Origin: Alphaproteobacteria bacterium | GTDB taxonomy: Bacteria > Pseudomonadota > Alphaproteobacteria > Rhodobacterales > Rhodobacteraceae | NCBI GenBank assembly: GCA_030425145.1 | Contig: JAUHVK010000014.1 | Coordinates: 1 to 64,000, forward strand | Length of the DNA stretch: 64,000 nt | Direction of reading: 5' to 3' | Shown: positions 1 to 64,000 of the stretch, piece after piece | How the letters are laid out: each line of letters starts with the position of its first letter | Numbering within the stretch: position 1 is the stretch's first letter | The notes under the pieces: generated by a model | Database searches by the model: none | The model's input: only the letters and a program-made list of their open reading frames with translations | What the model was told of the DNA's origin: nothing | Position numbers and translations under genes: made by a program

Positions 1-26
1 GTTGCAAGCCCGCACCCTCTGGGTGA

Positions 27-1304
27 TCCATAAAACGCGCCCCTCGCAGCCTTCAACACCATGTTTTATATAGGAAATATAATGGTCAGGACAGCGAAAT
101 CAGCGCCTTACTTGGGAAATGTGGGGTCGATTCTGCTGCGCTTCCGTTTCTGTTTCGGGTCGGTGGGCAAAAGATTGACGGTGGTATTCTTGATAATTTA
201 CCTGTTGAGCTACTCGGAACCCCTTTGTCAATTAAATCTGAGTACGGAGTTCCGATAGGTATTTCTTTTAAACCTGATCGGCATTCCGCGCCAGTTGTCA
301 GAGCTACTGATCTCGCAAAGCGGCTTCTGGAAACTGTGATCAATGAACGTGTTGCGCAGTCTAAGAAAGTCCTCGGAGTTAATAATTTTTTGGAACTTGA
401 AACTGCCTATGATGGCGTTGAACTTTCAACTTTCAGCGTCAACAACTATTTTGACGTGCTTGAAAGAAGTTCGATCCTTGAACTTGTTGAGGTGAAGACT
501 GTTGAATGGTTCAAGGGTCTTTCTGATCGTATCAAGTCACTAGAGAGTAATGCGGTAGCGCCAAAAGACTTTGATGATAATTCGATTAATATAGAAGATG
601 GCTTAAGGGAGTTTGCCTATCGAGCTCATTCAAATATGAATTGTGATCTTATCTCAACTACTTTCGAGGTTACCGCACGGTGCTTGGAGGGCGTCGGGGA
701 AGCTCTGGATGAAGTTAGGTTCATTGATGTTTTTCAGGTCAGGGATCAACCAATTCATGCATATGTATCTCGTTTATCTCTTGCTAATGGCGTATTTCCA
801 TCGGAGGCTGAGGTTCGAGTGTATGACGGTGAGGGTGTTTTTCTGGAAGTTAATCAGTTTTTGATACCAGATCGCGTGAGCAATACGTGCTGGGTTTTGG
901 TGCTATTTTCTAAGCCGATTGTACCAAGTGAAGGTGGCACGAGGTATAGTGTTCACTTGAAACAGAGAGAGCGGGATGTGATGGCCCCACTTCGTGACAA
1001 GGGGAACGATTACCTTTCTTTGATGGTTAACCAAGCAGATAGGGCTGAGCGAGCCGAAATATGCTTGCATGTTCCAAACAGCTGCAACTTTAGGCTCATT
1101 AAAGGGGATGAGGAGGTCACAAAGAAACTGAATGTTGAGGTTCCTGTAGAATTAGAGGGTGTGACAGAGGTGGTGGGCGAAGAGAGAAGCGCCACAGCTG
1201 CGCACATGGAGAGATGTCCCGCAGGGTACAAAACCCTCGTTTGGGCCACAAATGAGTTGAAAAAGTCGCAAGATTTGCGTGTAATCATAACCACTGCAAC
1301 ATGA
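27..1304 (+). pseudogene. 5'-truncated patatin-like phospholipase
   Basis: The reading frame is open from just after a TGA at 24-26 to the TGA at 1302-1304. Around 140-215 it encodes PFLFRVGGQKIDGGILDNLP, which matches the end of a patatin domain with the catalytic Asp in its DGG motif. The upstream part of the family (GxGxxG oxyanion loop and GxSxG nucleophile elbow) is absent, and no ATG with a ribosome site precedes the DGG block. A TTG at 225 could start a 359-residue product, but that would exclude the patatin motif. The remaining ~350 residues are an unrecognised C-terminal region. The stretch is clearly AT-richer than genes from 2900 onward, which suggests transfer. Patatin proteins can be phospholipases, including phage-defence effectors, but nothing here shows such a role. 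I read it as a non-functional remnant; an intact gene beginning further upstream is excluded by the stop at 24-26 unless there is a frameshift. Confidence 0.6.
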
Positions 1305-1313
1305 GGTGAGCAG

Positions 1314-1373
1314 ATGACTGACAATAAATCTAGAAAGCTTCGCGGCGGCTCTCGGGTCGTAAAATTTTTCTAA
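1314..1373 (+). CDS. possible 19-residue peptide, unknown
   Basis: An ATG at 1314 follows a good ribosome site (GAGGTGAG at 1302-1309) that overlaps the stop of the patatin-like remnant. The frame closes with TAA at 1371-1373, just before a strong hairpin terminator. The peptide would be short and basic (MTDNKSRKLRGG...). It matches nothing I recognise. The spacing to the ribosome site and terminator is the only support, so it may be a chance frame. Confidence 0.2.
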   Translation: MTDNKSRKLRGGSRVVKFF

Positions 1374-1381
1374 GTCACGAA

Positions 1382-1424
1382 GGAGGTCTCAACAAGAGTG
1401 TTGGGGCCTCCACATATATTTTAT
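1382..1424 (+). terminator. rho-independent terminator after the patatin-like remnant
   Basis: Arms 1382-1394 and 1399-1411 form a fully paired 13-bp stem (with G-U pairs) closed by the tetraloop AGAG. The stretch after it, ACATATATTTTAT, is T-rich. It would end transcription from the truncated gene and the tiny frame before it. The rest of the gene-free stretch up to 1632 shows nothing recognisable; from 1633 it is the left copy of the trkA repeat. Confidence 0.7.
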
Positions 1425-1632
1425 CTAAGATTCAGTGTGTTGAGCGTTGTATTAGGACAAGACGTCGGTTCTTTTGTGGGCATCGTCACTAAGTCTGACT
1501 AGCCTGAGCATGACGGGTCATGCAGAAAGCTAAGCCGTAATCATTTAGAGTTGTGCGTTGCTGATTTGCTTGTTCCACACTGTTGTACAAGCGGGCACTG
1601 CAGAAGTCTGTCCGCGGCTTCTTATTCCTCTG

Positions 1633-1958
1633 CAATTGACCCCACCCCGGACCTCTGCGACACAGTAGACTGCGTTGCAGCCATGGGGCCCGACGGCGGG
1701 CGCGGGATATGAAAGTTATCATCTGCGGCGCGGGACAGGTCGGCTGGCAGATCGCGCGGCACCTTTCGGGGGAGCGCAATCACGTCACGGTCGTGGAAAA
1801 CAACCCCGATCTGGAGCACCGGGCGACGGATGCGCTGGATGTGTAGGTATTTCGGGGTTCGCCTCGTATCCGGATGTGCTTGACCAGGCGGGGGCGCGCG
1901 ATGCGGACGTGATCATCGCGGCGACCCATTCGGACGAGGTCAACATGGTGACCTGCCA
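1633..1958 (+). repeat. divergent direct repeat of the trkA promoter and 5' end, left copy
   Basis: This stretch matches 2825-3152. The first 26 bases (1633-1658 against 2825-2850) are identical; the middle leader is diverged; from the ATG the first 46 codons differ at 18 of 138 positions. Homology stops abruptly at both ends (just before CAATTGACC and just after ACCTGCCA). The two copies flank the BLUF gene. Confidence 0.85.
1709..1958 (+). pseudogene. trkA 5' fragment (decayed)
   Basis: From the ATG at 1709 the translation begins MKVIICGAGQVGWQIARHLS, the N-terminal Rossmann (RCK_N) domain of TrkA, and runs to a TAG at residue 46 where intact trkA has CAG. A one-base deletion follows almost at once; after it the TrkA frame (GFASYPDVLDQAGARDADV) resumes for about 30 codons and then homology ends. 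Thirteen of the 18 base differences from intact trkA in the first 46 codons are at third positions. The copy therefore diverged while functional, probably in another strain, and decayed later. No functional product is expected. Confidence 0.85.
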
Positions 1959-2164
1959 ATTGCCGGTAGGGTGCGTTATGTCATGCACGCTGGTTGGCGG
2001 TGCTGGTGCGTGCGAGCACGCAGCCTACGGGTTCGTCGGTTGTGCCTCCACGGCAGCAGACCGCCTTCATCTAAGCAATGTGCGTCCTGCTCTCGCTAGG
2101 ATCGCGGTGCCATGGTCGGGCAGGTCAACAGGATCAAACAGCGTTGACAGAGCGGGCCGGCCTG

Positions 2165-2617
2165 TTATGCGACGTCCTGCTCTTTGTCACTGTCGCCGCA
2201 ATGGGACTTGATCACCTCAACGAGGCTTTCAGCCGCTCTGCTGTCCGACAGCATCCTGCGGGCGCTTTCGATATCCGTGAGACCGGGAAGGCTCTTCATG
2301 TGCTTTCCTTCGATATGAGCGAGGCCCATCGACCACTGGCCGAAATCGCGTTGCGCGATCTCTCTCTCCATCAACGTGGTGAACTTGGTGTGGCGCGGAT
2401 CACGCTCGATCTTCCTAAAAAGAGCCATCACCTTATCCCTGGGCCCTTCAAGAACCTGGACAAAGGAGTCGCCGTCGAACAGGAGCAGTCCGGTCACGTC
2501 ATTGAAATGATTGTTGATCTGCGCTTTGATCAGCAATTCGCGCACTTCGCTCAGGGGCATGGAGCGGGTCGGCTGGCTGAAATAGACGATCTGATGCAGG
2601 GTTTCTTCGGTCTGCAT
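2165..2617 (-). CDS. BLUF-domain blue-light sensor protein
   Basis: A 150-residue protein whose first ~100 residues form a BLUF domain, which binds FAD and senses blue light. The key residues are present with the spacing seen in AppA: Tyr12, Asn36, Gln54, Trp95 and Met97 (AppA Tyr21, Asn45, Gln63, Trp104, Met106). The domain is followed by a ~50-residue polar tail and no output domain, so it is a short BLUF protein that would act through a partner, which is not identifiable here. The start is ATG at 2617 with an AAAGGT-type ribosome site. The gene lies antisense between the trkA fragment and intact trkA, an unusual place, and is likely an insertion. It has no co-transcribed neighbour. Confidence 0.9.
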   Translation of the reverse strand: MQTEETLHQIVYFSQPTRSMPLSEVRELLIKAQINNHFNDVTGLLLFDGDSFVQVLEGPRDKVMALFRKIERDPRHTKFTTLMEREIAQRDFGQWSMGLAHIEGKHMKSLPGLTDIESARRMLSDSRAAESLVEVIKSHCGDSDKEQDVA

Positions 2618-2824
2618 TCTGGTACCTTTTTATATGCCCTCGGATGCGAGGCGTGTCCGTTGCTCAGGCAAGGTAACGGTCGGCGGACCGTCGTTTTTAG
2701 AGAGGCGCCCGATACAATTCTTTTGCCGTTCTTCGGTGTCTTTGGGTCCTGCCCGCGATCGGCGACGCGCCTACCGTTCCTGCGACGGCCGGTCGGTTCA
2801 CGGTCGGACGTCGCAGCCTGCTGC

Positions 2825-3152
2825 CAATTGACCCCACCCCGGACCTCTGCCATTGAGAAGGCTGCGACACAGCCAAGGGGCCCGGCGTCGGGCTGCGGGA
2901 CATGAAAGTTATCATCTGCGGAGCAGGTCAGGTCGGCTGGCAGATCGCGCGCCACCTCTCGGGGGAGCGCAATGACGTCACCGTTGTCGACAACAACCCC
3001 GAACTGGTGCGCCGGGCGACCGATGCCTTGGACGTGCAGGGCATCGCGGGGTTTGCGTCTTACCCCGATGTTCTGGAACAGGCCGGGGCGCGGGATGCGG
3101 ACATGATCATCGCCGCCACCTATTCGGACGAGGTCAATATGGTGACCTGTCA
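2825..3152 (+). repeat. divergent direct repeat, right copy (trkA leader and 5' end)
   Basis: Partner of 1633-1958. It covers the 77-base leader and first ~83 codons of intact trkA. The 26 identical bases at 2825-2850 are far from the coding region and may include a promoter or regulatory site preserved in both copies; I cannot assign -35/-10 boxes with confidence. Confidence 0.85.
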
Positions 3153-4278
3153 GGTGGCGCATTCGGTGTTCTCGATCCCGCGCAAGATCGCGCGGCTGCG
3201 CTCCAAGAGCTATCTGACGGCGATCTATTCCGACCTCTACCGTCGCGATCACATGCCGATCGACGTGGTGATCAGCCCGGAGCTCGAAGTTGCCGATGCA
3301 GCGCTTCAGCGACTGAACGCGCCAGCGGCGTTCGACACGGAAAAGTTCCTTGATGGTGAGGCGGCGTTGATGGGGCTGACCATCGACGACGATTGCCCGA
3401 TCGTGAATACGCCGCTCAAGCAGCTGACGGACCTGTTCTCGACCCTGCGCAGCATAGTGGTGGGCATCCGCCGCGAGGGCACGCTTTTCGCGCCAGAATC
3501 AGGGGACCAGCTTTTTGCAGGCGATTCCTGTTACGTGATGGCTCATAACGAGGACGTGCGCCGGACGCTGGAGATTTTCGGCAAAACCCATCGCAAGCAG
3601 GAGCGGGTGGTGATTGTCGGCGGCGGCAATGTGGGCCTGATGGTGGCCAAGGAGTTGGAACAGCGCGCCGACCGGGTGCGGGTCAAGGTGATCGAGCGCA
3701 GCCGCAAGATCGCGGAACGCGCGGCCGAGGCGCTGGAGCGGACGATTGTCCTCAATGGCGACGGGTTGGACGTGTCGCTGCTGTCAGAGGCCAATATAGA
3801 GCGCGCGGATGCGGTTCTGTGTGTCACCGACGACGACAAGACCAACATGCTGGCGGCGGTGCGGGCCAAATCCGAAGGCTGCCGGATGGCAATTGCACTG
3901 ATCAACGACCCGACGTTGGAGCCGCTGATGGAGCCGCTGGGGATCGACGCCTATATCAACCCTCGCTCGGTGACGGTGAGCTCGATCCTGCGCCACTTCC
4001 GTCATGGGCGGGTGCGCGCGGTCTATTCGATCGGCGATGCCGAGGCCGAGGTGATCGAGGCGGAGGTGCTGTCCACCTCACCGATGGCGGGGCAGAAGCT
4101 GCGCGACATCGACTTCCCGGAAGGTGTGCTGGTCGGTGCGGTGCGCAAGGGCGGCAAGGTCAGGCGCCCGACCGGGTCGATGGTGATCGAGGAGGGCGAC
4201 CAGGTGGTGCTCTTCACGCTGGCCAAGGACGTGCCGGAGGTCGAACGCCTGCTCCAGGTGTCGATCGACTTCTTCTGA
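2902..4278 (+). CDS. trkA: Trk K+ transport system NAD-binding subunit TrkA
   Basis: This 458-residue cytoplasmic protein is the peripheral NAD(H)/nucleotide-binding regulator of the TrkH/TrkG potassium channel. It has two tandem RCK_N/RCK_C units. The first Rossmann motif GAGQVG is at residues 7-12 and the second (VVIVGGGNVG) around 235-245, with TrkA_C modules after each. Length is normal for the family. trkH follows after 4 bases, so the two are co-transcribed and give the complete Trk system. In Rhodobacteraceae trkA usually follows ntrX; here the upstream neighbour is a BLUF gene on the other strand and a decayed partial trkA copy. Confidence 0.96.
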   Translation: MKVIICGAGQVGWQIARHLSGERNDVTVVDNNPELVRRATDALDVQGIAGFASYPDVLEQAGARDADMIIAATYSDEVNMVTCQVAHSVFSIPRKIARLRSKSYLTAIYSDLYRRDHMPIDVVISPELEVADAALQRLNAPAAFDTEKFLDGEAALMGLTIDDDCPIVNTPLKQLTDLFSTLRSIVVGIRREGTLFAPESGDQLFAGDSCYVMAHNEDVRRTLEIFGKTHRKQERVVIVGGGNVGLMVAKELEQRADRVRVKVIERSRKIAERAAEALERTIVLNGDGLDVSLLSEANIERADAVLCVTDDDKTNMLAAVRAKSEGCRMAIALINDPTLEPLMEPLGIDAYINPRSVTVSSILRHFRHGRVRAVYSIGDAEAEVIEAEVLSTSPMAGQKLRDIDFPEGVLVGAVRKGGKVRRPTGSMVIEEGDQVVLFTLAKDVPEVERLLQVSIDFF

Positions 4279-4282
4279 TCCG

Positions 4283-5797
4283 ATGGGGTTGCTGTACCGC
4301 CTGCCACTGTTGTTGCTTCTGACGGGGCTGGCGTCGGCGTCGATGATCGTTCCGGCTGCGGTGGCGCTCTGGGCCGAGGCTTTTCAGGACGCGCGGTCGT
4401 TCTTCTATTCCGGACTGGTGGGGCTGATCGTGTGCAGCCTCATTGCTTTTGCACTGGCCAACCGGCCGCACAACCGCAATGCGATCCGGCAGTTGATGGC
4501 GCTTCTGGGCAGTTATCTGATCCTGCCAGTTGTGCTGGCGGTGCCTTATTACGAATCGATCCAGACGACGAATTTCCTCAACGCCTATCTCGACATGGTG
4601 TCGAGCCTGTCGACCACAGGCTTGCCGCTGTTTGATCCGTCGCGCCTGTCGATGGCGGAGCATCTGTGGCGGGCGCAGGTGGCGTGGATGGGCGGTTTGC
4701 TGATGTGGGTGGCGGCGGCAGCGATTCTGGCGCCGTTGAACCTTGGAGGGTTCGAAGTGACTTCGCTGGGCGAGCCGGGACAGGACGTTGTGGCGGGCGC
4801 GGCGCGGCGCGATACCTCGAACCCGGCGAGTCGCTTGGCGCGCAGCGCGGCGGTGCTGGTGCCGATCTATGGGATGCTGACACTGGCGCTCTGGGTGTTG
4901 CTGCTGGTTGCGGGAGATGCTCCTTTCGTGGCGCTCACCCATGCGATGGGTGTGATGTCCACCTCGGGGATTTCGCCAGTGGGCGGTCCGGCAGGATCGG
5001 GCAGCGGCATTGCTGGTGAGGCGATCATGGCGGTGTTCCTGCTCTTTGCGCTGTCGCGGCTCACGTTCTCGCAGGACACAAGTTCGGTGCAGAAGTCCGG
5101 GCTGTTCTACGACCCGGAGTTCCGCTTTGGCCTTGCCATTGTCGTGACCATCCCGACGATCCTTTTGCTGCGCCATTTTGTGGCCGCGCTGGACATTGGC
5201 GACCAAAACAACTTTGTCGCCGCCATGCGGGCCTTCTGGGGCGGGGCATTCACCGTGTTGTCGTTCCTGACGACACATGGGTTCACCAGTGTCGACTGGA
5301 CCGACGCCCAAGCATGGTCAGGGCTCGAGACACCGGGGCTTATCCTGATGGGGCTTGCGTTGATCGGCGGCGGAGTGGCGACGACGGCGGGCGGGGTCAA
5401 GCTGATGCGGGTGGTTGCGCTGATCCTGAACGGGATGCGCGAAGTTGACCGTTTGGTGCATCCTTCTTCGGTTGGACGGTCGGGCCTCGTGTCGCGGCGC
5501 ACCCGACGCGAGGGGGCGTTCATCGCGTGGGTCTTCTTCATGATCTTCGCCATCACACTGGCCGCGACCACGGTGGCTATTGCGGCCTTCGGTATCCCGT
5601 TTGAGCAGTCGCTGTTGCTGTCGGTGGCAAGCCTGTCGAATTGCGGGCCGCTGGTTGACGTGGTTCAGGCCGGGCGTCTGACGCTGATTGAACTCGGCGC
5701 GGGGCCGAAAGTCATCGCGGCCATTGCGATGGTGATGGGGCGTCTTGAAATGCTTGCACTTGTGGTGATTTTGACACCAGATCTCTGGCGGGACTGA
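4283..5797 (+). CDS. trkH: Trk K+ transport membrane subunit TrkH
   Basis: This 504-residue polytopic membrane protein, with hydrophobic segments from residue 3 onward, is the K+-translocating subunit that works with TrkA. Selectivity-loop-like segments such as SSLSTTGLPLF near residue 100, STSGISPVGG near 230 and a glycine-rich GGGVATTAGG near 365 fit the pore loops of the TrkH/KtrB family. It starts at ATG 4283, 4 bases after trkA. The following gene, hfq, lies 122 bases downstream with its own leader. Confidence 0.93.
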   Translation: MGLLYRLPLLLLLTGLASASMIVPAAVALWAEAFQDARSFFYSGLVGLIVCSLIAFALANRPHNRNAIRQLMALLGSYLILPVVLAVPYYESIQTTNFLNAYLDMVSSLSTTGLPLFDPSRLSMAEHLWRAQVAWMGGLLMWVAAAAILAPLNLGGFEVTSLGEPGQDVVAGAARRDTSNPASRLARSAAVLVPIYGMLTLALWVLLLVAGDAPFVALTHAMGVMSTSGISPVGGPAGSGSGIAGEAIMAVFLLFALSRLTFSQDTSSVQKSGLFYDPEFRFGLAIVVTIPTILLLRHFVAALDIGDQNNFVAAMRAFWGGAFTVLSFLTTHGFTSVDWTDAQAWSGLETPGLILMGLALIGGGVATTAGGVKLMRVVALILNGMREVDRLVHPSSVGRSGLVSRRTRREGAFIAWVFFMIFAITLAATTVAIAAFGIPFEQSLLLSVASLSNCGPLVDVVQAGRLTLIELGAGPKVIAAIAMVMGRLEMLALVVILTPDLWRD

Positions 5798-5919
5798 AAC
5801 GTGGCGGAAATCTTGCCGAAATTCCTTGTTTTTCCACTGGAATTCACGAGAGTCCCAAGACATAGTGACCGCAAACCACGACGATCGGCACGAAAAAAGC
5901 AAGAATAAAGGCACAATTT

Positions 5920-6159
5920 ATGGCATCTGATAAGCAGAACCTTCAGGACGCATTTCTGAACCACGTCCGCAAGACCAAGGTGCCAGTGACTGTTTTCTTG
6001 ATCAATGGCGTGAAATTGCAGGGCGTAATCACCTGGTTCGATAACTTCTGTGTGCTCCTGCGCCGGGACGGCCAATCGCAGCTTGTCTACAAGCACGCCA
6101 TATCGACGATTATGCCAGCACAGCCGATCAATCTTTATGATGGCGAAGGCGACAATTGA
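5920..6159 (+). CDS. hfq: RNA chaperone Hfq
   Basis: A 79-residue Sm-like protein that forms a hexamer and promotes pairing of small RNAs with mRNAs. Residues about 8-70 carry the Sm1 region ([20 protein letters not shown]) and the Sm2 signature around [10 protein letters not shown]. Length fits alphaproteobacterial Hfq, which lacks the long C-terminal tail of the E. coli protein. The ATG at 5920 follows a purine-rich stretch. The stop TGA overlaps the TTG start of hflX (TTGA at 6156-6159), so the two are translationally coupled. Confidence 0.97.
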
Positions 6160-7430
6160 AAGAACACAAGGCGCATGTGACCCCGGCGTGGGTCCTGCAT
6201 CCTGACAATACCAGCGACCGGTCCCGCCGGGCTGCGAAACCGGCCTTGGAGGAAGCGGTGGCACTGGCAGCCGCTTTGCCGGGGCTTGAAGTGGTGGGCA
6301 GCAACGTCGTGCGTCTGCCCAAGCCGCATCCGGGGACGCTGTTCGGATCGGGTAAAATCGAAGAGCTGAAGGCCGTGTTCAAGGAACACGAGGTCGAGTT
6401 GGTTCTAGTGGACGGGCCAGTGACGCCTGTGCAGCAACGCAATCTGGAAAAGACCTGGGGCGTCAAACTGCTCGACCGGACGGGGTTGATCCTTGAGATC
6501 TTCAGCGACCGCGCGGCGACCCGCGAAGGTGTGCTTCAGGTCGAGATGGCGGCGCTGAGCTATCAACGCACGCGTCTGGTGCGGGCGTGGACGCACCTTG
6601 AACGCCAGCGTGGCGGGTTGGGGTTCGTCGGCGGTCCGGGGGAAACCCAGATCGAAGCTGACCGCCGTGCCATTGACGAGCAATTGGTGAATCTACGCCG
6701 CCAACTGGAAAAGGTGGTCAAGACCCGGAGCCTGCACAGAGCTGCGCGGGCCAAAGTGCCGTATCCGATTGTGGCGCTCGTCGGCTATACCAACGCGGGC
6801 AAATCGACGCTGTTCAACCGGTTGACCGGCGCCGAGGTGATGGCCAAAGACATGCTCTTCGCCACTCTTGATCCGACCATGCGCGCGGTCAAGCTGCCGG
6901 ATGGGCCGGAGGTGATCCTGTCGGACACGGTGGGCTTTATCAGCGATCTGCCGACCGAACTGGTCGCCGCTTTCCGCGCCACTCTGGAAGAGGTGTTGGC
7001 CGCCGACCTGATCCTGCATGTGCGCGACATCAGCCATGCTGCGACAGAGGACCAGGCGGAAGATGTGCGCGAGATTCTGAACTCTCTGGGGGTGACGGAC
7101 ACGACACCTTTGCTGGAGGTTTGGAACAAGATCGACGCATTGCCGGAAGAGGGTCGCATCGCCGCCGAGGCCCGCGCTGACCGCGACCCGAGCGTTTTCG
7201 CCACCTCTGCCTTGACGGGTGATGGACTCGACGCGCTGCTCGCGGCAGTCAACCGCACCCTCGAAGGCGATCGACGCGAAGATGTCCTGCACCTTGGTTT
7301 TGACGAGGGTCGCAAGCGCGCATGGCTCTTCGAAAAGGCGTTGGTCGAAAACGAGACGCAAGACGAAAATGGCTACACCTTGCGTGTCCGCTGGTCGGCC
7401 AAAGATGTACGGCAGTTTGAAGCACTTTAA
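6156..7430 (+). CDS. hflX: ribosome-associated GTPase HflX
   Basis: This 424-residue GTPase splits stalled or hibernating ribosomes. An N-terminal HflX domain (about 20-190, with the glycine-rich [12 protein letters not shown] and [15 protein letters not shown]) precedes a G domain with G1 GYTNAGKST near 210-218, G3 DTVGF near 258 and G4 NKID at 324-327. The start is TTG 6156, overlapping the hfq stop by 4 bases, as in many proteobacteria where hfq and hflX form one operon. Start choice is supported by the overlap and by normal length. Confidence 0.95.
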
Positions 7431-7485
7431 CCTTGTTTCTTGGTATTAGGTGCCATCGAGACTTAGAAACTTTGATAGATTTGAT

Positions 7486-8613
7486 ATGGCTAAACCAAAA
7501 GCGCTTTTATTCGTGGCACCGTTCGGTTTCGGACCGGCAGCTAAAGCCCAAGCGATTTTGAGGTCTCTTCAAGACCTGTTTGATTTTGTTGTTGTTTCTC
7601 GGGGTAGCGCGCTTGAGTTTCTCAAGAAACATCGGCTCCAAAACATGACTTACCTATCAGGTTTGTCGTCAAGTCTGCGTCATCCCTCGCATTTGGAACA
7701 GTTCGAATTCGCAATTTCGATCAACAACGTTCCGGCAGTGCATCGCCTGAGCGCTTTAGGCTTCGCAAAGCGTACTGTCTTGATCGACATGTTGCATGAT
7801 TGGCGGATTGAAATCAGCCATGATTTCCCGCCGAAAAATCTATTGGCGGTACTGGCGGAAGACATTCTGCCTGGGTTTGAGGATCGATCAGCGCTGGAAC
7901 CGCATGTTACGCCAGTCGCTTCGATTCTGACACTTCCCGAGAACCGAACAGTCTCTTCAGGAGCTCCAGGCTATGATGTCTTGGTTCATTTGGGGGGGAT
8001 ATTGTCTCCCAATCTGGATTCGCAAGTCGCTGCGGAGACGTTGGAATCTTGGATTGGGCAGTTGCTGGAAAAGGTGGCTGGGCAAACAAACCGTGTTGCA
8101 GCATTGGGCAAGCTTCAACTGAGTGGTGACCTGAATACGCCAGCGAATGTGGATTGCTTTGATAGAGCAGACCCCGCTGAAGTATTTGATTTGATTTCGT
8201 CATCCCGGGCGATTTTGACCACGCCGGGTATCGGATTTATGGAGATGGCGTTCATTGGACAACGTCCGACGGTCATGCTGCCGCCAATGAACAGTACACA
8301 ACTGATGCACTACAGGTGCATGGCAGCCAAAGGCATACCGGGCGTTCTGAATGAGCGCGTATTGGATAGTATGACGAATGCCGCTCGTAAACTGCCATGG
8401 CAGCAACACGCGCGTTTGCTCGTTGATTGGTTGGCCCGGAATACGGATGCTGTGACCGAAGCTTCACTATTGTCTCTAGCGGAACTTTCCGAAGAGCGGT
8501 CTCAGGAAGTTGTGACCATTCAAACAGAGCTGGTTAATTCACTGGAAAAGACGGACGCGATGTCGGTCTTGCGGGATCTCGGTAAAAGCATTTTGTCTGG
8601 TTCAATGGACTGA
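7486..8613 (+). CDS. glycosyltransferase-like protein (GT-B/MurG-like fold), function unknown
   Basis: This 375-residue protein has a glycine-rich start (LLFVAPFGFGPAAKAQAILR) and a C-terminal block TTPGIGFMEMAFIGQRPTVM followed by LPPMNSTQ. The block resembles the nucleotide-sugar-binding half of GT-B enzymes (MurG/GT28 type). I cannot name a donor or acceptor. ATG 7486 gives a natural N-terminus (MAKPKALLF); a GTG at 7450 in frame would add 12 residues, and neither has a strong ribosome site. The gene lies 55 bases after hflX but is AT-richer with different codon use, so it looks like a later insertion. It converges with the penicillin-acylase gene. Alternative: a degenerate, non-catalytic GT-B protein. 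Confidence 0.55.
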   Translation: MAKPKALLFVAPFGFGPAAKAQAILRSLQDLFDFVVVSRGSALEFLKKHRLQNMTYLSGLSSSLRHPSHLEQFEFAISINNVPAVHRLSALGFAKRTVLIDMLHDWRIEISHDFPPKNLLAVLAEDILPGFEDRSALEPHVTPVASILTLPENRTVSSGAPGYDVLVHLGGILSPNLDSQVAAETLESWIGQLLEKVAGQTNRVAALGKLQLSGDLNTPANVDCFDRADPAEVFDLISSSRAILTTPGIGFMEMAFIGQRPTVMLPPMNSTQLMHYRCMAAKGIPGVLNERVLDSMTNAARKLPWQQHARLLVDWLARNTDAVTEASLLSLAELSEERSQEVVTIQTELVNSLEKTDAMSVLRDLGKSILSGSMD

Positions 8614-8618
8614 TTGCG

Positions 8619-8640
8619 CGGGACTGCCAGACTAGTCCCG
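8619..8640. terminator. hairpin between convergent genes
   Basis: CGGGACT (8619-8625) pairs with AGTCCCG (8634-8640) across an 8-base loop. It straddles the stop of the penicillin-acylase gene and lies just after the GT-like gene. No clear T-run follows on either strand, so termination activity is uncertain. Confidence 0.3.
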
Positions 8641-11133
8641 TATCAACCGCGTCACACCCACGGACGCCGCGCGGGCGAGGTCGACGTCGAGCGACATCGG
8701 GATGTACTCACCGCGTCGCCAGAGGGTGCCGAGATCGTCGTAATGCCGCGACAGGAAGTGACCGGATTGCCCCGTTGACAGGATAAAGACGGAACTGTCG
8801 GGATCGGCGAAATCGTAGACGCCGCGATAGGCGGCGCCGTGGACGTTCAGGAAGGGGTTCGGGCCTTCACCGGCGCTGCGTCCGCGCATGAGGGTGTGAT
8901 CGCCGCCGGATGTGCTTTGGCGGATGTTCACGAAATAGCGCAGGATTGGGACTTCACCCAAGACCGGGTGGTCATGGGTGGCCTGATGCGCATCGCCCCA
9001 ACGCAGGGATTCAAGCGAGGTGCCCCAGTTTTCGGAAATCCAGACCAGCGCATCGTCCAGTGCAAGGCGGGCGATGTCGGTGCAGGTTTCCTCGACCGCC
9101 GAGCGGATTACGTTACACCATGCGCTGGCGCCGTCTACATCGCGGTATACCCGTTCGATGAAGAGAGGCTCGACCCGTGTGAACTCTGACGCGAGCGGGC
9201 CAAGCTCATCGCGGATCAGCCGTTCCTGCAAGGCGCGCAGCCAGGCGGAATAGATGAGCGGTTCGGGCAGATGTTCGTTCATCTCGCCGTTCCAGTTGGC
9301 CAATAGATCGAGTGCGCGTTGGCGCAGGCGTTCGGGTGTGCCTTCTGGCGCGGCTTCGCCGGTGAACCACAGGTCCGCACCGATCAGCGGCAGCAGGGCA
9401 CGCGCGGTGATGGATACTGTGTCTAATTGCGCTTCTATAAAGCTGTCGCGGGTGTGCACCTCGCGGCCTTGCATCAAGCCTTGCCAGCGCATCACGCGCT
9501 GACTGTCGCCCCAGTCAAAGCTGACATGTAGCGGGAAGGGGCGGTCCACGGTCTTGTTATTGGTGTTGCCGACGATGCCGCCGGTCGGGTTCAGGAAGAC
9601 CGGGTTCGAATCGTCCGGGAACATGCCCTGCCATCGGTTTTCGGCCCGCCAGCCTGGCGAGGGCAGTCGGCCCTGGCTTTGATGTGCGGCTTCGCGTCGT
9701 GGCATTGAGCCGATCAGCTTCATCGCGATGCTGTCGCCGTCGATCACTGTCAGGTTCTGGGACGGGGCGACATAGGCTTTCGAGACATCCAGCGCCTCTT
9801 CCACCGATTGCGCGTGCATCAGGTTGATGGCGGCGGACATCGACGTATCGCGCGGGCTGAGCGCGGTCCAGCTCAGGGCCATGACATGTTCGGGCGGGGT
9901 GATTGCGGCCAGATCGAACTGGGTGCCGGGCAGGACGGGGCCGTTGTCGGTCCAGCGCAGGGTGAGGGTGACCGGTTCCGAGTCCTTGATCTCAATGATC
10001 GACCGGCGCGTGACAAAATTCTTGTAGCCGTCCGGCGTCCGGTATTGTTCGCGGTTGTCGGGGTTCAACTCTTCAATAAAGAGATCCTGATCGTCCAGGT
10101 AAGACGAGGTCAGTCCCCAAGCGATGGCGTGTGACCGTCCGGCCATCACCGCAGGAATGCCGGGGATGGTTGCGCCGATCACGCCGCCCGAGGAAAGCTG
10201 CAATCGTGCCAGATACCAGGTGGCCGGCGCGGTGAGCTGCAAATGCGGGTCGTTCGCCATCAGCGTTGATCCGGTGGCCGAGCGGCTTGCATCAGCCGCC
10301 CAAGCGTTGGATGCGCCCGCCAGACCGCGTGGTGCCACCGGCCAGAGCATCGGATCAGCGCCGCTTTGCGCAAACTGGCTGCCGCCTTTCAGGCCCGGTG
10401 CAAGCTGTGCGTATTCGGGCAGGGCAGCAACACCGGCACCGGGCATGTCCGGCAGGATGTCCGCCAGGCGGTTTTCATCAGGCAGGAGCAGCGATGTGCG
10501 GGCGCGCAGCACCTCTTCGCGCAGATGGCTCGAAAGTTGCAGCGCCATTAGTTTGACCAGCGCCAGGGAATCCGCGGGTTGCCATGGGGCAAGCGGCGCG
10601 TCGAAGACAAAGAATTCGGGCGCACCGCGACCCAGGCTGTCGCGGTTAATCTCGGTGATGCGGGCGTTGACCCCGGCGGCATAGGCATCAAGCGCATCGC
10701 GGGTGCGTGCGTCCTGAGCGGCGACCGACTGCACTGCCAGCGGATAGATGTCGAGCCGTCGCAGCAACTTATCCGTTTCTACCGTGCGGGCACCGAAAAG
10801 CTCGGACAGTCGACCCTGCGCGGTGCGGCGCATCAGGGTCATCTGCCAGAGGCGGTCCTGAGCGTGGGCGTAGCCGAGCGCGTAGAACGCATCCCGGTCG
10901 GAAACAGCGAAGATGTGCGGCACACCGGAATTGTCGCGCAGGATCTCGACATCGGCCGTCAGTCCGGGAACGGATAAGGTGTTGTCGTACTCGGGCAGGG
11001 ACCGCGAGGCGAGGTAGTAGACCGTCACAACCCCGATCGTTGCCAGAACGAGAAAGGCGGTTGTGAGCCACACCAAAGTTCTGAAGATCAACGCCACGCG
11101 CAATTCACCTTTCAAACCGGAGCGAGCCCCCAT
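8632..11133 (-). CDS. penicillin acylase family protein (Ntn hydrolase)
   Basis: This 833-residue precursor belongs to the family that is autocatalytically cleaved into alpha and beta subunits and hydrolyses amides such as acyl-homoserine lactones, beta-lactam side chains or other N-acyl compounds. An N-terminal hydrophobic segment (about 14-42) would act as a membrane anchor or uncleaved signal. The family motif NSGVPHIFA is at residues 68-76 and the cleavage/nucleophile site GASNAW has Ser275 as the new N-terminal residue, with a beta-subunit of ~559 residues. The ATG at 11133 has a weak ribosome site; a GTG at 11097 (Val13) sits behind AAAGGTGA and may be the true start. Substrate cannot be told from sequence. 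It stands alone, diverging from the dehydrogenase at 11254. Confidence 0.88.
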   Translation of the reverse strand: MGARSGLKGELRVALIFRTLVWLTTAFLVLATIGVVTVYYLASRSLPEYDNTLSVPGLTADVEILRDNSGVPHIFAVSDRDAFYALGYAHAQDRLWQMTLMRRTAQGRLSELFGARTVETDKLLRRLDIYPLAVQSVAAQDARTRDALDAYAAGVNARITEINRDSLGRGAPEFFVFDAPLAPWQPADSLALVKLMALQLSSHLREEVLRARTSLLLPDENRLADILPDMPGAGVAALPEYAQLAPGLKGGSQFAQSGADPMLWPVAPRGLAGASNAWAADASRSATGSTLMANDPHLQLTAPATWYLARLQLSSGGVIGATIPGIPAVMAGRSHAIAWGLTSSYLDDQDLFIEELNPDNREQYRTPDGYKNFVTRRSIIEIKDSEPVTLTLRWTDNGPVLPGTQFDLAAITPPEHVMALSWTALSPRDTSMSAAINLMHAQSVEEALDVSKAYVAPSQNLTVIDGDSIAMKLIGSMPRREAAHQSQGRLPSPGWRAENRWQGMFPDDSNPVFLNPTGGIVGNTNNKTVDRPFPLHVSFDWGDSQRVMRWQGLMQGREVHTRDSFIEAQLDTVSITARALLPLIGADLWFTGEAAPEGTPERLRQRALDLLANWNGEMNEHLPEPLIYSAWLRALQERLIRDELGPLASEFTRVEPLFIERVYRDVDGASAWCNVIRSAVEETCTDIARLALDDALVWISENWGTSLESLRWGDAHQATHDHPVLGEVPILRYFVNIRQSTSGGDHTLMRGRSAGEGPNPFLNVHGAAYRGVYDFADPDSSVFILSTGQSGHFLSRHYDDLGTLWRRGEYIPMSLDVDLARAASVGVTRLIRD

Positions 11134-11253
11134 GAAGGGCCCAATTCACTGACGTGACGTGCCCTACCGAACACGCAGACCCTTGCCAAGGGGGCGGTGC
11201 GGCGTCAGGTAAAGGCAGCAGAATATTACCGTAGAAGATAGGGAGCATGCGGC

Positions 11254-12126
11254 ATGGCGAAAGTGGCATTCTTGGGGTTGGGCGTGATGGGCTACCCGAT
11301 GGCGGGGCATTTGGTCAAAGCCGGGCATGAGGTGACGGTCTACAACCGGACGGCTGCCAAGGCCGAAGCCTGGGCCAAGGAACATGGCGGTGCCCATGCC
11401 GCGACCCCGCGCGAGGCGGCGGCGGGTTGTGACTTTGTCATGTCCTGTGTTGGCAATGACGACGATCTGCGCAGCGTTTGCCTCGGCGATGACGGTGCAT
11501 TTGCGGGCATGGCCGAGGGCAGCATCTTTGTCGATCACACCACCGTGTCGGCCAAGGTCACCCGAGAGCTTTATGAGGCCGGCGCAGCGCTTGGAGTTGC
11601 ATTTGTCGACGCGCCGATTTCCGGTGGGCAGGCCGGGGCCGAGAACGGCGTGCTGTCGGTGATGTGCGGTGGCGACGAGGCGACATATGCCAAGGCCGAG
11701 CTGGTGATCGACGCCTATGCCCGTATTTGCCGCCGCATCGGGGAGAGCGGCGCTGGCCAGATGACCAAGATGTGCAACCAGATCGCCATTGCGGGTCTGG
11801 TGCAGGGGCTGAGCGAAGCGCTGCACTTTGCCGAGAAAGCGGGACTTGATGGACGCGCGGTGGTCGAAGTGATCAGCCAGGGCGCGGCCGGGTCGTGGCA
11901 GATGTCGAACCGGTACGAGACGATGATCGACGACAAATTCAATCACGGTTTTGCCGTCGACTGGATGCGCAAGGATCTGGGCATCTGCCTCGACACGGCG
12001 GATGAGGTGGGCGCGTCTCTGCCAGTTACTGCGCTGGTCGATCAGTTCTACAAGGACGTGCAAAAGCTCGGTGGCGGGCGCTGGGACACGTCGAGCCTGA
12101 TCAAGCGCCTGCGCGCAATGGGGTGA
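11254..12126 (+). CDS. NAD(P)-dependent oxidoreductase, 3-hydroxyisobutyrate dehydrogenase family
   Basis: This 290-residue beta-hydroxyacid dehydrogenase has a Rossmann motif GLGVMG at residues 7-12, the substrate signature (DAPISGGQAGAENG) near 120-133 and the catalytic Lys172 in GAGQMTKMCNQ. The family reduces or oxidises small hydroxyacids: 3-hydroxyisobutyrate, tartronate semialdehyde, or succinic semialdehyde in the GLYR/GHBDH branch. Sequence alone does not separate these. The next gene is 190 bases on and a paired hairpin repeat lies directly after the stop. Confidence 0.9.
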   Translation: MAKVAFLGLGVMGYPMAGHLVKAGHEVTVYNRTAAKAEAWAKEHGGAHAATPREAAAGCDFVMSCVGNDDDLRSVCLGDDGAFAGMAEGSIFVDHTTVSAKVTRELYEAGAALGVAFVDAPISGGQAGAENGVLSVMCGGDEATYAKAELVIDAYARICRRIGESGAGQMTKMCNQIAIAGLVQGLSEALHFAEKAGLDGRAVVEVISQGAAGSWQMSNRYETMIDDKFNHGFAVDWMRKDLGICLDTADEVGASLPVTALVDQFYKDVQKLGGGRWDTSSLIKRLRAMG

Positions 12127-12132
12127 TGCGGG

Positions 12133-12173
12133 GGCGGATGCGTCGGCGCATCCGCCGTTTCCGGTGACGGAAA
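12133..12173. repeat. double-hairpin intergenic repeat, copy 1
   Basis: Two adjacent hairpins: a 10-bp stem 12133-12142/12147-12156 (arm GGCGGATGCG, loop TCGG) and a 6-bp stem TTTCCG/CGGAAA around the GTGA tetraloop at 12158-12173. The same two modules recur at 19645-19737. The position directly behind the dehydrogenase stop suggests it also serves as its terminator. Confidence 0.7.
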
Positions 12174-12317
12174 AATGGATCGCAAGCGGTTCTTTGCCGA
12201 TCGGCGGTCACGGTTTTATTTCAGTGTCTTGCGGCGCTTTTTTGCGATGTTATCTCACCCCGCGACGACAGAGAGTCGTTGTTTGCGGCAGAGATCGCAA
12301 TGGAGAATAGACATATC

Positions 12318-12557
12318 ATGAAGAACGCATTTGTAACCCTTGGAACCGTGGTCGTTCTGACAGCCGGTTTGGCGCATGCGCAGGTTGCGGTGGAAGACAC
12401 GGATGGCAATGGCAGCTATTCGATGGAAGAGTTGATGGTCGCGTATCCTGACCTGACAGAAGACGTATTCGCGGAAGTCGACGCTGATGGCGATGGTGCT
12501 GTCAGCATGGAAGAGCTGACCGCAGCGCAGGATGCACAGATCCTCGTCGCCGGCTGA
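12318..12557 (+). CDS. small secreted EF-hand protein
   Basis: A 79-residue protein with a signal peptide (MKNAFVTLGTVVVLTAGLAH, cleavage after AHA-like sequence near residue 21) and two canonical 12-residue calcium loops: D27-E38 (DTDGNGSYSMEE) and D55-E66 (DADGDGAVSMEE). It would be a periplasmic or secreted Ca2+-binding protein. ATG 12318 is chosen because it begins the signal peptide and follows GGAGA; an in-frame TTG at 12279 would put polar residues before it. No partner is apparent; a strong terminator follows, so it is a monocistron. Confidence 0.82.
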   Translation: MKNAFVTLGTVVVLTAGLAHAQVAVEDTDGNGSYSMEELMVAYPDLTEDVFAEVDADGDGAVSMEELTAAQDAQILVAG

Positions 12558-12580
12558 TCTGCCAGACGATCCTCATGTGG

Positions 12581-12612
12581 GGGCTTCGGGAGACCGAAGC
12601 CCTTTTTGTTTT
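12581..12612 (+). terminator. rho-independent terminator of the EF-hand gene
   Basis: GGGCTTCGG (12581-12589) pairs with CCGAAGCCC (12594-12602) around GAGA and is followed by TTTTTGTTTTT. It sits at the end of the EF-hand gene, facing the TspO-like gene on the other strand. Confidence 0.9.
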
Positions 12613-12617
12613 TGGGG

Positions 12618-13319
12618 TTACTCGGTGTCGGTTCCGCGCAGGGCTAGGATCGACATGATCCCGATCACGCAGAGACCGACCACGGCGATGTTCAACGGCC
12701 CGGTGTTGGCGACGATCACGGCGATCAACGCCCAGATCACGGTGATGCCGTATTCCGGCGCGCGGTGAAGGCGGTATTGCGCAACAAGCGCCAGCACCAA
12801 TCCAAGCGAGAGGGCGATGATCGCGGCCCAAGTGTTGTTTACCACGCCATAACCGCCCAGCATCAATCCAATCGACACGGATGAAGCGGCGGTCAGCCAA
12901 CCAGCGTAGATCGCAACCGGGGTTTGCTGGAACCAGCGGTCGGTGTCGCCGACACGAAAGAGGCTGAGCAACGCCGATGCCAGCATGGCAAGAATCAGCA
13001 CCGTTGCCGCTGCAGGCGACATGTTCGCAACAGGCAGCCAGGTTGCGCCGATGGCAAGGCTTACCGCCAAGGGTGGGCGCATCTCGGCCCAGTCCGGGTC
13101 ATCGCTGCGCTTGAGCAGACCGAATCCGGCCCCGATCAGAAGCCAGACATAGATCAGCCCCCAGATCGAGAAGGCATAACCAGCGGGCTGCACGGGTGGG
13201 TCGTTCTGTGGTACCGGGAATTGGTCGGGCTCAAACCCGTTGAACCCTTGGGTGACCCACGGTGACGCGGCGAAGAAGATCGCCGCGACAAGAACCAGTG
13301 CTGCCCATAGCCGAGTCAT
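12618..13319 (-). CDS. TspO/MBR-like integral membrane protein
   Basis: This 233-residue protein is almost wholly hydrophobic with about six or seven membrane segments. The block PAGYAFSIWGLIYVWLLIGA near residues 48-67 resembles the conserved Pro/Trp-rich first loop of the TspO/MBR (tryptophan-rich sensory protein) family, though the protein is longer than bacterial TspO (~160 residues). Ligand and role are unknown; TspO proteins bind porphyrins or act in stress control. ATG 13319 lies 2 bases after the serS stop with GGAG upstream, so translation is probably coupled to serS; longer starts would run into serS. Confidence 0.6.
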   Translation of the reverse strand: MTRLWAALVLVAAIFFAASPWVTQGFNGFEPDQFPVPQNDPPVQPAGYAFSIWGLIYVWLLIGAGFGLLKRSDDPDWAEMRPPLAVSLAIGATWLPVANMSPAAATVLILAMLASALLSLFRVGDTDRWFQQTPVAIYAGWLTAASSVSIGLMLGGYGVVNNTWAAIIALSLGLVLALVAQYRLHRAPEYGITVIWALIAVIVANTGPLNIAVVGLCVIGIMSILALRGTDTE

Positions 13320-13321
13320 GC

Positions 13322-14614
13322 CTACTCCATTTTTCCGTCTGCCGTGATGCGGGTCTTGCCGCCCAACCACGGATGCAGCGCTTCGGGCAAAGTGACCGAC
13401 CCATCCGCCTGCTGACCGTTTTCCAGCACGGCAATCAGGCAGCGCCCGACAGCAAGACCGGAACCGTTCAGTGTGTGCAGGAACTCGGGCTTGCCGCCGC
13501 CTGCGGGTTTGAACCGCGCGTTCATGCGGCGGGCTTGGAAATCTCCGCAGACCGAGACGGAGCTGATTTCGCGATAGGTGTTCTGACCGGGCAGCCAGAC
13601 CTCGATGTCATGGGTGCGGCGTGCGCCAAAGCCCATGTCCCCGGTGCAAAGCACCACGGTGCGATAGGGCAGACCCAGCTTTTCAAGGATACCCTGCGCG
13701 CAGCCGGTCATGCGGTCCAACTCGTCGCGGCTGTTGTCCGGGTGGGTGATCGACACCATTTCGACCTTTTCGAACTGATGCTGACGCAGCATCCCTGCGG
13801 TGTCGCGTCCGGCACTGCCTGCCTCAGAGCGGAAGCACTGCGTGTGAGCGACATAACGGCGGGGCAGATAGTCTTCGTCCACGGTCACGCCGTTGACGAT
13901 ATTGGTCAGCGTCACTTCGGCGGTGGGAACAAGCCACCAGCCATTGGTGGTCTGGTAGCTGTCTTCTCCGAATTTCGGCAACTGGCCAGTGCCGTACATC
14001 ATCTCGTCGCGGACGAGGACCGGGGTCCATGTCTCGGTCAGGCCGTTCTCGGTGATGTGCGTGTCCAGCATGAATTGCGCCAAGGCCCGGTGTACCCGCG
14101 CCACGGCACCCGACATCACGACAAAGCGTGACCCCGAGAGTTTGGCAGCGGTTTCGAAATCCATCCCGGGTTGAACGCCCGCGATTTCGAAATGTTCCTT
14201 CGGCTGGAAATCGAATTCGCGCGGCGTGCCCCAGCGATGGACTTCGACGTTGTCGTCTTCATCGGCACCTTCGGGCACATCATCGAACGGCAGGTTGGGC
14301 AGGCCGATCAGCATCTCGGTCAGTTGCTCGTCCAGTTCCTTGGCGCGGGTCTGCATCTCTGCAACGGCGGCTTTCTTGGCGGCCACCTCTTCGCGCAAAC
14401 GTTCGAATGCGGCTTCGTCACCCGATGCCTTGGCCTTCCCGATTTCCTTGGCGGCCTTGTTCTGATCGGCCTGCGCGGTCTCTGCTTCGAGAATGGCGGC
14501 GCGGCGGGCTTCGTCGATGCGCAGCACCTCGGACGAGACCGGCTCCAACCCACGGCGCGACATTGCCGCGTCAAAGGCAGCAGGGTTCTCGCGGATGGCT
14601 CGGATGTCATGCAT
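13322..14614 (-). CDS. serS: seryl-tRNA synthetase
   Basis: This 430-residue class II synthetase charges tRNA-Ser. The N-terminal ~110 residues form the tRNA-binding coiled-coil arm (Ala/Glu/Lys-rich with [13 protein letters not shown]), followed by the catalytic domain. Motif 2 is visible in [20 protein letters not shown] near 270 and motif 3 in the region with [19 protein letters not shown] near 390-408. Length is standard. The TspO-like gene follows within 2 bases. Confidence 0.97.
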
Positions 14615-14685
14615 GGGTCTGGTCCTTCTGACTCGCTTAGGTAATGCGCGGCCTTATGCACCGGAATGGCGGGGTTTGGTAGGGG

Positions 14686-15342
14686 TCAAGGTTGCGCCAC
14701 CCGCGACACCGGTACCGCCAGAGCGCCGGTCTGTCCCATGGCGCTGATGACCCCGACCACCTCCCAGTGCGATCCGACCTGCGTCAGCACCGGACCGCCT
14801 GAATTGCCGGGGGTTACCTGACAGTCGAGGCGCAGCATCGCGGCGGTGATCTCTCCCCCACAGCCGAACGACGCGCCCAACATATGCGGGCGCCGGGTTG
14901 AATAACCTATAATGCCGTACGGTGGGGCGGTTTCGGCAGCAACAAGGGGCAGGGGTGTGACCTGCGCTTCCCGCTCCAGTGTTAGGATCGCCACATCGTA
15001 GCGCATATCAAGTTGCCCTTCGGCATAGGCGCCGGGATGCACCCAGATTGACCTGCCTGCCACGCTGTCCACGGCGGTGCCGCGCAGCCAGCCCGCAACA
15101 AAGGTGAACTCGTGCGGTAAGGGGCCAAGTCCATCTGTGCCGGACACGCAATGCGCGGCGGTCAGCACCTTGTCCGGCGCGATCAGCGTGCCGGTGCACA
15201 TCTCGCGTTTGCGGTAGCCGGCGGCATTGACCCGCCCCACCGCCTGCCATTGGCTGTGATCCTGCGCCGGCAGCACAGGAAGGCCCTGCGCGGCAAGCGC
15301 GCTTGACCACAATGACAGGGTTAATGTCACAAGAATTCTCAT
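14686..15342 (-). CDS. secreted trypsin-like serine protease
   Basis: This 218-residue S1-family protease has a signal peptide (MRILVTLTLSLWSSALAAQ) and is expected in the periplasm or outside the cell. The catalytic triad is visible: His64 in LTAAHC, Asp116 in YDVAIL and Ser181 in TPGNSGGP. ATG 15342 begins the signal peptide; an in-frame upstream start at 15444 would add 34 unrelated residues. The mature domain is compact (~200 residues), typical for proteobacterial trypsin-like proteins of unknown substrate. It diverges from yajC. Confidence 0.88.
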   Translation of the reverse strand: MRILVTLTLSLWSSALAAQGLPVLPAQDHSQWQAVGRVNAAGYRKREMCTGTLIAPDKVLTAAHCVSGTDGLGPLPHEFTFVAGWLRGTAVDSVAGRSIWVHPGAYAEGQLDMRYDVAILTLEREAQVTPLPLVAAETAPPYGIIGYSTRRPHMLGASFGCGGEITAAMLRLDCQVTPGNSGGPVLTQVGSHWEVVGVISAMGQTGALAVPVSRVAQP

Positions 15343-15563
15343 CCTGCACATGTAAGGCGCAAATTCCCCACTGCTACAATGCGGCAGGTCAAATGGCGTA
15401 CCAGACCTGAACCAAACACCAACGCGGTTTCCCGTCCGCCGCAACCCCGCGTCTTCCGTGACCGAACCCGCCTTGCAAAGCCCGACACGGCAACATAGGT
15501 TCCGCCCAAATTTACAGCCAGATCATGCGGGGGTGTGCCCCGCCATCTTAAAGGAGCACGCCC

Positions 15564-15851
15564 ATGGACGGCAACGCCATCGCCCAGTTTGTCCCACTTA
15601 TTCTGATCTTCGCGATCATGTATTTCCTGCTGATCCGTCCGCAGCAGAAAAAGATGAAAGAGCATCAGAAAATGGTCGAAGGCCTGCGCCGCGGCGACGT
15701 TGTCATCACCCAGGGTGGCCTGATCGGCAAAGTTGTTAAGGTCAAGGAAAACAACGAGTTGGACGTTGAACTTTCCGAAGGCGTCAAAGTGCGCGTGGTT
15801 CAGAACACGATCGCACAGGTCGTATCCAAGACCGAACCCGCCAATACCTGA
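15564..15851 (+). CDS. yajC: preprotein translocase accessory subunit YajC
   Basis: This 95-residue protein has one N-terminal membrane segment (residues ~7-25, FVPLILIFAIMYFLLIRPQQ) and a small cytoplasmic domain. The RPQQKKMKEH stretch after the helix is characteristic of YajC. It associates with SecD-SecF in the holotranslocon. The ATG follows AAGGAGCACGCCC. secD follows after 33 bases, as is usual. Confidence 0.95.
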   Translation: MDGNAIAQFVPLILIFAIMYFLLIRPQQKKMKEHQKMVEGLRRGDVVITQGGLIGKVVKVKENNELDVELSEGVKVRVVQNTIAQVVSKTEPANT

Positions 15852-15884
15852 TCCTGTTCTCCTGCCGCATCGGACCGTTCGCAC

Positions 15885-17546
15885 ATGCTTCAGATCGACC
15901 TCTGGAAGCGCCTCCTGATCTGGACCACCGTTGCGGTGGGACTGGTTTTGGCGCTGCCCAACCTGTTTTACCCGCGCGTCGAGCAGCACAATGACGCGGT
16001 TGCCGCGATCGAGCTGTCGGGCGAGTCTCCTGAACTTGTGGCCCAGGCGGCCGGTTGGCCGTCCTTTCTGCCCTCCGGTCTTGTGAACCTCGGCCTCGAC
16101 CTGCGGGGCGGGGCGCATCTTCTGGCCGAAGTGCAGGTGCAGGACGTTTACGCGGCCCGGCTCGAAGCACTCTGGCCCGACGTTCGCGATGTGCTGCGCC
16201 CCGAGCGCGACATGGTGGGCACGATCCGTCTGCAACCATCGGCGGAAGGCGAATTGAGGGTCCGCATATCCCAGCCCGAGGGCATGGAACGTGCACTTGA
16301 ACTGGTGGGCGGGTTGGCTCAGCCGGTGGTGTCGCTGACCGGTGCGATGAGCGACGATCTGAACGTCGTGGCCGATGGCGCTGACATCGTGGTGACACTG
16401 TCGGAAGCCGAACAGATCGCCACCGACGAACGCACGATGCAGCAGAGCCTTGAAATCATCCGTCGCCGGATCGACGAGGTTGGCACACGTGAGCCGACGA
16501 TCCAGCGCCAGGGAAGTGACCGCATTTTGATTCAGGTGCCGGGCATCGGTTCGGCGGCTGAGCTGAAGGAAATCATCGGCACAACTGCACAACTGACCTT
16601 CCAGCCGGTGGTTGGCCGCAGCGATGACGCCAATACGTCGCCGGGTGTGGGCAACGAAGTGCTGCCGTCGCTGGACGAAGACGGCGTGTTCTACATTCTG
16701 GAACAAGCCCCGGTCGTGACCGGTGAAGAGCTTGTCGATGCGCAGCCCTCGTTCGATCAGAACGGGCGCCCGGCGGTGAACTTCCGGTTCAACCCGACAG
16801 GCGCGCGCAAATTCGGGGATTATACCGCCGCGAATATCGGGAATCCTTTCGCCATCGTGCTGGACGAAGAGGTGATCAGCGCGCCGGTGATCCAAAGCCA
16901 CATTCCCGGTGGCTCGGGTATCATTACGGGCAGTTTCACTGTCGAGGAAAGCACGCAGCTGGCGGTGCTTCTGCGGGCAGGTGCCTTGCCCGCCGGTCTT
17001 GAGTTTCTCGAAGAGCGCACGATCGGTCCGGAGCTTGGTCAGGACAGTATCGATGCAGGGCGCATCGCCACGCTGGTGGCCTTCGTCGGGGTGCTGGGCT
17101 TCATGGCGCTGAGCTATGGCCTGTTCGGGGTGTTTGCCAATATCGCCCTGGTTATCAATATCGGGCTGATCTTCGGCCTGCTGAGCCTGATCGGCGCGAC
17201 TCTGACACTCCCGGGGATCGCCGGGATCGTGTTGACGGTCGGTATGGCCGTGGATGCCAACGTGCTGATCTTCGAGCGGATCCGCGAAGAGTTGAAAACC
17301 GCCAAAGGCCCGGCGCGTGCCATCGAACTTGGCTACGAAAAGGCACTGTCGGCCATTCTGGACGCCAACATCACCACCTTCATCACGGCTGTGATCCTGT
17401 TCGTGATGGGCTCCGGTCCGGTGCGCGGCTTCGCCATCACGCTTGGCCTTGGGATTCTCACCTCGGTCTTCACCGCCATTTTTGTCACCCGGCTTCTGAT
17501 CGTGATCTGGTTCGAACGCCGTCGCCCCAAGACGATTGAGGTCTGA
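15885..17546 (+). CDS. secD: protein translocase subunit SecD
   Basis: This 553-residue RND-type membrane protein works with SecF to use the proton gradient in late steps of Sec export. It has an N-terminal membrane segment (10-30), a large periplasmic domain (P1, ~35-370) with the GLDLRGGAHLL signature near 69-79, and five C-terminal membrane helices from ~385. Motifs GMAVDANVLIFERIREE (~450) and the final helices are typical. It overlaps nothing; secF begins 1 base after the stop. Confidence 0.96.
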   Translation: MLQIDLWKRLLIWTTVAVGLVLALPNLFYPRVEQHNDAVAAIELSGESPELVAQAAGWPSFLPSGLVNLGLDLRGGAHLLAEVQVQDVYAARLEALWPDVRDVLRPERDMVGTIRLQPSAEGELRVRISQPEGMERALELVGGLAQPVVSLTGAMSDDLNVVADGADIVVTLSEAEQIATDERTMQQSLEIIRRRIDEVGTREPTIQRQGSDRILIQVPGIGSAAELKEIIGTTAQLTFQPVVGRSDDANTSPGVGNEVLPSLDEDGVFYILEQAPVVTGEELVDAQPSFDQNGRPAVNFRFNPTGARKFGDYTAANIGNPFAIVLDEEVISAPVIQSHIPGGSGIITGSFTVEESTQLAVLLRAGALPAGLEFLEERTIGPELGQDSIDAGRIATLVAFVGVLGFMALSYGLFGVFANIALVINIGLIFGLLSLIGATLTLPGIAGIVLTVGMAVDANVLIFERIREELKTAKGPARAIELGYEKALSAILDANITTFITAVILFVMGSGPVRGFAITLGLGILTSVFTAIFVTRLLIVIWFERRRPKTIEV

Positions 17547-17547
17547 T

Positions 17548-18516
17548 ATGCGCCTGCGACTGGTCAAAGAGAACACGAATTTCGATTTCTTCAACCGCTG
17601 GAAGCTGTGGTTCGGCATTTCCGCCTTTCTTATGGTGCTGTCCTTCGGATCGTTCCTGCTTCAGGGATTGAACTACGGCATCGACTTCCGCGGTGGCACA
17701 ACGATCCGGACAGAAAGCCCGCTGCCAGTGGATGTGGGTGTGTATCGTGACGCGATCAGCGCGCTCGATCTTGGCGATATTACGATTTCGGAAGTCTTCG
17801 ATCCGAACTTCGGTCCGGAGCAGAACGTCGCCATGGTGCGCATTCAGGCGCAGGATGGCGAAGAAGCGGTCAGCACCGACGTGATTGCCTCTGTCGAAGC
17901 TGCGCTGGTCGAAGTGCGTCCGAACATCAAGTTCGTGTCGGTTGAGTCGGTTGGCCCGAAAGTGTCGGGAGAATTGATCCAGACCGCAGCGATTGCTGTG
18001 GTCCTCGCGATCGGTGCGGTTCTGATCTACATCTGGCTCCGGTTCGAATGGCAGTTCGCATTGGGCGCAGTCTTGGCGCTGGTACATGACGTGATCCTGA
18101 CCATCGGGATCTTCTCGGAGCTTCAGATCAAGTTCGACCTCGCCATCATTGCCGCGTTGCTGACCATCGTCGGTTATTCTCTCAACGACACCGTGGTTGT
18201 GTTCGACAGGGTGCGTGAGAACCTGATCAAGTACAAGCAGAAGGACCTCAAAGAGGTTCTGAACATCTCGATCAACGAAACCCTGAGCCGGACTTTCATG
18301 ACCTCGGCCACCACGCTGGTCGCGCTGATTGCGCTGTTCGTCCTGGGCGGCGACGTGATCCGAGGCTTCGTCTTTGCGATGATCTGGGGTGTGATCGTAG
18401 GGACCTATTCGTCGATTTTCGTGGCGTCTGCGATCCTGCTCTGGCTGGGCGTAAAGCGCGACTGGACCAAGCCGACGGACACGACGGGCAACCAGTTCGC
18501 CAACGTCGATGCCTGA
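17548..18516 (+). CDS. secF: protein translocase subunit SecF
   Basis: This 322-residue partner of SecD has an N-terminal helix (~20-40), a short periplasmic domain with GIDFRGGTTIRTES near 47-60, and a five-helix C-terminal bundle with GYSLNDTVVVFDRVRENL near 210-227. ATG 17548 lies 1 base beyond the secD stop; an in-frame TTG at 17536 would overlap secD without adding family sequence. The last 8 bases overlap the next gene, so the export genes and the TauE-like gene are coupled. Confidence 0.96.
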   Translation: MRLRLVKENTNFDFFNRWKLWFGISAFLMVLSFGSFLLQGLNYGIDFRGGTTIRTESPLPVDVGVYRDAISALDLGDITISEVFDPNFGPEQNVAMVRIQAQDGEEAVSTDVIASVEAALVEVRPNIKFVSVESVGPKVSGELIQTAAIAVVLAIGAVLIYIWLRFEWQFALGAVLALVHDVILTIGIFSELQIKFDLAIIAALLTIVGYSLNDTVVVFDRVRENLIKYKQKDLKEVLNISINETLSRTFMTSATTLVALIALFVLGGDVIRGFVFAMIWGVIVGTYSSIFVASAILLWLGVKRDWTKPTDTTGNQFANVDA

Positions 18517-19267
18517 GATTTTCTTGGCCGCGCTGGAGACAGCGGGGCTGGGTTGGCTCGTGCTGACGACCCTTGTGGCCGGGGTGGTCTATGGGTTTTC
18601 CGGGTTTGGAGCGGCCTTGATCTTTATGCCGGTGGCGGTGATCTTCCTGCCTCCGGCGGTGGCCATCGCAGTGTTCTCCGTCTCCGCACTTTCGTCTTTC
18701 GTCACAGTGTATCCGCGCGCAGTGCCCTTGGTTGACCGCAAAGCGGTCACGGTCCTGATCCTGAGCGCGGCTTGCGCCGCCTCGCTTGGACTTTGGGTAC
18801 TCCGGGTCGTCGATGTGACGGCAATCCGCTGGGTCGTGGTGTCGATCTGCGCCGTGACGCTGATCGCCTTGATGGCGGGGTGGCGTTATGCGGTGACGCC
18901 GACGCTCGGCACACGCATCGTCATCGGCTGCGCCACCGGCTTTGTCGGCGGCGTCAGCGGGCTCTTGGGGCCGATCATGGTACTCTTTCAACTCGCCGGG
19001 CGGGATGCCATCGCGACGACCCGTGCGACAACCGTGGTGTTCCTGACCACAACCAGCCTGCTGCTTCTGCCACTGATGTACGTGCAAGGATTGCTGACCC
19101 CGACGGCCGTGATGCTGGGGATCGTGCTGTTGGTGCCGTATGGCGCAGGGTCGCTGCTGGGGCAGGCGCTGTTCACACCGCAGTGGGAGCGGTTCTATCG
19201 CGCTGCGGCTTATGCCATTATTGCAGCGGCGACCCTGATGGGGCTGCCGCTCTGGGACACGCTCTGA
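18509..19267 (+). CDS. TauE/SafE family anion exporter-like membrane protein
   Basis: This 252-residue membrane protein has about eight hydrophobic helices and the two internal repeats of the TauE/SafE family (glycine-rich GVVYGFSGFGAALIFMPVAV near 25-44 and GFVGGVSGLLGPIMVLF near 148-164). Members export sulfite, sulfoacetate or other organic anions; the substrate here is unknown. Its start overlaps the secF stop by 8 bases, and the Mth938-type gene follows within 14 bases, so it sits in the sec-ccm operon by position rather than by obvious function. Confidence 0.88.
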   Translation: MPEIFLAALETAGLGWLVLTTLVAGVVYGFSGFGAALIFMPVAVIFLPPAVAIAVFSVSALSSFVTVYPRAVPLVDRKAVTVLILSAACAASLGLWVLRVVDVTAIRWVVVSICAVTLIALMAGWRYAVTPTLGTRIVIGCATGFVGGVSGLLGPIMVLFQLAGRDAIATTRATTVVFLTTTSLLLLPLMYVQGLLTPTAVMLGIVLLVPYGAGSLLGQALFTPQWERFYRAAAYAIIAAATLMGLPLWDTL

Positions 19268-19281
19268 TCCAAGGAGGCGAC

Positions 19282-19647
19282 ATGCGTTTGAACGAAGTGG
19301 TCTACACCGATGCTGAACCGATCGAAGGCTACGGGCCGGGGTTTTTCCGCATTGGCGGCAAAAAACACGCGGCCCCCGTTCTGACCGGCGCAAGCGGGAC
19401 CAAGGCGTGGGGCGGGTACGAAGACGCCGACACGTTGCTGGCGCTGGCGGGGACGGTTGATGTGCTTTTTGTCGGAACCGGCGATGACATCGCGCATTTG
19501 CCGACAGACTTGCGCAAGCGGTTGGAAGAGGCAGAGATCGGCGTTGAAACCATGAGTTCGCCAGCCGCATGCCGGACATATAACGTGCTTCTCTCCGAAG
19601 GACGCCGTGTCGCGTTGGCCTTGATGCCGGTCACTGCTGGCGCTTGA
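19282..19647 (+). CDS. Mth938-like (NDUFAF3-type) domain protein
   Basis: This 121-residue protein consists of a single Mth938-like domain (formerly DUF498), whose mitochondrial relative NDUFAF3 assists complex I assembly. The core includes VLTGASGTKAWGG and LFVGTGDDIAHLP. The start ATG 19282 has an excellent AAGGAGG site. In Rhodobacteraceae a gene of this family commonly sits between secF and ccmA. A palindrome overlaps its stop codon (19645-19662). Confidence 0.85.
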   Translation: MRLNEVVYTDAEPIEGYGPGFFRIGGKKHAAPVLTGASGTKAWGGYEDADTLLALAGTVDVLFVGTGDDIAHLPTDLRKRLEEAEIGVETMSSPAACRTYNVLLSEGRRVALALMPVTAGA

Positions 19648-19737
19648 TGCGTCGACGCATCAGGGCGTTCCGTTGACAAAACGCGATGCTGTGTCCACGC
19701 GGACGCGATGCGTCGACGCTTTCCGGTGACGGAAAGC
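19645..19737. repeat. double-hairpin intergenic repeat, copy 2
   Basis: It starts with an 18-bp perfect palindrome at 19645-19662 (core GATGCGTCGACGCATC) overlapping the stop codon. A second GATGCGTCGACGC follows at 19708-19719 and runs into an 8-bp hairpin GCTTTCCG/CGGAAAGC with GTGA loop (19718-19737). The TTTCCGGTGACGGAAA module is identical to 12158-12173. It separates the Mth938-type gene from ccmA. Confidence 0.7.
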
Positions 19738-19811
19738 ACGCCCGGCCCGGAAAACGGAAAAGCGACACTTTCTCGCTTTTGCCTGCGCCGGGCTTGGTCT
19801 AAGCCGAACCC

Positions 19812-20426
19812 ATGGTTCTGACTGTACGCGATCTGGCCGTCACCCGAGGCGGCCTTGCCATTCTCGAAGGGGTGTCCTTTGACCTGAATGCGGGCGAAGC
19901 GCTGGTTCTGCGCGGCCCAAACGGCATTGGCAAGACAACCCTTCTGCGCAGCGTCGCGGGGCTACAACCGCCTGAAGGTGGCACCGTCACAGGGGCCGAA
20001 GATCAGATCGCTTATGCCGCGCATTCCGATGGCCTCAAAGCGATGCTGAGCGTCACCGAGAATCTGAAATTCTGGGCCTCGGTTTTTGGCCTGTCCGATA
20101 TTGAACCCGCTTTGATCGCGTTTGACCTGACCGAGTTGCGCAACCGCATGGCGGGAACGCTGTCCGCCGGGCAGAAGCGCCGCCTTGGACTCGCCCGACT
20201 GATGGTTACAGGCCGCCCGATCTGGGTACTGGATGAACCCACCGTGTCACTGGATGCCGCATCGGTAGCGCTTTTTGCCGAGGCTGTGCGCGCGCATCTT
20301 CAACAGGGTGGAAGCGCGCTGATGGCCACCCATATCGATCTCGGCCTTGATGAGGCCCGTGTGCTTGACCTGACACCGTTTAAGGCGGCCCCGCGCACGC
20401 GGCAGATGGACGAGGCTTTCCTGTGA
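19812..20426 (+). CDS. ccmA: heme exporter ATP-binding protein CcmA
   Basis: This 204-residue ABC ATPase of the CcmAB(CD) complex releases holo-CcmE during cytochrome c maturation. Walker A (GPNGIGKTT) is at ~35-43, the signature [14 protein letters not shown] near 117-130 and Walker B (PIWVLDEP) near 135-142. Length is normal. The stop overlaps the ccmB start (4 bases), which signals tight coupling. The gene order ccmA-B-C-D-G equals the helABCDX order known from Rhodobacter. Confidence 0.95.
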
Positions 20427-21079
20427 GGGCGCTGCTGCTGCGGGATTTGATGCTGGCGATCCGGGCCGGCGGAGGGTTCGGTCTCGGTCTCGCGTTTTTC
20501 CTCATCGTCACCGTTCTGGTGCCTTTTGGCGTCGGTCCGCAGACCGAACTGCTGTCGCGGATCGCGCCGGGCATCCTCTGGATCGGTGCGCTGCTCGCCT
20601 GCCTCCTGTCGCTCGATCGGATTCTGGCGCTTGATTGGGAGGATGGCTCTCTCGACCTGTTGGCGACTGCACCACTCCCGATGGAAGGAATCGTCACGAT
20701 CAAGGCGCTGGCGCATTGGATCACCACGGGCCTGCCGCTGGTGTTGGCGGCTCCGGTTCTGGGTGTGCTGCTCAGCCTGCCTGTCCCGGCCTATCAATGG
20801 GTGGTGATTAGCCTTGCAGTGGGAACTCCGGCACTCAGCGTGATTGGCACCTTTGGCGCGGCGCTGACAGTTGGGTTGAAGCGTGGCGGCCTCTTGATGT
20901 CACTGCTGGTTCTGCCGCTCTACGTGCCGACTCTCATCTTCGGGGCCGAAGTGGCGCGTCGCGGGGCCGAAGGGCTGACGGTGCAGACACCGCTTCTTCT
21001 TCTGGCCGGAATCAGCTTTGGCGTGATCGCGCTTTTGCCGTTTGCCAGCGCGGCCGTTTTGCGGATCAATCTGCGATAA
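20423..21079 (+). CDS. ccmB: heme exporter membrane protein CcmB
   Basis: This 218-residue protein has six hydrophobic segments and is the membrane partner of CcmA. The start ([20 protein letters not shown]) matches the family's typical N-terminus. GTG 20423 overlaps ccmA by 4 bases. ccmC follows after 59 bases. Confidence 0.94.
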
Positions 21080-21138
21080 CACGTCCCATGCGGTTTTTTG
21101 AATTGAAGGCGGCTGCAAAACCGCCTACCTGACAAGCC

Positions 21139-21867
21139 ATGTCTTTGTGGGAATACGCAAATCCGGTCAAATTCATCCGCACCACCGACAAGGTGTTGCC
21201 GTGGGTATGGACATTGGCTGGTCTCTGTCTGGTCACCGGCCTTGTCTGGGGCTTTTTCTTTACACCCAATGACTTCCGTCAGGGATCGACGGTCAAGATC
21301 ATCTATATCCACGTGCCTTCGGCACTGATGGCGATCAACGCCTGGCTGATGATGCTGGTGGCCTCACTGATCTGGATCGTGCGTCGGCATCATGTGTCCG
21401 CACTGGCGGCACGCGCCGCAGCGCCCGTTGGAGCCGTGATGACGGTGATTGCGCTGGCCACAGGTGCCTTCTGGGGCCAACCGATGTGGGGGACATGGTG
21501 GGCCTGGGATCCACGCCTGACCTCGTTCCTGATCCTGTTCCTGTTCTACTTGGGCTACATGGCCCTGTGGGAAGCGATCGAGAATGACGACACGGCTGCT
21601 GACCTGACGTCGATCCTGTGTCTGGTGGGGTCGGTCTTTGCGATCCTCAGCCGCTACGCGGTGAATTTCTGGAATCAGGGTCTGCATCAGGGCGCGACGC
21701 TCAGCCTCGACAAGGAAGAGAATATCTCGGACGTGTTCTGGTTCCCGCTTCTGGTGTGCATGGCGGGCTTCGTGCTTTTGTTCATCGCGTTGGTCTTCCT
21801 GCGCACCCAGACCGAAATCCGGGCGCGGCGCACGCGGGCGCTTCTGGCACGGGAAGGGCAGGCATGA
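21139..21867 (+). CDS. ccmC: heme exporter protein CcmC
   Basis: This 242-residue six-helix membrane protein loads heme on to CcmE. The tryptophan-rich periplasmic motif MWGTWWAWDPRLTSFLILFL around residues 115-134 is the heme-handling WWD domain. It shares the last 4 bases with ccmD. Confidence 0.96.
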   Translation: MSLWEYANPVKFIRTTDKVLPWVWTLAGLCLVTGLVWGFFFTPNDFRQGSTVKIIYIHVPSALMAINAWLMMLVASLIWIVRRHHVSALAARAAAPVGAVMTVIALATGAFWGQPMWGTWWAWDPRLTSFLILFLFYLGYMALWEAIENDDTAADLTSILCLVGSVFAILSRYAVNFWNQGLHQGATLSLDKEENISDVFWFPLLVCMAGFVLLFIALVFLRTQTEIRARRTRALLAREGQA

Positions 21868-22016
21868 TCCCCGATCTTGGCAAATACGCCTTTGCGGTCC
21901 TCAGCTCCTACGGCGTGACCATCGTTCTGTTGGTCGTAATCGTGCTGGCCAGTCTGCGCCGCGCCCGCAAGGTGCGGGTTGCTTTGGACGAGATCGAAAA
22001 CCGGCGGGGCGACTGA
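21864..22016 (+). CDS. ccmD: heme exporter protein CcmD
   Basis: A 50-residue protein with one membrane helix (about 9-30) and a short basic then acidic cytoplasmic tail (RRARKVRVALDEIENRRGD). CcmD helps release holo-CcmE from CcmABC. The start ATG overlaps the ccmC stop (ATGA) and the stop overlaps the next start (TGATG), which places it exactly where ccmD lies in related genomes. Confidence 0.9.
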   Translation: MIPDLGKYAFAVLSSYGVTIVLLVVIVLASLRRARKVRVALDEIENRRGD

Positions 22017-22555
22017 TGGCAAAGATCTCGCCGCTGATGATCCTGCCGCCAGTGATTTTCGGCGCATTTGCCGTTCTGGCCTATGTCGGAATGTTCCGCG
22101 AAGACCCGCAGGGCCTGCCGTCAACCCGCGTTGGGCAGCCAGCTCCTCCGATCACCGAGGTCCCGCTGACAGGCTATGCCGCGTTCGAGCCTGAGATGCT
22201 CACATCGGGTGAAGTGACCCTCGTGAATTTCTGGGCCAGCTGGTGCCCGCCGTGCCGGGTGGAACACCCAAAGCTGCTGGAGATGCAGTCCGAGGGCATG
22301 AAGATTGTCGGCGTGAACATCCGCGATCAGGAAGCAAATGCCAGCAAGTACCTCGAGGAAGACGGCAACCCCTTTGTCGCCGTGCCGTTCGATCCAGCCG
22401 GGCGCACGTCGATTGACTGGGGTGTAACTGCACCGCCAGAGACATTCATCGTGGATGGGGATGGGGTTGTGCTGTTTCGTTTTGCCGGGCCGCTTGTCGG
22501 CTCAGACTATGAACAGCGGTTCGTACCAGCGCTGGAAAAAGCGCTAGTCGATTAA
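22016..22555 (+). CDS. ccmG: thiol:disulfide interchange protein CcmG (DsbE)
   Basis: This 179-residue periplasmic thioredoxin-like protein keeps apocytochrome c cysteines reduced. An N-terminal membrane anchor (5-24) is followed by a thioredoxin domain with the active site WCPPC (Cys77, Cys80) in NFWASWCPPCRVEHP and the cis-Pro region TAPPETF near 140. It ends the sec-ccm gene run; no ccmE, ccmF or ccmH is in the window, as they are usually encoded elsewhere in this family. Confidence 0.95.
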   Translation: MAKISPLMILPPVIFGAFAVLAYVGMFREDPQGLPSTRVGQPAPPITEVPLTGYAAFEPEMLTSGEVTLVNFWASWCPPCRVEHPKLLEMQSEGMKIVGVNIRDQEANASKYLEEDGNPFVAVPFDPAGRTSIDWGVTAPPETFIVDGDGVVLFRFAGPLVGSDYEQRFVPALEKALVD

Positions 22556-22556
22556 G

Positions 22557-22658
22557 TCACGGGAAAATGGAAGGACCTGCGTCCGGAATACCTGCAAACA
22601 CGCTTGCGCCTGCGATCAGCAGCAGCGCGGCGGTTTGAATAATTGTCAGAATCTTCAT
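22557..22658 (-). CDS. possible 33-residue membrane or secreted peptide
   Basis: The frame encodes MKILTIIQTAALLLIAGASV followed by FAGIPDAGPSIFP, a hydrophobic helix with the look of a signal peptide and a tiny Pro/Gly-rich tail. It begins 1 base after ccmG on the other strand. The ribosome site is weak (GAGTAAGAACG). It could be a small membrane peptide or a chance frame; the clean signal-like composition is the only support. Confidence 0.35.
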   Translation of the reverse strand: MKILTIIQTAALLLIAGASVFAGIPDAGPSIFP

Positions 22659-22982
22659 CGTTCTTACTCGTGGTGTGATGTGCCTGTGTCCCCGATAAGT
22701 GGGACAGAATTGTGGAATGTGTAGGGTCCAAGCTGTCACATGCGACAACTTGAACCGATTTATGAATATCTTTTTCATTTTTGTGCGGATTTTTGCCGTT
22801 CATGTCTGAAAAACAGTCAGTGTGCATCTTGATTGGATAGTCTCTCCGTCCTCAAGCGGTCGTGTGTACGGCACGGAACGGGAATAGCCGGCTCTGCATT
22901 TTCTCTTGGTCGGTTGGAGAGCGCGACGTATCGTGGCCCATACTATTGATTTGTTTGTTCAATTATTTTTTGGAGTGTTTTT
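22659..22982. other. gene-free AT-rich spacer
   Basis: No coding frame, RNA gene or repeat is recognisable here. The base composition drops relative to the ccm block, and the stretch ends with a T-rich run and TTGGAG directly before the orphan gene at 22983. A promoter for that gene must lie in this stretch but I cannot place it. Confidence 0.4.
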
Positions 22983-23525
22983 ATGTACCGATTGCCAAGG
23001 CCCAATATGGCCGTCAACGATCCTCGCGTCAGTGATGGCACACGCTCCCGCAGGTTCCAGATGTGGAACACATGGGATATCGCGACAACGGAGTCTCCGG
23101 AACACATCGTTGAATGGATCGGAGAAGTCGCTCGAAGTGCACGTGGCGGGCGGCTCAAGAACCTTGTGCTAAGCTGCCATGGGACCGCCGGTCGTCTGGA
23201 GCTCGGGCAGGGGTTCTCATCTGAAAACGCGTATCTGTTCAATCAATTGAACGGTCTGGTTCAAAAAATTTGGTTGCCGGATTGTTTGGTGGCAAAAGGC
23301 CACACAGGTCAGGTTTTCTGTGCTGCCATTGCAATCGGTATCGGCGGCTATGTGGTGGCTCCGACCGAAAAACAATGCGATCGCGCCAGCGATGTCCCCT
23401 ATGACATGATGACCAGCTTCGAGGGAGAAATCCTGTGCTTTGGACCTGATGGAGAGATCAGTTGGCGGGGCAAAAACCCATCCTTGCAGGTCGAAGGTGG
23501 TGCTTGCATTCCGGTTCCGGACTGA
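22983..23525 (+). CDS. orphan protein with His/Cys pair suggestive of a clan CD (caspase-like) fold
   Basis: This 180-residue soluble protein has no signal peptide and matches no family I can name with confidence. Two predicted core strands end in LVLSCHGTAG (His66-Gly67) and KIWLPDC (Cys101), and a third reads GGYVVAPT. A strand plus His-Gly, about 35 residues, then a strand plus Cys, is the layout of clan CD cysteine peptidases (caspase, gingipain, CHAT) and related DUF4347-type domains. The RLELG following the His-Gly also recalls DUF4347. No partner gene or substrate is visible. It starts at ATG 22983 behind TTGGAG and ends at a strong terminator, so it is monocistronic. Lower GC suggests transfer. 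Confidence 0.6.
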   Translation: MYRLPRPNMAVNDPRVSDGTRSRRFQMWNTWDIATTESPEHIVEWIGEVARSARGGRLKNLVLSCHGTAGRLELGQGFSSENAYLFNQLNGLVQKIWLPDCLVAKGHTGQVFCAAIAIGIGGYVVAPTEKQCDRASDVPYDMMTSFEGEILCFGPDGEISWRGKNPSLQVEGGACIPVPD

Positions 23526-23550
23526 AGGACTGAAACTCAGCGATTTAACG

Positions 23551-23585
23551 AAAACGGCGCGCCATTGGCGCGCCGTTTTGTTTTT
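23551..23585. terminator. bidirectional rho-independent terminator
   Basis: AAAACGGCGCGCC (23551-23563) pairs with GGCGCGCCGTTTT (23567-23579) around a 3-base loop, followed by GTTTTT; the A-run at the left provides a T-run on the other strand. It separates the convergent orphan gene and acnA. Confidence 0.92.
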
Positions 23586-23612
23586 CCTGTAGGTTGCCGA
23601 AAGGGCGAGGCC

Positions 23613-26402
23613 TTATTCAGCAGCAACCGTATCACGGCTGGCAAGATCGCGCAGAACGTAGTGCAGAACGCCACCATGTTCGATGTATTCGATCTCGATA
23701 GCGGTATCGATCCGGCACTTGAGCGTGATCGTCTTCTCGGTTCCGTCGGCGTAGGTGATGGTGCAGGGCACCTCGGCCAGCGGCGTGATGGTGTCGAGGC
23801 CGTGGATCGACACGGTTTCATCACCCTTGAGACCCAGCGACTTGCGGGTGTCCCCACCGGTGAACTCGAACGGGATCACACCCATGCCAACCAGGTTGGA
23901 GCGGTGAATACGCTCAAAGGTTTCTGCGACCACGGCTTTGACGCCCAGCAGCGCTGTGCCCTTTGCCGCCCAGTCACGGCTGGAACCTGCGCCGTACTGT
24001 TCGCCGCCAAAGATCACCAGCGGTGTGCCGGCTTCCTGATAGGCCATAGCTGCGTCGAAGATCGACGTCTGCTGACCATCGGGGCCTTTGGTGTAGCCGC
24101 CTTCGACGCCGTCCAGCATCTCGTTCTTGATGCGGATGTTTGCAAAGGTGCCGCGCATCATGATCTCGTGGTTACCGCGACGCGAACCGTAGGAGTTGAA
24201 CTCCCGCACCGGAACCTGACGTTCGATCAGGTACTGGCCTGCCGGGGTGGTCTCTTTGAACGAACCAGCCGGGCTGATGTGGTCGGTGGTGATCATGTCG
24301 CCGAGCAGAGCCAGAACCTTGGCGCCTTCGATGTTCTCGATCTTCTTGGTCGCCATGGTGATGCCCTGGAAGTAGGGCGGGTTCTGGACGTATGTCGAGG
24401 TCGGCGGCCAGTCATAGGTCTTGGCGTCGGTGGTTTTCACACCCTGCCACTTCTCATCGCCTTTGAACACGTCAGCATACTTCGACTGGAACGCTTCGCG
24501 GGTAACAGTCTGTTCGACTAGATCGGCAACTTCTTTGGACGTCGGCCAGATATCCTTGAGATAGACATCATTGCCGTCTTTGTCCTTGCCAAGCGGATCG
24601 TTCGCGATGTCCACGTTCATGTCGCCGACAAGCGCATAGGCCACCACGAGGGGCGGGGACGCGAGGTAGTTGGCGCGCACGTCCGGGGAAATCCGGCCTT
24701 CGAAGTTGCGGTTGCCGGAGAGGACTGCGGTTGCGATCAGATCATTGTCGTTGATGCACTTGCTGATCTCTTCGGCCAGCGGGCCGGAGTTGCCGATACA
24801 GGTTGTGCAGCCATAGCCGACCAAGTTGAAGCCCACCGCGTCAAGATCTTCCTGCAGGTTGGCCGCTTCCAGATAGGCCGACACGACCTGCGATCCCGGT
24901 GCGAGCGATGTCTTGACCCACGGTTTGCGGTTCAGACCCAGCGCGCGCGCTTTGCGGGCCACGAGACCGGCACCGATCATCACGTACGGGTTCGAGGTGT
25001 TGGTGCAGGAGGTGATCGACGCGATCACAACCGAGCCGTCATGCAGCTGATAGTTGCCATCGGCAGACTGCACATAGCCGCGATTGTGGTGGCCTTCGTC
25101 GCCCGGAATCTCGGTCGGTTCCGGCGCGCCGCCTTCACCTTCCCAACGGATTTCTTCTTTTGGGCTGGCGTCCTTGCCTGCGCGGATGCCCTTGACGTAT
25201 TCGCCGAAGGCTTTGCCGGCCTTGTCGAGCGCAATGTAATCTTGCGGGCGCTTCGGACCGGAGATCGCCGGAACGATGGTGCCCATGTCGAGGCTGAGCG
25301 TGTCGGTGTAGACCGGCGCGTAATCCGCACCACGCCAGAAGCCGTTTTCCTTGGCATAGGCTTCGACCAATGCCACACGGTCTTCGTCACGACCGGTATT
25401 GCGCAGGTAACGCAGCGTTTCGTCATCGATCGGGAAGAAGCCACATGTAGCACCGTATTCCGGTGCCATGTTGGCGATGGTTGCGCGGTCAGCCAGCGGC
25501 AGATGGTCGAGGCCAGCACCGTAGAATTCCACGAACTTACCAACCACGCCCTTGGCGCGCAGCATTTCCACGACCTTCAGAACGAGGTCGGTGCCGGTAG
25601 TGCCTTCCACCATCTCACCAGTGAGCTCAAAGCCGATCACTTCGGGGATGAGCATGGAGATCGGCTGACCCAGCATCGCGGCCTCGGCCTCGATCCCGCC
25701 AACACCCCAGCCAAGAACGGCCGCGCCGTTGACCATGGTGGTGTGGCTGTCGGTGCCGACCAGCGTGTCGGGGTAGGCAACCTGTGCGCCGTTCTGGTCC
25801 GCGTCGGTCCAGACGGTCTGTGCGAGGTATTCGAGGTTCACCTGGTGGCAGATCCCGGTGCCCGGCGGAACCACGCGGAAGTTGTTGAACGCGTTCTGGC
25901 CCCACTTGAGGAAGGTATAGCGCTCCATGTTGCGCTCATACTCGCGGTCCACGTTCATCTGGAACGCGCGCGGGTTGCCGAATTCGTCGATCATGACCGA
26001 GTGGTCGATGACCAGATCAACCGGGTTCAGCGGGTTGATCTTTTCCGGGTCGCCACCCAGCGCCACGATGCCGTCACGCATTGCGGCAAGGTCCACAACG
26101 GCGGGAACGCCGGTGAAGTCCTGCATCAGAACGCGTGCCGGACGGTAAGCGATCTCACGCGGGTTCTGGCCGCCATTTTCGCCCCATGTGCCGAACGCCT
26201 TGATGTCGTCGACGCTGACGGTCTTGCCGTCTTCGAAGCGCAGCATGTTTTCAAGCACCACCTTCAGACAGGCGGGCAGGTTGGAAAATGTCCCAAGCCC
26301 GGCGGCTTCGGCCGCGGGGATCGAGTAGTAGGCGATGGACTGACCATTGACCGTAAGGGTCTTACGAGTCTTGGCTGTATCCTGACCAACGATGATGGGC
26401 AT
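23613..26402 (-). CDS. acnA: aconitate hydratase AcnA
   Basis: This 929-residue [4Fe-4S] enzyme interconverts citrate and isocitrate in the TCA cycle. Cluster-binding cysteines lie in ASITSCTNTSNP and GCTTCIGNSGPL; the C-terminal swivel domain includes GEQYGAGSSRDWAAKGT. Size and order fit the AcnA/IRP1 branch. The start is ATG 26402 (MPIIVGQDTAKTRKTL), which has GAGGAG 7 bases upstream; an in-frame start at 26471 adds residues not seen in the family. It is transcribed alone, divergent from the DUF1223 gene. Confidence 0.97.
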   Translation of the reverse strand: MPIIVGQDTAKTRKTLTVNGQSIAYYSIPAAEAAGLGTFSNLPACLKVVLENMLRFEDGKTVSVDDIKAFGTWGENGGQNPREIAYRPARVLMQDFTGVPAVVDLAAMRDGIVALGGDPEKINPLNPVDLVIDHSVMIDEFGNPRAFQMNVDREYERNMERYTFLKWGQNAFNNFRVVPPGTGICHQVNLEYLAQTVWTDADQNGAQVAYPDTLVGTDSHTTMVNGAAVLGWGVGGIEAEAAMLGQPISMLIPEVIGFELTGEMVEGTTGTDLVLKVVEMLRAKGVVGKFVEFYGAGLDHLPLADRATIANMAPEYGATCGFFPIDDETLRYLRNTGRDEDRVALVEAYAKENGFWRGADYAPVYTDTLSLDMGTIVPAISGPKRPQDYIALDKAGKAFGEYVKGIRAGKDASPKEEIRWEGEGGAPEPTEIPGDEGHHNRGYVQSADGNYQLHDGSVVIASITSCTNTSNPYVMIGAGLVARKARALGLNRKPWVKTSLAPGSQVVSAYLEAANLQEDLDAVGFNLVGYGCTTCIGNSGPLAEEISKCINDNDLIATAVLSGNRNFEGRISPDVRANYLASPPLVVAYALVGDMNVDIANDPLGKDKDGNDVYLKDIWPTSKEVADLVEQTVTREAFQSKYADVFKGDEKWQGVKTTDAKTYDWPPTSTYVQNPPYFQGITMATKKIENIEGAKVLALLGDMITTDHISPAGSFKETTPAGQYLIERQVPVREFNSYGSRRGNHEIMMRGTFANIRIKNEMLDGVEGGYTKGPDGQQTSIFDAAMAYQEAGTPLVIFGGEQYGAGSSRDWAAKGTALLGVKAVVAETFERIHRSNLVGMGVIPFEFTGGDTRKSLGLKGDETVSIHGLDTITPLAEVPCTITYADGTEKTITLKCRIDTAIEIEYIEHGGVLHYVLRDLASRDTVAAE

Positions 26403-26617
26403 GACATGGCTCCTCAAAAGGGGGAAAGGGTCTTTGAGCTGCTCTTTGCCCGATGCCACGGAGTCGATCAAGGGGGGTGCGACACTTTTGGTATACTATT
26501 GCACACAATTCTCTTGTGATGCCCGCCTCGCGGTCTATCGCAAAACCTTGATTGGTTATTTCAGTCGGGTATGGCTAAGTGTTTCGGGCAGAGAAACCGG
26601 GACAGGATAGCGCAGGA

Positions 26618-27316
26618 ATGAACAGGCTTTTGGCATGTGTGGCAGCACTGGTGCTGGGCGTAAACGCAACCGTCGCAATGGCGGATGACACGCCCGTGGT
26701 GGTCGAGCTGTTCACCTCGCAGGGCTGTTCCTCCTGTCCTCCGGCAGATGAAATGCTGGCGCGACTTGGAGAGCGTGACAACATCATCGCGCTCGGTCTG
26801 CATGTCGATTACTGGGATTACATCGGCTGGAAGGACAAGTTTGCCCATGCCGCATTCACAAAACGGCAGAAGGGCTACGCACGGTCCTTCGGCAACCGCG
26901 CGATCTATACGCCGCAGATGGTGGTCAATGGGGTCAAGGATGTAGTGGGGAACCGTCCGATGGATGTCACCGATCTGGTGCAGGCGCATGTGGAAAAAGG
27001 GCTCGCTGTTCCGCTGACGCTCCGCCGCTCGGGTGACAGTCTCAGCATCTCTGCACCGCCAACGTCCGGCTTGGCGGACGCAGACGTGATACTTGTGCGC
27101 TATACTCCGGCAGAGACGGTGAGCATTCCGCGCGGCGAGAACGCGGGCAAGAAGCTCACCTACACCCATGTCGTGACCGAGTGGTCCGACGTCGGCGACT
27201 GGAATGGCAAGGCACCACTTGCGGCGTCCGTTCCAGTCACGGGCGGCGCGCCGATTGTCGTTCTGGTTCAGAAAAAGGGTTACGGCCCGATTTTCGCCGC
27301 CGCGCGCTTGCGCTGA
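26618..27316 (+). CDS. DUF1223 thioredoxin-like periplasmic protein
   Basis: This 232-residue protein has a signal peptide (MNRLLACVAALVLGVNATVA) and the DUF1223 signature ELFTSQGCSSCPPAD with Cys37 and Cys40 as a CSSC redox pair, followed by HVDYWDYIGWKDKF. Family members look like secreted thioredoxin-fold proteins of unknown substrate. ATG 26618 begins the signal peptide; a GTG at 26579 would add 13 residues before it. The 3' end overlaps the convergent acyltransferase gene by 37 bases. Confidence 0.87.
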   Translation: MNRLLACVAALVLGVNATVAMADDTPVVVELFTSQGCSSCPPADEMLARLGERDNIIALGLHVDYWDYIGWKDKFAHAAFTKRQKGYARSFGNRAIYTPQMVVNGVKDVVGNRPMDVTDLVQAHVEKGLAVPLTLRRSGDSLSISAPPTSGLADADVILVRYTPAETVSIPRGENAGKKLTYTHVVTEWSDVGDWNGKAPLAASVPVTGGAPIVVLVQKKGYGPIFAAARLR

Positions 27317-28206
27317 CGCTTCGGCTTCCACCGGCGGTGAATCCAGAACCACTGGTCGGGATGCTCGTGAATGCGTGCTTCGAGTCGCGCCGTAACTTCG
27401 CGCATCATCTCGACCGGATCACCATGAGGGACGGGCGCTTCGAACACTGCGTCGAAGCTGACGCCATCTTCCTTGCGGATGCCGAAGAACGGCACCAGCA
27501 GCGCCCCGGTCTTGATCGCGATATCGGCGGCTGACGTGAGGGTCGGGGCCGGCTGACCCATGAAGTCGATGGTCACACCCGCGCTGTCATAGACATCGAA
27601 CAAGAGCACGCCCATGCCGCCTTCGCGGATGTGCTTGATCAAGCCCATCGTGCCGCGCCGACCCTGTTCGAACACCGGATCTGACAGCGCGTGCATGTTG
27701 GCGGCGTAATGCGCGTTGAAATAGGGGTTGGACATCGGACGGTAGAGCCCGCCGATGCGATAGCCCCGCGCCACCAACGCCGCACGCGGCGCTTCGAAAT
27801 TGCCGAAATGCCCTGTGACAAACAGAACGGGGCGCCCTTCGGCGCGGGCTTTCTCGACCTCGGCCAGACCGTCGCCGGTGATGTCCGCCGTGGCCATCCG
27901 GTGCATCAGACCTTTGACATCGTAATTGTCGATCATCGTGCGCCCGGCGTTGTCGGCCACCAGATCGGCCAGGTGGCGACGCTCCTGAACGCCCATCTCG
28001 GGCCAGACATGGGCCAGATTGTTCATCGCACGGTCACGGTAACCCGCCAGAGGGGCCACAACATGCCGGATCAGCCGCCCCATCAGCCAGAGCCGCGCCC
28101 GCAAAGGCAGGCGCAGCGCACACCAGATCGCAGCCCGCAAGACACGGTCCGTCGCCCAGTCCTGCCAACCACCGGGGGTGTGTTTGCGCTTCTTCGATTT
28201 GGCCAA
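27280..28206 (-). CDS. lysophospholipid/lipid A acyltransferase family protein (LpxL/HtrB type)
   Basis: This 308-residue membrane-associated acyltransferase adds a secondary acyl chain to lipid A or a related lysolipid. The catalytic HX4E motif is HFGNFE (His133, Glu138) in VLFVTGHFGNFEAPR; GGLYRPMSNPYFN and GVLLFDVYDSAGV follow as in the LpxL/LpxM family. TTG 28206 (LAKSKKRKHT) is the likely start, with AGG 8 bases upstream. Reading further upstream crosses a palindromic repeat whose translation is an artefact. The basic C-terminus overlaps the DUF1223 gene. Confidence 0.85.
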   Translation of the reverse strand: MAKSKKRKHTPGGWQDWATDRVLRAAIWCALRLPLRARLWLMGRLIRHVVAPLAGYRDRAMNNLAHVWPEMGVQERRHLADLVADNAGRTMIDNYDVKGLMHRMATADITGDGLAEVEKARAEGRPVLFVTGHFGNFEAPRAALVARGYRIGGLYRPMSNPYFNAHYAANMHALSDPVFEQGRRGTMGLIKHIREGGMGVLLFDVYDSAGVTIDFMGQPAPTLTSAADIAIKTGALLVPFFGIRKEDGVSFDAVFEAPVPHGDPVEMMREVTARLEARIHEHPDQWFWIHRRWKPKRQRKRAAAKIGP

Positions 28207-28233
28207 AAGGAAACCTGTTCTGGTGACGGCGGG

Positions 28234-28309
28234 AAGCGCCTTCGAAGGCGCTTGATACGCGATTTCGAAATCGCGTGTCAAAGCCCGTTGCAAAGGGCTT
28301 TGACACGCG
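28234..28309. repeat. cluster of three palindromes
   Basis: Two perfect 20-bp palindromes with TTCGAA at the centre (28234-28253 and 28257-28276) are followed by a 15-bp perfect stem, CGCGTGTCAAAGCCC (28272-28286) with its complement at 28295-28309, around an 8-base loop. The second palindrome and the third stem share bases 28272-28276, so they can form alternative structures. It lies between divergent genes. Confidence 0.85.
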
Positions 28310-28403
28310 ATCACTTGGGCCCCTGTTTTTCCCGCTCGAAACACTTCAGAAAGGATCGCATTGCATCACCATCGGTGACCGCCAAGACCAAGAGGGAGCA
28401 CAC

Positions 28404-29171
28404 ATGATCATCACGCAAAACACCGTCGCCATCGTCTCAGGGGGCGCATCGGGGCTCGGGGCCGCCGCCGCAACCGCTCTTGCCGAGGCAGGGGCCAAGC
28501 TCGTCATCCTTGATATGAACGAAACCGCAGGCACCGCGCAGGCTGAAGCGCTTGGCGGGATTTTCGTCAAAACCGATGTCAGCGACCCAGCCAGTGTCGC
28601 CGCCGCGATGGAAACCGTGAAATCCACCTACGGCACCGCCCATATCGCGGTGAACTGTGCCGGTATCGCCCCTGCGGCCAAGACCGTGTCGAAAGGTGCT
28701 GCGCACGACCCGAAACCTTTTATCGCCACGATCAATGTCAACCTGATCGGCACCTTCAACGTCGCCTCGCAGGCGGCGGCGCTGATGGCGGAGAATGACC
28801 CATTGGATACGGACGGATCGCGCGGAGTGATCGTAAACACCGCTTCGGTCGCAGCTTATGAAGGGCAGGTGGGGCAGGTGGCCTATGCAGCCTCCAAGGG
28901 CGGCGTGGTTGGCATGACGCTGCCTATGGCGCGCGATCTGGCGCAATTGGGCATCCGCGTCTGTGCCATTGCTCCCGGTCTCTTCAAGACGCCGATGCTC
29001 GAAGGTCTCCCGCAAGAGGTGCAGGACAGCCTTGGCGCGCAGGTGCCGTTCCCGTCTCGGCTCGGCAATCCGTCGGAATATGCCCAGCTTGTGCGCCATA
29101 TCGTCGAGAATCAGATGCTCAACGGCGAAGTGATCCGATTGGATGGTGCCATTCGCATGGCCCCGCGCTAA
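28404..29171 (+). CDS. SDR family dehydrogenase (3-hydroxyacyl-CoA dehydrogenase type II-like)
   Basis: This 255-residue short-chain dehydrogenase has the cofactor motif GGASGLG at residues 13-19, NCAGIAPA near 89 and the catalytic Tyr161/Lys165 in VAYAASKGG. The overall pattern, including [20 protein letters not shown] near 193, resembles HSD17B10-type 3-hydroxyacyl-CoA dehydrogenases used in branched-chain amino acid or fatty acid breakdown. ATG 28404 is preceded by AGAGGGAG. The CbiX-like gene follows after 30 bases and may be co-transcribed. Confidence 0.9.
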
Positions 29172-29201
29172 GTCTCTCGGGGACCAAACCCGGAGACCTT
29201 C

Positions 29202-29921
29202 ATGTCCTTCGATGCCCTGATCGTCAGCCACGGCCAGCCCTCGGACCCCGATGTGGGCGAGGCGGAAATCGCAGCCCTTGCGGCGGCCGTGGCGGCGCAT
29301 CTGCCCGAGGCGCGCATCGAAGGCGTCACATTGGCCGCCAAGGGCCGGATCGAGACGCTGTCGGCAGACCGCCCCGGCGCGCTGATCTATCCGATGTTCA
29401 TGGCCGATGGCTGGTTCACGCAGGTGCAATTGCCGAAACGGCTGGCCGAGGGCGTGGGGCCGCAGTTGGTCAGCTTTGGCATGGACTGTACGCTGCCGAT
29501 GCTCGCCGCGAACTGGTTGCGGCAGGTCTGTACGGATCACGGGTTCGAACCGTACAAGACCGACCTCGTCATCGCAGGCCACGGCTCGGGGAAATTCCGC
29601 CGTGTGTCCGAGGCCACCCGCTCTTTTTCCGACCGCGTGGCCAAGGATTTCGGCCCAAAATCCGTCCGCTGCGGCTTTGTCGAGGAAGACCCGTCTCTGA
29701 CCGACGCTTTGTCCGGTTTGGGCAATACCGCCATCTGCCTGCCGTTCTTCGCCGCCAAGCGCGGCCATGTGCTTGATGATCTGCCCGAGGCGGTTGCGGC
29801 GTCCGGTTTTCATGGCATCGTCCTCGACCCAATCGGCCTGCACCCGGACGTGCCCAAGATGATTGCGGATGCGCTGAAATGGCGGGCGACGACGCCGGAT
29901 GTCAGCAGGTGCGTTTTCTGA
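29202..29921 (+). CDS. CbiX/sirohydrochlorin chelatase-like protein
   Basis: This 239-residue protein has the class II chelatase fold in two halves. Candidate metal-binding histidines are His10 (LIVSHGQP) and His127 (VIAGHGSGKFRR). CbiX/SirB enzymes insert Co2+ or Fe2+ into sirohydrochlorin. No other cobalamin or siroheme synthesis gene is near, so either metal, or a related non-chelatase role, remains possible. The gene ends at a weak hairpin at 29965. Confidence 0.72.
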   Translation: MSFDALIVSHGQPSDPDVGEAEIAALAAAVAAHLPEARIEGVTLAAKGRIETLSADRPGALIYPMFMADGWFTQVQLPKRLAEGVGPQLVSFGMDCTLPMLAANWLRQVCTDHGFEPYKTDLVIAGHGSGKFRRVSEATRSFSDRVAKDFGPKSVRCGFVEEDPSLTDALSGLGNTAICLPFFAAKRGHVLDDLPEAVAASGFHGIVLDPIGLHPDVPKMIADALKWRATTPDVSRCVF

Positions 29922-29964
29922 AGGCGAATGCCTGACCGAGATTCTACACGTCAGAGTTGACTGA

Positions 29965-29988
29965 GCCGCCTGTTGGGCGGCATCCTTT
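29965..29988 (+). terminator. weak hairpin after the CbiX-like gene
   Basis: GCCGCC (29965-29970) pairs with GGCGGC (29976-29981) with a 5-base loop, then ATCCTTT. The stem is short and the T-run interrupted. Confidence 0.35.
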
Positions 29989-30021
29989 CAGTATTTCCAA
30001 AATTGTTTGGAGTATTTATTC

Positions 30022-31005
30022 ATGCATGACGAAGACAATTTCGCGGATGTTCAGACCGCAGTTGAGCAAGTCAAATTCAAGAAACCCGTCAAACTGCGTG
30101 TTGAGGATACGCTGGCGCAGCGGGTGTTGTCTGTGGATGATGCAGTGGAACGGCTTAGGGGGTTTGTCGACACCTCGTCCGACAGCGAAACGCAGCGCGG
30201 TGTGCAGGTTCTGGTCGGAACTGATGTCAATCGATTGGCGCCGCCCTCGACTGCGCCCCTTGATACGGGGCAGACCGAAAGCCTTTTGGAACAAGCCGAA
30301 ACCATTATCCCCAAGGTGTCATGGCGGGGGGTGTTCGGGTTGTCTCCGTTCGAGCGGGATTTCTACCAAGTTGGCCCGACAGAGTACAAAATCGTCTACG
30401 TTCCATTCCTACAGGTCTTGTGCATCGGCGACGCGGAAGCGCGTTTCACATCTGACATCAGTTACACCGAAGATGGTAAAAAAGCACTCGACCTGTCCCT
30501 TTCATTGAAGGGGGTAGGACTGAACTACGACGCGTCCAGCGATCTGTCGGTTTCGTTCAGTGTCAGCGATCCGGTGTCGGGAGCGTTTCAGCTTTCGGTG
30601 CCAGCGCGATTGGAGACCCGCACATACCGCCACCGAACAAATGACGATTTGACAGCAAAACGGTCCGCGATAGTCGAGGTTGATTCAGAGGCCAGTCTTG
30701 TCACACCCGGTGAGTCGGATTTCGCAGATATCTCGAACATCTCCTACGGGTTGCCCAAGCGGTTCGGTGCTTTGAAAAACCTGACCAAGCTCGCCTATGC
30801 CATGAATGCCAATCACGCGCTGAAAGGGACGTTGTCGTTTCCATTTTTGAAGGAGGTAGGCGAATTCGGATTGACGGCTTCGGTATCGAAATCGACTGGT
30901 CTGGAAGTGGTGTTCAACACGACCAAGACAGGTGTGTTCAAGCAAAGCGTTGGTTCCGATGGTCCCTTGGCGCATCTCTTCGATGCAACCAATCTTGAGT
31001 ACTGA
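30022..31005 (+). CDS. hypothetical protein, unrecognised
   Basis: This 327-residue protein has no signal peptide, membrane segment or motif I recognise. The N-terminal ~95 residues are acidic and predicted helical; residues ~100-320 alternate short hydrophobic and polar stretches (DLSLSLKGVGLNYDASSDLS, LKGTLSFPFLKEVGEFGLTA), as in beta-rich proteins. ATG 30022 follows TTGGAGTATTTATTC, a ribosome site much like that of the orphan gene at 22983. It converges on another unknown gene (31611 to 31060). Both have lower GC than the flanking housekeeping genes and lie next to a tRNA, so an acquired segment is likely. Confidence 0.7.
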   Translation: MHDEDNFADVQTAVEQVKFKKPVKLRVEDTLAQRVLSVDDAVERLRGFVDTSSDSETQRGVQVLVGTDVNRLAPPSTAPLDTGQTESLLEQAETIIPKVSWRGVFGLSPFERDFYQVGPTEYKIVYVPFLQVLCIGDAEARFTSDISYTEDGKKALDLSLSLKGVGLNYDASSDLSVSFSVSDPVSGAFQLSVPARLETRTYRHRTNDDLTAKRSAIVEVDSEASLVTPGESDFADISNISYGLPKRFGALKNLTKLAYAMNANHALKGTLSFPFLKEVGEFGLTASVSKSTGLEVVFNTTKTGVFKQSVGSDGPLAHLFDATNLEY

Positions 31006-31059
31006 CAGGCCTGAGCGTTTTTTACCAGTTGGTAATATGGCGCGATTCATTAGGTTCGG

Positions 31060-31611
31060 TTAAAGAAGTGAATGCGCCAAATCTTCAATGCCGGAACTCC
31101 GCAGGATGCTGGTGCAATTGGACGAGCCCATGTCATGTCGCATCCCGTTATTACACGCACGCAACAGCTGAGTTTCATTGAAGGCCAATGAAAACAGGTA
31201 GGGATTGTCCGCTGGCCGGGGGTAAAACACAAGCAGGCGCTCTTCCGCGCAAATTGTGGCTTTATCGAGCGCAACATGCGCTTTCAGTCTAACCCCGCGC
31301 AATGCAGGTAGGCGGTCTTCGCTCACTGCGCCACTTGTCGCGATATTGTGCAACAACTGACCGCCACTATTGTAAAACATGATGCAACCGACATGCGTTC
31401 CAAGCGATCCGCGGGTTGCTGTAATTCTGTGCGCATAGGTGGCAATTGCCTGTCCGCGATAGAACTCGCGAAGCTCTTGTGTCATTCCAAGTTCTTCGAA
31501 AGTTTCTTGCCGAGCACGTCGTTGCGCAGCTTGTGCCTCTTCGAGCCTTTTTCTTGCAGCCTCTTGCGCACCGATGCGCGCAGCTATGTTGTCGCCTTTC
31601 CCCCATGCCAT
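31060..31611 (-). CDS. hypothetical protein with N-terminal coiled coil
   Basis: This 183-residue protein is of unknown family. Residues ~10-40 (ARIGAQEAARKRLEEAQAAQ onward) form a charged amphipathic helix likely to be a coiled coil. The rest is a globular domain of mixed strands (GCIMFYNSGGQLLHNIATSG, ERLLVFYPRPADNPYLFSLA) with four cysteines (positions ~75, 121, 152, 166). ATG 31611 has GGGAGGA 7 bases upstream and is preferred over an upstream in-frame start at 31674. It faces the gene at 30022. Confidence 0.65.
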   Translation of the reverse strand: MAWGKGDNIAARIGAQEAARKRLEEAQAAQRRARQETFEELGMTQELREFYRGQAIATYAHRITATRGSLGTHVGCIMFYNSGGQLLHNIATSGAVSEDRLPALRGVRLKAHVALDKATICAEERLLVFYPRPADNPYLFSLAFNETQLLRACNNGMRHDMGSSNCTSILRSSGIEDLAHSLL

Positions 31612-31883
31612 GACCGTGTCCTCCCAAACTCCGAAACGCAGCAGCTTGTCCAGTGGGATAAAGGCTCGGGTCAAACTGCGCCCTTGTGGCGTCGATGCAA
31701 GAAATCCTGAAATCCAACCGAAACGAAGAAGATGCCCGAAAGGATGACGCAGCGTCAGCGTTCAATCAAGGGTTTAATTTCACAACGCGCGAGTTCTTAG
31801 AAATTGTGGAGGGATGAGGTGGACGTACCGTAGGTCAAGAATGGCGGGGGAGGTGACATCCAACGACAGTCAGAGTGGCAAGA

Positions 31884-31960
31884 TGGTAGGCCCGGCAGGA
31901 CTTGAACCCGCAACCAAAGCGTTATGAGCGCTCTGCTCTAACCAATTGAGCTACAGGCCC
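31884..31960 (-). tRNA. tRNA with CAU anticodon, probably tRNA-Ile2
   Basis: The complement strand folds into a complete cloverleaf of 77 bases, ending in an encoded CCA (31884-31886). D arm (TAGCTCAATTGGTTAGAGC), anticodon loop CTCATAA and T arm with GGTTCAAGTCC are standard. Anticodon CAU means methionine, or isoleucine if C34 becomes lysidine. C4-G69 and C5-G68 in the acceptor stem are features described for TilS-modified tRNA-Ile2, so I favour Ile; elongator Met remains possible. Its 3' end points to the AT-richer genes at 30022-31611. Confidence 0.93.
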
Positions 31961-32074
31961 GCCATGTGTGTTTCAGTACCAGACAACCGGGGCGCGTCAA
32001 GAGGCGCGGCACAGGGATGATGGACTCGTGTTCCTGCCTGCGTTAAGGCACGCGCGACCTTCGGAGGGTGCAGA

Positions 32075-33121
32075 ATGACAGACGGCAAGAACGGCATCAC
32101 CTACGCGGATGCGGGTGTGGATATCGACGCGGGCAACGCGCTGGTGGAACGGATCAAACCGGCGGCCAAACGCACGGCGCGGCCGGGTGTGATGTCAGGG
32201 CTGGGCGGCTTTGGTGCGCTCTTTGACCTCAAGGGTGCGGGCTATAGTGATCCGGTGCTGGTGGCGGCGACGGATGGCGTGGGCACCAAGCTGCGGATCG
32301 CGATCGACACGGGCCATGTGGATGGCGTCGGCATCGACCTTGTGGCGATGTGTGTGAACGATCTGGTCTGTCAGGGCGCGGAGCCTTTGTTTTTCCTCGA
32401 CTATTTCGCGACGGGCAAGCTCGACACCGACACGGCGGCACGGGTGATCGAAGGCATCGCGGAGGGTTGCGCGCGGTCGGGTTGTGCCTTGATCGGTGGT
32501 GAAACGGCAGAGATGCCGGGCATGTATCCGGCGGGCGACTTCGACCTTGCGGGTTTTGCCGTAGGCGCGATGGAGCGCGGATCGGACTTGCCAGCGGGCG
32601 TGGCCGAAGGTGACGTGCTTCTGGGACTGGCCTCGGACGGCGTGCATTCGAACGGCTACAGCCTTGTGCGCAAGCTGGTTGAAGTGTCTGGCCTTGGCTG
32701 GGATGCGGACTGCCCTTGGACCGAGGGATCGCTGGGAGCTGCACTTCTGACGCCGACGCGGCTTTACGTGACGCAGGCGTTGGCGGCGGTCAAAGCGGGC
32801 GGCGTTCATGCGTTGGCGCATATCACCGGTGGTGGCCTGACCGAGAACCTGCCACGCGTGCTGCCTGAAGGCATGGGCGCAGAGATCGACCTTGCGGCGT
32901 GGGATCTCCCGCCGGTTTTCAAATGGCTGGCGCAGACCGGCGACATGGCTGAGGCGGAACTGCTCAAGACATTCAACTGCGGTATTGGTATGATCGTCGT
33001 TGTCGCCGAAGACCGGGCCGAGGCGCTGACCGCGGTGCTGGAAGAGGCGGGTGAGACCGTGTCGCGGATCGGCTCCGTCACCGGCACACCGGGTGTGGCC
33101 TATTCGGGCAACCTGCTTTGA
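32075..33121 (+). CDS. purM: phosphoribosylformylglycinamidine cyclo-ligase PurM
   Basis: This 348-residue enzyme performs the fifth step of purine synthesis, closing the imidazole ring of AIR with ATP. The N-terminal block [17 protein letters not shown], the glycine-rich [10 protein letters not shown], and [12 protein letters not shown] with [14 protein letters not shown] are characteristic. Length is normal. The ATG has a GGAGG site (TTCGGAGGGTGCAGA). It overlaps purN by 4 bases (TTGA at 33118-33121). Confidence 0.97.
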
Positions 33122-33711
33122 CGAAACGCGTGGCGATCCTGATCTCGGGTGGCGGCTCCAACATGGTGTCGCTGGTCGAGGACATGGCGGGCGATCACCC
33201 GGCGCGGCCTGTGATTGTCCTGTCGAACCGCGCCGATGCGGGGGGACTGGAGAAGGCCAAGGCACGCGGTATCCCGACGGCTGTGGTGGACCACCGGCCC
33301 TTTGGATCGGACCGCCCCGCTTTTGAGGCCGCGCTGAACCACGTTCTTGATCAGGCGCGGCCCGACATCATCTGTCTTGCCGGGTTCATGAGGGTTCTGA
33401 CCGAGGGATTTGTGACGCGCTGGCAGGGCAAGATGCTCAACATTCACCCATCGCTCTTGCCGAAATACAAAGGCCTACACACCCATCAGCGCGCCATTGA
33501 GGCCGGAGATACAGAGGCCGGTTGCTCCGTACACGAGGTTACGGCAGAGCTGGACGGCGGTCAGGTGCTGGGACAGGTGCGCGTGCCCATTGACCCGGAC
33601 GACACCGCCGACAGTCTTGCGGCCAAGGTTCTGGTGCAGGAGCATATGCTCTACCCGTTGATCCTGCGTCGCTTTGCCTCTGGTGATCGGAGCCGCATCG
33701 ACTTGCCCTAA
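33118..33711 (+). CDS. purN: phosphoribosylglycinamide formyltransferase PurN
   Basis: This 197-residue enzyme transfers the formyl group of 10-formyl-THF to GAR in purine synthesis. Motifs ISGGGSNM (phosphate binding, residues 8-15), [13 protein letters not shown] near 106-118 with the catalytic Asn/His, and D in VPIDPDDT. The start is TTG 33118 overlapping the purM stop, the same TTGA arrangement as hfq-hflX; GTG 33130 is an alternative. PurM and PurN act in one pathway and share a transcript. Confidence 0.96.
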
Positions 33712-33804
33712 CGGCAAAGGCGCATCTGCTAGGCAAAGCCGCGCTTTTCGGCTATAGGAAGAGCAGGGGTGCCGCGACAACAAGAACAAAGTACGACCCG
33801 AAAT

Positions 33805-34962
33805 ATGCACATCATCACAACCACGACCGAGCTTGCCCAGTTTTGCACGCGGGCTGCCCAGACATCTTACGTCACCGTCGATACCGAGTTCCTGCGCGAA
33901 CGGACCTATTATTCCAAGCTGTGCCTGATCCAGATGGCCTATCGCGGCGATGGAAAAACGGATGCCGTGCTGGTCGATCCGTTGGTCGACGGGCTGTCGC
34001 TGGAGCCGATGCTGGACCTTTTCCGCAACCGGGATGTGGTCAAGGTGTTCCATGCAGCGCGTCAGGATTTGGAGATCTTCTACATCGACCACGGTGTGAT
34101 CCCCGAACCGCTTTTCGACAGCCAGGTGGCAGCGATGGTGGCCGGATTTGGCGAGCAGGTGGGTTATGAAACGCTTGTGCGCAAGATTGCCAAGCAGTCG
34201 TTGGATAAGTCCTCTCGTTTCACGGACTGGTCGCGTCGGCCTCTATCCGACAATCAGACGTCTTACGCACTGGCGGATGTTACGCATCTGCGCGTGATCT
34301 ATGAATTCCTGCGCAAGAAACTGGTGGAAACCGGGCGGGATCGCTGGGTCGAAGAGGAGATCGCCACGCTGCTTGATCCCGCGACCTATATCACAAAACC
34401 CGAAGACGCATGGATGCGGGTGAAAACCCGGTCCAACGCGCCGCGCTTTCTTGCGCTGGTCAAGGAATTGGCAAAGTTCCGTGAGGCTTATGCGCAGGAA
34501 CGCAACGTGCCGCGCAGCCGTGTGTTCAAAGACGATGCGCTGGTCGAACTGGCCTCGACCAAGCCCAAGGACATGAGCGATCTCGGTCGGTCGCGTCTTT
34601 TGCTGCGCGAGGCCCGCAAGGGCGACATCGCCAATGGCATCCTCGAAGCCGTTCACCGCGCGCAAAGCATGCCGAAAGAGCAATTGCCGACACAGGAAAA
34701 TGGTCGTCCGTCCCCGCAGGTGAACCCGGCGCTGGCCGATCTGCTGCGGGTTCTGCTGAAGGCCAAAACCGAAAGCTCGGGCGTTGCGTCCAAGCTGATC
34801 GCCACCTCCGCTGAACTGGATGCGTTGGCCGCGGGCGAGCGCAATGTGCCTGCGCTGCACGGTTGGCGGAACGAGGTCTTCGGTCAGGACGCGCTGCGCC
34901 TCTGTGACGGGAAAGTCGGGCTTGCCGCCAAGGGCAAGCAGGTTCAGATCATCGAATTATAA
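33805..34962 (+). CDS. rnd: ribonuclease D
   Basis: This 385-residue 3'-5' exonuclease matures tRNA and other stable RNAs. The DEDD exonuclease domain has Asp26/Glu28 in VDTEFLRE, VFHAARQDLEIF near 86-97 and the YALADVTHL block near 153-161, followed by HRDC domains. ATG 33805 (MHIITTTTELA) gives the usual N-terminus; a GTG at 33769 would add 12 residues. It lies 93 bases after purN, the order common in Rhodobacteraceae. Confidence 0.93.
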   Translation: MHIITTTTELAQFCTRAAQTSYVTVDTEFLRERTYYSKLCLIQMAYRGDGKTDAVLVDPLVDGLSLEPMLDLFRNRDVVKVFHAARQDLEIFYIDHGVIPEPLFDSQVAAMVAGFGEQVGYETLVRKIAKQSLDKSSRFTDWSRRPLSDNQTSYALADVTHLRVIYEFLRKKLVETGRDRWVEEEIATLLDPATYITKPEDAWMRVKTRSNAPRFLALVKELAKFREAYAQERNVPRSRVFKDDALVELASTKPKDMSDLGRSRLLLREARKGDIANGILEAVHRAQSMPKEQLPTQENGRPSPQVNPALADLLRVLLKAKTESSGVASKLIATSAELDALAAGERNVPALHGWRNEVFGQDALRLCDGKVGLAAKGKQVQIIEL

Positions 34963-34968
34963 GCAGCG

Positions 34969-35475
34969 TCAGCGACGGGCGCTGCGGGCATTCTCGGCAC
35001 CGCGCACGGTGATGATGCGGATTCCAGCCAGATCCTGATCGGTGATCCAGCGGGCCGCGGTCACCTGGCGTGCGCGCGGGTTGGCGCTGCGCGGGCCGGC
35101 CTGTTGCAGAGCTTTGAGATCAAAGACCAGCGCACCATCGACGCTGGCGGATTCATCAGCGATCAGACGTACATCGAACGGGCCGACCCGGTTGGCCTGT
35201 CCGGTTGCGCGGATGATGGCGCCACCGGGGCGGCGTTCGATAAGCAACTCGGTGATTTCCGCGATGGGACGCCCGGCAAAGGCTTCGGGCTGGTTGTTGC
35301 GAAAGAAGGAAATCCGTCGGCGCGGAATGAGCGGATTGACCTCGGCATTGGCGACATCCATCGCGGCCGGGTCGGGTTGGCTGCGGCCAAACCAGTTGAG
35401 CGGATTGAAACGCGACTCGTTTATCGCGGCGCAGCCTGTCAGCGCGACGGTTGCGAGGATCAGTAGCTTGCGCAT
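34969..35475 (-). CDS. lipoprotein, unknown function
   Basis: This 168-residue protein has a lipoprotein signal: MRKLLILATVALTGCAA with lipobox LTGC and Cys15 as the lipidation site. The mature part is Arg-rich (ISFFRNNQPEAFAGRPIAEI) and of a conserved type found next to rnd and sufE in related bacteria, without assigned function. It probably sits at the inner leaflet of the outer membrane. It converges with rnd, 6 bases apart. Confidence 0.75.
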   Translation of the reverse strand: MRKLLILATVALTGCAAINESRFNPLNWFGRSQPDPAAMDVANAEVNPLIPRRRISFFRNNQPEAFAGRPIAEITELLIERRPGGAIIRATGQANRVGPFDVRLIADESASVDGALVFDLKALQQAGPRSANPRARQVTAARWITDQDLAGIRIITVRGAENARSARR

Positions 35476-35609
35476 GGTCGGTCCCTTCAGCTCTGGTCTC
35501 TTCGACGTAACCGATTGCGCCGCCGTTGAAAAGCGTCAAGCCCGGGCTGGACCTTTGCGCCGTGCCTGCCTAGGTGTGCGGGGAACACGAACCACATCCG
35601 GAGACCGCC

Positions 35610-36023
35610 ATGGCGAGCGCCGCATTTGAAGAGATTGTCGAGGATTTCGAATTTCTGGACGATTGGGAAGATCGCTACCGGATGGTGATCGAACTGGGCA
35701 AGGCGATGGAGCCTCTTCCGGATGCGCTCAAAGTACCTGCCACCAAGGTTGAAGGCTGCGCCAGTCAGGTCTGGCTGCACCCGCAGATCGAAGGGGGCGT
35801 TGTGCAGTTTGATGGCGAGTCGGATGCGATGATCGTCAACGGGCTGATCGCCGTGCTGCGCACGCTCTACAACGGTTTGCCGCCAGCCGATGTCGCCACG
35901 ATCGATGCTCGGGCCGAGTTGGGTCGGTTGGGGCTGAACGAACATTTGTCGGCGCAGCGCTCGAACGGATTGCGGGCAATGATAGAGCGCTTGCAAGGAT
36001 TTGCGAAGGCGGCTTCAAGTTGA
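35610..36023 (+). CDS. sufE: sulfur acceptor protein SufE
   Basis: This 137-residue protein accepts persulfide sulfur from the desulfurase SufS for Fe-S cluster assembly. The active cysteine is Cys50 in KVEGCASQVW; the family signature continues with DSDAMIVNGLIAVL-like sequence. ATG 35610 is chosen over an in-frame upstream start because it gives the normal N-terminus (MASAAFEEIVEDFEFLDDW). No other suf gene is near. Confidence 0.95.
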   Translation: MASAAFEEIVEDFEFLDDWEDRYRMVIELGKAMEPLPDALKVPATKVEGCASQVWLHPQIEGGVVQFDGESDAMIVNGLIAVLRTLYNGLPPADVATIDARAELGRLGLNEHLSAQRSNGLRAMIERLQGFAKAASS

Positions 36024-36089
36024 CATGAGCGCCTCTGGCGCACAGGTTTCAGCTTTTCGACCCTTTGGGTCGCAAAGCCACTTGGGGGC

Positions 36090-36163
36090 GCTGCCCGCCG
36101 TCCATTGGGCTTGAACCAATGGCGCCAAATGGACTGCCCCCGAAGTATTTGAAAACCGAAGAA
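36090..36163. repeat. intergenic repeat element, copy A
   Basis: The order GGGGGCGCTGCC, CCGTCCATT, then CCCCGAAGTATTTGAAAA followed by CCGAAGAAG is shared with 40871-40932. Both copies lie at the 3' side of minus-strand genes (trpE, gpt). The element also follows sufE on the plus strand. Confidence 0.55.
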
Positions 36164-36194
36164 GCCGGGATATACATCCGGCACTTCTTCTTTT
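36158..36194. terminator. hairpin between sufE and trpE
   Basis: GAAGAAG+CCGG (36158-36168) pairs with CCGG+CTTCTTC (36178-36190) with a 2-base bulge, followed by TTTT on the plus strand and by CGGTTTTC on the complement. It likely serves the convergent ends of sufE and trpE. Confidence 0.5.
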
Positions 36195-36219
36195 CATAAA
36201 TATGCGATGCGACCCGCTG

Positions 36220-37734
36220 TCAGGAATTGCCGTTGCCGGTAAAGCGCGCGGCGTCGGCGGCGGCCCGGCGGATCGCGTTCGATTTGTGCACGGTTTCCTG
36301 ATATTCCGCTTCGGGATCGCTGTCATAGACAACGCCGCCACCGGCCTGGATGTAGAGCTTCTTGTCCTTCACCAGCGCGGTGCGCAGGGCGATACACATA
36401 TCCATGTCACCACCCGCGCTGAAATAGCCGACACCACCGCCATAGATGCCGCGTTTTTCCGGCTCCAGCTCGTCAATGATTTCCATCGCGCGGACCTTGG
36501 GTGCGCCGGACACGGTGCCCGCGGGCAGACCCGCCAACAGGGCTGAAAGCGCGTCGTGGTCGTCGCTGAGTTCGCCCACCACGTTGGATACGATGTGCAT
36601 GACGTGGCTGTAGCGTTCGATGATGAATTTCTCGGTCGGCTTCACGGTGCCGATCTTTGCCACGCGGCCCACATCGTTGCGGCCCAGATCGAGCAGCATC
36701 AGGTGTTCGGCGCATTCCTTGGCGTCGGCCAGCAGGTCTTTTTCAAGCGCGTCATCCTCGGCCGGGGTCGCGCCGCGCGGACGGGTGCCCGCGATCGGGC
36801 GGATGGTGACTTCGCTGCCGAAGACCCGGACAAGAATTTCCGGGCTGGCGCCAATGACCTGGAAGCCGCCGAAGTTGAAGTAGAACATGAAGGGCGACGG
36901 GTTTGTGCGTCGCAGCGAGCGGTAGAGCGCAAAGGGCGGCAGTGGGAAGTCCTGTGTCCAGCGCTGTGCCGGGACCACCTGAAAGATGTCACCTGCGCGG
37001 ATGTATTCCTTGGCCTTTTCGACAGCCTGTTTGTAGCCCGCATGGGTGAAGTTCGACACCGGAGCCGGGATGTCGGCGGCGTCGCCCATTTCGCGCGCCT
37101 GTTGCGGCAAGGCGCGTTCGAGGTCGCGCACGGCGTCCATCACCCGCTCGGCAGCCTGCGCATAGGCGGCGCGGGCGCTGAGACCGTCCTGCACCCAGGC
37201 TGGGGACACCACCGTTACCTCACCTTTGACGCCGTCCAGAACCGCCACGACGGAGGGGCGCATCATCACCGCATCGGGCAGGCCAAGAGGGTCCGGGTTG
37301 ATGTTGGGCAGGTGTTCGACCAGCCGGATCATGTCATAGCCGAGATAGCCGAAGAGACCGGCGGCGGCCTGAGGCAAGTCATCGGGAAGATCGATTTTCG
37401 ATTCCGCGATCAGTTCCCGTAGTGTCGTCAGCGGATCTCCGTCCTGAGGCTCAAACGCATCCGGGTCATAGCGCGCGGCGCGGTTGATCCGGCTTTGGGT
37501 GCCGTGGCACTTCCAGATCACATCCGGCTTCATGCCGATGATCGAATAGCGGCCACGGACTTCGCCGCCCGTCACGCTTTCCAGCACAAAGGCGTCTTTG
37601 GCGGCCCCCGTGAGTTTCAGCATCAGCGACACCGGAGTGTCGAGATCGGCGGCGAGGCGGGCATAGACGACCTGATTCTCACCAGCTTCAAAGGCGCGGG
37701 CGAAACTGTCGAAATCGGGGGTCAGGCTGGCCAT
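36220..37734 (-). CDS. trpE: anthranilate synthase component I TrpE
   Basis: This 504-residue chorismate-binding enzyme makes anthranilate from chorismate with ammonia from TrpG. The C-terminal catalytic domain has GDIFQVVPAQRW near 248, RPIAGTRPRG near 317, LLDLGRNDVGRV near 348 and GTVSGAPKVRAMEIIDELEP near 410. Length is typical of the separate (unfused) component. It begins 5 bases after the foldase gene, so both are co-transcribed. trpG is not in the window: the next gene downstream is sufE on the other strand. Confidence 0.96.
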   Translation of the reverse strand: MASLTPDFDSFARAFEAGENQVVYARLAADLDTPVSLMLKLTGAAKDAFVLESVTGGEVRGRYSIIGMKPDVIWKCHGTQSRINRAARYDPDAFEPQDGDPLTTLRELIAESKIDLPDDLPQAAAGLFGYLGYDMIRLVEHLPNINPDPLGLPDAVMMRPSVVAVLDGVKGEVTVVSPAWVQDGLSARAAYAQAAERVMDAVRDLERALPQQAREMGDAADIPAPVSNFTHAGYKQAVEKAKEYIRAGDIFQVVPAQRWTQDFPLPPFALYRSLRRTNPSPFMFYFNFGGFQVIGASPEILVRVFGSEVTIRPIAGTRPRGATPAEDDALEKDLLADAKECAEHLMLLDLGRNDVGRVAKIGTVKPTEKFIIERYSHVMHIVSNVVGELSDDHDALSALLAGLPAGTVSGAPKVRAMEIIDELEPEKRGIYGGGVGYFSAGGDMDMCIALRTALVKDKKLYIQAGGGVVYDSDPEAEYQETVHKSNAIRRAAADAARFTGNGNS

Positions 37735-37739
37735 GGGTC

Positions 37740-39584
37740 TTACTGGATCAAAGCGTGGACCGCGTTGATCGCGGGTTGGTTGATTTCGATCCCGGCGCGG
37801 CGCTGCACGTCGGCGGCGAAGGCGCGGAAAAGGTCTTCGGCGATGCTGTTCGACGCCTGATTGCGAAGGGCGTCTGCCAGCAACTCGATATCGCCATCGT
37901 TGCGGTCGACCGGGGTGATTGCGTTCAGTTGCAGTAGGATTACCTCGCCGGTTCCGGCCACGGCACGAGCTTCACCGACGGCCATTTCGAACACGGTGGT
38001 AAGCAGGCCTTCCGGCAGATCGGCGATTTGCGCGTTGCGGCCCAGACCGGTTTCGGTTTGAGGCGCAAGACCCAGCTCCTCAAAGCTGCTGTCGCCTGCC
38101 AGAGTTCCGGCAAGGCCTTCGGCCTGAGCCATCAGCTGTGCGGTCTGTTCGCGGGTGTCCCAGCCTTGACGGACCTGATCGATCACGTCTTCGATGGGTT
38201 GCGGCGCCGGGGGCTGAATGCGGTTGAGGCGCATGGCGAAGATGCCGCCGTCGCCCAGCTGCATCACTTCCGGGAAGTCACCTTCATTGAGCGCTCCTGC
38301 GGCCTCGCGGAAGGCGTCGTAGCCAGCGATTTCGCTTTCGGCACCGGGAAACCAGTCGATCTGGCCAAGCTGGGCTTCGGTGGTGTCGGCAACTTCTTCC
38401 AGTGTGGCGCCAGCGGCCAGCTCATCGTCGATCGTCTGCGCCAGCGTATCAATCACGCGGCGGGCGCGGTCGAGTGCGAGTTCGCCACGCAGGTCGGGGC
38501 GGGCATCCTCGAACGACGTGGTCTGCGCATCAAGCACGGCATTCACGCGGTAGAGCGCCGGGCCGAGATTGGAAGGAAGCGGGCCGGTCACCACGCCGAT
38601 CTCGGCAGCAAAAACGCCATCTGCGGCCGCGTCCAGCGTGTCGCGGGTGACGTCGCCCATATCCACATCCGACAGGCTCAGACCGCGTTCTGCCACCAGA
38701 TCTTCGAAGGTGAAATCGTCGCCGATCCGGCCAAGTGCCTCAGTTGCGGCGTCTTCGGTGCTGAAAACGAGCCGCTCGACAAGGCGGCGTTCCGGCAGAT
38801 TAAACTCGTCGGTCCGTTCGTCATAGGCGGCGCGCAGGGCGTCTTCGTCCACTTCGACGGTGTCGACGATCATCTCGGGTGTGAGCCATGCATAGGTGAT
38901 GTCGCGCAGCTCGGGCAGGGTGTAGCGGTCGAGATTTTCGTCGTAATAGGATTGCAGGTCGGCTTCGGACGGCTCGGGCAGGCCGGTTTGCAAAGCTGAG
39001 CCGGTCAGACGCGCCCAGGTGAAATCACGGGTTTCGCCGGTATAGGCGAGCAGCGTGTCGATATAGGCGTCGGGTAGGGTGTTGCCAGCGATCAGCGCGC
39101 TTTGCAGGATGGTGCGTGACGTGTCGTCGCGCAGTTGCTCTTCGAACTCGGTTTCCGACAGGCCCTGATTACGCAGGGCAAAGCTGTAGGCCTCGCGGTT
39201 GAAGCTGCCATCCGGCCCCTGGAACGAGGGCACCTGAAGCAGTTGCTCGGCGACAACGGAATCGCCAACCGACAGGTCAATGCGCGCTGCTTCGTTGTCG
39301 AGACCGCGTGACGTGACCAGCTGCGACAGCACCTGACGGTCGAGGCCTAGCATCTGCGCCTCGGACATCGGGACGCTGCGACCGGCCTGTGCCGAGAAAG
39401 CGTTGATCTCGGTCCGCAGGGCGCGGAGATAGGCGTCGGTCGACACCTCTTTTTCGCCCACTGTGGCGACACTGCGTGCGTTGCCGCTGAGGCTTGTCGC
39501 GCCGAACCCCGCAAGGCCGACGATGAGAAGCCCCATCAGAATCCAGATAAAGGTCTTCGACAACTTGCCTTTGCCCATGGCCAT
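37740..39584 (-). CDS. PpiD-like peptidyl-prolyl isomerase / periplasmic foldase
   Basis: This 614-residue protein is anchored by one N-terminal membrane helix (residues ~11-31, TFIWILMGLLIVGLAGFGAT) with the rest in the periplasm. It has a SurA_N-like helical chaperone region (~35-170) and a parvulin-type domain in the middle (~250-370), diverged in sequence, then a C-terminal helical part. It would help outer-membrane and secreted proteins fold. Size and layout fit PpiD. trpE follows 5 bases downstream, an order seen in other Rhodobacteraceae. Confidence 0.85.
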   Translation of the reverse strand: MAMGKGKLSKTFIWILMGLLIVGLAGFGATSLSGNARSVATVGEKEVSTDAYLRALRTEINAFSAQAGRSVPMSEAQMLGLDRQVLSQLVTSRGLDNEAARIDLSVGDSVVAEQLLQVPSFQGPDGSFNREAYSFALRNQGLSETEFEEQLRDDTSRTILQSALIAGNTLPDAYIDTLLAYTGETRDFTWARLTGSALQTGLPEPSEADLQSYYDENLDRYTLPELRDITYAWLTPEMIVDTVEVDEDALRAAYDERTDEFNLPERRLVERLVFSTEDAATEALGRIGDDFTFEDLVAERGLSLSDVDMGDVTRDTLDAAADGVFAAEIGVVTGPLPSNLGPALYRVNAVLDAQTTSFEDARPDLRGELALDRARRVIDTLAQTIDDELAAGATLEEVADTTEAQLGQIDWFPGAESEIAGYDAFREAAGALNEGDFPEVMQLGDGGIFAMRLNRIQPPAPQPIEDVIDQVRQGWDTREQTAQLMAQAEGLAGTLAGDSSFEELGLAPQTETGLGRNAQIADLPEGLLTTVFEMAVGEARAVAGTGEVILLQLNAITPVDRNDGDIELLADALRNQASNSIAEDLFRAFAADVQRRAGIEINQPAINAVHALIQ

Positions 39585-39626
39585 GCGGGTGTGCCCCCTG
39601 CTTGCGAGTAAGTTCTGGCGACGTGT

Positions 39627-40823
39627 CTACGCGGCGGGGCCGGGGGTCGCAAGGGGCCAGTCGAGGCTGGCCAGACGGGTGAAAAGCGCCTCGATCCCGG
39701 CCCGGTCGACATTGGCGAATGCGACCCGGAACTGACGCGCGCCAGAAGGGTCTTCTGCCGGGGTGAACATCGTGCCGGGCAGGGCCAGAACGCCGATCTC
39801 CTGCACCAGTTTCGGCGCAAGCGTGGCGCTGCTTTCGGCAAACGGGTGTTCGAGATAGGCGAAATACGCGCCGCAGCCCATGAGTCGCCAGCCTTTGGCT
39901 TCGATCAGGGCCATGTTGTCGTGGATCGCCGCGCGGCGGTCGAGGATTTCATCGCGTTCTCCGGCGAGCCAATCACCTAGGTTCTGCAATCCCCAGAGTG
40001 CGGCCCGTTGCCCCAGCTGCGACGGGCAGATGGCGACGGTGTCGAGGAACTTCTCGATCTCGGCCAATAGGTTCGGATGCGCGATGATCGCGCCGACGCG
40101 GTGGCCGGTGAGGCGGTATGCCTTGGAAAAGGAGTAGAGCTGGATCAGTGTGTCGTCCCAGTTGGGGTCAGCCAACAGCGGATGTGGCGGGTTCGGACGG
40201 CTGTCGAAATCACGATAGGTCTCGTCGACGATCAGTTTGATGCCTGTGTCGCGGGCGAGTGTAAAGAATTCCGCCAGTGTTTCGTCTGGATATTCCACGC
40301 CGCCGGGATTGTTCGGTGTGACCAGCGAGATGGCGCGGGTCTTGGGTGTGATGAGCGAACGGGCAGCGGCGGCGTCTGGGATCAGATCGGCATCGGTGGG
40401 CAGGGGAACTGCCACGACCCCCGACATGTCGAGCCACATTTTATGGTTGAAATACCAGGGGGTTGGAAGGATGACTTCATCCCCTTCGGTGCAGAGCGCG
40501 GCAATGGTGGCGGCAAAGGCCTGATTGCAGCCGGAGGTGATCGCCACCTGATCCGGGCGTGCTGTGCCATGGTAATGCGCCGACCATTGTGCGCTGAGCT
40601 CCGCGCGCAGGGCGGGTAGGCCCAGCACGGGTCCGTAAAGGTGGGTTTCCGGCAATTCGAGCGCTTCGGCCATCGCGGCTCGCAGAGGGGCCGGGGGTGG
40701 ATCAACCGGGGCGGCCTGGCTTACATTGATGAGCGGCTGATTGTCCGGAAAGGTCACACCCTCAAGCCAACGACGGGCTTCCATCACCGGGGGGGCGAAT
40801 GTGGTTTGGGTGCGTGAGGTCAT
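39627..40823 (-). CDS. PLP-dependent aminotransferase, class I/II
   Basis: This 398-residue fold-type I aminotransferase has the PLP-Lys region in IQLYSFSKAYRLTGHRVGAI (Lys in SFSKAY), TPNNPGG as the cofactor-contact motif, and VDETYRDF as the Asp site. The substrate cannot be assigned. ATG 40823 (MTSRTQTTFAPPV) is preferred; a longer frame to 40907 would run into the repeat element at 40871-40932. It lies 42 bases ahead of the PpiD-like gene. Confidence 0.9.
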   Translation of the reverse strand: MTSRTQTTFAPPVMEARRWLEGVTFPDNQPLINVSQAAPVDPPPAPLRAAMAEALELPETHLYGPVLGLPALRAELSAQWSAHYHGTARPDQVAITSGCNQAFAATIAALCTEGDEVILPTPWYFNHKMWLDMSGVVAVPLPTDADLIPDAAAARSLITPKTRAISLVTPNNPGGVEYPDETLAEFFTLARDTGIKLIVDETYRDFDSRPNPPHPLLADPNWDDTLIQLYSFSKAYRLTGHRVGAIIAHPNLLAEIEKFLDTVAICPSQLGQRAALWGLQNLGDWLAGERDEILDRRAAIHDNMALIEAKGWRLMGCGAYFAYLEHPFAESSATLAPKLVQEIGVLALPGTMFTPAEDPSGARQFRVAFANVDRAGIEALFTRLASLDWPLATPGPAA

Positions 40824-40870
40824 GCCGGTCTTTCCACAATCTGCGCCTGTAGCGCGCTTTTCGTCTGGGT

Positions 40871-40932
40871 TTGGGGCGCTGCGCCCGTCCATTTGGGGCG
40901 CACTCACCTGAGGTATTTGGAGCCTGAAGAGG
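40871..40932. repeat. intergenic repeat element, copy B
   Basis: It shares the order TTGGGGCGCTGC, CCGTCCATT, then CCTGAGGTATTTGGAG followed by CCTGAAGAGG with copy A at 36090-36163. It lies directly after the gpt stop (40938) on the minus strand. Confidence 0.55.
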
Positions 40933-40937
40933 CCAGA

Positions 40938-41441
40938 TCAGTCCTTGCCGCGATAGGGTTCGACGTATTGCAGCGCCATGTCCCACGGGAAGAAGATCCA
41001 TGTGTCCTGGCTGACTTCGGTGATGAACGTGTTGACCTGCGGGCGACCCATCGGCTTGGCGTAGACGGTGGCGATATGCGCCTTGGGCATGTGCTGGCGC
41101 ACCACTTCCAGCGTCTTGCCCGTGTCCACGAGGTCATCGACGACCAGAACGCCGGTGCCATCTCCGACCACGTCCATGTCTGGGGACTTGATCACCCGCG
41201 GTTCGGATTGGGTCTGGTGGTTGTAGCTTTTGACGCTGATCGTATCGACCATGCGGATATCCAATTCGCGGGCGACGATCATCGCAGGGGCCATACCGCC
41301 ACGGGTGATGGCGACCACAGCGCGCCAACCGCCTTCGTCCGGGCCTTCGCCTTGAAGCCGCCAGGCCAAGGCGCGGGCATCGCGGTGCAGTTGGTCCCAG
41401 CTTACGTGGAATCCTTTTTCGTGGGGCAGACGTTCGGTCAT
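40938..41441 (-). CDS. gpt: xanthine phosphoribosyltransferase
   Basis: This 167-residue phosphoribosyltransferase salvages xanthine and guanine. The PRPP-binding signature [13 protein letters not shown] lies near residues 98-110 and the loop [10 protein letters not shown] near 44-53; the C-terminal [12 protein letters not shown] is typical of Gpt. Length is close to E. coli Gpt (152). A LysE-type gene lies 19 bases upstream on the same strand. Confidence 0.9.
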
Positions 41442-41460
41442 GGGGGTCTCCTTTACGGGG

Positions 41461-42072
41461 TCAGAAGAGCGCGATGCGTATCCCGAAGAGCGCGATCAGG
41501 CCGCCAAAGACCCGGTCGATCGCCGCTTTCAGACGGGTGTAGAGGCTACGCGCGTGAGGCATGGAAAAGAGCCGTGCCACGAGGATGTACCACAGCGTTT
41601 CGTTTGTGAAGATAATCGCCAGTAGCAAGGCCCGGATCGCGAGCGGTGTATCTGCTGGCACAAGGCCGACGAAGACCGCACCAAAGAAGACGGCGGTTTT
41701 CGGGTTCGAGGCAAAGGTGACAAAGCCGAACCAGATGGCGGACCGGGCACTACGCGGATGGATCGCGTCGGCGTCGGGCAGCGGAGCACGGGCGTGCCGC
41801 CACATCTGTACGGCTATGTAAATGAGAAACGCGCCACCAATGAGCTTCAGCGCGGTGAATAGCTGCGGCATGATCTCAAAAAGCAGCGCGAGACCCGCCA
41901 TGGCCGCACTGGCCCAGAGTGCAGCGCCAAGGCCGAAGCCAACCGCGAGAGCTGTTGCGGCGGCAAATCCTTCGGAGACCGCCGTGCGGGCGGCGACCAC
42001 AAAGGACGGGCCCGGACTCATCGCTGCGGCGAGGTGGATCAGGGCGATACCGAGGATGGCGGCGGCGCTCAC
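41461..42072 (-). CDS. LysE/RhtB family amino-acid exporter (copy 2)
   Basis: This 203-residue membrane protein has six hydrophobic helices. The N-terminal [20 protein letters not shown] is the LysE family motif (MSPGP). Members export amino acids such as lysine, homoserine or threonine. The start is GTG 42072, 3 bases after the stop of the upstream paralogue. Its C-terminal [20 protein letters not shown] aligns with the corresponding end of the paralogue. Confidence 0.88.
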
Positions 42073-42075
42073 GGG

Positions 42076-42678
42076 TCAGCGGCCAAAAAGTAGGCGCAGG
42101 CCAAGAGCGCCAAGGATGACGGCGGCCGTGCGGTCGATGATCGGTTTCAGCCGCAAGTATCCGGCGCGGGCCGGAGCGCTGGAGAGACAGGCGGCAAAGA
42201 GTGTATAGACAAGGACTTCCACGACAAAGTGGTTGGCCACGATCAATACCTTTGCACCGAGATTCAGATCAGGCGGAAAGATCACGACCAGTACCGCGCC
42301 AGCAAAGAGAACGGCCTTGGGATTGGCGAGGTTGACCAGAACCCCGCCGAAAAAGGCGCGCGCGCCGGGATGAGCGCTGTCGGAGACAGGCTCATGGGCG
42401 GTGCGCCAGAGTTGAATGGCAATCCAGAGGAGGTAGATCGCACCTGCGGTTTTGAGCGCGAGATACGCCCAAGGCACCAGCGCAAAGACAGCGTTCAATC
42501 CCAGAAGCGCCGCGCCAGTCCAGAGCGCAGCCACGAGGCCAAGCCCCAAACCTGTGGCAGCACCTGCCGCAAAGCCACCGGCCACCGATTGCCGCAGCGC
42601 GTAGAGCAACGCGGGGCCGGGGGCGGCCATGGCGGCAAGCAGGGTAAGGTTGAACGCAATCACTTGCGCGATGGTCAT
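42076..42678 (-). CDS. LysE/RhtB family amino-acid exporter (copy 1)
   Basis: This 200-residue six-helix exporter has the family motif as AMAAPGPALLYALRQSVAGG. ATG 42678 lies 4 bases after the fabI stop. It is homologous to the adjacent copy 2, but clearly diverged, so the duplication is old or the two were acquired separately. Substrates are unknown. Confidence 0.88.
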   Translation of the reverse strand: MTIAQVIAFNLTLLAAMAAPGPALLYALRQSVAGGFAAGAATGLGLGLVAALWTGAALLGLNAVFALVPWAYLALKTAGAIYLLWIAIQLWRTAHEPVSDSAHPGARAFFGGVLVNLANPKAVLFAGAVLVVIFPPDLNLGAKVLIVANHFVVEVLVYTLFAACLSSAPARAGYLRLKPIIDRTAAVILGALGLRLLFGR

Positions 42679-42682
42679 GGGG

Positions 42683-43489
42683 TTATTCCTTGCTCATGTC
42701 CGGCGCATCGACCGCCTTCATCCCGACGACGTGATAACCGGCATCAACATGGTGGGTTTCGCCGGTCACACCGGAGCCGAGATCCGAGAGCAGGTAGAGA
42801 GCGGATTTGCCCACATCATCAATGGTCACGTTGCGGCGCAGCGGCGAGTTGTATTCGTTCCACTTCATGATGTAGCGGAAGTCGCCGATGCCGCTGGCGG
42901 CCAGCGTCTTGATTGGGCCAGCGGAAATGGCGTTGACGCGGATGCCGTCCTTGCCAAGGTCTTCGGCCAGATAGCGGACCGAGGATTCCAGCGCCGCTTT
43001 GGCCACGCCCATTACATTATAATGCGGCATGATCCGTTCGGCGCCGTAATAGGTCATCGTCAGGGCCGAGCCGCCATTGGTCATCATCTTCTCGGCGCGC
43101 TGCATCACGGCGGTGAAGGAATAGACCGAGATGTCCATCGTCATCATGAAGTTGTCGCGGCTGGTGTCCACATAGCGTCCGCGCAACTCGGATTTGTCGG
43201 AGAAGCCAATGGCGTGAACGACAAAGTCGAGGTTGTCCCAGCGTTGCTTGAGATCGTCGAACAGAGAATCAATCGACGCGCTGTCGCTGACGTCGCAAGG
43301 AAGCACGATGTCAGAGCCGAGTTGCGCGGCAAGCGGTTCGACGCGTTTCTTCAGTGCATCGCCCTGATAAGAGAAGGCGAGTTGCGCACCTGCATCCGCG
43401 AGGCAACGTGCTATACCCCATGCAATGGATTTGTCGTTCGCCAGGCCCATGATAAGCCCGCGCTTTCCGGCCATAATCTCGCTTTTCAT
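42683..43489 (-). CDS. fabI: enoyl-[acyl-carrier-protein] reductase FabI
   Basis: This 268-residue NADH-dependent SDR-type enzyme performs the last step of each fatty-acid elongation cycle and is the triclosan target. The start MAGKRGLIMGLANDKSIAWG has the atypical FabI cofactor motif; the catalytic pair is Tyr/Lys in ERIMPHYNVMGVAKAALESS, and SAGPIKTLAASGI follows. ATG 43489 (MKSEIMAGKRG) follows a G-rich site; longer frames run into pdxH upstream sequence. It leads the minus-strand run fabI-lysE-lysE-gpt. Confidence 0.96.
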   Translation of the reverse strand: MKSEIMAGKRGLIMGLANDKSIAWGIARCLADAGAQLAFSYQGDALKKRVEPLAAQLGSDIVLPCDVSDSASIDSLFDDLKQRWDNLDFVVHAIGFSDKSELRGRYVDTSRDNFMMTMDISVYSFTAVMQRAEKMMTNGGSALTMTYYGAERIMPHYNVMGVAKAALESSVRYLAEDLGKDGIRVNAISAGPIKTLAASGIGDFRYIMKWNEYNSPLRRNVTIDDVGKSALYLLSDLGSGVTGETHHVDAGYHVVGMKAVDAPDMSKE

Positions 43490-43656
43490 GGTGCCCCCGC
43501 CTTTTTGCTGTTGGTGTGCCTTTCGTTTAGGCGATGGACGCAGGCCCGGCAAGGCTGTGTATTGGTACGTGTGTAAAGCAGCCGTGTTGACACGAAATGA
43601 CTGTGGACAATTCCTGCAAAACTCCGGTAGGGCGCGGCTTTTAGTGGGAGGTGACC

Positions 43657-44262
43657 ATGAGTGACCGCACAGGACTTTTTTCTGGCGACGATCCCTTCGA
43701 GATTGCACGTCGCTGGTTGGCAGAAGCCGAAGCATCGGAGATCAATGACCCGAACGCCATTGCTGTGTCGACCGTGGATGCAGACGGCATGCCCAACGTG
43801 CGCATGGTGCTTCTGAAGGAAATCGAGAAAGACGCGTTCGTCTTCTACACCAACTATGAAAGCCGCAAGGGGCAGGAAATCGAGGCATCGGGCAAAGCCG
43901 CTTTCGTGATGCACTGGAAATCCCTGCGCCGTCAGATCCGGGTGCGCGGAACGGTGACCCGCGAAGAGGGCGAGAAGGCGGATGCCTATTATGCCTCACG
44001 GTCGCTCAAGAGCCGACTCGGGGCTTGGGCCTCCAAGCAATCGAAGCCGTTGAATTCACGCGGTGAACTTATGGCAGAGGTTGCAAGATTGACTGTCAAA
44101 CTGGGAACAAACCCGCCGCGGCCCGAGTTTTGGGGGGGATACCGGGTCCTTCCGACGGAAATTGAATTCTGGGCAGATGGTGCATTCCGGTTACACGATC
44201 GGTTCCGCTGGGAACGAGATGCGGTTGAAATGTCATGGAATATCAGTAGATTAAATCCATGA
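43657..44262 (+). CDS. pdxH: pyridoxamine 5'-phosphate oxidase PdxH
   Basis: This 201-residue FMN enzyme makes PLP from PNP or PMP. Conserved blocks include [36 protein letters not shown] (FMN site) and the C-terminal [19 protein letters not shown] with the RLHDR substrate-binding motif. ATG 43657 sits behind GGAGGTGACC. It diverges from fabI across 167 bases. Confidence 0.96.
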
Positions 44263-44355
44263 CATTCACGTCACTTGAAATGTGGGGGTGTAATCACCTC
44301 TTTAGGTTCTATACTTGCGCCTCAGGTCGGGGCACCGCAGAACAGTGGTGGGAAT

Positions 44356-44898
44356 TTGAAATTGGATAAAGTCGTGGAACAGTCACAACAGCCTGACTCG
44401 CGCATAGCCGGTCATGTCAAGTGGTTTGACCCAGCCAAAGGTTTCGGTTTCCTCGTCTCGGACGAGGGCGGGCCCGATATCCTTCTGCATGCAAACGTTC
44501 TTCGTAACTATGGTCAGGGGTCCGTGGCGGATGGCGCACGGATCGAAGTTTTGGTGCAAACGACAAACCGTGGCCTTCAGGCTGTCGAAGTTCTGAGCAT
44601 CACGCCGCCCGCCCAGCAGGGAATCGCGCCGCTTGAAGATTTCAGTGGTGTGACCGCTGAAGAGATCGCGGCAGCCGAATTGCAGCCGGCACGCGTAAAG
44701 TGGTTCGACAAGGCGAAAGGCTTTGGCTTTGCCAATGTCTATGGTTCCTCTGAGGACATTTTCATCCATGTAGAGGTCTTGCGCCGCTCCGGTCTTTCGG
44801 ATTTGTTTCCGGGAGAAGCCCTCGCTCTGCGCTCGATCGAGAGCAGCCGCGGGCGGATGGCGGTTGAGGTGCTCCCGTGGGAAAGTGGTCTGTCCTAA
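44356..44898 (+). CDS. double cold-shock-domain protein
   Basis: This ~180-residue protein has two cold-shock domains: CSD1 at ~17-83 (GHVKWFDPAKGFGFLVSDEG) and CSD2 at ~111-175 (ARVKWFDKAKGFGFANVYGS), each with the RNP1 motif KGFGF, joined by an acidic linker. Such proteins bind single-stranded RNA/DNA and occur widely in alphaproteobacteria. No ATG begins the frame. TTG 44356 after GGTGGGAA is the best start; GTG 44374 or earlier GTGs are possible. The 3' end overlaps the DUF192 gene by 22 bases, which suggests coupling. Confidence 0.85.
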   Translation: MKLDKVVEQSQQPDSRIAGHVKWFDPAKGFGFLVSDEGGPDILLHANVLRNYGQGSVADGARIEVLVQTTNRGLQAVEVLSITPPAQQGIAPLEDFSGVTAEEIAAAELQPARVKWFDKAKGFGFANVYGSSEDIFIHVEVLRRSGLSDLFPGEALALRSIESSRGRMAVEVLPWESGLS

Positions 44899-45353
44899 GC
44901 GTTCTTCTTGCACTGGTATCTTCTCCGGTTACGGCGGACACGCCGTGCCAAGAGGATGTTCTCTACCTGCGTGGGGATTGGGGTTCGGCCCGGTTCACCG
45001 TTGATGTGGCAGACACACCAGAACTTCGCAGTCGTGGTCTGATGTTCGTGGAAAAGATGCCGACGATGACCGGCATGCTCTTTGCCTATGAACGCGCGCA
45101 GACAGTGTCCTTCTGGATGAAGAACACTCTGATTCCTCTGGATATGATTTTCGCAGATGATGCGGGTGTGGTGCAGCGCGTGCACGAAAATGCCATTCCG
45201 GGTGATCTAACCAGCATTCCAGGCGGGACCGGCATCCAGTTCGTGCTCGAGATCAATGGTGGCATGGCCGATCGACTGGGCATCGACGCCGGTACGCAAA
45301 TGCGCCATCCGGCGATTCCCGGCGAGACCGCCGCCTGGGCGTGCGAACCCTAG
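44877..45353 (+). CDS. DUF192 family secreted protein
   Basis: This 158-residue protein has a signal peptide ([20 protein letters not shown]) and a DUF192 domain: [38 protein letters not shown] and [14 protein letters not shown]. Family function is unknown. The start is GTG 44877, inside the end of the cold-shock gene in another frame. The same coupling occurs in related genomes, but I know of no shared function. Confidence 0.87.
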
Positions 45354-45411
45354 CTTTTCGCGAAAAAACCGCTTTTCAATTCTGGCGTTGGTCGATAAAC
45401 GACGCCTCAGT

Positions 45412-45488
45412 CGGGGCGTAGCGCAGCCTGGTAGCGCGACGGTTTTGGGTACCGTAGGTCGCAAGTTCGAATCTTGCCGTCCCGACCA
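45412..45488 (+). tRNA. tRNA-Pro (UGG)
   Basis: A complete 77-base cloverleaf with encoded CCA. Acceptor CGGGGCG pairs with the end before ACCA, the D arm is TAGCGCAGCCTGGTAGCGC, the anticodon loop TTTTGGG reads UGG (proline) and the T arm contains GTTCGAATC. It stands alone, 58 bases after the DUF192 gene. Confidence 0.97.
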
Positions 45489-45668
45489 TCTCTCCAATGC
45501 ATGAAAAACGGGTCGCCGCGAACTGTGGGCAGTCTAGCATTGCTTAGACCCGTCTTGGTGGTTGTACGTGGGTTCTGGGTCACATCATGGCTGGCGGCAG
45601 ATTCGGCCCCGCCCATGTCGAGCAGCGAATTTGCCCTCGATCAGTGCTTTAACCGACCTCTGAATGCC

Positions 45669-45719
45669 TGTGGATAACTTTTTGCGAGCGTTGGTTTTTC
45701 AGGCCACATGTTATCCACA
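45669..45719. promoter_or_regulatory. inverted pair of consensus DnaA boxes
   Basis: TGTGGATAA (45669-45677) and TTATCCACA (45711-45719) are perfect DnaA boxes in opposite orientation, 33 bases apart. They lie about 305-355 bases before nrdJ. In E. coli DnaA boxes control the nrdAB reductase, so a role at nrdJ is plausible. Confidence 0.6.
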
Positions 45720-45866
45720 AGACTATACACCGACCATCCACAGTTGAATCGCTACCCGTTGTGGCTTCCGGGTTGGTCAACCCAAAATCTATGGCGAAAA
45801 GCAGAAAAAACGTGTTGACGACTCTGTGAGATATCCGCCAGTTTGTGCGGGTCGATACGCTGGACC

Positions 45867-45881
45867 ACAACATATAGTGTT
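45867..45881. promoter_or_regulatory. possible NrdR box
   Basis: ACAACATATAGTGTT resembles one NrdR box (consensus close to ACACTATATATAGTGT). NrdR normally binds two boxes on the same face of the helix; I see no second one at the expected spacing, so this is tentative. Confidence 0.3.
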
Positions 45882-46023
45882 GGCGCCGACAACAGGGACG
45901 GGAACACCGGTTAATTGCTTTGAGGCGCTCTGCCTGCGCGTATGCCGCGCGGGACCGGAAAACTCGTGCCTATCGCGGCCTCGCAGGGGCCATGGGGTAC
46001 ACAGAAACAAAGAGACCGGTGCG

Positions 46024-49000
46024 ATGAAAATCGAAAGAAAGTTTACCAAGTCTGGGCAGGATGCATACGCGGGTATCGAGTTTGTCTCGACCACGTCGGA
46101 GATTCGAAACCCTGACGGGTCCGTGGTTTTCAAACTGGACAACGTGGAGGTTCCCAACAGCTGGAGCCAGGTCGCCAGCGACGTCATCGCACAGAAATAC
46201 TTTCGAAAAGCCGGCGTTCCCGCTGAACTGAAGAAGGTCAAGGAAAAGGGCGTGCCCAGCTTCCTGTGGCGCTCGGTTCCGGCAAAGGACGACACTCCGC
46301 GCACGGGCGAGACATCTTCCAAGCAGGTGTTCGACCGTCTGGCGGGCGCGTGGACATATTGGGGCTGGAAAGGCGGCTACTTCTCGTCCGAAGAGGATGC
46401 TCAGTCCTATTTCGACGAAATGCGCTTTATGCTGGCCACACAGAAGGCTGCACCCAACAGCCCCCAGTGGTTCAACACAGGTCTGCACTGGGCTTACGGT
46501 ATCGATGGCCCGAGCCAGGGTCACTTCTATGTCGACTACAAGACAGGGGAACTGACCAAGTCCTCTTCGGCCTATGAGCACCCGCAGCCCCATGCGTGCT
46601 TCATCCAGTCCGTGGCAGACGATCTGGTCGGTGACGGCGGCATCATGGACCTCTGGGTCCGCGAAGCGCGTCTCTTCAAGTATGGCTCCGGCACCGGGAC
46701 CAACTTCAGCTCGCTGCGCGCGGCCAATGAGCCGCTGTCGGGCGGCGGCAAGTCGTCGGGCCTCATGGGCTTCCTCAAGATCGGTGACCGCGCAGCCGGC
46801 GCGATCAAGTCAGGTGGTACCACACGTCGCGCGGCCAAGATGGTGATCTGCGATGCCGACCACCCGGATATCGAGGAATTCATCAACTGGAAGGTCAAGG
46901 AAGAGCAGAAGGTCGCCAGCATCGTGGCCGGCTCCAAGATGCACGAGAAGATGCTCAACGCGATCTTCAAGGCGATCAGCAGCTGGGACGGTCTGGAAGA
47001 CGACGCCTATGACCCCAAGAAGAACGAAGCGCTGAAAGGCGCGATCCGCGCCGCCAAGGGCGTGATGATCCCCGAGACCTATATCAAGCGCGTGTTGGAT
47101 TATGCGCGGCAGGGCTATGCGTCGATCGAATTCCCGACCTATGACACCGATTGGGACAGCGAAGCCTATGCATCCGTGTCGGGCCAGAACTCGAACAACT
47201 CGATCCGCGTCACCAACGCCTTCCTCCAGGCGGTAAAGGATGACTCTGATTGGGAACTGATCCGCCGCACCGATGGCAGCGTCGCCAAAACGATCAAGGC
47301 ACGCGACCTCTGGGAAGACGTTGGCCACGCCGCTTGGGCCTGTGCCGATCCGGGCATCCAGTTCCACGACACCGTCAACGAGTGGCACACCTGCCCGGCG
47401 GATGGCGAAATTCGCGGCTCCAACCCGTGCTCGGAATACATGTTCCTCGACGACACAGCATGTAACCTCGCGTCGATGAACCTGCTGACCTTCCTCAAGG
47501 ACGGCGAGTTCCAGTCCGAAGACTACATGCACGCAGTGCGCCTCTGGACACTGACGCTGGAAATCTCCGTGATGATGGCGCAGTTCCCGTCCCGCGAGAT
47601 CGCACAGCGCTCCTATGACTTCCGCACGCTGGGTCTGGGCTATGCAAATATCGGCGGCCTGCTGATGAACCTCGGCTACAGCTACGACTCGGATGAAGGT
47701 CGGGCGCTCTGTGGTGCACTGACCGCGGTCATGACCGGCGTCTCCTACGCCACATCTGCCGAGATCGCAGGCGAGTTGGGTCCGTTCCCGGGGTACAAAA
47801 AGAACGCCGAGCATATGCTCCGCGTAATCCGTAACCACCGCAACGCCGCCTATGGTGCGACGGATGGCTATGAAGAGCTTTCGGTCAAGCCGGTCGCTCT
47901 GGATCACGCCAACTGCCCGGACAGCCGTCTGATCGATCTGGCGATGGCCAGCTGGGACGAGGCGCTGCGCCTTGGCGAAAAGCACGGCTACCGCAACGCG
48001 CAAGCCACGGTGATCGCACCGACGGGCACCATCGGTCTGGTCATGGATTGCGACACGACAGGCATCGAGCCGGACTTCGCACTGGTGAAGTTCAAGAAGC
48101 TTGCCGGTGGCGGTTACTTCAAGATCATCAACCAGTCGGTTCCGGCCGCTCTGGAAAAGCTGGGCTACAGCTCTGCACAGATCGAAGAGATCGTGTCCTA
48201 CGCGGTCGGCCACGGCACCATCGGCAACGCGCCGGGCATCAACCACACCTCGCTGGCAGGTCACGGCTTTGGTCCGGCACAGTTGGACAAGGTGGACAAT
48301 GCGCTGGCCTCGGCCTTCGACATCCGCTTCGTGTTCAACCAGTGGACCTTGGGCGAAGAGTTCTGCCGCGAAGTGTTGGGCATCCCGACTGAAAAGCTGA
48401 ACGATGCGTCCTTCGACCTGCTGCGCCACCTCGGTTTCACTAAGTCGGAAATCGACGCGGCCAACGACCATGTCTGCGGAACCATGACGCTGGAAGGTGC
48501 GCCGCACCTCAAGGTCGAGCACTACCCGGTCTTCGATTGCGCCAACCCCTGTGGCAAGAAGGGCAAGCGCTTCCTGTCGGTGGACAGCCACATCACCATG
48601 ATGGCAGCGGCACAGAGCTTCATCTCGGGTGCGATCTCCAAGACGATCAACATGCCGAATGACGCCACCATCGAGGACTGCCAGAAAGCCTATGAGCTGA
48701 GCTGGTCGCTCGGCACCAAGGCCAACGCGCTCTACCGTGACGGCTCCAAGCTGTCTCAGCCTCTGGCGGCAGCGCTGGTCGAAGACGATGACGAGGCGGC
48801 AGAAGTGCTCGAATCCGGCTCCATCCCGGAAAAGGCGCAGGTTCTGGCCGAGAAGATCGTCGAAAAGGTGGTCATCAAGGAAATCCAGAAATCTCACCGC
48901 GAAAAGATGCCGGAGCGCCGCAAGGGCTACACGCAGAAAGCGGTTGTCGGCGGGCACAAGGTCTACCTGCGCACCGGCGAATACGAAGACGGTTCCCTGG

Positions 49001-49698
49001 GCGAGATCTTCATCGACATGCACAAAGAAGGTGCGGGCTTCCGCGCCATGATGAACAACTTCGCCATCGCGGTGTCGGTTGGTCTTCAGTACGGTGTGCC
49101 GCTGGAAGAGTTCGTCGATGCCTTCACCTTCACCAAGTTCGAACCCGCGGGCATGGTGCAGGGCAATGACAGCATCAAGAACGCGACCTCGATCCTCGAT
49201 TACATCTTCCGCGAACTTGCTGTCAGCTATCTCGACCGCACCGATCTGGCCCATGTGAAACCCGAAGGTGCCACCTTCGACGATCTGGGCCGGGGCGAGG
49301 AAGAGGGCGTGTCCAACGTTAAGGAACTGTCCGAGACCGCAGCCTCCCGCTCGCTCGAAGTGCTCAAGCAGATCAGCTCCACCGGCTACCTGCGCAAGCG
49401 CCTGCCGCAGGAACTGATCGTGCTGCAGGGCGGCCAGACCGGGGCCGTGGCCTTTGGCGGTGGTGCGGATGCGGTAACAGCGCTGAACACGCTGGTGCCC
49501 GAGACCGCATCGGTCACGACATCGGTCGCCGCCGCGTCCACGACCAGCACGTCTGTGTCGGCTATGACAGCGGTCACACGGGCAAAGATGCAGGGCTACG
49601 AAGGCGAAGCCTGCGGTGATTGCGGCAACTACACGCTGGTCCGCAACGGCACCTGCATGAAGTGCAACACCTGCGGCGCAACATCGGGCTGTAGCTGA
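46024..49698 (+). CDS. nrdJ: vitamin B12-dependent (class II) ribonucleotide reductase
   Basis: This 1224-residue adenosylcobalamin-dependent enzyme makes deoxyribonucleotides with or without oxygen. Blocks such as [40 protein letters not shown] (active-site Asn-Cys-Glu NPCSE) and [16 protein letters not shown] are typical. The tail [20 protein letters not shown] is a Cys-rich zinc ribbon, the re-reduction element. ATG 46024 ([11 protein letters not shown]) is chosen from family length and the purine-rich leader; an open frame upstream to 45826 has no similarity. No nrdAB or nrdDG is in the window. Two hairpins follow. Confidence 0.96.
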
Positions 49699-49712
49699 GC
49701 CCTAACAGTCAC

Positions 49713-49732
49713 GAGGCGGGTGCGCCCGCCTC
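49713..49732. terminator. GC hairpin after nrdJ
   Basis: GAGGCGGG and CCCGCCTC (49713-49720/49725-49732) form an 8-bp stem with a TGCG loop, without a T-run. It may stabilise the nrdJ mRNA end ahead of the true terminator. Confidence 0.45.
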
Positions 49733-49803
49733 TGACGCGCGTCAGGCCGCAGGCAAGATTATTCCGAGCGGTGTACAAATTGAGAGCTTGACGAGCGAAA
49801 CTT

Positions 49804-49832
49804 AAAGGGGGCCACTGCGGCCCCCTTTTTTT
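49804..49832 (+). terminator. rho-independent terminator of nrdJ
   Basis: AAAGGGGGCC (49804-49813) pairs with GGCCCCCTTT across a 5-base loop and continues into a run of T. It ends the nrdJ transcript ahead of the convergent dehalogenase gene. Confidence 0.92.
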
Positions 49833-49927
49833 GTGGTCCTAAACCTCGGCAGCGGCAGCCAGAAGTTTGGCACGGAACCAACGTTGAAAAGATCGTTAAT
49901 CAAATTCTTCCAAGTATTTTCAGTCAC

Positions 49928-52900
49928 TTACAATTCGATCATGATCTCACCATCCGGCTCTGCCGCGCGCGACTGGCAGAGGATGATCGTGTCTTGACGC
50001 TGGGCTTTGGACAGCACGAAATCCCGGTGTTCAACCTTGCCGCCCAACACCCGCGCCTTGCAGACACCGCAGATCCCGTCCGAACATTTCACGTCCACCG
50101 CCACACCATTGGCATTCAGAACATCCGTCGCTGTCTGATCGGCCGGGACACGGAAGCTGCGCCCGTCGCTGAGCTTGAGCGTAAAAGGGTGGTTCTCATA
50201 CTCGGGCAGTTCCGGCACGGCGAAGTATTCCAGATGCCGGGCCTCATCGGGAAATCCTTTCCGTTCAGCGGTTTCCATGACGGAATTCATGTATGAATCA
50301 GGCCCGCAGGTGTAGATGTGTTGTCCATCCGCATAGTCGGGGATCAGCGCCTCCAGATCGGCGCGTGTGCTTTCGTCGCTGACATGGATATGCACCTTGT
50401 CGGCCCAGGGCGCGTTGGCCAGATCGTCCAGATACCCCGCCTCGGCGCGGGTTTTCAGGGAATAATGCAATTCGAACGGACGCCCCAGCGCATGCAGCCG
50501 ATGCGCCATGGCGATCATTGGCGTGACGCCAATGCCACCGCCCATGAGCCACGTGAACGTCGCATCCTCGACCAGCGGGAAATGGTTGATGGGTTTCGAC
50601 ACAAAGACCCGTCGCCCTTCGGCAAAGATGCGATGCAAGAGCGCCGATCCTCCGCGCCCCTGATCCTCGCGCAAAACACCGATCTGATAGACCGACCGAT
50701 CCGCCGGATCGCCGGACATCGAATACTGTCGCAGGAATTCCGGAGCGACCACCAGATCGAGATGCGCACCCGCGCTCCATTCCGGCAGGTCATGCCCGTC
50801 GACATGGCGGAATTCGTATTTGGTCACCGTGGGCGACATTTTCTCGACCTTGCTGACCATCACCGGGACTACGGGGCTTTCCGTTGCATCTTTGGGACGG
50901 TGCAGATGGGACGTGTCGCCCTTGGCCAGCCGTGCCCTGTGTTCAGCCGCGCTGACCATCTTCGTATACGCCTCGATCCCGGCTTCCCGGTCCATCGGGT
51001 CGGGGTACGGATAGGGATGCGGGGCCAACGGGGCCGGGTAGACGGCCAGCGTCTGGTCCTCGTATTTCAGGTCGAGGTCTTTTTGCAGATCCCGCGCATT
51101 GACCAGGTGATTGGTCGGCGCGTAGCTGCCATTCTCCTGTAACTCCAGGTCCCACCACCATTTTTTCACCGGGTTCAGCCCGCCACGCCCCGCCGCATCA
51201 TCCAACTTGGCGAGAAGCGGCGCGGTTTGTGGGACATTCATCGCAGCCCAGCGAAACGGTTTTTCGGCGAACAGCCCTTCGAGGTTCCATGGGCAGGTCT
51301 TCATGCACCGCCCGCACATTGCGCCGCCTTCGGTGGTGATGCGGTAGGTGGCGCATTTCTGGCTGTCGGATTTCCAGATCTCGTAACCGTTGAACATCAG
51401 CTTCGGCCCGGCGGTGATTGCGCCCGAGGGGCATTCGCGGGCGCATTTGTTGCAGCTTTCGCAGAAGGTTTGCAGGCCGAAGTCGATGGGTTTGTCATGC
51501 GCCAGCGGCATGTCGGTTGTGACGACGCCGGATTTGAGGCGTGGGCCAAGGAACGGGTTGAGGATCACCTCGCCAATCCGGCTGACCTCACCCAGACCGG
51601 ACAGCAGCAGAAGTGGCGGTTGTAGCACTTCGCCATCGAGTACCGTGTGGGCTTTTGCGCTATAACCCAGATTGCGGATTTGCTTTGCGAGAACCCCACC
51701 CAACAGCGAGAACCGAAGGTAAGCGCGCATGGATTGCGCGACGCTGATCCAGTCGTCGCCCGAGGCACCGTCCATTGTTTCGTAGCCCTGATCGATGATG
51801 ATGCTGATCGCCTGATCATGCGGCGGGTCAATGGGTTCACCGCGCGCGTCGTGGCTGTACCACGTCCAGTCCGGGCAGCGGCTGATGCCCAATGCATCGA
51901 CGCCCAGCCAATAGGCCGTGGCCTTGATCGCGTCGGCGTTGTATTGCAAATTTGCAGGGAGCGGGCCGTTTTCCGGCGGTCCGTCTTGCAATAATACAAA
52001 GGCTCCCAGCATCCGCCGTTGCGCCGACGAGGGCGCGGCCTTGCGGGCATAGTAGCCACCCTTTGCGCCGTCTTGCAGCTTTTTGCCCATGTCACCGAAC
52101 TGCGCGCGGGCGAACATGTCGGTGCGTTTCGGCACGCGGGGCACGTTGGCTTCGTCGATATAGGTGGTGGGCGTGTCGACCCGTTTCAGGGTTTCGAACG
52201 GATGCGGGCCGTCGACATAGCGGCGGCCGTCGAAAGGGTTGGTGTTGAGGCTGGAACGGGCCGAGGTGCTGCCGAGTTTCCACGCGAGCCCGTGAGTCAG
52301 GGATTTCGGCTGCTCGGCGGCCAGCGGCGCGTCATGGGCCAGTTCGAAATTCGTCGTGACCACCGCCACACCGAACCGATCGCCGAGCCACGGATTGACC
52401 AACTGTCCGGATGAAACGTACGCCAGACCAGCCGCAGCCGTACAGACGTTCAGGTCGACATCCGTGCTGGTAGCCGTATGTGCCTTGGCGTCCCAGCCGA
52501 GCAGACGGATATAATTGGCGATGACGACAGCGGTTTCGGTAGCGCGCAGGCAGGCGCGGTGGGCCTGAGCATCTGTTATCCACTCGGTCCCGGTTTCGCC
52601 GGGTTTAGGGTCACGTGGGATCTCATACAGAAACACCAGCGCGGTGTGGTGCCCGTCGATGGTGCTGGGCGGTGCTTCCATCGATTCCTTAAGATCGGCC
52701 ATAATCATGTCGATGCCGGAAGCCAGCGTTTTGGTCTGTCGGGTCTTCAGATCATTGGCCAGTCGGTCGATATCAGGGTTGAGGCGCGGTTCGGGTAACA
52801 GCGCTTCTTGCAGCAAAGGGCCGATGCCGACCATCGTCGCGTCTGAGAAATATCCAAACGCTTTTAGGTGGTTGGCGCGCTCTATTACATTGTCCGGACA

Positions 52901-53128
52901 GACGGAGCGGGCTTTGTTCACAAAGCCGTCGCGGATCGCGTCCATCATCGCTTGGTATTCGCCCATCGCGTTAACGATGGAGGCGGGGTCTTCGGGGCGG
53001 TGAAAACTGAGACCGGGATGGCGCGGGATCGATGCAGGGTTTGGCATCGGCCCACTCGCCGCACGCTCCAGCGGGAACGGGCCAAGGTGCACCGGCCGAT
53101 TTCTATCGGAAAAGAACCGCAAGCCCAT
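49928..53128 (-). CDS. self-sufficient reductive dehalogenase (RdhA-reductase-ferredoxin fusion)
   Basis: This 1066-residue soluble protein removes halogens from organohalides, probably halogenated phenols or benzoates as known for the fused enzymes BhbA (Comamonas) and NpRdhA (Nitratireductor). Residues ~160-620 form the B12-binding dehalogenase. Two nitroreductase-like repeats (~190-270, ~460-550) share AKAHT and VVTT...LAHD. Tyr424 and Lys492 are candidate catalytic residues. Two [4Fe-4S] motifs follow: Cys556-559-562-566 and C-x12-CxxC-x3-CP at 592/605/608/612. Residues ~755-950 are an FNR-type reductase (RQYS at 800-803 for flavin, GGGIGVTP at 863-870 for NAD(P)H). The C-terminus is a plant-type 2Fe-2S ferredoxin (Cys1015, 1020, 1023, 1051). 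There is no Tat signal, so it is cytoplasmic. ATG 53128 has GGAGGA upstream. The WYL gene lies 56 bases upstream on the same strand. Confidence 0.93.
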   Translation of the reverse strand: MGLRFFSDRNRPVHLGPFPLERAASGPMPNPASIPRHPGLSFHRPEDPASIVNAMGEYQAMMDAIRDGFVNKARSVCPDNVIERANHLKAFGYFSDATMVGIGPLLQEALLPEPRLNPDIDRLANDLKTRQTKTLASGIDMIMADLKESMEAPPSTIDGHHTALVFLYEIPRDPKPGETGTEWITDAQAHRACLRATETAVVIANYIRLLGWDAKAHTATSTDVDLNVCTAAAGLAYVSSGQLVNPWLGDRFGVAVVTTNFELAHDAPLAAEQPKSLTHGLAWKLGSTSARSSLNTNPFDGRRYVDGPHPFETLKRVDTPTTYIDEANVPRVPKRTDMFARAQFGDMGKKLQDGAKGGYYARKAAPSSAQRRMLGAFVLLQDGPPENGPLPANLQYNADAIKATAYWLGVDALGISRCPDWTWYSHDARGEPIDPPHDQAISIIIDQGYETMDGASGDDWISVAQSMRAYLRFSLLGGVLAKQIRNLGYSAKAHTVLDGEVLQPPLLLLSGLGEVSRIGEVILNPFLGPRLKSGVVTTDMPLAHDKPIDFGLQTFCESCNKCARECPSGAITAGPKLMFNGYEIWKSDSQKCATYRITTEGGAMCGRCMKTCPWNLEGLFAEKPFRWAAMNVPQTAPLLAKLDDAAGRGGLNPVKKWWWDLELQENGSYAPTNHLVNARDLQKDLDLKYEDQTLAVYPAPLAPHPYPYPDPMDREAGIEAYTKMVSAAEHRARLAKGDTSHLHRPKDATESPVVPVMVSKVEKMSPTVTKYEFRHVDGHDLPEWSAGAHLDLVVAPEFLRQYSMSGDPADRSVYQIGVLREDQGRGGSALLHRIFAEGRRVFVSKPINHFPLVEDATFTWLMGGGIGVTPMIAMAHRLHALGRPFELHYSLKTRAEAGYLDDLANAPWADKVHIHVSDESTRADLEALIPDYADGQHIYTCGPDSYMNSVMETAERKGFPDEARHLEYFAVPELPEYENHPFTLKLSDGRSFRVPADQTATDVLNANGVAVDVKCSDGICGVCKARVLGGKVEHRDFVLSKAQRQDTIILCQSRAAEPDGEIMIEL

Positions 53129-53184
53129 TATGTCCTCCCATGCGCGTTCTACCGCGCGTCTGGGCTGAGTGCACCATTCCCGGC

Positions 53185-53850
53185 TCAGGACTGCAAGGCG
53201 TGAAAGTCCTTCAGTGTTTTTCCGACCTCATCGACAAAGAGACCGGGCAGGGGCGTGAGGTCTGTCACCCGGTCCATTCGGAAGGTGGCGAAGGCTTCGT
53301 CGGTCTCGTCCCAGACGACACAAGTCCAGATGCGACCCCAGTAATCGAGATGCAGTGGCCGAACCGTGTGATTCTGGATGTCACCCTCAAGCCGCAGTCG
53401 CAGTTTTTGGCGCGCGCGGATCGCCTTGCGGAAGGCTGGCATGTGGCGAAAGCCTTGCGCGGCCTCGGCAAAAGGGTAGGTCGCAAAGCCAAACTTGCCG
53501 ACAGGGGTTCCCGCGTCTTCTGGCAGCACGGCGTCGATCTTGTCGGCCAGCGCCCGTGCGGCGACTGCCAAATCCTCGGTTTCAGACGCGCCGACCGCCG
53601 CCAGTCCGACATGCAGCGCCTCCAGTTCCGATTGGGTCAGGTTGAGCGGTGGCAGGGTGATCATCGCCTGCGCGGTATAGCCAGACCCGCGCGCTCCCTC
53701 GACCGGGACACCCGACGCGGCAAGCGTGTCCATGTCGCGATAGATCGTACGCACGGAGACGCCGAGATCCTGTGCCATCGCCTCGGCGGTGTGGAGGCGA
53801 CCGTCCTTGAGGCGCTGCATCAGGGCGTAGAGCCGGTCGCTGCGTTTCAT
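53185..53850 (-). CDS. YafY-type HTH/WYL transcriptional regulator
   Basis: This 221-residue regulator has an N-terminal winged helix-turn-helix (residues ~3-60, LYALMQRLKDGRLHTAEAMA then LGVSVRTIYRDMDTL) and a C-terminal WYL-like ligand domain (~135-200, RPLHLDYWGRIWTCVVWDET). The family senses small ligands and usually represses. ATG 53850 follows GGAGAATCAG. An array of TGACA/TGTCA sites lies 30-65 bases upstream, likely its own operator. Because the dehalogenase gene follows on the same strand after 56 bases, the regulator probably controls it together with itself. The inducer is unknown, perhaps a haloaromatic. Confidence 0.9.
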   Translation of the reverse strand: MKRSDRLYALMQRLKDGRLHTAEAMAQDLGVSVRTIYRDMDTLAASGVPVEGARGSGYTAQAMITLPPLNLTQSELEALHVGLAAVGASETEDLAVAARALADKIDAVLPEDAGTPVGKFGFATYPFAEAAQGFRHMPAFRKAIRARQKLRLRLEGDIQNHTVRPLHLDYWGRIWTCVVWDETDEAFATFRMDRVTDLTPLPGLFVDEVGKTLKDFHALQS

Positions 53851-53880
53851 CTGATTCTCCGTGCTGCGCTGCGTGTATAC

Positions 53881-53914
53881 TGACAAAAACCTGTCAACTG
53901 ACAAGCTCTTGACA
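53881..53914. promoter_or_regulatory. TGACA/TGTCA operator array before the WYL-rdh operon
   Basis: TGACA (53881-53885) and TGTCA (53892-53896) form an inverted repeat with 6-base spacer; TGTCA and TGACA (53899-53903) form another with 2-base spacer; a further TTGACAAAAAC at 53909 repeats TGACAAAAAC at 53881. The array lies between the divergent WYL gene and tatA, and GTATAC next to it could be part of the WYL promoter. Confidence 0.65.
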
Positions 53915-54024
53915 AAAACGGCCGAAATTGGCGTGTTTTCGTCCTTTCGCAGGGCGTCACGAGCCATTACATAACCGCAGTGGAATTCAACGCAGGCATC
54001 TGCCTGCCGGTAAGGAGAGACTTC

Positions 54025-54249
54025 ATGGGTATCGGAAATATCGGTCTGCCGGGCCTTCTGCTCATCGCCGTCGTGGTGCTGGTGCTGTTTGGCCGTGGCA
54101 AGATCTCGTCGCTGATGGGCGAAGTTGGCAAAGGCATCACCGCGTTCAAGAAGGGCGTGGACGAAGGCAAGCAGGAGCTTGAGGAACAGAAAGCCGAAGC
54201 CGCCAAGGACGTGACGCCTGAAGAGGCGAAAGACAAGGACAAGGTCTAA
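54025..54249 (+). CDS. tatA: Sec-independent translocase subunit TatA
   Basis: This 74-residue protein has one N-terminal membrane helix ([20 protein letters not shown]) and the FGRGKI hinge followed by an amphipathic helix and an acidic tail. It forms the pore-like part of the twin-arginine export system for folded proteins. ATG 54025 follows AAGGAGAGACTTC. tatB follows after 6 bases. Confidence 0.95.
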
Positions 54250-54255
54250 ACGATT

Positions 54256-54708
54256 ATGTTCGATCTTGGCTTTGCCGAGCTTTTGGTGATCGGGGTCGTG
54301 GCGTTGATCGTCGTCGGCCCAAAGGATTTGCCAGTGCTGTTCCGGAAGGTGGGCAACTTCATGGGCAAGGCCCGTGGCATGGCGCGGGATTTCAGCCGCG
54401 CGATGAACGAGGCCGCAGACGAATCCGGTGTCCGGGACGTGCAAAAAACCTTCAAGTCCGCGACCAACCCGCTGGGCAGCGCGATGGATGGCGTGAAAGA
54501 TGCAGCGAAGTCGATGACCAATATCGACCCGTCCAGCAACACAGGAAAGTTGTCCGCCGAACGTGAGGCCGCCAAGAAGAAAATCGAAGTCAGTGCCGCC
54601 CGCGCCGCTGCCGACCGCAAGAAGCGCGAGGCCGACGAGGCACTGAAAAAGGCCGAGGAAATGGAAGCGGCATTGAAAGCCGAGTCCAACCCGGAAAAGG
54701 ACGCCTGA
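54256..54708 (+). CDS. tatB: Sec-independent translocase subunit TatB
   Basis: This 150-residue protein has the TatB-type N-terminus ([20 protein letters not shown] then [13 protein letters not shown]) with Glu8 in the membrane helix, followed by an amphipathic helix and a long Lys/Ala/Glu-rich coiled-coil tail. With TatC it binds twin-arginine signal peptides. tatC begins 1 base after the stop. Confidence 0.94.
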
Positions 54709-54709
54709 G

Positions 54710-55663
54710 ATGAGTGCCCGCGACGACGAGATCGAGGATAGCAGCGCGCCGTTGATCGAGCATCTGGCCGAGCTGCGCACCCGGCTGATCCGGTCGGTAA
54801 TTGCGCTGATTATCGGCATCTGTGTGCTGTTCATCCCGTTTCAGGGTGATTTTCTCGCCGAGCATGTGCTGCGCTTCCTGCTCGTTCCAATCGAGGAAAC
54901 GCTGCGCGCTCTGGGTGATCCGGCTCCGACGCTTCAGTATACCAGCCCGCAGGAATACCTGTTTGTGCTGTTCCGCATCGGTCTGGTGTTCGGCTTTGCC
55001 TTGGCCTTCCCGGTGATCGCGCACCAGATGTGGCGCTTCATTGCGCCGGGCCTCTATAAATCCGAGAAATCGGCGTTCCTGCCGTTCATCATCGCATCAC
55101 CGGTGATGTTCCTGGCAGGCGCGGCCTTTGCGCATTTTGTGGTGACGCCGCTGGCCATGGCATTCTTTCTTGGCTTCACCGACGCGCCGTCGCTGTTCGC
55201 CAATATGCTGTCCGACTCCGTGGATGTGGACCCGACGGCGGTGGTGCCTGCGACCAATGACGGGTTGAAGATCACCTTCTTCGGTAAGGTGAATGAAAGC
55301 CTCCAGACATCGCTGGTGTTCATCATGGCCTTTGGCCTGTGCTTTCAGCTGCCCGTGCTGCTGACCCTTATGGGCAAGGCGGGGCTTGTTTCGGCTGATG
55401 GTCTGGGCAGCGTGCGCAAATACGCGATGGTCGGCATTCTGGTGCTGGCCGCGCTTGTGACGCCGCCCGATGTGGTGACGCAGCTTATCCTCTTTACCGT
55501 GGTTTACGGGCTTTATGAGGTGTCGATCATCCTTGTGCGACGCGTTGAAAAAAAGCGCGAAAAAGAGCTGAAAGCCCAGGGTCTCTGGTTCGAAGAGGAC
55601 CCGGCTGAGGGCATGGAGGATGACCCTCTGATGCAGGAATTCGACGAGGATGCGAAGAAGTGA
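54710..55663 (+). CDS. tatC: Sec-independent translocase subunit TatC
   Basis: This 317-residue protein has six membrane helices and is the Tat receptor core. The typical N-terminal IEHLAELRTRLIRS is at residues ~16-29 (with Glu of the signal-peptide site), FPVIAHQMWRFIAPGLYKSE near 100 and a cytoplasmic C-terminal extension. Its stop overlaps the start of the DUF815 ATPase gene. Confidence 0.96.
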   Translation: MSARDDEIEDSSAPLIEHLAELRTRLIRSVIALIIGICVLFIPFQGDFLAEHVLRFLLVPIEETLRALGDPAPTLQYTSPQEYLFVLFRIGLVFGFALAFPVIAHQMWRFIAPGLYKSEKSAFLPFIIASPVMFLAGAAFAHFVVTPLAMAFFLGFTDAPSLFANMLSDSVDVDPTAVVPATNDGLKITFFGKVNESLQTSLVFIMAFGLCFQLPVLLTLMGKAGLVSADGLGSVRKYAMVGILVLAALVTPPDVVTQLILFTVVYGLYEVSIILVRRVEKKREKELKAQGLWFEEDPAEGMEDDPLMQEFDEDAKK

Positions 55664-56496
55664 CCGACCCGATGGAGCGGATCGCCGCCGCGCTGGAGCG
55701 CCTTGCTCCGGCGCCGCAGCCAGCCCCGGATTTCGACTTAGCGGATGCATTTGTCTGGCATGTGGACCCAGATCACCTGCAACCCGTGCCGAAGGTCAGC
55801 CGGGTTCCCGTGGACCTGCTTGTGGGGGTGGATCGCAGCCGCGATACGCTCTTGGCCAATACAAGGCAGTTTGCCAAAGGTTTGCCAGCGAACAACGCGC
55901 TGCTTTGGGGCGCGCGTGGTATGGGCAAATCGAGCCTTGTGAAGGCGGTTCATGCTGCCGTGCTGGCCGAAGGGCTGTCGGTGAAACTGGTGGAGTTGCA
56001 GCGCGAGGATTTGCCGAGCGTGGCGCGCTTGCTCAACCTTCTCAGGGCTGCCGATCACCGCTTCCTGCTGTTCTGCGATGACCTGAGTTTCAGTCATGAC
56101 GACCAGCATTACAAATCGTTGAAGGCTGTTCTGGATGGCGGGGTCGAGGGACGTCCGGACAATGTGGTTTTCTATGCCACGTCGAACCGCCGTCACCTGA
56201 TGCCGCGGGACATGATCGAGAACGAGCGGTCCTCGGCGATCAACCCGTCTGAGGCGGTGGAAGAGAAGGTGTCGCTGTCGGATCGGTTTGGTCTGTGGCT
56301 GGGTTTCCACCCGTGTAATCAGGACGACTACCTGGCGATGATCCGGGGCTACTGCGATGCCCATGGGGTCGAGATCGACGATGCCACATTGCGGGCAGAG
56401 GCGATTGAATGGCAGGCGACCCGTGGGTCGCGGTCAGGCCGGGTGGCGTGGCAGTATTTCACCGATCTTGCGGGCCGCCGCGGCGTCGCAATCTAA
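55660..56496 (+). CDS. DUF815 family AAA-type ATPase
   Basis: This 278-residue protein has the P-loop GARGMGKSS (~84-92), a Walker B-like LLFCDDLSF near 145-153 and the block FYATSNRRHLMPRDMIENER near 168-187. DUF815 (YjgR-type) ATPases are conserved but poorly characterised. GTG 55660 overlaps the tatC stop by 4 bases, so it is translated together with the Tat genes; whether it serves Tat export is unknown. Confidence 0.88.
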   Translation: MTDPMERIAAALERLAPAPQPAPDFDLADAFVWHVDPDHLQPVPKVSRVPVDLLVGVDRSRDTLLANTRQFAKGLPANNALLWGARGMGKSSLVKAVHAAVLAEGLSVKLVELQREDLPSVARLLNLLRAADHRFLLFCDDLSFSHDDQHYKSLKAVLDGGVEGRPDNVVFYATSNRRHLMPRDMIENERSSAINPSEAVEEKVSLSDRFGLWLGFHPCNQDDYLAMIRGYCDAHGVEIDDATLRAEAIEWQATRGSRSGRVAWQYFTDLAGRRGVAI

Positions 56497-56564
56497 GACC
56501 TGTGTGGCACCAAATTCGCCGCTTTACTCGGGGGCGTGCGCTCCAGAATTTTATGGGTGAGGCC

Positions 56565-56588
56565 CAGAATCTTCGTACGAAGATTCTG
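56565..56588. repeat. 24-bp perfect palindrome
   Basis: A self-complementary sequence centred on GTAC (half-site CAGAATCTTCGT) with flanking A+T-rich repeats such as TTAATATTCTGC. It lies between convergent genes. The TTCG...CGAA centre resembles the palindromes at 28234-28276. Confidence 0.8.
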
Positions 56589-56675
56589 ACGCGCCGACGT
56601 TAATATTCTGCAAATCGGAACTCTTGCCGGTCTGGCAATACCCATCTTCTCGACTCGCAAAAAATCACTCGCATG

Positions 56676-56708
56676 AAAGAGCCGTGCCAAGTTCAGGCAC
56701 GGCTCTTT
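56676..56708. terminator. strong hairpin downstream of the one-carbon operon
   Basis: AAAGAGCCGTGCC (56676-56688) pairs with GGCACGGCTCTTT (56696-56708) around a 7-base loop, 10 bases beyond the minus-strand stop at 56719. The paired A/T ends make it usable on both strands. Confidence 0.85.
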
Positions 56709-56718
56709 CCGCAAATCC

Positions 56719-57801
56719 TTAAGCCCGGCGGCGGCGGCCCCCGCTGCGGCCTTCGCGGCCACGGCCTTCCTGACCGGCTTTCGGCGGCTGACGGTTGAAC
56801 GAAATCCACGCCCCACCGCCTTCGTCATTGTTGGTAAGGAAGTTTGCGGCGCGGATCGCTTCCATCTCTTTGCCCGGACGCGGCTTGGTCGAGCCGAGGC
56901 CGAAGAGTGTGCAGAAGGTTTCGTCGTCCATGTCCTCTGGCAGAATGATGCCGGCAGCGGCCACTTCGGCGCGCTTTTCTGCTATCTTGGTGGGGCCGAC
57001 GGGCAGAGCGACCGGGTTCATGATGGCGGAGGTCATGCCGGCACCCATGGCCATCGGCAGGAAGGCATTGTTGATGCCATGGCGGTTCGGCAGGCCGAAG
57101 CTGATGTTTGACGCGCCGCAGGTGGTGTTCACGCCAAGCTCTTCCCGCAGACGACGGACGAGGGTGAAGACTTGGAGACCGGCAGTGCCCATGGCGCCGA
57201 TCGGCATGACCAGTGGGTCAACCACGATGTCATGCGCCGGGATGCCGAAATCTGCGGCGCGTTCGACGATTTTCTTGGCCACGGAAAAACGGACGTCGGG
57301 GTCTTCGCTGATCCCGGTGTCGTCGTTCGAGATCGCCACAACTGGCACGTTGTATTTCTTGACCAGCGGAAGCACCATCTCGAGCCGCTCTTCCTCACCC
57401 GTGACCGAGTTCAGAAGGGGACGGCCTTCAGCAGCGGCAAGACCGTTTTCCAATGCGCCGGGTACCGAGCTGTCGATGCAGAGCGGGCAGTCCGTGACCG
57501 CTTGTACGCGTTCGACCAGTTCCTTCATCAGTGTCGGTTCGACAAAATTGTTGTCGGCATAGCGCGGATCTTCGGCCATCTTGTTCGAGAACACGGCGCC
57601 GGAGTTGATGTCGAGGATGTTTGCGCCGGCTGCGACCTGCGCCAAGGCGTCAGCTTCGACCCGGCTGAAATCGCCGCGTTCCAGTTCTTCATTCAGGATC
57701 TTCCGACCAGTCGGGTTGATCCGCTCACCGATCACGCAGAACGGCTGGTCGAACCCGATGATGGCGGTTTTGGTCTTGGACTCGACAATCGTGCGGGTCA
57801 T
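56719..57801 (-). CDS. methyltetrahydrofolate:corrinoid methyltransferase-like protein
   Basis: This 360-residue pterin-binding-domain protein moves a methyl group between methyl-THF and a corrinoid protein. Conserved blocks include VIGERINPTGRKILNEELER, ANILDINSGAVFSN near 60, CIDSSVPGALENGL and ASNISFGLPNRHGINNAFLP near 240. It is the MtrH/AcsE/MtgA-like type used in Rhodobacteraceae one-carbon metabolism. No corrinoid-protein domain is fused to it and no such gene lies in this window, so the partner is elsewhere. The C-terminus has an odd Arg/Gly-rich tail (about 340-360: GREGRSGGRRRRA). It overlaps the HAD gene by 4 bases and is the last gene of the operon. Confidence 0.85.
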   Translation of the reverse strand: MTRTIVESKTKTAIIGFDQPFCVIGERINPTGRKILNEELERGDFSRVEADALAQVAAGANILDINSGAVFSNKMAEDPRYADNNFVEPTLMKELVERVQAVTDCPLCIDSSVPGALENGLAAAEGRPLLNSVTGEEERLEMVLPLVKKYNVPVVAISNDDTGISEDPDVRFSVAKKIVERAADFGIPAHDIVVDPLVMPIGAMGTAGLQVFTLVRRLREELGVNTTCGASNISFGLPNRHGINNAFLPMAMGAGMTSAIMNPVALPVGPTKIAEKRAEVAAAGIILPEDMDDETFCTLFGLGSTKPRPGKEMEAIRAANFLTNNDEGGGAWISFNRQPPKAGQEGRGREGRSGGRRRRA

Positions 57802-58457
57802 GCGGCTACTCCTTCAATGCGGGCCAGAATGTCCGGCAGCGCGGGGTCTGTGAAATCGTCTATGGTCATCTTTGCGCCTACGGCGCGCAGTTGTGTGTCG
57901 CTGAGCGCCGAACGGACACCGATGCTGTAGGCCCCTGACGCGGCAGCGGCCCGCATGCCCGATGGGCTGTCCTCGAACGCGATGCAGGTCTCGGGCGACT
58001 CCCCAAGCAGGTCCATCGCAGTCAGATAAGGCAGCGGATGCGGCTTGCCGTGGGCGCATTCCTCACCAATCACGATCACCTCGAACCGGTCGCGCAACCC
58101 GATGGCGCCCAACATCGCTTCGGCATTCAGGCGCATGGCGTTGGTCACAACGGCCAGTTGCCAGCCTTTTGCCTGCGCGTGGTCCAGAAAGCTCTCAATC
58201 CCCGGTGTCGCCGGGTAGGGCTTTGGTAGACGATCCCGGAACTGCGCCTCTTTCCATTCGCTCAGTCCTTGCGGATCGGGCTCATCAGGCAGGTAATCGG
58301 CAAAGACGTCCACGTTCAGGCGGCCATGCACCTGCTCGATGTAGAAGCCTTCGGGCACGGGAAGTCCGCGCGCCGTCCAGAGCTCCGTGAACACGGCCTC
58401 GTGGATCGGGTCAGAATTCAGCATCGTGCCGTCGAGATCGAAAAGCAGGGCTGGCAT
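57798..58457 (-). CDS. HAD-superfamily phosphatase (beta-phosphoglucomutase-like)
   Basis: This 219-residue hydrolase of subfamily IA has the nucleophile motif LLFDLDGTMLNSD (Asp7, Asp9), VVTNAMR motif II, Lys in HGKPHPLPY and motif IV FEDSPSGMRAA. The variant cap is consistent with beta-phosphoglucomutase or sugar/nucleotide phosphatases; the substrate is unknown. Overlap with the methyltransferase gene suggests a common transcript but not a proven shared function. Confidence 0.85.
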   Translation of the reverse strand: MPALLFDLDGTMLNSDPIHEAVFTELWTARGLPVPEGFYIEQVHGRLNVDVFADYLPDEPDPQGLSEWKEAQFRDRLPKPYPATPGIESFLDHAQAKGWQLAVVTNAMRLNAEAMLGAIGLRDRFEVIVIGEECAHGKPHPLPYLTAMDLLGESPETCIAFEDSPSGMRAAAASGAYSIGVRSALSDTQLRAVGAKMTIDDFTDPALPDILARIEGVAA

Positions 58458-58466
58458 CAGGTCGGA

Positions 58467-59393
58467 TCAGTTCGCAGCAGCGGGGGCGGTACCGGCACCA
58501 CCGTTTTCGATCGCCCAGGTCGCATTGGTCTTGATCCCGCCGAGCGGGAAGAAGTGGACCTGTTCGATGTTGAAATCGGGGTTCTTTGCCTTGTGTGCAG
58601 CGAGCTTGGTCAGCACATCGGTCGGCTCGTATGGCAGGAGCAGCTTGGACACGTCCATCGCGCGCTTCTGCAGAACCTTGAGTGACGGGCCGACACCGCA
58701 GGCGATGGCGAATTTGATCAGGGTTTGCAGCTTGGCCGGACCGGCGATGCCGATATGGACAGGCAGTTTGATGCCAGCCGCCGACAGGTCGTCGACCCAC
58801 TTGATGATCGGGTCGGCGTCAAACGCAAATTGTGTGGCCAGCGCCATCTTGGCATCGGTCCGTTCCGAGAACGCTTGCTTCCAGCGCAGCGCGTCTTCGA
58901 CGTTTTTCATCCCGCCAGTGGGGTCGATGTCCTTGTTGCCTTCGGGGTGGCCGGCGACGTGCAGACGCTTGAAACCTGCCTTGTCGAACAAACCGGTTTC
59001 CATGAGCTGCATCGAGCTGTGGAAGTCGCCATGCGGCTGCGCCACACCACCGGCTAGGAGCAGCGCCTGATCGACACCGGCTTCGCCCTGATAGCGGGTG
59101 ATCCAGTCTGCAAGGGTTGCCTCGTCCTTGATGATGCGAGCCGGGAAGTGCGGCATCACCGGGTAGCCTTCATCCGCCAGACGCTTGGCCGTCGCCACCA
59201 TGTCTTCGATCGGGGTGCCTTCGATATGAGCGATATAAACACGGGTGCCCGGTGCCAGAAGGGAGCGGAAATCCTCGACCTTTTCGGCGGTGCGGGGCAT
59301 CACTTCGATGGAATAGCCCTTGAGAAACGCTTCCATCTCGGGCGTGGCGCCGGTTTCAACGGTCTCGCGCTTGCGGAAATTCAACAATGCCAT
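58467..59393 (-). CDS. methylenetetrahydrofolate reductase family protein
   Basis: This 308-residue protein belongs to the MetF-type TIM-barrel family that interconverts 5,10-methylene-THF and 5-methyl-THF with a flavin. Features include EVMPRTAEKVEDFRSLLAPG (ExxPR start of the barrel), LLLAGGVAQPHGDFHSSMQL and VAGHPEGNKDIDPTGG. It differs from canonical MetF and is of the type found beside corrinoid methyltransferases in Rhodobacteraceae. ATG 59393 (MALLNFRKRET) is chosen for its GGGAGG site. Confidence 0.85.
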   Translation of the reverse strand: MALLNFRKRETVETGATPEMEAFLKGYSIEVMPRTAEKVEDFRSLLAPGTRVYIAHIEGTPIEDMVATAKRLADEGYPVMPHFPARIIKDEATLADWITRYQGEAGVDQALLLAGGVAQPHGDFHSSMQLMETGLFDKAGFKRLHVAGHPEGNKDIDPTGGMKNVEDALRWKQAFSERTDAKMALATQFAFDADPIIKWVDDLSAAGIKLPVHIGIAGPAKLQTLIKFAIACGVGPSLKVLQKRAMDVSKLLLPYEPTDVLTKLAAHKAKNPDFNIEQVHFFPLGGIKTNATWAIENGGAGTAPAAAN

Positions 59394-59420
59394 GATGGCC
59401 TCCCTCAGGGTCATGGGGAC

Positions 59421-59717
59421 TTACGCCCAACCTTCGTTATCAATCAGCGCCTTGAGGCGCGCCTTGTCGTATTCCGCATCAATGCGGGCCGCTTCTGCGG
59501 TGCAGACCTCCTCCGGGTCGCCCTCCAGCGGGTACGGATCGGCCTTGCGCCATTCTGCAAGATAGCTGTCGGTATCCGATGCGCCAATTTTCATCGCCGC
59601 ACGGTCGATTGCCTGCTCGAATCGTTCGGGCAACTGGGCTTTCGCGCCGCGACGGCCTTTGCCCACGATCACCTGTGCCGGGATATCCCGCCAGTAGACA
59701 ATTGTGACATCCGGCAT
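59421..59717 (-). CDS. small protein of the family annotated virulence factor
   Basis: This 98-residue protein begins MPDVTIVYWRDIPAQVIVGK and matches a short conserved family often named virulence factor in databases (PF13769-type). In roseobacters it regularly heads the methylene-THF reductase / methyltransferase operon, so a role in one-carbon metabolism is more likely than virulence. It has no signal peptide, and the function is unknown. ATG 59717 is chosen; a longer frame to 59762 lacks family similarity. Confidence 0.8.
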   Translation of the reverse strand: MPDVTIVYWRDIPAQVIVGKGRRGAKAQLPERFEQAIDRAAMKIGASDTDSYLAEWRKADPYPLEGDPEEVCTAEAARIDAEYDKARLKALIDNEGWA

Positions 59718-59878
59718 GTCGTGATTCCTTTGCTTTGCTTGCGTCTTCGTAATTGAGGCCATTCACGACATAAGTGCAAATTTCGACTTGTCCGCTTCCG
59801 TCTGCGACCCGCGGTTACAATAGGCGAAGGCGGCGGCCATGACGATGCTCTGGCAGGATCAAAATTCTCAGCCTTTGC

Positions 59879-59893
59879 ATGAGGTGACCTCAT
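59879..59893. promoter_or_regulatory. ATGAGGT-G-ACCTCAT palindrome
   Basis: Perfect 7-bp inverted repeat with a 1-base centre lies in the divergent region between the one-carbon operon and the Ppx/GppA gene. It has the form of an operator site, but no regulator is assigned. Confidence 0.4.
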
Positions 59894-59982
59894 AACTGCG
59901 TGGGGACGCATCACAAAACTTGCGATAGTTCGAAACCGCGCTTAGGGTTGAGGTAACTTACATATTCGGAAGGCGCGAAGTC

Positions 59983-61095
59983 ATGGCGCCAAAGCGTCCC
60001 AAAGGTGCGGGCGCATTCCCGAAACCGGTAGAGAGCCCCGCGCCGTCACGGCCCGATCCATCCGAGCTTTATGCCGCGCTGGATCTGGGCACAAACAGTT
60101 GTCGTATGTTGATTGCCCAGCCCAAGGGCAACCAATTCCATGTGGTCGACAGCTTTTCAAAATCGGTTCAGTTGGGAGCCGGACTCGAAAAGTCCGGTCG
60201 CCTTAGCCGTGCGTCGATGAATCGGACGATTTCGGCGCTGCGAGTCTGTCAGCAGAAAATCCGACGTCACGAGGTGACGCGTATGCGTCTAGTTGCGACC
60301 GAGGCATGTCGCCGGGCGCATAATGCACGGGATTTCATCCGGCAGGTCAAACGCGAGACCGGGCTGAACCTTGAGATCATCCAGCCCGAGGAAGAAGCGC
60401 GGCTGGCGGTCATTTCCTGCGCACCACTGGTGAGCACCAAGACCGAGCAATTGCTGGTGGTGGATATTGGCGGTGGCTCGACCGAACTTGTCTGGATCGA
60501 CCTGACCGCAGTGCCGCCCTTCGAGCGTCCGCGCGCAATTATGCGGCTTCATGCCGGGTTTCACACCAAGGACAGTCCGTTTCCCGCCGCCCGTGTGGTG
60601 GACTGGATCAGTGTGCCTTTGGGTGTGGCAACGCTGCGCGATCAGTTTTCGGACGTGGAAAGCGACAGCGCGCGGTATGCGCTGATGAGCTGGTATTTCG
60701 AAGAAAACCTTGCCGAATTCGCGCCCTACAAGGACGAACAGGCGCGCGAAGGGTTCCAGATTGTCGGCACCAGCGGCACCGTGACCACCGTGGCGGCCAG
60801 CCATCTGGGTCTCAAGCGCTATGACCGGACCAAGGTGGACGGGCTTCGGATGACCTCAGACCAGATTGAAAAGGTTATCTCGGGCTACCTGCAACTGGGT
60901 CCTGAAGGTCGTCGCGCCGATCCGCGCATCGGGCTGGACCGTCACGCGCTGATCATGTCAGGATCTGCAATCCTGCAGGCGCTTTTGCGCTGTTGGCCGA
61001 CAGACCGATTGTCTGTTGCTGACCGTGGATTACGTGAAGGGCTGCTCTATGCACAGATGTCCGCCGATGGCGTGCTTGAGGATGGTCCGTTCTGA
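59983..61095 (+). CDS. Ppx/GppA family phosphatase
   Basis: This 370-residue exopolyphosphatase/guanosine pentaphosphate phosphatase family protein has the ASKHA nucleotide-binding motifs ALDLGTNSCRMLI (residues 32-44) and VVDIGGGSTELVW near 164-176, plus VGTSGTVTTVAASHL near 263. It degrades polyphosphate or pppGpp and takes part in the stringent/phosphate response. The first ~28 residues are a Pro/Lys-rich extension. It is monocistronic and converges with aroQ, 3 bases apart. Confidence 0.92.
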   Translation: MAPKRPKGAGAFPKPVESPAPSRPDPSELYAALDLGTNSCRMLIAQPKGNQFHVVDSFSKSVQLGAGLEKSGRLSRASMNRTISALRVCQQKIRRHEVTRMRLVATEACRRAHNARDFIRQVKRETGLNLEIIQPEEEARLAVISCAPLVSTKTEQLLVVDIGGGSTELVWIDLTAVPPFERPRAIMRLHAGFHTKDSPFPAARVVDWISVPLGVATLRDQFSDVESDSARYALMSWYFEENLAEFAPYKDEQAREGFQIVGTSGTVTTVAASHLGLKRYDRTKVDGLRMTSDQIEKVISGYLQLGPEGRRADPRIGLDRHALIMSGSAILQALLRCWPTDRLSVADRGLREGLLYAQMSADGVLEDGPF

Positions 61096-61098
61096 TAA

Positions 61099-61536
61099 TC
61101 AGCCCAACAGGCTGATCACCCGACGCAGCGCCAGTTCATAGCCTTCAATCCCAAACCCGGCGATGACGCCTTCGGCGCGGGCCGACACGTAGGAATGGTG
61201 CCGGAATGCCTCGCGTTTGTGGACGTTCGAGATGTGCACTTCGAAAACCAGACCTTCATAGGCTTGCAGGGCATCGTAAATCGCCACGGAGGTGTGAGTG
61301 AAAGCGCCGGGATTGATGATGATCGCGTCGGCCTCTTCGCGCGCTTGGTGGATCCAGTCGATGATCTGGCCTTCATGGTTCGACTGCATGGATTTCAGTT
61401 CGAACCCCGAAGGCTTGCCAAGCGCCTCGCAGCGCTCCGCGACGTCTTCGAGCGTGTCCGCGCCATAGATCGAGGGTTCCCGCTTGCCCAGAAGGTTCAG
61501 GTTGGGGCCGTTGATCAGAAAGACGGTACTGGACAT
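61099..61536 (-). CDS. aroQ: type II 3-dehydroquinate dehydratase AroQ
   Basis: This 145-residue dodecameric enzyme of the shikimate pathway has [20 protein letters not shown] at the start, catalytic Tyr in REPSIYG, the [15 protein letters not shown] block and the catalytic His in [11 protein letters not shown] 61536 gives the normal length; a much longer frame upstream overlaps the start of the divergent DapA-family gene and is not real. Confidence 0.97.
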
Positions 61537-61717
61537 GAGGTGCTCCACAGTGATTGCCATAGCTGTGCCAGCTTGCAGCCATCGGTGCAACCCGCAGCAG
61601 GTTTGAAGATCGGTGTTGTGGGTGCTGGCGTGTCGAAACAGGATGGGTATTCTGCATCTATCGGATCGCCCGGCGCGGCAACGACCGGGGCGGCAAGACG
61701 TCAGGGAGTACAGGACG

Positions 61718-62653
61718 ATGACACAGCGGATCGACAGGAATTCTGCGGGCGTTTTCATCATCGCCGCAACGCCGTTTGCGGAGGATGGGGCGCTGGATTT
61801 GGCCAGCACGGATCGGATGGTGGATTTCTACCTCGACTGTGGTGTCACAGGCATGACCATCCTTGGCATCATGGGTGAAGCCCCGAAACTGTCGGGTGAG
61901 GAATCTGCCCAATTCGCCCGGCACGTGCTGGACCGCGTTGCAGGCAGGGTGCCCGTCGTGGTCGGCGTGTCAGGGGCCGGGCTTGATAATATGGCGCGGC
62001 TGTCGCACAGCGTGATGGATGCGGGTGCGGCCGGTGTGATGGTGGCGCCGATGCCGGGGCTGGGGACCGAGGTCAAACTGAGCGGTTATTTTGCGCAGGT
62101 CTGCGACGCACTTGGACCGGATGTGCCGGTCTGTGTGCAGGATTACCCGCAGACCACGGGTGTGCAGTTCAGCGTCGAAACCATCCTGCAACTGACTCGC
62201 GATCATGATCAAATCGTCATGCTGAAACACGAGGATTGGCCGGGGTTGAACAAGCTCTCGCGGGTCCGGGCGGAGAGCGGCACAGCCGACACGCCGCGCC
62301 TGTCGATCCTGACGGGCAATGCCGCACTGTTCCTTCCGCAGGAATTGGCGCGCGGGGCTGATGGGGCGATGACGGGGTTCGCCTATCCCGAAATGCTGGT
62401 TCAGGTCGTCGAACGGCATAAGGCGGGTGATGTGGACGGGGCGGAAGATCTGTTTGACGCCTATCTCCCGATGGTCCGTTATGAACAGCAACTTGGCATC
62501 GGTCTCGCCATCCGCAAGGAAATCCTGCACCGGCGCGGTGTATTGGCCGCCTCTAAGGTACGTGCACCGGGGCCGTCCATGACCAAGGTCGACCACGCGG
62601 AACTGACGCGGTTGATGGAACGGCTGGACCACAAGCTGGCGGCGTTGGGCTGA
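61718..62653 (+). CDS. dihydrodipicolinate synthase/N-acetylneuraminate lyase family protein
   Basis: This 311-residue class I aldolase of the DapA superfamily has [14 protein letters not shown] (GxxGE motif near 50), YPQTTGV near 145 and the Schiff-base Lys170 in MLKHEDWPG. DapA itself has the TTGE form, so this is likely a catabolic aldolase or dehydratase rather than lysine synthesis. It sits 14 bases before a hydantoinase-type gene, which suggests a joint role in breaking down a cyclic amide or carbamoyl compound. ATG 61718 is preceded by AGGGAG. Confidence 0.85.
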
Positions 62654-62667
62654 GGGGGAACGACACC

Positions 62668-64000
62668 ATGCAGCATGATCTGGTGATCAAAGGTGGCACA
62701 CTCGCCACCGCATCCGAGACCTTCCGCGCGGATCTGGGGATCCGGGACGGCAAGATCGCGACCCTGGGCCATGACCTCAGCGGCGACGATGTGATCGACG
62801 CAACCGGCAAGCTGGTGCTCCCGGGCGGGATCGAGGCGCATTGCCATATCGCACAGGAAAGCGGCATGGGGCTGATGACCTCGGACGATTACGAGTCCGG
62901 ATCGATCTCGGCCGCGTTTGGTGGCAATTCCTGTTTCGTGCCTTTCGCGGCGCAGAAGCCGGGGCAGAGCGTGGCCGACACGCTGGCCACCTACGATGGT
63001 CGCGCCGCCCCCAAGTCGGTGATCGACTACTCCTACCATCTGATCCTGACCGACCCGAACCCGTCGGTTCTCGAGGAACTGCCTGGGGTGTTCGACCGGG
63101 GGATCACGTCGTTCAAGGTCTTCATGACCTACGCCACGCGCGTCAGTGATGCGCAGTTTCTTGACATCCTGACCGTGGCGCGGCGCCATGGCGGGCTGAC
63201 CATGGTGCATGCGGAAAACCACGACATGCTGACATGGATGGCCTCGGCCTTGGCTGACAATGGCTATACCGAACCCAAGTTCCACGCCCCCGCGCGCCCC
63301 GGTCTGGCCGAGGAAGAAGCGATCAACCGCGCGATCAGCCTGTCGAAGCTGACCAATGCGCCTTTGATGATCGTCCATGTCTCCACACCCAAGGGGGCGG
63401 AACTGGTGTCTCAGGCGCGGGCGGATGGAGCCTTTGTCTTTGGTGAAACTTGTCCGCAATATCTGTTCCTGACGAAACACGATCTGGACAGACCGGGGAT
63501 GGAGGGGGCGAAATACATCTGTTCTCCACCCCTGCGCGACAGTCACACACAAGAGGTGCTGTGGCGGCACATCGCGCGGGGGACGTTCAGTGTTGTTTCG
63601 TCTGACCATGCGCCATTCCGATACGATGAAACGGGCAAGTTCTCGAACGGGCGCGACGTGGATTTCCGCAAGATCGCCAACGGTATGCCGGGAATCGAAA
63701 TGCGCCTGCCGATGATGTTTTCGGAAGGGGTGGTGACTGGGCGGATCAACCTCAATCAATTCGTCGCTCTGTCCTCAACCAACGCCGCACGGCTCTATGG
63801 GATGCACCCGACCAAGGGCACGCTGGCTGTCGGGGCGGATGCGGATATCGCGATCTGGGATCCATCCGAGACCCGCATCGCGGGCGAGATGCACGATGCG
63901 ATGGACTACAACCCGTTCGAGGGGATGGAAGTAACCGGCTGGCCGGTAACGGTGCTCACGCGCGGACGGAGGATCGTGGATCAGGGCGAACTGGTCGCCA
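62668..64000 (+). CDS. dihydropyrimidinase/D-hydantoinase family protein (partial, cut by the window end)
   Basis: The reading frame from ATG 62668 stays open to the last base (444 codons). The protein is a cyclic amidohydrolase with a binuclear metal site: His58 and His60 in GGIEAHCH, Lys150 (carbamylated) in TSFKVFMTY, His in MVHAEN, His in IVHVSTPKG and Asp in SSDHAPF. Such enzymes open dihydropyrimidine or hydantoin rings. The third position after GGI is Glu where most members have Asp. The preceding gene is DapA-like, so the two are probably an operon; genes after the window would tell the substrate. Confidence 0.9.
   Translation, partial: MQHDLVIKGGTLATASETFRADLGIRDGKIATLGHDLSGDDVIDATGKLVLPGGIEAHCHIAQESGMGLMTSDDYESGSISAAFGGNSCFVPFAAQKPGQSVADTLATYDGRAAPKSVIDYSYHLILTDPNPSVLEELPGVFDRGITSFKVFMTYATRVSDAQFLDILTVARRHGGLTMVHAENHDMLTWMASALADNGYTEPKFHAPARPGLAEEEAINRAISLSKLTNAPLMIVHVSTPKGAELVSQARADGAFVFGETCPQYLFLTKHDLDRPGMEGAKYICSPPLRDSHTQEVLWRHIARGTFSVVSSDHAPFRYDETGKFSNGRDVDFRKIANGMPGIEMRLPMMFSEGVVTGRINLNQFVALSSTNAARLYGMHPTKGTLAVGADADIAIWDPSETRIAGEMHDAMDYNPFEGMEVTGWPVTVLTRGRRIVDQGELVA

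Follow-up and report, generated by a model that had tools for sequence, protein, structure and literature searches.

Reductive dehalogenases (RdhA) of a self-sufficient catabolic class have been published before (PMC10463259, PMC3939436), with further literature on the class in PMC13101508, PMC7565698 and PMC4771760. The marine member JtRdhA from Jhaorihella thermophila (WP_104007082) was purified; it is an NADPH-driven debrominase and deiodinase that works in air, shows Km values of about 20 uM with two bromo-hydroxybenzoates and couples 1:1 to NADPH, and no tested chloro or fluoro compound served as a substrate (PMC10463259). A second member, BhbA (WP_015585978), is encoded on plasmid pBHB of Comamonas sp. 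7D-2 alongside ring-cleavage genes and porins. NpRdhA from Nitratireductor pacificus has been solved in several structures (PDB 4RAS, 6ZXU, 6ZXX, 6ZY0, 6ZY1). A shorter roseobacter debrominase is reported to be highly oxygen-sensitive (PMC13101508); this source describes Ros_A3X954 of Roseobacter sp. MED193, a marine roseobacter catabolic debrominase without a Tat signal, whose Fe-S motifs at residues 283-345 would place it in the shorter type.

The gene described here occupies positions 49928..53128 on the minus strand of the window, the whole 64,000-nucleotide stretch of DNA that was analysed, and its identification draws on the open reading frame, domain matches and identity to BhbA and NpRdhA. 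It encodes an intact protein of 1066 aa from an ATG start, with a GGGAGG ribosome-binding motif read 5' of the start codon (53134..53139, minus strand) and GGAGG upstream of the dehalogenase start in all nine aligned Marivita-clade sequences. The host is Marivita-like, as relatives from its own genus are 81-95% identical and the nearest named sequences are from Marivita. In the genus, 15 of 17 genomes carry a stop-free relative, one of them split in two pieces across two contigs, which argues that the reading frame did not arise by chance. The alternative that two genes were fused by misassembly or are in decay was refuted and is vanishingly improbable: no evidence was found in its favor, while a near-full-length fusion was matched in 80 of 80 loci (the best 80 of 579 matches), none of 83 aligned sequences carried a stop, and dN/dS was 0.05-0.10 in all eight comparisons, indicating purifying selection. 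Recent transfer judged by base composition gave no signal either, with a GC content of 0.608 in the gene and 0.601 in the window.

The protein scored 195.5 bits against the reductive dehalogenase model TIGR02486 (curated cut-off 160.35), and a whole-genome scan found this gene to be the sole place above the cut-off, with a best piece of 164.6 bits. From the N-terminus, a vestigial repeat is followed by a corrinoid and two-[4Fe-4S] reductive dehalogenase core, a flavin/NAD(P)H reductase and a 2Fe-2S ferredoxin. The first two parts matched NpRdhA (4RAS) over residues 3-104 and 159-743 with 528 bits combined, and the predicted structure matched the NpRdhA fold with a TMt of 0.81 at 39% identity. 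Like NpRdhA, the protein carries its corrinoid-binding fold twice, as a vestigial copy at aa 160-269 (52322..52651, minus strand) and a catalytic copy at aa 437-548 (51485..51820, minus strand). The internal alignment of the two scored 167, compared to a mean of 29.4 (sd 4.7, maximum 50) for 300 shuffles. In the vestigial copy, Cys193 and Gly253 stand at the places of the catalytic Tyr and Lys.

By the 4RAS alignment, Tyr470 (51719-51721), Lys532 (51533-51535) and Arg596 correspond to NpRdhA Tyr426, Lys488 and Arg552. The sequence-only reading had proposed a comparison with NpRdhA at Tyr424 and Lys492, but these are not the NpRdhA residues (PMC10463259, PMC7565698). The two [4Fe-4S] motifs (aa 556-613; 51290..51463 with Arg596, minus strand; Fer4_16 and Fer4_7 matches) comprise CESCNKCARECP at 556, and C592 together with CGRCMKTCP at 605. 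The Tyr, Lys, Arg and Ser of the dehalogenation site and the cluster cysteines were invariant in 83 of 83 aligned sequences, two of which are of the BhbA type. The AlphaFold model, built with 43 of 81 roseobacter-type sequences, had a mean pLDDT of 70.7 and fell below 50 at aa 499-530 and 552-626; since it is weak in this catalytic and cluster region, active-site geometry was left out of the argument.

These core features also bear on a possible misreading of QueG, the epoxyqueuosine reductase, or of some other iron-sulfur corrinoid relative as a dehalogenase. QueG is itself a cobalamin enzyme of this class (PMC10463259), and its model TIGR00276 weakly touches the window protein at 23.6 bits. 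However, the cut-off of that model is 200, a separate QueG gene scoring 432.8 bits lies on another contig (C102) of the same genome, and the window protein combines a score above the reductive dehalogenase cut-off with a fused reductase. QueG identity was thus ruled out, and this alternative retains a negligible probability.

Residues 755-1057 form a module resembling phthalate dioxygenase reductase, with matches to the P450 fusion 6KBH (210 bits) and, over aa 756-1057, to 2PIA (176 bits). Its flavin- and NAD(P)H-binding domains (aa 755-970; 50219..50866, minus strand), assigned from structure matches, fold and motifs, contain the flavin motif RQYS at 800 and the pyridine nucleotide motif GGGIGVTP at 863. 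The plant-type 2Fe-2S ferredoxin domain follows at aa 989-1055 (49964..50164, minus strand; PF00111, 6.5e-10), and its cysteines, 1015, 1020 and 1023 in the motif CSDGICGVC plus 1051, were present in 83 of 83 sequences. Phthalate dioxygenase reductase (2PIA) and the reductase modules of self-sufficient P450s (6KBH, 6LAA) match all three C-terminal domains, but they serve a dioxygenase or a fused P450 rather than a corrinoid enzyme. NpRdhA lacks these reductase-ferredoxin domains altogether. BhbA, by contrast, is co-linear with the window protein from end to end at 50% identity, and its catalytic and cluster residues are identical. Going by its published description (PMC10463259), JtRdhA, from a marine host of another genus, resembles the window protein in its RdhA-PDOR fusion, duplicated core, lack of a Tat signal and identity of about 39% to NpRdhA.

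No RR pair and no strongly hydrophobic stretch were found at the N-terminus (first 60 residues for the RR pair) by a check of motif and hydropathy that used no trained predictor. A membrane-linked respiratory reductive dehalogenase would share the core family, and tatB and tatC lie near the gene, but the missing twin-arginine motif and hydrophobic N-terminus, the protein's own reductase domain and the duplicated core all speak against this type; it was ruled out on the absent Tat motif and has hardly any probability left. Domain order, residues, fold match and the 50% full-length identity to BhbA instead support assignment to the soluble, NAD(P)H-coupled, single-chain BhbA/JtRdhA class. The sequence-only reading had proposed this soluble catabolic class over the respiratory one, with no Tat signal and with flavin/NAD(P)H reductase, 2Fe-2S domain, two [4Fe-4S] motifs and corrinoid-binding core in a single NAD(P)H-coupled dehalogenase chain, and our analysis supports it on each of these points. 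As the class is already characterised, the window enzyme is a further member of it.

What was observed here, namely the sequence with its order of domains and its residues, its conservation and its genomic setting, points, when read together with characterised relatives, to a cytoplasmic, self-sufficient catabolic reductive dehalogenase acting on ortho-halogenated phenols, to which we assign a probability of roughly 0.93. With vitamin B12 and NAD(P)H, the enzyme very probably removes bromine or iodine from phenol-like compounds; its cofactors, electron route, bromo- and iodophenol substrates and oxygen tolerance are taken from those relatives. The oxygen sensitivity reported for a shorter roseobacter debrominase (PMC13101508) counts against this reading. 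NAD(P)H would deliver a hydride to the flavin, FMN by analogy, from which electrons would travel singly via the C-terminal 2Fe-2S ferredoxin and both [4Fe-4S] clusters until they reach base-off cobalamin, bound by the catalytic (second) corrinoid-binding copy. An ortho-halogenated phenol would bind with its halogen towards the cobalt, Tyr470 would donate a proton with the aid of Lys532 and Arg596, and halide would be released. The dehalogenated phenol could then enter ordinary ring cleavage, for example 4-hydroxybenzoate via PobA and protocatechuate 3,4-dioxygenase; PobA and PcaH scored above cut-off on another contig of the same genome. Brominated or chlorinated aromatics had been suggested as substrates from the sequence, and the JtRdhA analogy favors the brominated ones, while chlorinated ones are doubtful because JtRdhA accepted bromo and iodo compounds and none of the chloro compounds tested (PMC10463259).

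In favor of the preferred reading, cobalamin riboswitches adjoin BtuB-like and BtuC/BtuD-like genes in the same genome. The CobN model TIGR02257 had no match there, and the cell may therefore have to import its cobalamin. Auxotrophy is not claimed, because the same search was positive in 5 of 14 control genomes and matches to PF02514, found in 14 of the 17 genus genomes with the window's genome not among them, mix BchH and CobN: in two of these genomes that were inspected, the G002 protein was BchH and one of two G008 proteins was CobN.

Residues 105-158 (52655..52816, minus strand) are unaligned in the 4RAS match and form an insert of which NpRdhA lacks about 40 residues. At aa 121-160, identity per 20-aa bin was 0.87 and 0.80 within the marine clade versus 0.12 and 0.28 to the two BhbA-type sequences, a region in which BhbA is largely dissimilar to the window protein. 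The insert is perhaps the one that, in the published description of JtRdhA, folds over that enzyme's active site, and its conservation in the marine clade, unlike BhbA's, hints at a shared native substrate. The position of NpRdhA Ala419 is Ser in BhbA and Val in the window protein. We tentatively consider, as a possibility with the odds against it, that a lid-like insert and Val in the second-halogen pocket set the roseobacter-type clade apart from BhbA, that a single native substrate is common to the clade, which might be 4-hydroxyphenyl compounds with one ortho-bromo or ortho-iodo group, derived from algal phenolics or halogenated tyrosine, and that, given how many genomes of the order carry the gene (186 of 390 sampled), it provides a main aerobic route for stripping bromine and iodine from marine aromatics. 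The insert offers a concrete handle on the question of native substrate.

Sampling of 390 genomes across the order gave a dehalogenase match in 186 of them (58 of 139 genera), a frequency for which no report was found in the open-licence literature; with the class already published, this makes the finding not unusual. Roseobacter sp. MED193 also has a full-length relative (L041), 73% identical to the window protein. Such breadth with little common gene context, along with the conserved clade-specific insert, would fit the same scaffold acting natively on something other than an environmental organohalide, in another reductive step or in detoxification of a halogenated metabolite, with bromophenol cleavage as a side activity. 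We regard this as unlikely, given the invariant dehalogenation site and the JtRdhA kinetics given above (PMC10463259). Under the preferred reading, as an organohalide dehalogenase, a distribution of this breadth would mean that aerobic reductive debromination is common among roseobacters and related bacteria, and the oceanic bromine and iodine cycle would then be testable with cultured strains.

The dehalogenase tree placed sequences of the order Rhizobiales at several points among roseobacter sequences, which suggests exchange, although many come from MAGs with possible binning errors; the tree's group count of one change is set against the two BhbA-type sequences and has no bearing on this exchange.

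The dehalogenase gene is adjoined by a WYL regulator gene and a convergent NrdJ gene, and no aromatic-degradation gene was found beside it among the neighboring genes scanned, unlike the setting of BhbA, which is a point against the preferred reading. The regulator (53185..53850, minus strand), recognised by HTH_11 and WYL domains on a longer frame containing the gene, lies 56 bp upstream and is preceded by an operator-like block with TTGTCA boxes (53877..53916, minus strand; one variable column in nine sequences). It is present in 16 of 17 genus genomes. The dehalogenase is absent from two, G008 and G011: G011 lacks both genes, while G008 keeps the WYL gene and the block with one change. The operator-like block, from this pattern, goes with the WYL gene. 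Of the 80 loci fetched as the best of 579 matches, 8 have a close WYL relative in the vicinity of the dehalogenase, all from the Marivita clade and one (L009) a Rhodobacteraceae MAG; this count and G008 rule out the WYL protein as a dedicated regulator or general partner.

No conserved catabolic operon emerged from 76 loci of other genera, 72 of them drawn from those 80 top matches and four from plasmid regions; many of the 76 end at contig ends, so that neighbor counts are lower bounds. The commonest neighboring families, named from one scanned member each, were an aldehyde dehydrogenase (at least 13 of 76), a three-gene 5-oxoprolinase-like set (at least 11-12), an opposite-strand LuxR-type regulator (at least 11) and PobA relatives (at least 6). 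In at least three of the 76 loci, a PobA relative (one of the three scored) lay 3-13 nt from the dehalogenase on the same strand, which favors the preferred reading.

The class to which the window protein belongs is already known from the published enzymes BhbA (Comamonas 7D-2), NpRdhA and JtRdhA (Jhaorihella thermophila); this analysis adds its order-wide frequency and a clade-specific insert, for neither of which a publication was found in the open-licence literature. A 2014 metagenome study of deep sediment reported a cluster, alphaproteobacterial for the most part, that corresponds to bhbA (PMC3939436), and the JtRdhA paper names a Ruegeria pomeroyi homologue (PMC10463259).

The dehalogenase gene occupies 49928..53128 on the minus strand, exactly as the sequence-only reading had placed it, and encodes 1066 aa from an ATG start immediately preceded by GGGAGG. 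Its product scored 195.5 bits against TIGR02486, the curated reductive dehalogenase model (cut-off 160.35), and a whole-genome scan with this model found the window gene (best piece 164.6 bits) as the sole place above cut-off. Searching solved structures aligned NpRdhA (4RAS) to aa 3-104 and 159-743 with 528 bits. Modules of the phthalate dioxygenase reductase type matched aa 755-1057: the P450 fusions 6KBH and 6LAA at 210 and 191 bits, and 2PIA at 176 bits. A structure prediction of modest quality (mean pLDDT 70.7, pTM 0.62) gave a TM-score of 0.81 by target length to 4RAS_A at 39% identity, and a fold search with it ranked NpRdhA entries 1-14, followed by 6KBH, 6LAA and 2PIA.

The protein opens with a short N-terminal segment in common with NpRdhA, followed by an insert at aa 105-158 that exceeds its NpRdhA counterpart by ~40 residues in the 4RAS alignment. 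Next come a vestigial repeat of the corrinoid-binding fold (aa 160-269) and its catalytic counterpart (aa 437-548), then two [4Fe-4S] motifs, the flavin- and NAD(P)H-binding domains and, last, a ferredoxin of the plant type. Internal alignment of the repeat to the catalytic copy scored 167, compared to a mean of 29.4 (sd 4.7, maximum 50) for 300 shuffles, and the repeat carries Cys and Gly at the positions equivalent to the catalytic Tyr and Lys. A check for a Tat signal found no RR pair in the first 60 residues. The NpRdhA catalytic residues are given as Tyr426, Lys488 and Arg552 (PMC10463259, PMC7565698), correcting the Tyr424 and Lys492 of the sequence-only reading, and align with Tyr470, Lys532 and Arg596 here. 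These three, together with Ser466 and Met467, were invariant in 83/83 sequences (the window protein, 80 fetched loci that are the best 80 of 579 matches, and two BhbA-type plasmid proteins), as were the twelve cluster cysteines examined.

JtRdhA is described as containing FMN, 2Fe-2S, two 4Fe-4S clusters and cobalamin, as coupling 1:1 to NADPH in air, and as removing Br and I; none of the Cl or F compounds tested in that account was dehalogenated (PMC10463259). For NpRdhA, the halogen is placed on cobalt with Tyr as proton donor (PMC7565698). By analogy with these relatives, whose named mechanism residues are all present, the window protein would reduce ortho-halogenated phenols at the expense of NAD(P)H. 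Its oxygen tolerance is not to be presumed, since a roseobacter debrominase published in 2026, apparently shorter, is reportedly highly oxygen-sensitive (PMC13101508).

BhbA is 50% identical to the window protein end to end (538/1083 positions). In a tree of the 83 proteins, midpoint-rooted for drawing purposes, a single long branch with full support separated BhbA and the Nitratireductor OM-1 protein from 81 roseobacter-type sequences. The two sets diverged most sharply at aa 121-160, where identity to the window protein in 20-residue bins was 0.87 and 0.80 for the roseobacter type versus 0.12 and 0.28 for the BhbA type. This stretch may equate to the JtRdhA insert described as folding over the active site (PMC10463259). 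The position equivalent to NpRdhA Ala419, said to line the second-halogen pocket (PMC7565698), is Val in 80/83 sequences; both BhbA-type proteins have Ser there, and the remaining sequence has Ala. Copies named to the order Rhizobiales (L029, L036, L046, L047, L050, L053, L065, L066, L069, L072, L074) were interspersed with roseobacter copies in several parts of the tree, which suggests exchange between orders or, possibly, MAG misbinning.

Across an evenly drawn sample of the order, 186/390 genomes, in 58/139 genera, matched at a threshold of E 1e-200. Within the genus, 15/17 genomes carry the dehalogenase, one of them split in two pieces across two contigs; a search at E 1e-100 came up empty in G008 and G011. 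Among relatives sharing 88-95% identity, all carry the name Marivita except L009, a Rhodobacteraceae MAG. All eight Marivita-clade comparisons gave dN/dS of 0.05-0.10, approximate ratios given the large synonymous distances (0.49-1.37), indicating that the gene is under selection.

In the genus, a WYL regulator gene (53185-53850, minus strand like the dehalogenase) lies 56 bp upstream, and the dehalogenase 3' end faces that of the convergently transcribed gene for NrdJ (B12-dependent ribonucleotide reductase). The WYL gene is itself preceded by a 40 bp TTGTCA-box block (53877-53916, minus strand), with one variable column across nine Marivita-clade sequences, that is probably the regulator's own operator. 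A regulator dedicated to the dehalogenase is ruled out, because G008 retains the WYL gene and the block, with one base change, without the dehalogenase; its WYL-NrdJ gap is only ~225 bp, and a search at E 1 detected no dehalogenase remnant. G011 lacks both genes. The dehalogenase is one of three cobalamin-related genes within 12 kb (46018-57801), the others being NrdJ and one for a methyltetrahydrofolate:corrinoid methyltransferase-like protein (394.5 bits to PRK07535); this clustering may be chance.

The window's genome has three cobalamin riboswitches. Two of them lie upstream of genes for a BtuB-like receptor and a BtuC/BtuD-like importer; the reading frames of these genes are partly truncated in the retrieved region, and their top model matches fall under curated cut-offs. 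The CobN model found no match in this genome, which may therefore rely on imported cobalamin. A PF02514 match occurs in 14/17 genus genomes, the window's not among them; two of the 14 were opened and the match in G002 is BchH, so the window strain may not share its relatives' phototrophy. CobN was confirmed in one genome, G008 (L120), which is also among the two that lack the dehalogenase, a single coincidence.

Outside the genus the dehalogenase neighbours vary. At least 3 of 76 loci have a relative of PobA (4-hydroxybenzoate 3-monooxygenase) on the dehalogenase strand at a distance of 3-13 nt, scoring 636 bits in the one member scanned (L066); it is found farther away in one more roseobacter-type locus and both BhbA-type loci. 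Another contig of the window's genome, C53, holds matches above cut-off to PobA and to the beta subunit of protocatechuate 3,4-dioxygenase. In the Ruegeria clade (L049, L055, L058, L071, L075, L077), a molybdopterin-dehydrogenase FAD-subunit family, assigned from one member scanned, follows the dehalogenase by 97-131 nt on the same strand.
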